Shown: positions 1 to 21,168 of the stretch, piece by piece
Layout of the letters: every line of letters begins with the position of its first letter
Position numbering within the stretch: the stretch's first letter is position 1
IMG/VR virus record: IMGVR_UViG_3300006868_000148
Span: 1 to 21,168 of that record
Reading direction: 5' to 3' (one strand)
Length of the DNA stretch: 21,168 bases
DNA from: a virus
Notes under the pieces: model-generated
Databases searched by the model: none
What the model was told of the DNA's origin: nothing
What the model saw: only the letters and a program-made list of their open reading frames with translations
Position numbers and translations under genes: made by a program

Positions 1-3000
1 CTGGTAATGATACTGCCACGCCATTGTCTACACAATATGGAAACTATGATGGATATGGTACAGTTCAAACTACTACTGTCAACTTAAATCTTCCTGGCGA
101 TGATGCTCCAGATAGAACTGGCCAGGGCGGTGGACCTGGCGGCGGTGGTGGTGGATATGATGGATCTGCTGGCACTTTAATTAATTCTTATATTGAGAAT
201 GGTGTTACTATTCAAACAAATGATCTAGATGCTACTGGTGGTAATGGTGGTGGAGCATACTATAATCCAACATATGTGACACCTCTTTCGGCAGCACAGG
301 TAAGCGGTCAAGGTGCTGCTCCTGGAGAAGAAGGTGCTGTATATGTTGAGTACAGTCAGCAAGATGTAACGCCTGAACCATTCTCATTCTCAGAATATGA
401 TGGTGCTACTATTCAAGAAACAGTGTTATCTGATATTATTCAGATCACTGGTATTACAGGAACTGTACCTGTTTCTACATCTTCCCCAGGATTTACTTCT
501 GATGTAAGAATTTGTTCTTCATCTGCTGCTTCTTCGTGTGGAGCGTGGCAGTCTGGTACACAGATTGGTAATGGTGATTATTTACAAGTTAGAGCTACAA
601 CAGGTAATCAATTCTTCACGACGTATACAGTTGGAGTTACAGTTGGTTCGGTAACAAACTATTGGAATATTAATACAGGTCCACCACCAGACTCTGTTCC
701 AAATGCTTTCTTTATTAATGATGCTACTGATGTTGCCATCAATACTGCTGTGACTAGTGAAGAAGTTACAATTTCTGGAATTACTGTACCAGTAACTGTA
801 ACTGCCACAAATGGTGCTGAAATTAGTGTGGAAGGAGGAGCATATGTAAATGGTGCTACGGGTGCTACCATTGAAAATGGTGAATATTTTACTGTTAGAT
901 TAACTTCTTCATCTGATTATCAGTCTACTGTGAGTACACAGGTTACGGTTGGAAATGGTACTGCTGTGGATTGGAATGTAGTTACTGCTGCTGAATTAGA
1001 TTCACAACCAAATAGTTACACTTGGATTTATGAAGTTGGTGCTGATCTACTAACAACTTATGAAAGTAATACTAATCTAATTACAGGTCTGGAAACTACA
1101 GCAGATTTCATTGTTGAGAGTGGTACTGGAGATGGTGCTCCATCTGGTAATCTTCCTAGAATTAAAAAGAATGGTACTTTATTAGCAGCCGACGTTACAG
1201 AAACTACAATTAATAATTTTGATACTTTAGCACTTGTTTATACAACTACAGATGTAGTTGGTGAGACTAGAGTTTTTAATACAAAGATGGGATTATCCAC
1301 AGCCACAACAGGATTCTACGAAACTCTTTGGAGTGTAGTTACTGCTGGTCAATTTGGCACAGATCCTACTCCATTTACTTTTGCCACTGCTATTGCTACT
1401 GGCACTGGTGTTTATACTGAAGCTCAAAGTGGTGGATCTGTTCAGACAGTAACAATTTCTGGTCTATCGACTGGTATTAGCGTTGGACTTTATGGAACTA
1501 ACGGAGTACAATTTAATATCAATAACGGTGGATATAATTCATATACTGTAGGATCACAGGCTAACGTTTCCAATGGAGATACTTTTACTGTTAGACTTCT
1601 ATCTTCAGAAATTCCTGGATTTACTAGAACAGCATTTATCTATGCTGGATCTTACAATACAGGATTTAGTGTACAATCTCCTGCTAATGTTGAGGATCCT
1701 ATTAGTAGTCAGTGGTATAGTTCTATTACGCCATGTAAGTATATTGGCAATTCTTTCAGTGGAGGTCAGATTAGGATTAATACTAAGTTTGATGGTCTTC
1801 CTGTTGGATCTATTATGCCTGTATTCCAAGATGGAACTGAGACTGATAGCTGGGGAACATTAGATGGCAAACCCAACTCAAGATTCCCAAGTTGGGTATA
1901 CTGTGATGGATCATACTATAGTCCAGAAGATTATCCATTATTGTATTCGGTATTGGAGTATGAGTATGGCGCTAAAGTTGTTGGTTCTGTTACATACTTT
2001 AGAGTTCCTGATCTAAGAAATAGATATGTTAAAGGTACTGGTGTAATTGATGGTAATTCAGCATCATCTCCTGGACTAGCACCTACATATCAACCAACAA
2101 AACAATCTGGTGCTCCTGGAAATGGAGAACCTGGAGCATTTGGTGGTATGTGGTATGTAGATACCATTGGTGACCCAGGAGAAGGTGAACTAGAACAAGT
2201 CATTGAACCTGCTACTGGACAACCAGCTCAAGAATCTGAATACTTTGGTATTGCTCAGGTTTCTACTTCTGGATACACAGAAGTTAGTGGACTGATTGAA
2301 TTTTTCGTGACAGGTGAAGCAACATGTCCTATTGGATTGGATCCAGAAAAAATTTATGATGTTCCTTTACACTTCCACGATTTGATTTCTGGTGTTGCTG
2401 ACCCTGGATCATTTAAAGGTAGAGTAAACTGGGGCGGCAATGGTGGTTATGGTATTGACGTTGTACCACCGAATGCTTCTAACCTTGGATCTCCTTCGGT
2501 TACTACATTTGAATCTTCTGGTACATTCTCATTCAACCTTTGGGGTTATGCTACTAATAGTTATGATCTAGATAGAGATAATCTACCAGGATCTACTGGT
2601 TGTAATGATAGTGGATGGTGGAATGGATCTAAATCCAACTGGGCTAATGGTACTAATCCTGGATATGAAGGTATTGAGAACACAGGGGAATATGGATCTG
2701 TTACAATTCAGCAAACTGGTATTACATCTGGTAGTTCTGCTTATAATGAAATTAACTCCTATATTGATTTGAATAACCAACCATTCTCAGGTCAAACAGG
2801 AGCATTTGGAGCTTCTAATGCTAGAAAATTTGTCACAACAGTTGATATTCCAAGAAAAGAAATCACTGTTAAGTCTTATAATCCCACTAATAAGCTGAAG
2901 CATAATCACTATGTTTCTTTGACTGCTATTGAAGATGATACTGTGTATGGATATGGTAACAATGAAACTGGTGGCACTGCTAGCACAGCACTCAATAGTT

Positions 3001-3191
3001 TCTCTGGTGGAATTAATTCTTCAGTAGATCTTGAGTTCTCTGCTTTAGAAGTTGGTCTTCAAGTTCTTCCTGGTACATTCACATTACAGCAGACAAAACA
3101 GCTAATTCCTGTTCCAGAGTTTGCTCCACAAGATAATGTTCCAATGGTTACTCCATACACATGGACTAAATGGATGATCAAAGCATTCTAA
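1..3191 (+). CDS. Tail fibre/collar-type virion protein, 5' end cut by window edge
   Basis: The reading frame is open to the window edge (first full codon at base 3), so the true start lies upstream; the TTG at 24 is not a credible start. Residue numbers below count from base 24. A glycine-rich stretch (about 34-50 and 73-77) resembles the poly-glycine segments of phage tip adhesins. Four beta-rich repeats of roughly 90-110 residues follow (about 116-219, 225-322, 328-440, 446-553), most ending in a W-N-V-x-T-like or similar strand and looking Ig-like. A phage tail collar domain spans about 591-675, with the typical VGSIMPVF start, W-V-Y-C-D-G-S and the VPDLRNRYVKG end. Two HxH motifs (H783/H785, H960/H962) recall the metal-binding HxH of T4 gp12 and gp37. 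Likely part of the baseplate or tail-fibre receptor-binding apparatus. Family call is firm; exact T4 counterpart is not. Confidence 0.85.
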   Translation, partial: GNDTATPLSTQYGNYDGYGTVQTTTVNLNLPGDDAPDRTGQGGGPGGGGGGYDGSAGTLINSYIENGVTIQTNDLDATGGNGGGAYYNPTYVTPLSAAQVSGQGAAPGEEGAVYVEYSQQDVTPEPFSFSEYDGATIQETVLSDIIQITGITGTVPVSTSSPGFTSDVRICSSSAASSCGAWQSGTQIGNGDYLQVRATTGNQFFTTYTVGVTVGSVTNYWNINTGPPPDSVPNAFFINDATDVAINTAVTSEEVTISGITVPVTVTATNGAEISVEGGAYVNGATGATIENGEYFTVRLTSSSDYQSTVSTQVTVGNGTAVDWNVVTAAELDSQPNSYTWIYEVGADLLTTYESNTNLITGLETTADFIVESGTGDGAPSGNLPRIKKNGTLLAADVTETTINNFDTLALVYTTTDVVGETRVFNTKMGLSTATTGFYETLWSVVTAGQFGTDPTPFTFATAIATGTGVYTEAQSGGSVQTVTISGLSTGISVGLYGTNGVQFNINNGGYNSYTVGSQANVSNGDTFTVRLLSSEIPGFTRTAFIYAGSYNTGFSVQSPANVEDPISSQWYSSITPCKYIGNSFSGGQIRINTKFDGLPVGSIMPVFQDGTETDSWGTLDGKPNSRFPSWVYCDGSYYSPEDYPLLYSVLEYEYGAKVVGSVTYFRVPDLRNRYVKGTGVIDGNSASSPGLAPTYQPTKQSGAPGNGEPGAFGGMWYVDTIGDPGEGELEQVIEPATGQPAQESEYFGIAQVSTSGYTEVSGLIEFFVTGEATCPIGLDPEKIYDVPLHFHDLISGVADPGSFKGRVNWGGNGGYGIDVVPPNASNLGSPSVTTFESSGTFSFNLWGYATNSYDLDRDNLPGSTGCNDSGWWNGSKSNWANGTNPGYEGIENTGEYGSVTIQQTGITSGSSAYNEINSYIDLNNQPFSGQTGAFGASNARKFVTTVDIPRKEITVKSYNPTNKLKHNHYVSLTAIEDDTVYGYGNNETGGTASTALNSFSGGINSSVDLEFSALEVGLQVLPGTFTLQQTKQLIPVPEFAPQDNVPMVTPYTWTKWMIKAF

Positions 3192-3202
3192 ATAGTAAAT
3201 AA
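3188..3202 (+). promoter_or_regulatory. Possible late promoter, CTAAATA plus GTAAATAA
   Basis: CTAAATA (3188-3194) overlaps the stop codon of the tail protein, and GTAAATAA follows at 3195-3202. Both resemble the TATAAATA late box used by the gp55 sigma factor of T4-like phages. They lie 16-30 bases before the next gene's ATG, and that gene is structural. A/T-rich spacers can give such matches by chance. Confidence 0.4.
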
Positions 3203-3217
3203 AGCACCCTGATAGAA

Positions 3218-4153
3218 ATGGCGTTCAATCCAGACGATTTTCAATTTGAGAGAATCTTACCACCTGAAGAAAGAAAACCCATTGTAGAGTGGGATGCTTT
3301 ACATCGCCTGATGGTTGTTCGTGTAAAGCAAGATGGTGAGTGGACTTATCTTGCTACTAAATTGGATCCACAAGTGAATACAAATTTACACAATAATCTT
3401 CCAAATGAGTGGTCTAATGAGAATGATAGAATTGTAAGTTTCTCAATTTTTGAAGATGGTGAACATATTTTCGAGAAGGAAAAACTAAAATTTGATTTTG
3501 CTACAAAGCAATCGAAGTGGGTAAGATATGAAAAGAATGATCTTACCGAAGGGCAGGTAAGAGAGTTGTTCAACATCATTAAAGCAGCACTTGCTGTACA
3601 ACAACTTGATAGTGATATTAATAAGTCTAAAGCAATCATCGATGTTGCTACTAGACAAGAATATCTCTCCAAAACAGATGAAGAGAAGAAAGCAACACTA
3701 CAAACTTTACTTCGCTCTTCAGACTGGACTCAACTACCTGATGCCACAGAATCTTTTCCTGGTGAAATTGAAATGTGGTCAGCATACAGAACATATCTCA
3801 GGGATAACATTAGGACCCCAGAAGATTTTGATGACATGCTAGATTATTTGATCTGGGATGAGGAATATAATTGGCCAATTGATCCATTTGCTTATCATGA
3901 ACTCGATCCAGATCATGAGACACCATATCTTTCAGTTCCAGAGCACTTTAAATTTAGTGCTTATGAGGCTGGATCATATACTACTGAAAAACTGGTTGGT
4001 AATGTCAAACAGTCTGCTTTACTTGCTAAGAAACGTCAAGAAGAAGGTGGTCTTCCTCTCACCAAGCAAATTTGGGATAAGATTCAACAATATAATCTCA
4101 ATGATGGTTTAACTGGTGCTGTCATTGAAAACTTGAATATCACTGGAGGTTGA
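3218..4153 (+). CDS. Tail-assembly-chaperone-like structural-region protein (311 aa)
   Basis: The ATG at 3218 opens 27 bases after the tail fibre stop. The protein is acidic, soluble and has no membrane segment. The recognisable part is a D-W-T-Q-L-P-D motif around residues 169-175, followed by W187 and a Y-R-x-x-L-R stretch. That arrangement recurs in phage tail-fibre assembly chaperones and in C-terminal parts of phage structural proteins. The N-terminal half (about 1-110) is beta-rich and unrecognised. Its position directly behind a collar-domain fibre gene fits a role in folding or attaching that fibre, or a virion accessory. The domain reading is from motif only; the genes are probably cotranscribed late in infection. 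Confidence 0.6.
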   Translation: MAFNPDDFQFERILPPEERKPIVEWDALHRLMVVRVKQDGEWTYLATKLDPQVNTNLHNNLPNEWSNENDRIVSFSIFEDGEHIFEKEKLKFDFATKQSKWVRYEKNDLTEGQVRELFNIIKAALAVQQLDSDINKSKAIIDVATRQEYLSKTDEEKKATLQTLLRSSDWTQLPDATESFPGEIEMWSAYRTYLRDNIRTPEDFDDMLDYLIWDEEYNWPIDPFAYHELDPDHETPYLSVPEHFKFSAYEAGSYTTEKLVGNVKQSALLAKKRQEEGGLPLTKQIWDKIQQYNLNDGLTGAVIENLNITGG

Positions 4154-4154
4154 T

Positions 4155-4538
4155 ATGTACGTTACTACTAGAAACTTTGTGGAGTGGATGAGACACTACA
4201 CTGAGGCAACACAATCAACCATGGTCTTATTGAGAACTGTTGGTCCTGACGGTGTAGATGACGCTACCAAGGCAAATGCTATCTACTCAGCATATTATCT
4301 GAATATGCAGTCTGAAAATCCTGCTATCTTTGATAAACTATTGTATAACGAGTTCACATTCGTGGAGTTTACCAATGAAGATTCAGCATGGGAGTTCTGT
4401 AGAGATAACTTCCCAGGGGTTAAACCAGACGATACTGATTATTTCATTCAATACGTTATTTTTAGTAATGGATTGTATGTCAGGGGAAATGATGGCATGA
4501 ATGGACTCAGGGAACCGAGACCACAGACACTTGAATAA
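4155..4538 (+). CDS. Conserved-type unknown protein, last gene of structural block (127 aa)
   Basis: The ATG at 4155 starts one base after the TGA of the preceding gene, so the two are translationally coupled. The protein is soluble, aromatic-rich and acidic, without signal peptide or membrane helix. I do not recognise a family. It is the last gene before a strong intrinsic terminator at 4547, which makes it the end of the late tail-fibre transcription unit and suggests a virion or assembly role by context only. Confidence 0.75.
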   Translation: MYVTTRNFVEWMRHYTEATQSTMVLLRTVGPDGVDDATKANAIYSAYYLNMQSENPAIFDKLLYNEFTFVEFTNEDSAWEFCRDNFPGVKPDDTDYFIQYVIFSNGLYVRGNDGMNGLREPRPQTLE

Positions 4539-4546
4539 CTGGCACA

Positions 4547-4570
4547 GGGGGGTTGACAGACCCCCTTTTT
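4547..4570 (+). terminator. Rho-independent terminator ending the structural block
   Basis: GGGGG (within 4547-4552), an 8-base loop, CCCCC (4561-4565) and five T (4566-4570) form a textbook intrinsic terminator 9 bases after the stop of the 127-aa gene. Its loop contains the TTGACA of the next promoter. Confidence 0.9.
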
Positions 4571-4581
4571 AGTGCTATTCT
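4553..4581 (+). promoter_or_regulatory. Sigma70-type promoter embedded in the terminator
   Basis: TTGACA at 4553-4558 is a perfect -35 box. It is followed after exactly 17 bases by TATTCT at 4576-4581, a good -10 box. The expected start of transcription is near 4588, giving a leader of about 45 bases before the ATG at 4634. The host RNA polymerase could read this early in infection. Confidence 0.75.
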
Positions 4582-4633
4582 TATCTCATGCCTCAACAAT
4601 GTTGAGCATACCGAACAATCACTTTTAATAATT

Positions 4634-5713
4634 ATGTCCTTCAAAAAAGTTTTTATTGATCAGGCAAAACCGTTTGATCTTACAGTATTAGAAGTAGATG
4701 CTTCTGATAGTCCTACATATCCACTTTTGGAATTTGTTGGATTTGGAGTGAAGATGCTTATGGATATTGTAGCTACAGATGCTAACTATCCTCGTAAAAA
4801 TGAAATCTGGCAAGGTAAATTAGATGGATTGATCGCATCTACTTCAGATTTTTGCTGGCTTACTAAAGCATGGCCTATCAGTGTTTTTATTGATAGCAAC
4901 AAAGATGAGTGGCAATTTGATCATCGTCACTTAAAGCGAGCACTTTCAGAAAACGGATGGAATAGTGCTCCTGTTGCTTATTATAAGCGTAAAAAGACTG
5001 GTAACGAGTTGCTTGATAGTCTTTCTGATTCTTCTGTCATGACATTGATGGGTCTATATGTCAATGCTACTGATGGTGGCAACCCAGAAAATGCTTCTAG
5101 AGATGATTTTAAAATCGTTTCCCGTATTATGGATGATGAACAACTTCCTCGTACCGAAAAAAATGTTAATACTCTTTTAGGAGTTACTGGTATTTACAAT
5201 CGTTTTCCTAAGAAAGGGCATAAGTCTACTATCGGCAATATCCGTAATGAGATTATCGAAAACAAGAAGAAGTCTACTCGTGTGTTTAACACTTCCAAAG
5301 TAGAAGTTGACGATTGGATTCGTTCTAACCCTATGTTTGGGAAGAACAACTATTCTTCTGTTGATGGTGTATCTACTCGCCATAAAGTTCTTGATAAATC
5401 ATTTACTTATCGTTATGCTAACGATATCCTTAAGTGGGCATTTGAAGCATGGGTGAAAGGTGAGCGTGTACGAATTTCTGCTGGCAGCTATGCTATCTGT
5501 GAAAGTGAAATCGAGGTTGAGCGTCAAGAAATAGTTGATGCCATCAAAGATATTCTCAACAACACTATCAATTGGTATATTTCTAAGGTAGAAAATATGC
5601 TTTCCATTCTCAGCATCAAGCTTCCTCATGTTGATGCTAACGACTTGCCAATTGATTTGTACTGGATCCCTCAAATTGAGGGGGAAATTGAAGCAATTCG
5701 TGTACCTCTTTGA
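4634..5713 (+). CDS. Unknown 359-aa protein with a possible ParB-like motif
   Basis: The start is set at the ATG at 4634. An upstream in-frame TTG at 4553 is the -35 box of the promoter and cannot be the start. Around residues 85-115 a strand is followed by F-D-H-R-H-L-K-R-A-L (95-104), then a G-W and a P-V strand. This resembles the G-H-R turn and following helix of ParB/Srx-like domains, where a His/Arg pair sits before an Ala-Leu helix. The rest, including a Lys-rich middle (about 225-260) and a helical C-terminus, is unrecognised. The gene has its own promoter and terminator, so it is a single-gene unit just before the helicase cassette. DNA binding or nuclease function is a hypothesis only. 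Confidence 0.75.
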   Translation: MSFKKVFIDQAKPFDLTVLEVDASDSPTYPLLEFVGFGVKMLMDIVATDANYPRKNEIWQGKLDGLIASTSDFCWLTKAWPISVFIDSNKDEWQFDHRHLKRALSENGWNSAPVAYYKRKKTGNELLDSLSDSSVMTLMGLYVNATDGGNPENASRDDFKIVSRIMDDEQLPRTEKNVNTLLGVTGIYNRFPKKGHKSTIGNIRNEIIENKKKSTRVFNTSKVEVDDWIRSNPMFGKNNYSSVDGVSTRHKVLDKSFTYRYANDILKWAFEAWVKGERVRISAGSYAICESEIEVERQEIVDAIKDILNNTINWYISKVENMLSILSIKLPHVDANDLPIDLYWIPQIEGEIEAIRVPL

Positions 5714-5717
5714 AAAC

Positions 5718-5724
5718 TGTCACA
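5718..5724 (+). promoter_or_regulatory. TGTCACA dyad upstream of the helicase promoter (site A)
   Basis: TGT-C-ACA is a short dyad ending 27 bases before the TATAAT at 5752. The same heptamer lies at a similar distance (29 and 30 bases) before two other -10 boxes in this window, at 12145 and 20489. Candidate activator or repressor site. Confidence 0.35.
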
Positions 5725-5748
5725 ACCGCTCCCCTGGGGGCGGTTTTC
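5725..5748 (+). terminator. Rho-independent terminator after the 359-aa gene
   Basis: An 8-bp stem (5725-5732 with 5737-5744, one G-T pair) closes a 4-base loop and is followed by TTTTC. It lies 12 bases after the TGA at 5711-5713 and separates this gene from the helicase cassette. Confidence 0.8.
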
Positions 5749-5751
5749 TGC

Positions 5752-5757
5752 TATAAT
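5752..5757 (+). promoter_or_regulatory. -10 box for the helicase cassette
   Basis: TATAAT is a perfect -10 hexamer 26 bases before the helicase ATG. No TTGACA-like box is present 16-18 bases upstream; that position is occupied by the terminator hairpin. The TGTCACA dyad at 5718 may substitute for a -35 contact. Confidence 0.55.
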
Positions 5758-5782
5758 TACAGGGTAGTCAGCAAGGCACCCG

Positions 5783-7027
5783 ATGCTCACTCTTCGTCCT
5801 CACCAGCAGCGCGCTCTTGCTGCTCTTGAGAACAATACTCACGGTCAGGTCATCGTTCCTACGGGCGGTGGCAAGACTCTTGTCATGATCAAGGACACTG
5901 AGCGCCGTCTGCTCGCTGCTGAGACCCCCCAGACCATCGTTGTGGTTGCCCCACGTATTCTGCTGGCAAACCAACTGTGTGATGAGTTCTGGACTGCTCT
6001 CAACGGCACTGTCAATGCTGAGGTCTTCCACGTTCATAGTGGTGAGACTTCCTTTGCTAGCAGCACCAAAGTTCAGCAAATCCAATGTCATCACGCTGTC
6101 TGTAAGACTGCTGGTGTTCATGAGATTATCTTCACCACCTACAATTCTCTTCGTCGTATCGTAGAGGCAGAGATCAACATCGATGTCATCTATTACGACG
6201 AGGCACACAATGCTGTTCAACGTCATTTCTTTGAGTCTGTGCTCAACGTTGACGCTACCAACTATTATTTCTTCACTGCTACTCCTAAGCACACCCGTTC
6301 TACTGGTCGTGGCATGAACAACCGTGTTGTTTATGGTCCTGTGCTTGAGTCTGTTCCTGCTCCTGAGCTTGTCAACAGCGGCAGCATTCTGTCTCCTGAA
6401 GTAATCTCTTACGAGGTTGACTTCGAACGTGTCAAGGGTCAGTTTTCCTACGAATCTGACAAGGACACTCTCACTAATCTCATCAATGACATTGATGCTG
6501 ATGGTAACAAGATCCTGGTTGCTGCTCCTAGCAGCAAAGTCATGTTCAACTTGCTGTTTAAGACTGGCATCCTTGAGTTCTTCCATGACAAAGGTTATGA
6601 TGTGCTTCACATCACCAGCAAGTATGGTGCTTATGTGAACAAGACCAAGGTCAACCGTGAGCAGTTCTTTGACACCTTCAATGCTTGGGGCAAAGATCCT
6701 AGCCGTAAGTTCGTGATCTTCCACTACAGCATCCTGTCTGAAGGCATCAACGTCCACGGTCTAACACACTGTGTGTTCCTTCGTCAACTGGATGTCATCC
6801 AAATGGCACAAACTGTCGGTCGTGTTATCCGTCTTAACAAAGACGACGCTGCTGACATTGCTTGTGGTAAGATTACCCCAGGCAAGTTCGAGATGTATCG
6901 TAAGTCCACTGGCAAGGTCATCGTGCCTGTCTTCAAGAACTACGGTGCTCCTACTATCAAACGCCTTCAAAACCTTGTCGATACTATCTTCGTCAAGGGT
7001 CTCCCCGCTGTTTCTGTCACTGTCTGA
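5783..7027 (+). CDS. Superfamily 2 DEAH-box helicase (414 aa)
   Basis: The ATG at 5783 follows an AAGG ribosome-binding site. Conserved helicase motifs appear in order: an R-P-H-Q-Q-R-A Q-motif-like N-terminus (5-11), Walker A PTGGGKT (26-32), DEAH (139-142), TAT (motif III, 165-167) and motif VI QTVGRVIR (343-350). It is therefore an ATP-dependent nucleic-acid helicase or translocase of the ResIII/UvsW-like type, acting on phage or host DNA. At 414 residues it is close to a bare helicase core, with no clear extra domain. It is followed 2 bases later by an HNH nuclease, then a DNA methylase, and the three look like one transcription unit. The gene is visibly more GC-rich than its upstream neighbours (about 53% against 35% in one 60-base stretch of each). 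Confidence 0.9.
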   Translation: MLTLRPHQQRALAALENNTHGQVIVPTGGGKTLVMIKDTERRLLAAETPQTIVVVAPRILLANQLCDEFWTALNGTVNAEVFHVHSGETSFASSTKVQQIQCHHAVCKTAGVHEIIFTTYNSLRRIVEAEINIDVIYYDEAHNAVQRHFFESVLNVDATNYYFFTATPKHTRSTGRGMNNRVVYGPVLESVPAPELVNSGSILSPEVISYEVDFERVKGQFSYESDKDTLTNLINDIDADGNKILVAAPSSKVMFNLLFKTGILEFFHDKGYDVLHITSKYGAYVNKTKVNREQFFDTFNAWGKDPSRKFVIFHYSILSEGINVHGLTHCVFLRQLDVIQMAQTVGRVIRLNKDDAADIACGKITPGKFEMYRKSTGKVIVPVFKNYGAPTIKRLQNLVDTIFVKGLPAVSVTV

Positions 7028-7029
7028 TC

Positions 7030-7998
7030 ATGGAATCCACTCGTATCACTGGTCACCAAATTCTTACCTGGGAACAGGTACAGGGTCTCCTGGCAAATGA
7101 GGAGACCTTGCTAGCTGGAGGTGCTGCTATTCGTGAGAAAGCATACACTGTAGACACTACCTGGGCAGCAGCAGAGGAGTATTACTACGCTCACAGCACT
7201 GCTGATCGTGCCCTGATTCGTAAGACTGGGCAGCAGAATCAGATCGGTTGGTGGGATCCTGCTACCCAGACTCACACAGACAATCCTACCCATGCTCGTG
7301 GCATCCTGGTCTGTCAAATGTACCTGAACCAGGATCGTAAGTGTGCTTACACTGGCACTGGTCCCTACAGCATTCTTGACTACCAAGTAGAGCACATTGA
7401 GCCCAATGGTGGTGATCATCCCGACAACATGCTGCTGGTAGTTTACAACGTCAATGAAAACCGTAAGCAGTCCACCATGGATGGGTTCATTGCCCGCTGG
7501 CGCAAACGTGCTTCCAAGGGAATGGAAGAATACAACAAATGGTACGATGATACCATGAAAGCATCTGCTAAGGGGCAGAAAGAGAAGGTTAAGATTCTCA
7601 GTATGGACGAAGAAGAACTGAGAACCTTTGCTCCTATCTGTGCCAAGAAGTACCACAAATATATGTGGAGAAACATTGGTATGTCATCCCTCCAACCTTT
7701 CCGTTTGACTAAGAAAGGTGTGGCACGTGCTGGTGGCAGTCAGGGCAACTACAAAGAGGTTCTCAACACTGTCCTACAAGAGTATTTGTATGGAGACAAG
7801 AATCTGGCAGCACAGATCTTCCACACTGTTCGCTCTGGTGCTGACCGCTATGTTCGTGGATTCATCAACAATACGGATTATGTTGAGATGATGTGTGCTG
7901 CCATTGAGTTGTCAAATCACGTGGCAGTAGAGTATAATAAGGAAAAGTTCACCGCCAAAGTCCTCCGTAACACCTATTCATGGCCCCATCTAAAGTAA
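7030..7998 (+). CDS. HNH endonuclease, helicase-linked (322 aa)
   Basis: The ATG at 7030 comes 2 bases after the helicase TGA. The central HNH (beta-beta-alpha metal) motif is clear: C105-A-Y-T-G, then E121-H122-I with the catalytic-type His, a D-N at 132-133, and N-E-N-R-K at 142-146. No second CxxC pair is evident, so a structural zinc is doubtful. About 100 residues before and 170 after the motif are unrecognised; the C-terminal part is helical and Lys-rich, possibly for DNA binding. The tail of the gene overlaps the Dam methylase by 19 bases. Coupling to a helicase and a methylase suggests a DNA-processing role or attack on competing DNA, rather than a free-standing homing endonuclease; that part is inference. 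Confidence 0.8.
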   Translation: MESTRITGHQILTWEQVQGLLANEETLLAGGAAIREKAYTVDTTWAAAEEYYYAHSTADRALIRKTGQQNQIGWWDPATQTHTDNPTHARGILVCQMYLNQDRKCAYTGTGPYSILDYQVEHIEPNGGDHPDNMLLVVYNVNENRKQSTMDGFIARWRKRASKGMEEYNKWYDDTMKASAKGQKEKVKILSMDEEELRTFAPICAKKYHKYMWRNIGMSSLQPFRLTKKGVARAGGSQGNYKEVLNTVLQEYLYGDKNLAAQIFHTVRSGADRYVRGFINNTDYVEMMCAAIELSNHVAVEYNKEKFTAKVLRNTYSWPHLK

Positions 7999-8819
7999 CA
8001 AACCATTCTCTCTACCGCTATGCTGGTGGGAAGAATCGTATGAAGAAGGATCTTATCAAGATTATTCGTGATGTCAACCCAGGCATCGAATATCTTGTGT
8101 CGCCCTTCTGGGGTGGTGCTAGCACTGAAATGCTGATCGCCAGTGAGGGAGTCAAGGTCCAAGGTTACGACGTGTTTCGCCCTCTGGCTGACTTCTGGGA
8201 GATTGTGTGTGGTGAGGGTGGTGCTGCCATCCTGGCAGACGCTGCTGAGCAGCACTACCCCTTAATTGATAGCGATCACTACAAATCCTTCCTCCCAGGG
8301 TTGGATAGTGAGGACAAGTGGGAACGAGCACTGTCATTTTACATTGCAATCAAGGGTTCGTACTCAGGTAAGATCGGATGTTCTACCGTTCGTAGTAGAG
8401 CAGAGTTCAGATTGGTGGGAATTGATAAACTTAGGAATTTTCATGCTCCCAACGTGACGTTCTGCCATGGGTCGTGCTTCGACACGATCCCAGCACACGA
8501 AAATGACTTTTTATACCTGGATCCACCATATTATGAGACTGTGAGCCATTACTATGGCAAAGATGGTGCTCTCCACAAGTCATTTGACCACGAGAGGTTC
8601 TGTGATACCTTGAAGCAACATAAAGGTGGGTTCGTGATGTCCTATGACAACAGCGATGCTGTACGCTCACTCTATCAGGGGTGGACTGAGTTCAGGTATC
8701 TTACATTCCCATACCAGATGTCTGGCACCAAGCGTTACGAGAAGACTGAACTGGTTATTGTTAAATACCCTGAGAAGGTGAAACCTAAAGTTGGTGCTTT
8801 GGAGGCATTTATGGTATGA
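7980..8819 (+). CDS. dam: Dam-type DNA N6-adenine methyltransferase (279 aa)
   Basis: The ATG at 7980 lies inside the end of the HNH gene, so translation is likely coupled. Class D12 (Dam) motifs are in the usual order: Y14-A-G-G-K18 (SAM-binding motif X), S-P-F-W-G-G-A-S near residues 41-48 (motif I, normally E-P-F-x-G) and D181-P-P-Y-Y185 (motif IV, catalytic). It would transfer a methyl group from S-adenosylmethionine to adenine N6, classically in GATC. The length matches the family. Methylation may protect phage DNA, possibly from its own cassette nuclease or from host restriction. The motif I glutamate is replaced by serine, a small departure from the consensus. Confidence 0.9.
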   Translation: MAPSKVTNHSLYRYAGGKNRMKKDLIKIIRDVNPGIEYLVSPFWGGASTEMLIASEGVKVQGYDVFRPLADFWEIVCGEGGAAILADAAEQHYPLIDSDHYKSFLPGLDSEDKWERALSFYIAIKGSYSGKIGCSTVRSRAEFRLVGIDKLRNFHAPNVTFCHGSCFDTIPAHENDFLYLDPPYYETVSHYYGKDGALHKSFDHERFCDTLKQHKGGFVMSYDNSDAVRSLYQGWTEFRYLTFPYQMSGTKRYEKTELVIVKYPEKVKPKVGALEAFMV

Positions 8820-9469
8820 ATGTAATTAAACACACAAAGTATATCTGGGAACTGGAAGACTTCGTTCCTCATAGTGAGATTGATTACTTCCTGGGTATGT
8901 TTGAATTCTATAGCCCAGATCTCAAAGAACAGTTCAGAAATACTTCACGGGAGAATGACACATATATTGCTACAGATCATCCAGAGATGGATGAAATGGC
9001 ATGGAAATGGGTCAACAGAGCTAATCAATACTATGTAAGAGAGAATCGATTCATCTACTATAACTGGGAGAAGGATCAGATGGTTAGTGGTAATGGTGAT
9101 GATGATTCTACAATTTGGCGTGGACAAAATGTGATTCGTATCTATAATGAGAGTGATTCATACGATTGGCACGGAGATCAATCACCAGCAAATCATGCTG
9201 AGTTTTCTTATATCATCTATTTGAATGATGACTTTGATGGTGGTGACACAAGGTTTATGAACGATAAACTATCTGTGACACCAAAGAAAGGTACAGTATT
9301 GTGTTTCCCTGTTGATCACTATCATATCCATAAAGGTGTGAAAGTAACAGGTGGAGTCAAGAAGATTCTGTGGAACTGTGTCTATCGTCATGAGATACAA
9401 ATGATGGCTAAGCAACCTTTTCTTACAGCTGTCGATGTTCCTAGATCTTCTAAGAGGTGTATATGGTAA
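8816..9469 (+). CDS. 2-oxoglutarate/Fe(II)-dependent oxygenase (217 aa), copy 1
   Basis: The ATG overlaps the Dam stop codon by four bases, and a GGAGG lies at 8801-8805. The P4H-like double-stranded beta-helix signature is visible: H119-x-D121 and a distal H172 as iron ligands. K182 lies ten residues after the distal His, where Arg or Lys binds 2-oxoglutarate. An F-D-G-G-D-T turn sits between them. It should oxidise a substrate, protein side chain or small molecule, using O2 and 2-oxoglutarate; the substrate is not predictable. It is one of four such genes in about 6 kb. Confidence 0.85.
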   Translation: MNVIKHTKYIWELEDFVPHSEIDYFLGMFEFYSPDLKEQFRNTSRENDTYIATDHPEMDEMAWKWVNRANQYYVRENRFIYYNWEKDQMVSGNGDDDSTIWRGQNVIRIYNESDSYDWHGDQSPANHAEFSYIIYLNDDFDGGDTRFMNDKLSVTPKKGTVLCFPVDHYHIHKGVKVTGGVKKILWNCVYRHEIQMMAKQPFLTAVDVPRSSKRCIW

Positions 9470-9699
9470 ACACATACTATGCTACATTACTATCAGTATT
9501 TGCTGTTATTGTAGTTTTAATTGCTATCGATCCTAACGTCGGTGTGTACATAGATTTACAGTTCCGTAATTTAATCGTACAGATCAAACGTTTCTATTAT
9601 CTGTTGACTATTGGTGCTCAGGTAAAGTATACTAATTGGAAACTCGGTAGAGAAATAAAGAAAATACAGAGAGAATACGGTATTCCAGATGAAGAATGA
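9463..9699 (+). CDS. Small single-span membrane protein (78 aa)
   Basis: The start is placed at the ATG at 9463, which has AGAGG (9453-9457) at a 5-base spacing; an in-frame GTG six bases earlier has no such spacing. The N-terminal 20-odd residues form one hydrophobic helix (about residues 6-22), followed by an amphipathic, basic cytoplasmic-type tail. It overlaps both neighbouring oxygenase genes, so it is probably cotranscribed with them. No family recognised. Confidence 0.7.
   Translation: MVNTYYATLLSVFAVIVVLIAIDPNVGVYIDLQFRNLIVQIKRFYYLLTIGAQVKYTNWKLGREIKKIQREYGIPDEE
9604..9633 (+). promoter_or_regulatory. Possible internal sigma70 promoter
   Basis: TTGACT (9604-9609), an 18-base spacer and TATACT (9628-9633) lie inside the small membrane protein gene. 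They are about 55 bases before the second oxygenase ATG at 9689. The match is fair but sits in coding sequence. Confidence 0.3.
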
Positions 9700-10234
9700 A
9701 TTAATGGATTATGTGATGGTTGATAATATCTTCACACCCGAAGAATGTCAATCATACATCAGTAAATTAGATCGAAATCATTGGGGACCACATAGATGGT
9801 ATCAAAATGCTAATGATGAATTTCATAATGTCAAAGACTTTAGTGTAACTTATGATATTGAAGTACAGAATCTAATGAAAGATCCTGTCATGAAGTTTGC
9901 TGCCAAGTATTTTAATACACACAGACAAGGTGGAGATCCAGAGTGTCAATTCTCTGGAGTTAGATACAACAAATATTCTATTGGTGAAAGTATTCGTAGT
10001 CATGTAGATCATATCCACAGTTTATTTGATGGCAAGAAGCGAGGTATTCCAGTCATCAGTTTTGTTGGTGTGTTTAATGATGACTATGAGGGTGGTGATT
10101 TTATTTTGTGTGGAGAGAAAGTGGATCTAAAGCAGGGTGACTGTGTTATATTTCCATCAGTCTTTCTCTATCCACATGAGGTCACTCCTGTTACGAAAGG
10201 CTCACGATACTCTTGGGTCTTGTGGTCCTGGTGA
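9689..10234 (+). CDS. 2-oxoglutarate/Fe(II)-dependent oxygenase (181 aa), copy 2
   Basis: The ATG at 9689 lies within the end of the membrane protein gene. The iron triad is H105-x-D107 and H163, and R173 lies ten residues after the distal His to bind 2-oxoglutarate. The sequence P-H-E-V-T-P-V-T-K-G-S-R-Y is the classic P4H-like C-terminal signature, closer to consensus than copy 1. An E-G-G-D turn precedes it. N-terminal residues 8-20 (F-T-P-E-E-C) match the usual start of this family. Substrate unknown. A short gap with no hairpin terminator follows. Confidence 0.88.
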   Translation: MKNELMDYVMVDNIFTPEECQSYISKLDRNHWGPHRWYQNANDEFHNVKDFSVTYDIEVQNLMKDPVMKFAAKYFNTHRQGGDPECQFSGVRYNKYSIGESIRSHVDHIHSLFDGKKRGIPVISFVGVFNDDYEGGDFILCGEKVDLKQGDCVIFPSVFLYPHEVTPVTKGSRYSWVLWSW

Positions 10235-10271
10235 CCATATCATGTTACAATAAAAAAGTTTGGAGAATACC

Positions 10272-10541
10272 ATGACTATTGAAGGACGACCAGAAATTAA
10301 AGTGCCAGAAGATTACTGGGAAAAAGAATATGCTAGGCAACGTAAAGATAGGATGCAAGATGCCATCGATGACTATCTCCAAGATGAAAAAGTAGATCCA
10401 CGTCAAGCATATGAAGAGATTCTTTGCTGTATCCAAGATGTAATCTCACATCATAAAAAGAATCTTAAGAAAGCTGAAGAACTGAGGGATCTGATGCTAG
10501 GATACCGTTCAGTTGACCTAAATCTTCCAGAGAGATACTAA
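10272..10541 (+). CDS. Unknown acidic helical protein (89 aa)
   Basis: The ATG at 10272 is preceded by GGAG (10262-10265) at a good spacing; an in-frame TTG at 10260 is rejected because it would lie before that site. The protein is highly charged and helical, rich in Lys, Glu and Asp, with a C-terminal Leu-rich stretch. No family recognised. It opens a run of small genes. A weak -10-like TACAAT lies at 10246-10251. Confidence 0.75.
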   Translation: MTIEGRPEIKVPEDYWEKEYARQRKDRMQDAIDDYLQDEKVDPRQAYEEILCCIQDVISHHKKNLKKAEELRDLMLGYRSVDLNLPERY

Positions 10542-10545
10542 GCAC

Positions 10546-10743
10546 ATGTTCGAATTCGAGTCACTGTCACATGAAGTGAAGGAAGCATTAGCAGAAGATT
10601 GTGAAGACTTTCTTCTTCACAGACATATTCCTCTTCATTCACACTCTTATGATAACATTATTATTCAAGCCCTACGTGAAGGGTATCAAATGACTGGTTT
10701 CGATCGTGGACCTTATTCTAGTATAAAAAATGAAAAGTGTTGA
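10546..10743 (+). CDS. Unknown small protein (65 aa)
   Basis: The ATG lies 4 bases after the previous stop, so it is likely in the same operon. The protein is acidic at the N-terminus, with a His-rich middle (about residues 25-34). Its end overlaps the next gene by 14 bases. No recognisable family. Confidence 0.6.
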   Translation: MFEFESLSHEVKEALAEDCEDFLLHRHIPLHSHSYDNIIIQALREGYQMTGFDRGPYSSIKNEKC

Positions 10744-10909
10744 CATTAGTTTAAATGAGCGGGAGCTAAAGTTTCTCATTGATTTAATGTGGGGTGCTCC
10801 TATTGCCACTGTTAAAAATACAGCAGAACGCCATGGTATCAAAGATAATGATCTAGAAGGATACCTGGCAAAGTGCCTTGGTTACATGTACCTTGAGTCC
10901 GATTCTTAA
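10730..10909 (+). CDS. Unknown small protein (59 aa)
   Basis: A short frame from the ATG at 10730 overlaps the previous gene by 14 bases and ends in TAA. The sequence begins MKSVDISLNERELKFLIDLM, an amphipathic helical start, and reads like a normal soluble small protein. This helical start followed by a turn and second helix might form a compact two-helix domain. Function unknown. Confidence 0.6.
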   Translation: MKSVDISLNERELKFLIDLMWGAPIATVKNTAERHGIKDNDLEGYLAKCLGYMYLESDS

Positions 10910-10927
10910 ACTGTCCATCCAACTGCC

Positions 10928-11140
10928 ATGCCGAAGTACGATGCCCTATACTTTAAAAGTCAACGACAGGGAATCATGATCACTGACGACACCATCGATC
11001 TTCAACTCCGCCGTACCATTCTCAAGTCCATTGAAGAGATGGACATTGAGATGCTCAAGCGTATTGCTTACGAGTGCCGCTGTGAAGAGATGGGCATCTA
11101 TCCCGACAGCACTTACCTTGGATACAATTGTAATTCCTAA
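10928..11140 (+). CDS. Unknown small protein (70 aa)
   Basis: The ATG at 10928 has no clear Shine-Dalgarno; its leader is C/T-rich. A second in-frame ATG at 10976 follows AGGGA and could be the true start, giving 54 aa. The charged helical middle and two cysteines are the only visible features. Codon use is more GC-rich than in the preceding gene. Confidence 0.55.
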   Translation: MPKYDALYFKSQRQGIMITDDTIDLQLRRTILKSIEEMDIEMLKRIAYECRCEEMGIYPDSTYLGYNCNS

Positions 11141-11144
11141 AGAA

Positions 11145-11372
11145 ATGAAACTTCCTGACAACAAGTACACTCAAATGGCAGTGTATTATGCTGCTACTGT
11201 GGCAGCATTTATTGTGGGCATTTCCACATTTATCTACCGATCGTGGGTAGACAACAACATGAATGACAAAGTAAGATCCTTTATTAATAAGACTTTTAGT
11301 ATTATCTCTAATATTTCTGATGTCATTGTAAATGAAACAACGGTTAACGTAGCTACAAAAGTTACTAAGTAG
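11145..11372 (+). CDS. Small membrane protein (75 aa)
   Basis: The start is set at the ATG at 11145, 4 bases after the previous stop. The in-frame extension upstream to 11031 runs entirely within the previous gene and looks non-coding. Residues about 11-28 form one hydrophobic helix (rich in Val, Ala, Ile, Gly) followed by R-S-W and a long polar, Asn/Thr-rich tail. Predicted to be anchored in the inner membrane. Function unknown. Confidence 0.65.
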   Translation: MKLPDNKYTQMAVYYAATVAAFIVGISTFIYRSWVDNNMNDKVRSFINKTFSIISNISDVIVNETTVNVATKVTK

Positions 11373-11396
11373 TATAGTTGTATTTCAGATAACAAC

Positions 11397-11540
11397 ATGA
11401 CTGATATAGAAAAATCCATGGTTGATGAGATGAAAGCACTCATCAAAGATCAAAACGAAAAGATTCGTAACCAAGATGACTACATTAAAGAACTACAACA
11501 AGAAATGTCAGACATGACCAACAGAGAGTATGATTGTTAA
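11397..11540 (+). CDS. Small coiled-coil-like protein (47 aa)
   Basis: A short frame from the ATG at 11397 to TAA at 11538-11540. The protein is almost wholly helical with heptad-like spacing of Met, Ile and Leu and many Glu, Lys and Gln residues, as in a short coiled coil. It follows the membrane protein by 24 bases. No family recognised. Confidence 0.55.
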   Translation: MTDIEKSMVDEMKALIKDQNEKIRNQDDYIKELQQEMSDMTNREYDC

Positions 11541-11564
11541 TGTTCACCCTATTTGAGATTCATC

Positions 11565-11807
11565 ATGGTTGCTCCGATGCCTGGCACAGTACAATCAAAG
11601 GAAGATGTAGAGATGTATCCAGTAGGCACGGAAGTAAGATACAGAGATCACCATGGTTGGGTCAAGTTTTGTGACCCAGAGTCAGGTACATGTAGTATCT
11701 GTATTAGAACATTCCCCGAAGATCCAGCACGTAATGTATGCTTGATCGTATATAAACATGACTTAGAGCATGTTATTCCTATCGTTGGCAACCACTCCCG
11801 AGGCTGA
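11565..11807 (+). CDS. Unknown protein with SH3-like beta character (80 aa)
   Basis: The ATG at 11565 is preferred over the in-frame TTG at 11553. The sequence has a P-V-G-T-E-V-R-Y-R motif, then G-W-V-K-F and a C-S-I-C-I-R-T strand, suggesting a small all-beta barrel such as an SH3-like fold that binds protein or RNA. Three cysteines are present but not in a clear zinc pattern. It lies in a string of small, closely packed genes. Confidence 0.65.
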   Translation: MVAPMPGTVQSKEDVEMYPVGTEVRYRDHHGWVKFCDPESGTCSICIRTFPEDPARNVCLIVYKHDLEHVIPIVGNHSRG

Positions 11808-11809
11808 TT

Positions 11810-11965
11810 ATGAAGTACGCTGTTGTGTACATGAAACCAAAGAAGAAGAAACTTGTTATGGAACAAGCAGTGTTCTATAATCTTGATGATGCTTCCATGT
11901 GGGAGCAGCACATCAACAAAACCCAACACCTCAAGACAGAAATTATTCCAGTATTTGAATCATGA
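11810..11965 (+). CDS. Unknown small basic protein (51 aa)
   Basis: The ATG at 11810 starts 2 bases after the preceding stop and the gene ends by an ATGA overlap with the next. A K-P-K-K-K-K cluster (residues 9-14) is followed by a beta strand and a helix containing N-L-D-D-A. The small alpha/beta protein might bind nucleic acid through its basic patch, but no family is recognised. Confidence 0.6.
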   Translation: MKYAVVYMKPKKKKLVMEQAVFYNLDDASMWEQHINKTQHLKTEIIPVFES

Positions 11966-12090
11966 ATGAATTTGAAGGCGACATCTTTAATGACTACGAG
12001 CTCCGTGAGAGCATTATTCGTGAGATGAGTGAACAAGAATTGTGGGAGACGCCTGAGACCCTACCAGAAGACCTGCTAGCAGACTTCTGA
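11962..12090 (+). CDS. Very small acidic protein (42 aa)
   Basis: It overlaps the previous gene by ATGA. The product is strongly acidic (many Glu and Asp, few basic residues) and helical, ending in an E-D-L-L-A-D-F tail. Its position between coupled genes and just before a hairpin supports translation. Function unknown; acidic micro-proteins of phages often bind host enzymes, but nothing here shows that. Confidence 0.5.
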   Translation: MNEFEGDIFNDYELRESIIREMSEQELWETPETLPEDLLADF

Positions 12091-12107
12091 GGCAACCACC
12101 TTACGAA

Positions 12108-12116
12108 GTGTCACAC
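12108..12116 (+). promoter_or_regulatory. GTGTCACAC dyad (site B)
   Basis: GTGT-C-ACAC is a perfect dyad around one base. It ends 28 bases before the TATACT at 12145 and is identical, in a shared AGTGTCACAC 10-mer, to the site at 20451-20459. Candidate binding site for a regulator. Confidence 0.4.
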
Positions 12117-12118
12117 GA

Positions 12119-12143
12119 CCCCTGGGAGCGGCGCTCCTGGGGG
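12119..12143 (+). terminator. Hairpin between operons, terminator-like
   Basis: An 11-bp stem (12119-12129 with 12133-12143, two G-T pairs) closes a GGC loop. It follows the 42-aa gene by 28 bases. Only TT follows directly, so termination may be weak; the downstream T-containing stretch is the -10 box of the next unit. Confidence 0.5.
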
Positions 12144-12144
12144 T

Positions 12145-12150
12145 TATACT
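12145..12150 (+). promoter_or_regulatory. -10 box TATACT for the 78-aa gene
   Basis: TATACT lies directly after the hairpin and 26 bases before the TTG start at 12177. There is no -35 hexamer at the expected position, which is inside the hairpin. The layout matches that of the helicase promoter at 5752. Confidence 0.45.
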
Positions 12151-12176
12151 ATATTCATACCAAACGAGGCAACCCC

Positions 12177-12413
12177 TTGAAGATCCAACAGTCCGCTGTC
12201 ACCGTCGATTTCTTCCCTGTCGGCACTGGCAAACGCTTTGTCCAACGTGTTGTCTGGCACCCTGGTGCTGAGACCGAGATGACTTCCTTCCGTACCGTAA
12301 CCCGCTCCGAGGCAATGTATGATGCTAACCAACGTATTAACAACGGTGGCACTCTTATCGACTTTAACCTTAATGAGTACAGTGGTAAAGATTACTCCCC
12401 ACTATTCTGCTGA
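12177..12413 (+). CDS. Unknown beta-rich protein, TTG start (78 aa)
   Basis: No ATG fits. The TTG at 12177 has GAGG (12166-12169) at a 7-base spacing, whereas an upstream in-frame GTG at 12108 lies in the dyad and hairpin and is not credible. The sequence alternates hydrophobic and polar residues (T-V-D-F-F-P-V-G; R-F-V-Q-R-V-V-W) as in a small beta sheet. It ends with a helix and an N-G-G-T-L turn. No family recognised. Confidence 0.65.
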   Translation: MKIQQSAVTVDFFPVGTGKRFVQRVVWHPGAETEMTSFRTVTRSEAMYDANQRINNGGTLIDFNLNEYSGKDYSPLFC

Positions 12414-12455
12414 TAGTGTATGTTCTTTCCTTCCACAACCACACCCTGATTGTAA

Positions 12456-12599
12456 ATGATTACTCAAGAAGATCGTGATTTCGTCAACATGCTCTTTGAT
12501 AATATGATTAAGCATGTTGACATGGACATGGTTGATCTCCATGATGACGACACCGCTGGCATCGAGGCAGTCCAGCTGCCACTTCTAGAACTGTCATGA
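12456..12599 (+). CDS. Very small acidic protein (47 aa)
   Basis: The ATG at 12456 is preceded by a C/T-rich leader without a clear ribosome-binding site. The protein is helical and acidic, with several Asp/His residues in the middle (V-D-L-H-D-D-D). Its end overlaps an ATGA at 12596, the possible start of the next gene. Function unknown. Confidence 0.5.
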   Translation: MITQEDRDFVNMLFDNMIKHVDMDMVDLHDDDTAGIEAVQLPLLELS

Positions 12600-12628
12600 T
12601 CTCCCTCCCAAACCCCACCGTTTCACCC

Positions 12629-12634
12629 TATACT
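12629..12634 (+). promoter_or_regulatory. Possible -10 box TATACT
   Basis: TATACT lies 21 bases before the ATG at 12656, with no recognisable -35 box. If used, it would support the internal ATG at 12656 over the ATGA start at 12596. Confidence 0.3.
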
Positions 12635-12655
12635 GACTTCAGTTCAGACAACGAC

Positions 12656-13027
12656 ATGACCACCGCCACTGCCACCCGCCAAGAGTTCTCCGACTTCTGT
12701 GCTCAACGTGATGCTCAGAACACCATTCAACTGAATGTCACTAAGTATGGTCTGATGCTCTGTGATGCTCTCACTCAAGGTGCTCCTGATGGTTATGGGT
12801 TCTACCTGGACTCCATGGGTCGTAAGTATCACCGTATCTTCATGACCATTGATGGTGTTCGTAGCAGCATCCATTGCTTCATTGACAAGAAGACTGGTGA
12901 GGTCTACAAACCTGCTAGTTTCAAAGCACCTGCTAAGCACGTTCGTTTCAATCTGCTTGTGATCACCGAACGTGAGTGGTTGCTTCAACATGCTGACTGG
13001 GCTGGAGGTTATTTGTATGTCCGTTGA
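12656..13027 (+). CDS. Unknown protein (123 aa; 143 aa if started at 12596)
   Basis: Two starts are possible: ATG 12596, which overlaps the preceding stop as ATGA, and ATG 12656. The residues between them are Pro/Ser-rich and look untranslated, and a -10 box lies there, so I prefer 12656. The body has a hydrophobic beta stretch with D-G-V-R-S-S-I-H-C-F-I-D-K-K-T-G-E-V-Y-K-P, a typical small beta-hairpin, and a W-rich C-terminus. The 3' end overlaps the next gene by 11 bases. No family recognised. Confidence 0.65.
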   Translation: MTTATATRQEFSDFCAQRDAQNTIQLNVTKYGLMLCDALTQGAPDGYGFYLDSMGRKYHRIFMTIDGVRSSIHCFIDKKTGEVYKPASFKAPAKHVRFNLLVITEREWLLQHADWAGGYLYVR

Positions 13028-13553
13028 TTCACATTACATGTTTACTGTACCTTTGTTTAAAACAAAGGTCACACCATGGAAACACATAAAACAACAAGTA
13101 ATTGACATTGTTGGCAACACTTATCTTGAAGATGAGAGAGGTTTTCTGTCAGACTATTACAACAACAATTATAATGAGAAATTGTATGAGGTGTTGAAAC
13201 CATTTGTTCATGAGATTACTAGTAATTGTCTGAACTTGCCAGCACCCAATGATCCACCTAACATGTGGTCACAGAAGTATTATGCTGGTACAGAGCATCC
13301 GATTCACAATCATGGTAACAGAGGATACTCTTTTATTTTGTACGTGAATTTTGATCCTTCATTACACAAAGCAACTAATTTTATTAGTCCCTTTGATAAT
13401 TTCTTCAGTGGTGACATGCTTTGTTTTGAACCACATCTTGAAGAGGGAGACTTAATTGCTTTCCCTTCAGTAATCAAACACTCATCACAATATCAGACTA
13501 GTGATGAAGAACGAATGATTGTATCATTCAACACGTTTGAAGATGGCATCTAG
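13017..13553 (+). CDS. 2OG-Fe(II) oxygenase-like protein (178 aa), copy 3, variant triad
   Basis: The ATG at 13017 has GGAGG (13004-13008) at 8 bases; the frame extends upstream to 12972, but that part is inside the previous gene. The pattern fits the putative 2OG-oxygenase group with an HxH-type first pair: H97-N-H99-G, then a Y-S-F-I-L-Y-V strand. Later come F-P-S-V-I-K-H155-S and E-R166-M-I-V-S-F-N, placing a distal His and an Arg at the right spacing. The usual aspartate is replaced by histidine, so catalysis is less certain than for the other copies. Confidence 0.7.
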   Translation: MSVDSHYMFTVPLFKTKVTPWKHIKQQVIDIVGNTYLEDERGFLSDYYNNNYNEKLYEVLKPFVHEITSNCLNLPAPNDPPNMWSQKYYAGTEHPIHNHGNRGYSFILYVNFDPSLHKATNFISPFDNFFSGDMLCFEPHLEEGDLIAFPSVIKHSSQYQTSDEERMIVSFNTFEDGI

Positions 13554-13562
13554 TCATCTTGC

Positions 13563-13591
13563 TTGACAGTAGAGCTCTTCTCTGCTAAATT
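13563..13591 (+). promoter_or_regulatory. Sigma70-type promoter
   Basis: TTGACA (13563-13568), exactly 17 bases, then TAAATT (13586-13591). The start of transcription would be near 13598, about 22 bases before the ATG at 13620. This is one of the two best -35/-10 pairs in the window. Confidence 0.7.
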
Positions 13592-13619
13592 ATTAAGTAG
13601 TTCATTTTCCTTCCCTCCC

Positions 13620-13844
13620 ATGTTTTACGTTGTCGCTGACGGCACTGCTTATGTCATGGATCACGCTGACGATACTCCTTATGGTTGTGACGTTCGTGTT
13701 GATGGTAGCATCGATTTCGATTCTGCTTTTGACTTTGATCCCCGTATGGATGAGGAAGACCTGGAGTACACTGCTCACATTCTTCATCACCTCAAGCAAA
13801 TTGCCCAACTCACTGAAGAACACTCCAAGGTATTTGTCAAATGA
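13620..13844 (+). CDS. Unknown acidic protein (74 aa)
   Basis: The start is ATG 13620; an upstream in-frame TTG at 13563 is part of the -35 box. The leader is C/T-rich with no ribosome-binding site, yet the promoter is strong. The protein is very acidic (many Asp), with a beta-rich N-terminal half and a helical C-terminal half. It heads a four-gene run joined by ATGA overlaps, ending in an oxygenase. Unknown function. Confidence 0.65.
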   Translation: MFYVVADGTAYVMDHADDTPYGCDVRVDGSIDFDSAFDFDPRMDEEDLEYTAHILHHLKQIAQLTEEHSKVFVK

Positions 13845-14068
13845 AGAAACTCTCCTACATTTCTGATCTCTTTGCTCCCATTGATTATGATGCCACACCA
13901 GTACGTGTTTGCCCACGTGCTGACCTTGAACCAGAGCAAGTAACTAAGTTCTGGAGATACCACGGGCGCTTCCCAAATGACTTCGCCCGTGCTATCATGG
14001 ATATCCTGCCCGAGGGTAAGACCTTCGTGCAATATGACCACCTCGCTAACTCACTCGTAATCAAATGA
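13841..14068 (+). CDS. Unknown protein (75 aa)
   Basis: It overlaps the preceding gene by four bases (ATGA) and the next by four. Charged and aromatic, with a P-E-Q-V-T-K-F-W-R-Y helix and an F-V-Q-Y strand, it looks like a compact alpha/beta protein. No recognised family. Confidence 0.65.
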   Translation: MKKLSYISDLFAPIDYDATPVRVCPRADLEPEQVTKFWRYHGRFPNDFARAIMDILPEGKTFVQYDHLANSLVIK

Positions 14069-14280
14069 ATCCCCTTCAACAAGAGCAACAATCTGTGTCC
14101 GAGCAAGTTGATGCCATCATGGCAAATCGTAACCGTCGCTTCAAGTTCCTTATGAAGAAAGATCGTGTTCAAGATGCTATCGCTGTCGGTGAAGAGTTCA
14201 TGGAGTGGATGATGCTTGACCAAGAAGATTGTAATGAGGAGATCCTGTATTTCCGCATCGATGATCTTCAGCAAGTATGA
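14065..14280 (+). CDS. Unknown helical protein (71 aa)
   Basis: It begins by an ATGA overlap and ends by one. The sequence is nearly all helix, with a basic patch (R-N-R-R-F-K-F) and then an acidic C-terminal half. It may be a small dimeric helical protein. No family recognised. Confidence 0.65.
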   Translation: MNPLQQEQQSVSEQVDAIMANRNRRFKFLMKKDRVQDAIAVGEEFMEWMMLDQEDCNEEILYFRIDDLQQV

Positions 14281-14891
14281 AGAAGCACCAAAACATCATT
14301 GAACCACAATCGTGGGCAGTGTATGACTCTCTATTACCTAGAGAGTTGTGTGATGCTATTGTGGAGCACTTTGCTAATCTTCCTGTACAAGCAGGGACAG
14401 CACATGCTCACAAAGGACATCGTAGGTGTGGATTGACTTGGACCAGTCCAGATACTTGGATTGGTCCATTCTTGTGGAAATACATACAACAGACCAATGA
14501 TCGTGTGTTTCAGTATGATATTACTGACACACATATGACTGAGATACATCAACTTGAGTATCGCCCTGGTCACTACTATCATTGGCATGTTGATGATAAC
14601 ATCAGCAACCACATACAATATGCTCCACCACCATTCGGTGTGGCAAGACAAGACATCACAGAGTATGTACGTAAACTATCATTCTCACTCCAATTAACTG
14701 ATCCTAGTGAGTATACTGGTGGTGACGTACAAATCATTGATGATACAGGTGGCAGAGGTATGCTGACAATACCCAAAGAACGTGGTACACTGTGTATATT
14801 CGACTCTAGGACACGTCATAGAGTCAAACCAGTGAAGACTGGTAAACGTTTTGTATTAGTTGGTTGGGTATTAGGACCACGATGGAAGTAA
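14277..14891 (+). CDS. 2-oxoglutarate/Fe(II)-dependent oxygenase (204 aa), copy 4, PKHD-like
   Basis: It starts by an ATGA overlap with the helical 71-aa gene. The iron triad is H104-V-D106 and H181, with R191 ten residues later for 2-oxoglutarate. The context H-W-H-V-D-D and the segment R-K-L-S-F-S-L-Q-L-T-D-P-S-E-Y-T-G-G-D match PKHD-type hydroxylases such as the PiuC group. This is the best preserved of the four copies. Substrate unknown; hydroxylation of a protein or metabolite in the infected cell is the likely chemistry. Confidence 0.9.
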   Translation: MKKHQNIIEPQSWAVYDSLLPRELCDAIVEHFANLPVQAGTAHAHKGHRRCGLTWTSPDTWIGPFLWKYIQQTNDRVFQYDITDTHMTEIHQLEYRPGHYYHWHVDDNISNHIQYAPPPFGVARQDITEYVRKLSFSLQLTDPSEYTGGDVQIIDDTGGRGMLTIPKERGTLCIFDSRTRHRVKPVKTGKRFVLVGWVLGPRWK

Positions 14892-15043
14892 ATATTGAAT
14901 TAGGTGAAGATCTACAGCTAGAGTACGAGTCATGGTTAGCGGTGAAAGAATCGTTAGGCATCGAGCGTACCATCAACAATTTCCTCTATTACACTCACAA
15001 TTATGGTACGTTCGCTAATCCCCGTATTCCTGACGATAGCTAG
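14882..15043 (+). CDS. Small unknown protein overlapping a protease gene (53 aa)
   Basis: The ATG at 14882 overlaps the oxygenase end by 10 bases, and the frame runs to TAG at 15041. The sequence has an acidic helical N-terminal half with L-Q-L-E-Y-E-S-W-L-A and ends in a polar tail. The last 41 bases overlap the next gene in another frame. No family recognised. Confidence 0.6.
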   Translation: MEVNIELGEDLQLEYESWLAVKESLGIERTINNFLYYTHNYGTFANPRIPDDS

Positions 15044-15683
15044 TCTAGGAGTGGCAAACTTCGCTCTCGCTAATGAGACTAAACTCACCAAGGGTTTTTA
15101 TTCCTATGATGCCATGGGATGTATGATCCTTCGTGAGTGTACTGATGATGTTAAAGAAGTGTCCAGTATGTTAGACATCTCATCTAACTATGAGAACATG
15201 GAATCATTCACCTCAGTAACAGCAGAGTTCAACAACATGCTCTCATCACTAGATGATGTTGGTGTGAAAGTGTTCCTTGCTGATGAGAAGTATTTCCCTG
15301 CTGGTCACCGTGGTGTATATCACACAGTGTCCAACAACTTCTTCTTGAATAAAGCATACATGGACAATCCTGGTGTGTTGATGACGGTGATGAGGCATGA
15401 AGGTTGGCATGCAGCACAAGATTGTATGGCAGGTAGCATCAAGAATAGTATGATTGCTATCATTTTACCTGAAGAGGACGTGCCGCCACTGTGGCGTGAG
15501 CTGGTAGAGCGTTCGTATCCTGCCTCAGCGGTCCCCTGGGAGGCAGAGGCAACCTGGGCAGGCAAGACAGAGGGAATGACCATGAAGGCGCTCCAAGCGT
15601 GTGCTGAGGGTAGCATGTGGGAGACCTATGAGCCAACCCCGCTCACCCGTCAATGGTTAGAGGAGGAGGGATTCATAAAGTAA
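15003..15683 (+). CDS. Signal-peptide zinc-metalloprotease-like protein (226 aa)
   Basis: The N-terminus (residues 1-23: MVR, then a hydrophobic stretch ending A-L-A) is a good signal peptide with cleavage after A23, so the mature part would leave the cytoplasm. H132-E133-G-W-H136 is an HExxH zinc motif; E180 or E182 in the following W-E-A-E-A-T segment could be the third ligand. Several cysteines suggest disulfides. The 226 residues suit a small peptidase. A role in the envelope, cell wall or defence against other phages is possible but not shown. The last third is markedly more GC-rich than the first (about 67% against 42% in sample 60-base stretches). Confidence 0.75.
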   Translation: MVRSLIPVFLTIASLGVANFALANETKLTKGFYSYDAMGCMILRECTDDVKEVSSMLDISSNYENMESFTSVTAEFNNMLSSLDDVGVKVFLADEKYFPAGHRGVYHTVSNNFFLNKAYMDNPGVLMTVMRHEGWHAAQDCMAGSIKNSMIAIILPEEDVPPLWRELVERSYPASAVPWEAEATWAGKTEGMTMKALQACAEGSMWETYEPTPLTRQWLEEEGFIK

Positions 15684-16012
15684 TGTACTACGATACTATT
15701 CGTTGTTCCTATGATCTAGGACCTGGATTCTGGAATAGGAATCTACATACCAAAGAACTATCACAGTCCTGTGGATGCTACTGGATTAGTCCAGCAGGTG
15801 AATTGTATGAAGTTGATTACACAGGCACCCAAGAGTTCGTAGACAATGATAGAATGCCATACAGATCTAACGGTCAGCATGGTAGAGTAACACCAGTGGA
15901 CATTACAACCACAATTAAAGTAACACCTGCTAAGTGGGATGCTCATTATGCTAAGTGTCCCACATGTTGGGTCACACTATTCCACGGCAAAATAGTAGAA
16001 TTCACGTCATGA
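15683..16012 (+). CDS. Unknown beta-rich protein (109 aa)
   Basis: The start is ATG 15683 overlapping the previous TAA (TAATG); the in-frame extension back to 15653 lies inside the protease gene. The product is rich in Tyr, Trp, Gly and Thr, with strands such as G-C-Y-W-I-S-P-A-G-E-L-Y-E-V-D-Y, and four Cys, including a C-P-T-C pair near the C-terminus. Looks like a small beta protein, possibly metal- or disulfide-stabilised. It ends by an ATGA overlap with the next gene. Confidence 0.65.
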   Translation: MYYDTIRCSYDLGPGFWNRNLHTKELSQSCGCYWISPAGELYEVDYTGTQEFVDNDRMPYRSNGQHGRVTPVDITTTIKVTPAKWDAHYAKCPTCWVTLFHGKIVEFTS

Positions 16013-16305
16013 TCAAAGTAACTCAAGAAAATGAAACAACCTTCACGATCGAGTGGGACGAAAAAGACCCAGGCGAAAGTATCTTCAACTCGTTCACGGA
16101 GCAAGACTTCATCGACCTCCTCCAATACTACTGTGAGCAAGAACTCTCGAAGCTCGAGTACTCAGAAAGCTTTAGCAAAAAATCTAGAGAAACTAACGAC
16201 AAAATCGAAGAACTCACGGAGCACTTCTTCGAAGACCCGTACCTCCAAGCAACAAACGAAGACACCTACGGTATCTACCACCAAGAAAACAACGAAGCGC
16301 CGTAA
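16009..16305 (+). CDS. Conserved-type small acidic protein (98 aa), dual-coded region
   Basis: The ATG at 16009 overlaps the previous stop (ATGA). The opening V-T-Q-E-N-E-T-T-F-T-I-E-W-D-E and the S-I-F-N-S-F-T-E-Q-D-F-I-D-L-L helix resemble a small protein I recall from T4-like cyanophages. Nearly all codons with T at the second position end in C (TTC, ATC, CTC), unlike neighbouring genes. That keeps the +1 frame free of stop codons and rich in Ser and Thr. It overlaps the 155-aa frame over 275 bases. Confidence 0.7.
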   Translation: MIKVTQENETTFTIEWDEKDPGESIFNSFTEQDFIDLLQYYCEQELSKLEYSESFSKKSRETNDKIEELTEHFFEDPYLQATNEDTYGIYHQENNEAP

Positions 16306-16498
16306 GGATGCGGAAGTTTCCGTAACTAACTCACGGAAGATAGAATTGTTTCCGTATGTGGAGACATTCCCATACTTCTTAGAAGACAAAACAGAGAACA
16401 AAAAATGTTGGTTTACCTGCTATGATCATGCGAGAAAGTACATCGAACGATACAACCCCAGTTACAAGTTATACTATTACACTGGAGGAGGAAAGTGA
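16031..16498 (+). CDS. Basic Ser/Thr/Lys-rich protein overprinted on its neighbour (155 aa)
   Basis: A different frame from the 98-aa gene, starting at ATG 16031 and running on for 193 bases past its end. Residues 1-95 are low-complexity, basic and rich in Ser, Thr, Lys and Arg, like a disordered nucleic-acid-binding tail. Residues about 96-155 look like a folded domain (E-L-F-P-Y-V-E-T-F-P-Y-F; C-W-F-T-C-Y-D-H-A-R-K-Y-I). The C-terminal part is in sequence that no other frame explains, so at least that part is likely real; the long N-terminal extension may have arisen by overprinting. It overlaps the AbrB-like gene by 77 bases. Confidence 0.55.
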   Translation: MKQPSRSSGTKKTQAKVSSTRSRSKTSSTSSNTTVSKNSRSSSTQKALAKNLEKLTTKSKNSRSTSSKTRTSKQQTKTPTVSTTKKTTKRRKDAEVSVTNSRKIELFPYVETFPYFLEDKTENKKCWFTCYDHARKYIERYNPSYKLYYYTGGGK

Positions 16499-16619
16499 TG
16501 ATCTAGTCCTGCCTATTCCTGAAGATATTCTTAAGGAATTGGGGTGGGAAGAGGATGATGAACTAGAATGGGATATAAATGAAGATAACAACTCAATCAT
16601 TCTGAGGAAAGTACAATGA
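16422..16619 (+). CDS. AbrB/MazE-like small DNA-binding protein (65 aa)
   Basis: The ATG at 16422 starts inside the previous frame. From residue 16 onward it reads T-S-Y-T-I-T-L-E-E, then L-V-L-P-I-P-E-D-I-L-K-E-L-G-W, then D-E-L-E-W and S-I-I-L-R-K-V. This is the swapped-hairpin (SpoVT-AbrB) pattern of strand, helix, strand that binds DNA as a dimer. It is acidic, unlike many AbrB proteins. Such proteins regulate transcription or act as antitoxins; no toxin gene is apparent next to it. Ends by an ATGA overlap with the next gene. Confidence 0.75.
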   Translation: MIMRESTSNDTTPVTSYTITLEEESDDLVLPIPEDILKELGWEEDDELEWDINEDNNSIILRKVQ

Positions 16620-16786
16620 CCGATGCCGAGAAATGGAACAGGGGACTAGATCTGTTCATCGAGAGCGTACACAAACCTGATTCCGCGCTCAGGCAGTGTG
16701 CTCACAACCAGGAATGTTACCATGAGCTCATGTGGGTACGTGAGAATGTGCTACAATACCTGAAGACACTACGATGGCAAGAATGA
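16616..16786 (+). CDS. Unknown small protein (56 aa)
   Basis: It starts by an ATGA overlap with the AbrB-like gene and ends by an overlap with the next. The sequence is helical, with two cysteines and three tryptophans, and reads as a normal soluble small protein. No family recognised. Confidence 0.6.
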   Translation: MTDAEKWNRGLDLFIESVHKPDSALRQCAHNQECYHELMWVRENVLQYLKTLRWQE

Positions 16787-16995
16787 AAACTATGTGGGAG
16801 CGTTACTTACGGTGGTCTGATCGTATTAACGCTCCTTTTTATCGTCACAAGCATAGATTACTACTCTATGTGGCACTCTCACAAACTGTTATCGTGACGG
16901 TAGGACTACTCAATCTATTCAGACCACAAGCATCTGTTACATCAATCTGTCAACAACAATACAACGGAACAACCATTTGCTATTGCCAACGATGA
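16774..16995 (+). CDS. Small single-span membrane protein (73 aa; 70 aa if started at 16783)
   Basis: The ATGs at 16774 and 16783 are both possible; the second gives the ATGA overlap usual in this operon. A basic N-terminal part (R-Y-L-R-W; K-H-R) is followed by one hydrophobic helix (about residues 28-48), then a polar tail with C-Y-C near the end. Topology by the positive-inside rule places the N-terminus in the cytoplasm. Function unknown. Confidence 0.65.
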   Translation: MARMKTMWERYLRWSDRINAPFYRHKHRLLLYVALSQTVIVTVGLLNLFRPQASVTSICQQQYNGTTICYCQR

Positions 16996-17486
16996 AAGAG
17001 TTTGATTATGAACTGGATTACAAACAACTTGACTTCACAGATCCAGACACTCGTAGACTTTATCGTATTGGAAGGGGAGAGCAAGGAGTTCTATTGGTTC
17101 GCCCTTATACAGACATTATTTGTGCTCATTGGCGATTTAGAACCCCTGACATAGCATTACAATCAGCCACACAAATCTATGCTATGTTCCAACGATATAT
17201 GGATCAAGAAGATTTCATTGGCATGGATATGTGTCGTAAGTTCCTTGAGATGGGGTTCACACGGTCTAGAAGGTATGCCAACCACTCTTCAGGTAGGAAG
17301 TATGCCACGAAACCGCCATACTACCATACAGGCGATCGTGGAGGGGCACCAGTATTGCCACAAGATCCTGACTGTTTAGTAAATGAAAAGGCACAGTGTG
17401 CTAAGATTTTTAAAACTTATCGTGACAGGGCTGCCAAACACCCAATCTATGTTACAATGAGGAAAACCTGGAGATCCAATGAATAA
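16992..17486 (+). CDS. DUF4385 family protein (164 aa)
   Basis: The start is ATG 16992, overlapping the previous TGA as ATGA; the frame continues back to 16977 but without a better signal. The family signature is strong: Y-R-I-G-R-G-E-Q-G-V-L near residues 24-34, H-W-R-F-R-T-P-D-I-A, then D-F-I-G-M-D-M-C-R-K-F-L-E-M-G, and T-R-S-R-R-Y-A-N-H near residues 89-97. DUF4385 proteins occur in bacteria and T4-like cyanophages; I know of no established function. Many conserved Arg, Trp and His residues suggest an enzyme or nucleic-acid binder. Confidence 0.85.
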   Translation: MKEFDYELDYKQLDFTDPDTRRLYRIGRGEQGVLLVRPYTDIICAHWRFRTPDIALQSATQIYAMFQRYMDQEDFIGMDMCRKFLEMGFTRSRRYANHSSGRKYATKPPYYHTGDRGGAPVLPQDPDCLVNEKAQCAKIFKTYRDRAAKHPIYVTMRKTWRSNE

Positions 17487-17658
17487 CGACTACGATAGGG
17501 AGAACACTCCCTCTCACATCACACTAGATGAACAACTAGAGATTGACACTGAACTCACTGAGTTACACACTCGTTATGATAGACTCATCGAGAAAGTATA
17601 TCTAATGGGGTATAAAAAAGGACTCCTACATAATCAAAACACGCCACACTTCCCATGA
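17479..17658 (+). CDS. Unknown small protein (59 aa)
   Basis: It overlaps the DUF4385 gene by 8 bases and the following gene by ATGA. The sequence is polar and acidic at first (D-E-Q-L-E-I-D-T-E-L), helical in the middle, and ends in a His/Pro-rich tail. The helical part has coiled-coil-like Leu spacing. No family recognised. Confidence 0.6.
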   Translation: MNNDYDRENTPSHITLDEQLEIDTELTELHTRYDRLIEKVYLMGYKKGLLHNQNTPHFP

Positions 17659-17834
17659 CACAACGACAATGGCAAGAAGTAGAAGCAATTGTTCGTAGAG
17701 AACAACAACGTGCTCTACAACATATGAACATGGTTTATTACAAAGAACTAGGTGAGATCCTAAATCATTTGTGGGATCCTGCTCATTGTGAACCATCAGC
17801 CTTATCATGTAAAGATCACCTCACTGACGAATGA
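17655..17834 (+). CDS. Unknown small protein (59 aa)
   Basis: It begins and ends by ATGA overlaps. An N-terminal helix rich in Gln and Arg (W-Q-E-V-E-A-I-V-R-R-E-Q-Q-R) is followed by a second helix and a tail with two cysteines. A positively charged face could bind nucleic acid, but this is only a guess. Confidence 0.6.
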   Translation: MTQRQWQEVEAIVRREQQRALQHMNMVYYKELGEILNHLWDPAHCEPSALSCKDHLTDE

Positions 17835-18262
17835 CTTACGAAGCAGAAGTACAATTTAAGTTCGATGCAACTTTCACACCAACCTATGGGACATCCTCCT
17901 GGACTTCAGATGATTTTATCCCTGAGGAACATTATCTCATCACTGCACCAGCAGCAGATCTTAACTGTAAGCAGTATTTCAAACTATTTGAAAAGTTTCT
18001 CCTCTGTGTAGGAATGGACCCTGTGTCTATTCGTAGTGGTGCTATGTCACTGGTCTTCAATGATTACACTAATGAAGAAGACCAACGTAAGGTCTGTAAA
18101 GAGTATGAACTGACCATGGATGAGGACCTGGAGAAGAAATACCAGGAGTTTATGAAGCGTGATGCTCAATGGGCTAAGATGAATGCTCATTATGAGAAGA
18201 ACTTTGGTAGTGAACCAAAGATCAAAGGTGATCACACTGATAGTCCGTGGGATTCAGAATGA
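17831..18262 (+). CDS. Unknown protein (143 aa)
   Basis: It starts by an ATGA overlap. The N-terminal 60 residues are beta-rich (E-V-Q-F-K-F-D-A-T-F) with a S-S-W-T motif; a hydrophobic stretch around residues 49-75 leads to a highly charged helical C-terminal half rich in Glu and Lys. No family recognised. Length, codon use and coupling make it a clear gene. Confidence 0.75.
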   Translation: MTYEAEVQFKFDATFTPTYGTSSWTSDDFIPEEHYLITAPAADLNCKQYFKLFEKFLLCVGMDPVSIRSGAMSLVFNDYTNEEDQRKVCKEYELTMDEDLEKKYQEFMKRDAQWAKMNAHYEKNFGSEPKIKGDHTDSPWDSE

Positions 18263-18465
18263 ACTACACTAAAGAACAACTAGTTAATGCTCTCGTTAGA
18301 GAGTATGAGTTCCTATGTCATGATGATTTCGATCCTGAGCTTGATATGTCAATCAGTGAGTATCGAGTCATGATGGAAGAAATGAGCCTTGATGAGTTAG
18401 TATTAGAAACTGGCACTGATCAAGAGTTCACGCTAGATCAATTCATGGAGACATATAGTGACTGA
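18259..18465 (+). CDS. Unknown acidic helical protein (68 aa)
   Basis: Start ATG 18259 overlaps the previous stop as ATGA; the frame extends four codons further back without a signal. Strongly acidic and helical, with repeated Glu, Asp and Met. It overlaps the following GTG-start gene by 8 bases. Confidence 0.6.
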   Translation: MNYTKEQLVNALVREYEFLCHDDFDPELDMSISEYRVMMEEMSLDELVLETGTDQEFTLDQFMETYSD

Positions 18466-18616
18466 AGAAGAAAGAAAAGCATTGGAAGCACTTGATAAAC
18501 TCTATGAGGAGAATGGTGATGCGATGACGAGACTTGCTGAAGATGAGTATGTAGAAGACCCTTGGAATCTACAACCACGCCAACCTATGATACCAGTGAA
18601 GAAGCAAAATGACTGA
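18458..18616 (+). CDS. Unknown small acidic protein, GTG start (52 aa)
   Basis: The frame opens at GTG 18458 inside the previous gene's end and closes at 18616; no ATG fits better, the first in-frame one being at codon 23. Very acidic at the N-terminus (T-E-E-E-E-R), then N-G-D-A-M-T and a Pro-rich tail with W-N-L-Q-P. Overlap with both neighbours supports it. Confidence 0.5.
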   Translation: MTEEERKALEALDKLYEENGDAMTRLAEDEYVEDPWNLQPRQPMIPVKKQND

Positions 18617-18836
18617 ACATGAAATAGGATTTAAAGAGTTTCGTAATGGTGTAGCACTCACTCTTGGTGTTGTTGGTGTTGCTATGCTATTCATTGCTAT
18701 ACTATCAAACAACACACCAATCAATGAATCATCATTTGAAGTGGTTGATAAGTACAAAGGATGTGATATAATTAGATATGCTCCCAATCAGGCAGCAACA
18801 TACAAGTATTTCATGTATTGTGAGAAGAACAAATGA
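18609..18836 (+). CDS. Small single-span membrane protein (75 aa)
   Basis: The ATG overlaps the preceding gene's end by 8 bases. Residues about 14-33 form one hydrophobic helix rich in Gly, Val, Leu and Ile. The tail, with D-K-Y-K-G-C-D-I-I-R-Y and Y-F-M-Y-C, carries two cysteines and probably lies outside the cytoplasm. No signal-peptidase site is clear, so it is likely a membrane anchor rather than secreted. It ends by an ATGA overlap. Confidence 0.7.
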   Translation: MTEHEIGFKEFRNGVALTLGVVGVAMLFIAILSNNTPINESSFEVVDKYKGCDIIRYAPNQAATYKYFMYCEKNK

Positions 18837-19201
18837 CTATCCCTGACTTTCAAACTGAAGACCACCAACAAGAGTTTGAACTACTCTTTGAACAGAAAGC
18901 CCAGGTCTACATCAACATGATGAATAAAGTGAAAGAATTGATGTATGGTCCATCTAGCAATTATTCTAATCTCCCTGGCACATGTCTTGAAGTAGTAAAA
19001 GACATCACACAATCACTGGTCTATGATGTAGAGTATGCTTTCAAAGATGCTCACCCAGAGTATAAGAATAGTGAGGATGAACTGTTCATTCCCTATCGCT
19101 CATTTAAAGAGAATGTACTAGAAGCATTGAATGAAGCCCTCACACCCTATGATCTACATCATAAAGAAACTCTACATGATATCTCACTGGGAGGCAAATA
19201 A
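18833..19201 (+). CDS. Unknown protein (122 aa)
   Basis: It starts by an ATGA overlap and its last base is shared with the next gene's ATG (TAATG). The protein is acidic, helical and aromatic-rich, with a Q-E-F-E-L-L-F-E-Q-K start and an F-I-P-Y-R-S-F-K-E-N segment. No membrane segment or signal peptide. No family recognised. Confidence 0.7.
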   Translation: MTIPDFQTEDHQQEFELLFEQKAQVYINMMNKVKELMYGPSSNYSNLPGTCLEVVKDITQSLVYDVEYAFKDAHPEYKNSEDELFIPYRSFKENVLEALNEALTPYDLHHKETLHDISLGGK

Positions 19202-19377
19202 TGTATGAAGAACTAAATTGTTTTGAAGAAGCACTGAAACACTTCGGCACAAGAGTAGAAATCATTACTGCTATGGAAATGGCACGTAAGATCTCTGCTG
19301 AAGATGCTTATCAAATGATCAAGGATGAACTTAAAGATGTGAAGAAATGCCGTAAACAATTCAACAAAAATGATTAG
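19201..19377 (+). CDS. Unknown helical protein (58 aa)
   Basis: TAATG overlap with the preceding gene. The sequence E-E-L-N-C-F-E-E-A-L-K-H-F-G leads to E-I-I-T-A-M-E-M-A-R-K and a Lys-rich end. The pattern of two or three helices with a G-T-R turn could be a small helical bundle. It overlaps a tiny membrane peptide by 8 bases. Confidence 0.6.
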   Translation: MYEELNCFEEALKHFGTRVEIITAMEMARKISAEDAYQMIKDELKDVKKCRKQFNKND

Positions 19378-19450
19378 CACTCTCTTCATACTATTCTTCA
19401 TACTCACACTAACAATCACAATGGAGATGACATGGGGTGTCAAGAAGTAA
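19370..19450 (+). CDS. 26-aa hydrophobic membrane micropeptide
   Basis: ATG 19370 to TAA 19450, overlapping the gene before by 8 bases and the gene after by 14. Residues 4-17 are almost all Leu, Ile, Phe and Thr, then W-G-V-K-K closes with a positive end. This is the layout of a one-helix membrane micropeptide. It fits the gene spacing of the operon, which leaves no room otherwise. Function unknown. Confidence 0.45.
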   Translation: MISTLFILFFILTLTITMEMTWGVKK

Positions 19451-19655
19451 ATACTCACGTGGTGGACTAGAACCATCATCTATTAACATACTACGTTTAA
19501 TATCAGAATTAGAAGGTTGCTATCAATTAACCAAATACATGGCATTTGATGATGACAATACTATCATCAATGATATGAAACAACGATACTACAAACTATA
19601 CTACCAAACTGTTAAACAAGAGAAGAGTAATGTATCAAGTACAAACATGGGATGA
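19437..19655 (+). CDS. Unknown basic small protein, GTG start (72 aa)
   Basis: The GTG at 19437 overlaps the micropeptide; no ATG is near the beginning of the frame. The sequence starts S-R-S-K-Y-S-R-G-G, then a helix with L-R-L-I-S-E-L-E-G-C-Y-Q-L, and ends with Lys/Tyr-rich segments. No recognised family. The overlap of 26 bases with the next gene supports close coupling. Confidence 0.6.
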   Translation: MSRSKYSRGGLEPSSINILRLISELEGCYQLTKYMAFDDDNTIINDMKQRYYKLYYQTVKQEKSNVSSTNMG

Positions 19656-19788
19656 TGAGTTTAAATGTGTACGCTATCACTCTGTAGCTGATGCTATTGA
19701 CTATGATGATGCTGCTGATGTAGTTAGACACATGTACCCTAATGAACGACTCTTAGGTGTTACTTACACTTCAAATGAAAGACCTTAA
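19630..19788 (+). CDS. Unknown small acidic protein (52 aa)
   Basis: The ATG at 19630 follows AAGAG, a fair ribosome-binding site. The product has an A-D-A-I-D-Y-D-D-A-A-D-V-V run and looks like a small alpha/beta protein. It overlaps the previous frame by 26 bases and the HNH gene by 14. Confidence 0.55.
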   Translation: MYQVQTWDDEFKCVRYHSVADAIDYDDAADVVRHMYPNERLLGVTYTSNERP

Positions 19789-20371
19789 AGAAGTAATATA
19801 CAAAGGTCATGTGATGCCTGGGTATTATATTAATGAATGCTCAGAACTATTCACTACAAGAGTATCTGGCACAATGGGCATTAATCAACATACTAGAAAT
19901 AGATTATCATTACATGCTCATTGCTATGCTCAACCATTACGTCAGATAACAGGTGTCAAGTATAAGACAGGTAAAATACTTTATCGTCTTAAAACTAGAT
20001 ACACTCATTACGAACAATATAATATCCCAGGTAATGAAGTTGGTATACATGCTCATCGATTAGTAATGGAAACATATAATCCTTTCTATAATAATATACC
20101 TACTGACTTACAACCTTATTGGGATTCTCTTCCATCTATTGTACAAGAGTATATCTATAATGGTATGACTGTAGATCATATTAACCCAGATAAATCTAGA
20201 CCTGACTACAATTATCTCTCTAATCTACAGTGGTTAACACATAGAGAAAACATAGGTAAAAGTGATAAAGTATTATACGACTTTTCCACAGTTGCGGAAA
20301 AGGTTGTGGAAAAACCTGTGGAAAAAGAATGTATTAAAAAACATGGGGTAAGTGTTCTATCATTCATTTAA
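19775..20371 (+). CDS. HNH endonuclease, free-standing type (198 aa)
   Basis: Start ATG 19775 lies in the end of the previous gene; the frame extends six codons further back. The N-terminus has P-G-Y-Y-I-N (about 16-21), reminiscent of the NUMOD4 module. The HNH core is clear: A-H-R-L-V-M, then V-D-H135-I-N137, N150-L-Q-W, and H-R-E-N159. Such enzymes cut DNA at one site and often act as mobile homing endonucleases. The gene is A/T-rich. Its last 30 codons carry a V-E-K repeat encoded by the three TTTTCCACA-type sequences, an unusual addition to the usual family end. Confidence 0.8.
   Translation: MKDLKEVIYKGHVMPGYYINECSELFTTRVSGTMGINQHTRNRLSLHAHCYAQPLRQITGVKYKTGKILYRLKTRYTHYEQYNIPGNEVGIHAHRLVMETYNPFYNNIPTDLQPYWDSLPSIVQEYIYNGMTVDHINPDKSRPDYNYLSNLQWLTHRENIGKSDKVLYDFSTVAEKVVEKPVEKECIKKHGVSVLSFI
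20282..20325. other. Cluster of three TTTTCCACA (DnaA-box-like) sites
   Basis: TTTTCCACA at 20282-20290 on the + strand, and its reverse complement TGTGGAAAA at 20305-20313 and 20317-20325. This is the DnaA-box sequence reported for cyanobacteria. All three are exact, within 44 bases; the last two are 12 bases apart. They lie inside the HNH gene, where they spell a V-E-K repeat, so protein-level duplication is an alternative explanation. Confidence 0.55.
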
Positions 20372-20381
20372 ATGTCTTAGA

Positions 20382-20471
20382 ATGTACGGAGGTGACGTTG
20401 GCTTAGCACGCCTGCTATCGACTGTCAAGTACCACTGGACAGACCTCAAAGTGTCACACAGGCGCTTCTAG
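20382..20471 (+). CDS. Possible 29-aa peptide in the intergenic gap
   Basis: ATG 20382 to TAG 20469-20471 in the gap after the HNH gene. The peptide contains Y-G-G-D and a Lys/Arg/His-rich end. There is no good ribosome-binding site, and the same bases form a possible folded RNA (20389-20447), so translation is uncertain. Confidence 0.2.
   Translation: MYGGDVGLARLLSTVKYHWTDLKVSHRRF
20389..20447 (+). ncRNA. Possible three-way-junction RNA fold
   Basis: GAGGT (20389-20393) pairs with ACCTC (20443-20447). Inside are two small hairpins: AGCA/TGCT (20405-20408 with 20413-20416) and CTGTC/GACAG (20422-20426 with 20438-20442). The second abuts the closing helix, so the two could stack. The stems are short and could be chance. 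Confidence 0.25.
20451..20459 (+). promoter_or_regulatory. GTGTCACAC dyad (site C)
   Basis: The same GTGT-C-ACAC as at 12108, again upstream of a -10 box. The TGTCACA core ends 30 bases before TATAAT at 20489. Confidence 0.4.
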
Positions 20472-20488
20472 ACCCCTCTCAGGCACTG

Positions 20489-20494
20489 TATAAT
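20489..20494 (+). promoter_or_regulatory. -10 box TATAAT facing the A/T-rich block
   Basis: A perfect TATAAT with no -35 box at the usual distance. The flank TATAATTAC is shared with the helicase promoter at 5752. Transcription would start near 20501, run through the A/T-rich block and into the KTSC gene at 20634, giving a leader of about 130 bases. Confidence 0.55.
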
Positions 20495-20510
20495 TACTAT
20501 GTTCTGAGAA

Positions 20511-20633
20511 ACACGAAAATCTCAAAAAACTCAAAAAACCAAAAAGTCAAATTTTTAAAAAAGTGAGATTTTTGAGTTTTTTCGATTTTTCAGAATTTAA
20601 AAAACTTAAATTTTAAGATTTAACCATTTTTCC
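20511..20633. other. A/T-rich block with inverted repeats; possible unwinding element
   Basis: No gene is seen here. The first half is A-rich and the second half T-rich on the + strand. A 14-bp inverted repeat, AAAAAACTCAAAAA (20524-20537) and its complement (20569-20582), is separated by 31 bases. Smaller dyads are AATTTAA/TTAAATT (20594-20600 with 20606-20612) and CTTAAA/TTTAAG (20605-20610 with 20612-20617). A-tracts begin about every 8-9 bases from 20516 to 20557, as in bent DNA. Candidate DNA unwinding element, terminator or leader. Confidence 0.5.
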
Positions 20634-20867
20634 ATGTTTTTCGAAACTAAAGACAGTTCAGCTATCAAAGAAATCACAGTAGAAGACAATATTGTCTCTA
20701 TAATCTTTAATTCTTCAGATAAAGAATACAAATATGAAGTAAAAGATGAAGAATTTACTAATAATCTTCAAAATACTATAGTAAATGAAGATAGTATTGG
20801 TAAATTCATTAATCAATCAATCAAAAACAAATTGATTGTTGAACTAAATACTACTACCACTATTTGA
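20634..20867 (+). CDS. KTSC-domain protein (77 aa)
   Basis: ATG 20634 follows the A/T-rich block. The KTSC pattern is complete: S8-S9-A-I near the start, a two-strand I-V-S-I-I-F-N unit, K-E-Y-K-Y-E-V, and E-D-S-I-G-K-F-I-N-Q-S-I near residues 52-63. The domain is typical of small bacterial and phage proteins and of C-terminal parts of larger ones; binding to nucleic acid or protein is presumed but not proven. Very A/T-rich codon use. Probably transcribed from 20489. Confidence 0.75.
   Translation: MFFETKDSSAIKEITVEDNIVSIIFNSSDKEYKYEVKDEEFTNNLQNTIVNEDSIGKFINQSIKNKLIVELNTTTTI
20844..20850 (+). promoter_or_regulatory. Possible late box CTAAATA
   Basis: CTAAATA, the same seven bases as at 3188, lies in the end of the KTSC gene, 36 bases before the ATG at 20887. 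It could be a late promoter for the 53-aa gene, but a chance match in A/T-rich DNA is equally possible. Confidence 0.25.
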
Positions 20868-20886
20868 TAGTAATACTAATAGATTA

Positions 20887-21048
20887 ATGGCAAAGACTAA
20901 TCGTAATCAAACTCAATCTTACAAAGCACAGTTTGAAGATGAGTATGAAGATTTCGGGTACGATGTAAAGAACGCCCGAAGATATCAGTCCAAATCAAAA
21001 CGTACACCAAAATTCAAGGATCACGATGATACGTATGACAGTTTCTGA
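20887..21048 (+). CDS. Unknown small charged protein (53 aa)
   Basis: ATG 20887 to TGA 21046-21048, 19 bases after the KTSC stop. The protein begins M-A-K-T-N-R-N-Q and alternates acidic (E-D-E-Y-E-D) and basic (K-S-K-R-T-P-K-F-K) segments; it is probably disordered and might bind nucleic acid. No family recognised. Confidence 0.6.
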   Translation: MAKTNRNQTQSYKAQFEDEYEDFGYDVKNARRYQSKSKRTPKFKDHDDTYDSF

Positions 21049-21115
21049 ACTGTCTACTAATCTCCCCATTGGCACCTAGATCATGTATTGTTAATGAGTC
21101 GTCAGGAATTGACCT

Positions 21116-21168
21116 TTGAAAGACATTCGAATCCGAGTGGAAACTAACGACGGTTGTTGTACCATTTG
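21116..21168 (+). CDS. Possible start of a further gene, cut by window end
   Basis: From TTG 21116 a frame runs open to the window end, reading K-D-I-R-I-R-V-E-T-N-D-G, a plausible beta-type start. AGGA lies at 21103-21106, 9 bases before it. An in-frame stop just upstream leaves TTG as the only start. Seventeen codons are too few to judge. Confidence 0.3.
   Translation, partial: MKDIRIRVETNDGCCTI

Follow-up and report, generated by a model that had tools for sequence, protein, structure and literature searches.

The real unit within a cluster of three genes found in a cyanophage DNA fragment and initially described as a single cassette consists of the HNH nuclease and the D12 methylase, and the trio is not one three-part machine; the two genes rather probably constitute a phage-borne Type II-like restriction-modification pair placed behind a resident helicase gene. 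The elements on which this reading is built can be read from the sequences themselves: linkage and overlap of the two genes, a promoter-like site that is conserved, purifying selection on nuclease and methylase, homologous pairs in other locations and exchange of both the whole block and individual nuclease alleles. The fragment (IMGVR_UViG_3300006868_000148; 21,168 nt, the whole of which is hereafter called the window) belongs to a T4-like cyanophage and carries a short tail fibre, a tail chaperone and several 2OG-Fe(II) oxygenases. The relevant features are the following:

5725–5757, + strand: T-run hairpin preceding an extended −10 (TGCTATAAT), read from the sequence
5783–7027, + strand: DEAH helicase (SF2), 414 aa, assigned by Pfam/PHROG
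7030–7998, + strand: HNH nuclease, 322 aa, with H122, N133 and N142 invariant
7909–7938, + strand: intragenic promoter-like TTGTCA-N18-TATAAT within the nuclease gene, 41 nt upstream of the ATG of the methylase
7980–8819, + strand: D12-class DNA methyltransferase, 279 aa, with RYAGGKN, PFWGG and DPPY motifs

Nuclease and methylase as a linked pair

The gene positions given in the initial annotation, the 2-base gap between helicase and nuclease and the 19-base overlap between nuclease and methylase proved exact when the open reading frames were checked.

The nuclease of the window has no Pfam match; its aligned relatives match HNH_4 (6.7e-6) and HNH (1.4e-4), and the residues found to be invariant among the homologues include the catalytic H and N. 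Phage HNH and endonuclease VII families also gave weak matches, and the predicted model has a core that weakly resembles the HNH nickase 4h9d (Z 4.6) and T4 endonuclease VII (Z 3.5). An HNH of the window type was found in none of the phage records, among which only four of the S-TIM type give a distant match; no plasmid matches the nuclease of contig L088 (see below), and two scans of bacterial genomes, made with narrow peptide patterns only, returned no relatives, a result that is not evidence of absence.

The methylase matches Pfam D12 (2.6e-14) and the PDB entry 7m6b (1.9e-20), its DPPY, PF.GG and GGK motifs are invariant in the close clade and PADLOC scores it as a Type II restriction-modification enzyme (MTase_II, 8e-31) above orphan (3e-15). 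With the canonical cyanophage Dam (e.g., in L046 and L047) it shares the D12 family and the DPP motif but not the genome location, the identity being about 30%; since, moreover, contig G001 carries both, orthology with the replication-region Dam was rejected.

Per-contig counts compiled from the IMG/VR match tables indicate that nuclease and methylase are adjacent in all 38 viral contigs in which both are visible. Helicase, nuclease and methylase follow each other in this order in 35 of them, a few of which end mid-block at the contig ends, and the remaining three contain nuclease and methylase only, two because they end upstream and the third, L088, without this helicase. No nuclease having room downstream lacks the methylase, no methylase at least 73% identical and having room upstream lacks the nuclease, and the two genes overlap in 26 of the 26 loci measured, by 14–28 bases if the start codons are those chosen by the script. 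An unrelated distribution of nuclease and methylase, which the initial annotation had considered fatal to its proposal, is therefore not what is found, the linkage being constant within the close clade. Purifying selection acts on both genes (dN/dS 0.03–0.27), and two properties of Type II systems, namely separate, adjacent nuclease and methylase genes and a methylase with intact catalytic motifs, are present.

Related pairs occur in other surroundings. L088 (IMGVR_UViG_3300002231_000332) encodes a homologous HNH (26% identity) and methylase (65%), its 49 kb contain none of these helicases, and directly downstream of the pair lie a MvaI/BcnI-family endonuclease (4.5e-17) and an N6/N4 methylase. 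This viral contig is rich in restriction-type genes, with these two clustered with a weak MunI-like ORF at 7073–9231 and another D12 methylase located where the contig ends. In cyanophage S-TIM5, and likewise in L222 and L223, the gene of a related HNH protein diverges from that of a C5 methylase; the S-TIM5 proteins (AEZ65730 and AEZ65729, respectively) resemble the window pair in having a related HNH region (25–28% identity) and a methylase neighbor and differ from it in the C5 class of the methylase, in the divergent orientation and in the greater length of the HNH protein, which is annotated as virion structural. As to viral precedents, chloroviruses and marseilleviruses carry working restriction-modification systems that likewise consist of virus-borne, adjacent endonuclease and methylase genes and for which an attack on host or rival DNA has been proposed (PMC7019647, PMC7253447); their hosts are eukaryotic and their nucleases different, whereas the window pair, a candidate system, resides in a T4-like cyanophage.

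The restriction-type pairing of nuclease and methylase put forward initially thus gains from the constant linkage in the close clade, from the conservation of the intragenic promoter described below and from the homologues in other nuclease–methylase contexts. On the opposite side stand the lack of a sequence match of the nuclease to known restriction enzymes and of a convincing fold outside the HNH core in a fold search of the predicted model, families not listed there possibly existing. Furthermore, the nuclease of L006 is short by ~45 residues and the methylase homologues at 54–58% identity have no HNH. Several of the latter have, between helicase and methylase, a member of phrog_27790 that is weakly similar to ParB; it is not claimed as a second nuclease type because the mean pLDDT of its predicted model is 40. 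The L006 allele (7986–8846) has undergone its loss in frame (286 vs. 322 aa), keeps the intragenic promoter and is possibly inactive. If the proposed restriction endonuclease and the proposed protective methylase are what they seem, the pair would, on the best reading, represent a new HNH variety.

A promoter-like site within the nuclease gene

The site at 7909–7938 is sigma-70-like and matched 11 of 12 consensus positions in a promoter scan. In 24 of 26 loci a site with 10–11 of 12 consensus positions is found at the same distance from the methylase start; in L026 the site lies 56 nt from the start codon that the script chose, and in L031, whose nuclease allele is divergent, it is absent, which speaks against the restriction-modification reading. 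Since lone promoter-like sites are common in shuffled sequences, the argument for a promoter rests on conservation.

This conservation extends to synonymous positions. Among 13 non-redundant nucleases (<90% identical) the codons TTG, TCA, TAT and AAT of the site are used in 13 of 13, whereas the other conserved columns for the same kinds of residue (five Leu, five Tyr and four Asn) all vary in codon; an invariant codon occurs in only seven of 51 conserved nuclease columns, four of the seven being those of the site. Nowhere else in the three genes do codons vary as little as in the stretch containing it (−0.52), although a methylase stretch is also low (−0.31 to −0.45). The site may accordingly be regarded as a putative methylase promoter under synonymous constraint, and it yields a direct prediction about expression. 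In the methylase, the codons of conserved residues between 121 and 154 (8340–8441) are unusually constant across relatives, which could reflect a hidden signal or an effect of recombination.

The arrangement has a parallel in the Type II operons of EcoRI and Eco29kI, in which the nuclease gene precedes the methylase gene and a separate methylase promoter lies inside the former (PMC3874152). The window pair differs from these in being phage-borne, in having an HNH without match to known restriction enzymes and in the swapping of its nuclease alleles, and it is predicted from sequence. EcoRI-like reverse promoters were also considered and rejected; promoter-like sites are present on the minus strand of the window, and the one at the beginning of the methylase gene is not conserved among relatives.

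Exchange of alleles and possible functions

The synonymous divergence between the window and L004 is 0.43 in the helicase, 0.16 in the nuclease and 0.45 in the methylase and ranges from 1.7 to saturation in the neighboring genes, indicating that the block was exchanged fairly recently between otherwise unlike genomes. In other cases only the nuclease was replaced: its identity is 46% between L034 and L035 and 27% between L028 and L031, that of the methylase being 98% and 95%, respectively, and in 265 of 276 pairs (which are not independent) the methylase is the more similar of the two. Nuclease alleles are thus swapped between phages, between a conserved helicase and a conserved methylase. A turnover of this kind fits fast-evolving restriction enzymes, yet it strains the cognate-pair reading, as a single methylase would have to confer protection from nucleases that differ widely.

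The same data provide the main rival explanation, according to which the HNH is a free-standing homing-type endonuclease that has a resident helicase on one side and an orphan methylase on the other, cuts the alleles of rival phages and is copied in together with its flanks. The family to which the protein belongs and its weak matches to phage HNH and endonuclease VII proteins would suit such an enzyme, as would the replacement of alleles between conserved neighbors and the nucleotide identity between the window and L004, which is highest over the HNH and falls off into the neighbors on either side, as co-conversion would cause it to do. However, no HNH-less, i.e., empty, allele exists among the close helicases or methylases that have room for it, Pfam detects no homing-type DNA-binding module, the gene overlap and the intragenic promoter are kept and related HNH proteins adjoin methylases in unrelated places (L088, S-TIM5). 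We consider this explanation unlikely, albeit the one most deserving of attention after the restriction-modification pair.

Somewhat less likely still is that the pair spreads among co-infecting phages in the manner of a gene drive, rival genomes without the mark being cut and the block, or a new allele, being copied in via recombination. Recombination would make use of the conserved ends in the helicase and methylase genes, and the rapid turnover of nucleases on a constant methylase would belong to the same process.

How would a restriction-modification pair, the reading we prefer, serve the phage? The methylase would be expressed both as part of a longer transcript and independently, from the putative promoter within the nuclease gene, and would mark the phage DNA, so that virion DNA would be already protected upon entering the next cell. 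The nuclease would then cut unmarked DNA, either the host chromosome, as a source of nucleotides and a means of takeover, or the DNA of a co-infecting rival. DNA cutting by the nuclease, the blocking of this cutting by the methylase, the target site and the victim are what we infer from the genes.

Cyanophages of the T4 type lack denA, denB and ndd, the genes for host-DNA degradation in T4, and a review of 2010 left open an undescribed route of host-DNA degradation (PMC2984593); a role of the pair in this process is for this reason worth testing. Since host DNA is degraded also by Syn9 and P-HM2 (PMC7852597), such a role could cover only the pair-bearing phages. If the reading is correct, the nuclease with its protective methylase would be a candidate degradation route limited to this clade or, alternatively, an inter-phage weapon.

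The resident helicase and its surroundings

The first impression, in which the helicase was a working part of the system, must be corrected, for the helicase is background. Its DEAH lies within YYDEAHNA and it matches Pfam ResIII (2.5e-19) and Helicase_C (5.9e-7). Grouping with UvsW, which the initial annotation would have counted against its proposal, applies in part: the protein shares the family of T4 UvsW (phrog_16) but is a shorter second paralogue located in the tail-fibre region, the true UvsW being encoded separately in relatives. In Sf-FP1 and in two pair-bearing contigs a far better phrog_16 match lies elsewhere (1e-123 to 1e-128 vs. 1e-66 to 1e-69), and the identification of the helicase behind which the pair sits as the main UvsW of the genome, i.e., the orthologue, was rejected on these grounds.

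A protein search found helicase homologues in 418 public records of phages whose names denote cyanophages or marine viruses, with identities up to about 65% among the matches listed. The three-gene order recurs in the 35 IMG/VR contigs, but in these records the helicase usually occurs without the pair; in Sf-FP1, for instance, it follows the same kind of tail genes and the pair is absent. All helicases at least 76% identical and having room downstream carry the pair, 20 helicases of 50–66% identity with 4 kb of room have neither nuclease nor methylase, and the pair-bearing rows of the helicase tree are not one clade (AU p = 0.00075). Because of this distribution and of the lack of a single pair-bearing clade the helicase is discounted as a working part; it is a resident cyanophage gene that is probably neither a component of the pair nor needed by it. 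Its role as a translocase subunit and, with it, a Type I/III system having an obligate ATP-dependent translocase were rejected, the helicase being distributed independently of the pair.

The GC content had likewise been taken to set the cassette apart. The three genes are indeed richer (0.47–0.48) than the two genes upstream (0.37–0.40), but the Sf-FP1 helicase has a GC of 0.48 vs. 0.37 upstream without nuclease and methylase, so that the raised GC is a property of the helicase itself and was dismissed as proof of a cassette. The terminator-bounded promoter region postulated upstream fared better: a terminator-like structure, the hairpin ACCGCTCCCC-T-GGGGGCGGT and a run of T, can be read at about 5725–5747 and the extended −10 TGCTATAAT directly after it at 5749–5757, although a terminator scan did not report this hairpin. 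Most close pair-bearing relatives keep both elements 5′ of the helicase, and the region 5725–5757 is the likely promoter of a helicase–nuclease–methylase transcript.

A replication/recombination set, in which the helicase and an endonuclease VII-like HNH resolvase would process branched phage DNA with the methylase being incidental, could account for the UvsW-like nature of the former, for the weak T4 endonuclease VII likeness of the HNH core and for the short or overlapping gene junctions. It is nevertheless improbable: relatives have their true UvsW elsewhere, the helicase occurs in 418 phage records but even a distant HNH in only four, the contig of the L088 pair is devoid of such a helicase and the constant partner of the nuclease is the methylase. 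The three-part ATP-dependent system of translocase, nuclease and modification proposed initially has in its favor the gene order, the ResIII domain and the ability of the trio to move as a block (window/L004 dS), yet it is scarcely credible given the helicases resident in phages without the pair, the dispersal of the pair-bearing ones in the tree and the distant pair of L088 that has none.

Upstream of the helicase there is a variable slot (window 4553–5713, L006 5632–6672, L013 4650–5723, L217 2945–3922), occupied in the window by an orphan 386 aa ORF with no Pfam match and no significant PHROG match, in L006 and L217 by phrog_27790 proteins (weak ParB-like similarity in L006) and in L013 by another ORF having a similar motif by eye. 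Elsewhere in the window, a 226 aa ORF (15003–15683) without Pfam match, whose relatives are 67–89% identical, has a signal-like start and an HExxH-like HEGWH, four genes (8816–9469, 9689–10234, 12972–13553 and 14277–14891) encode 2OG-Fe(II) oxygenases and an HNH_3-type ORF just below the Pfam cut-off (19757–20371) is possibly a free-standing homing endonuclease.
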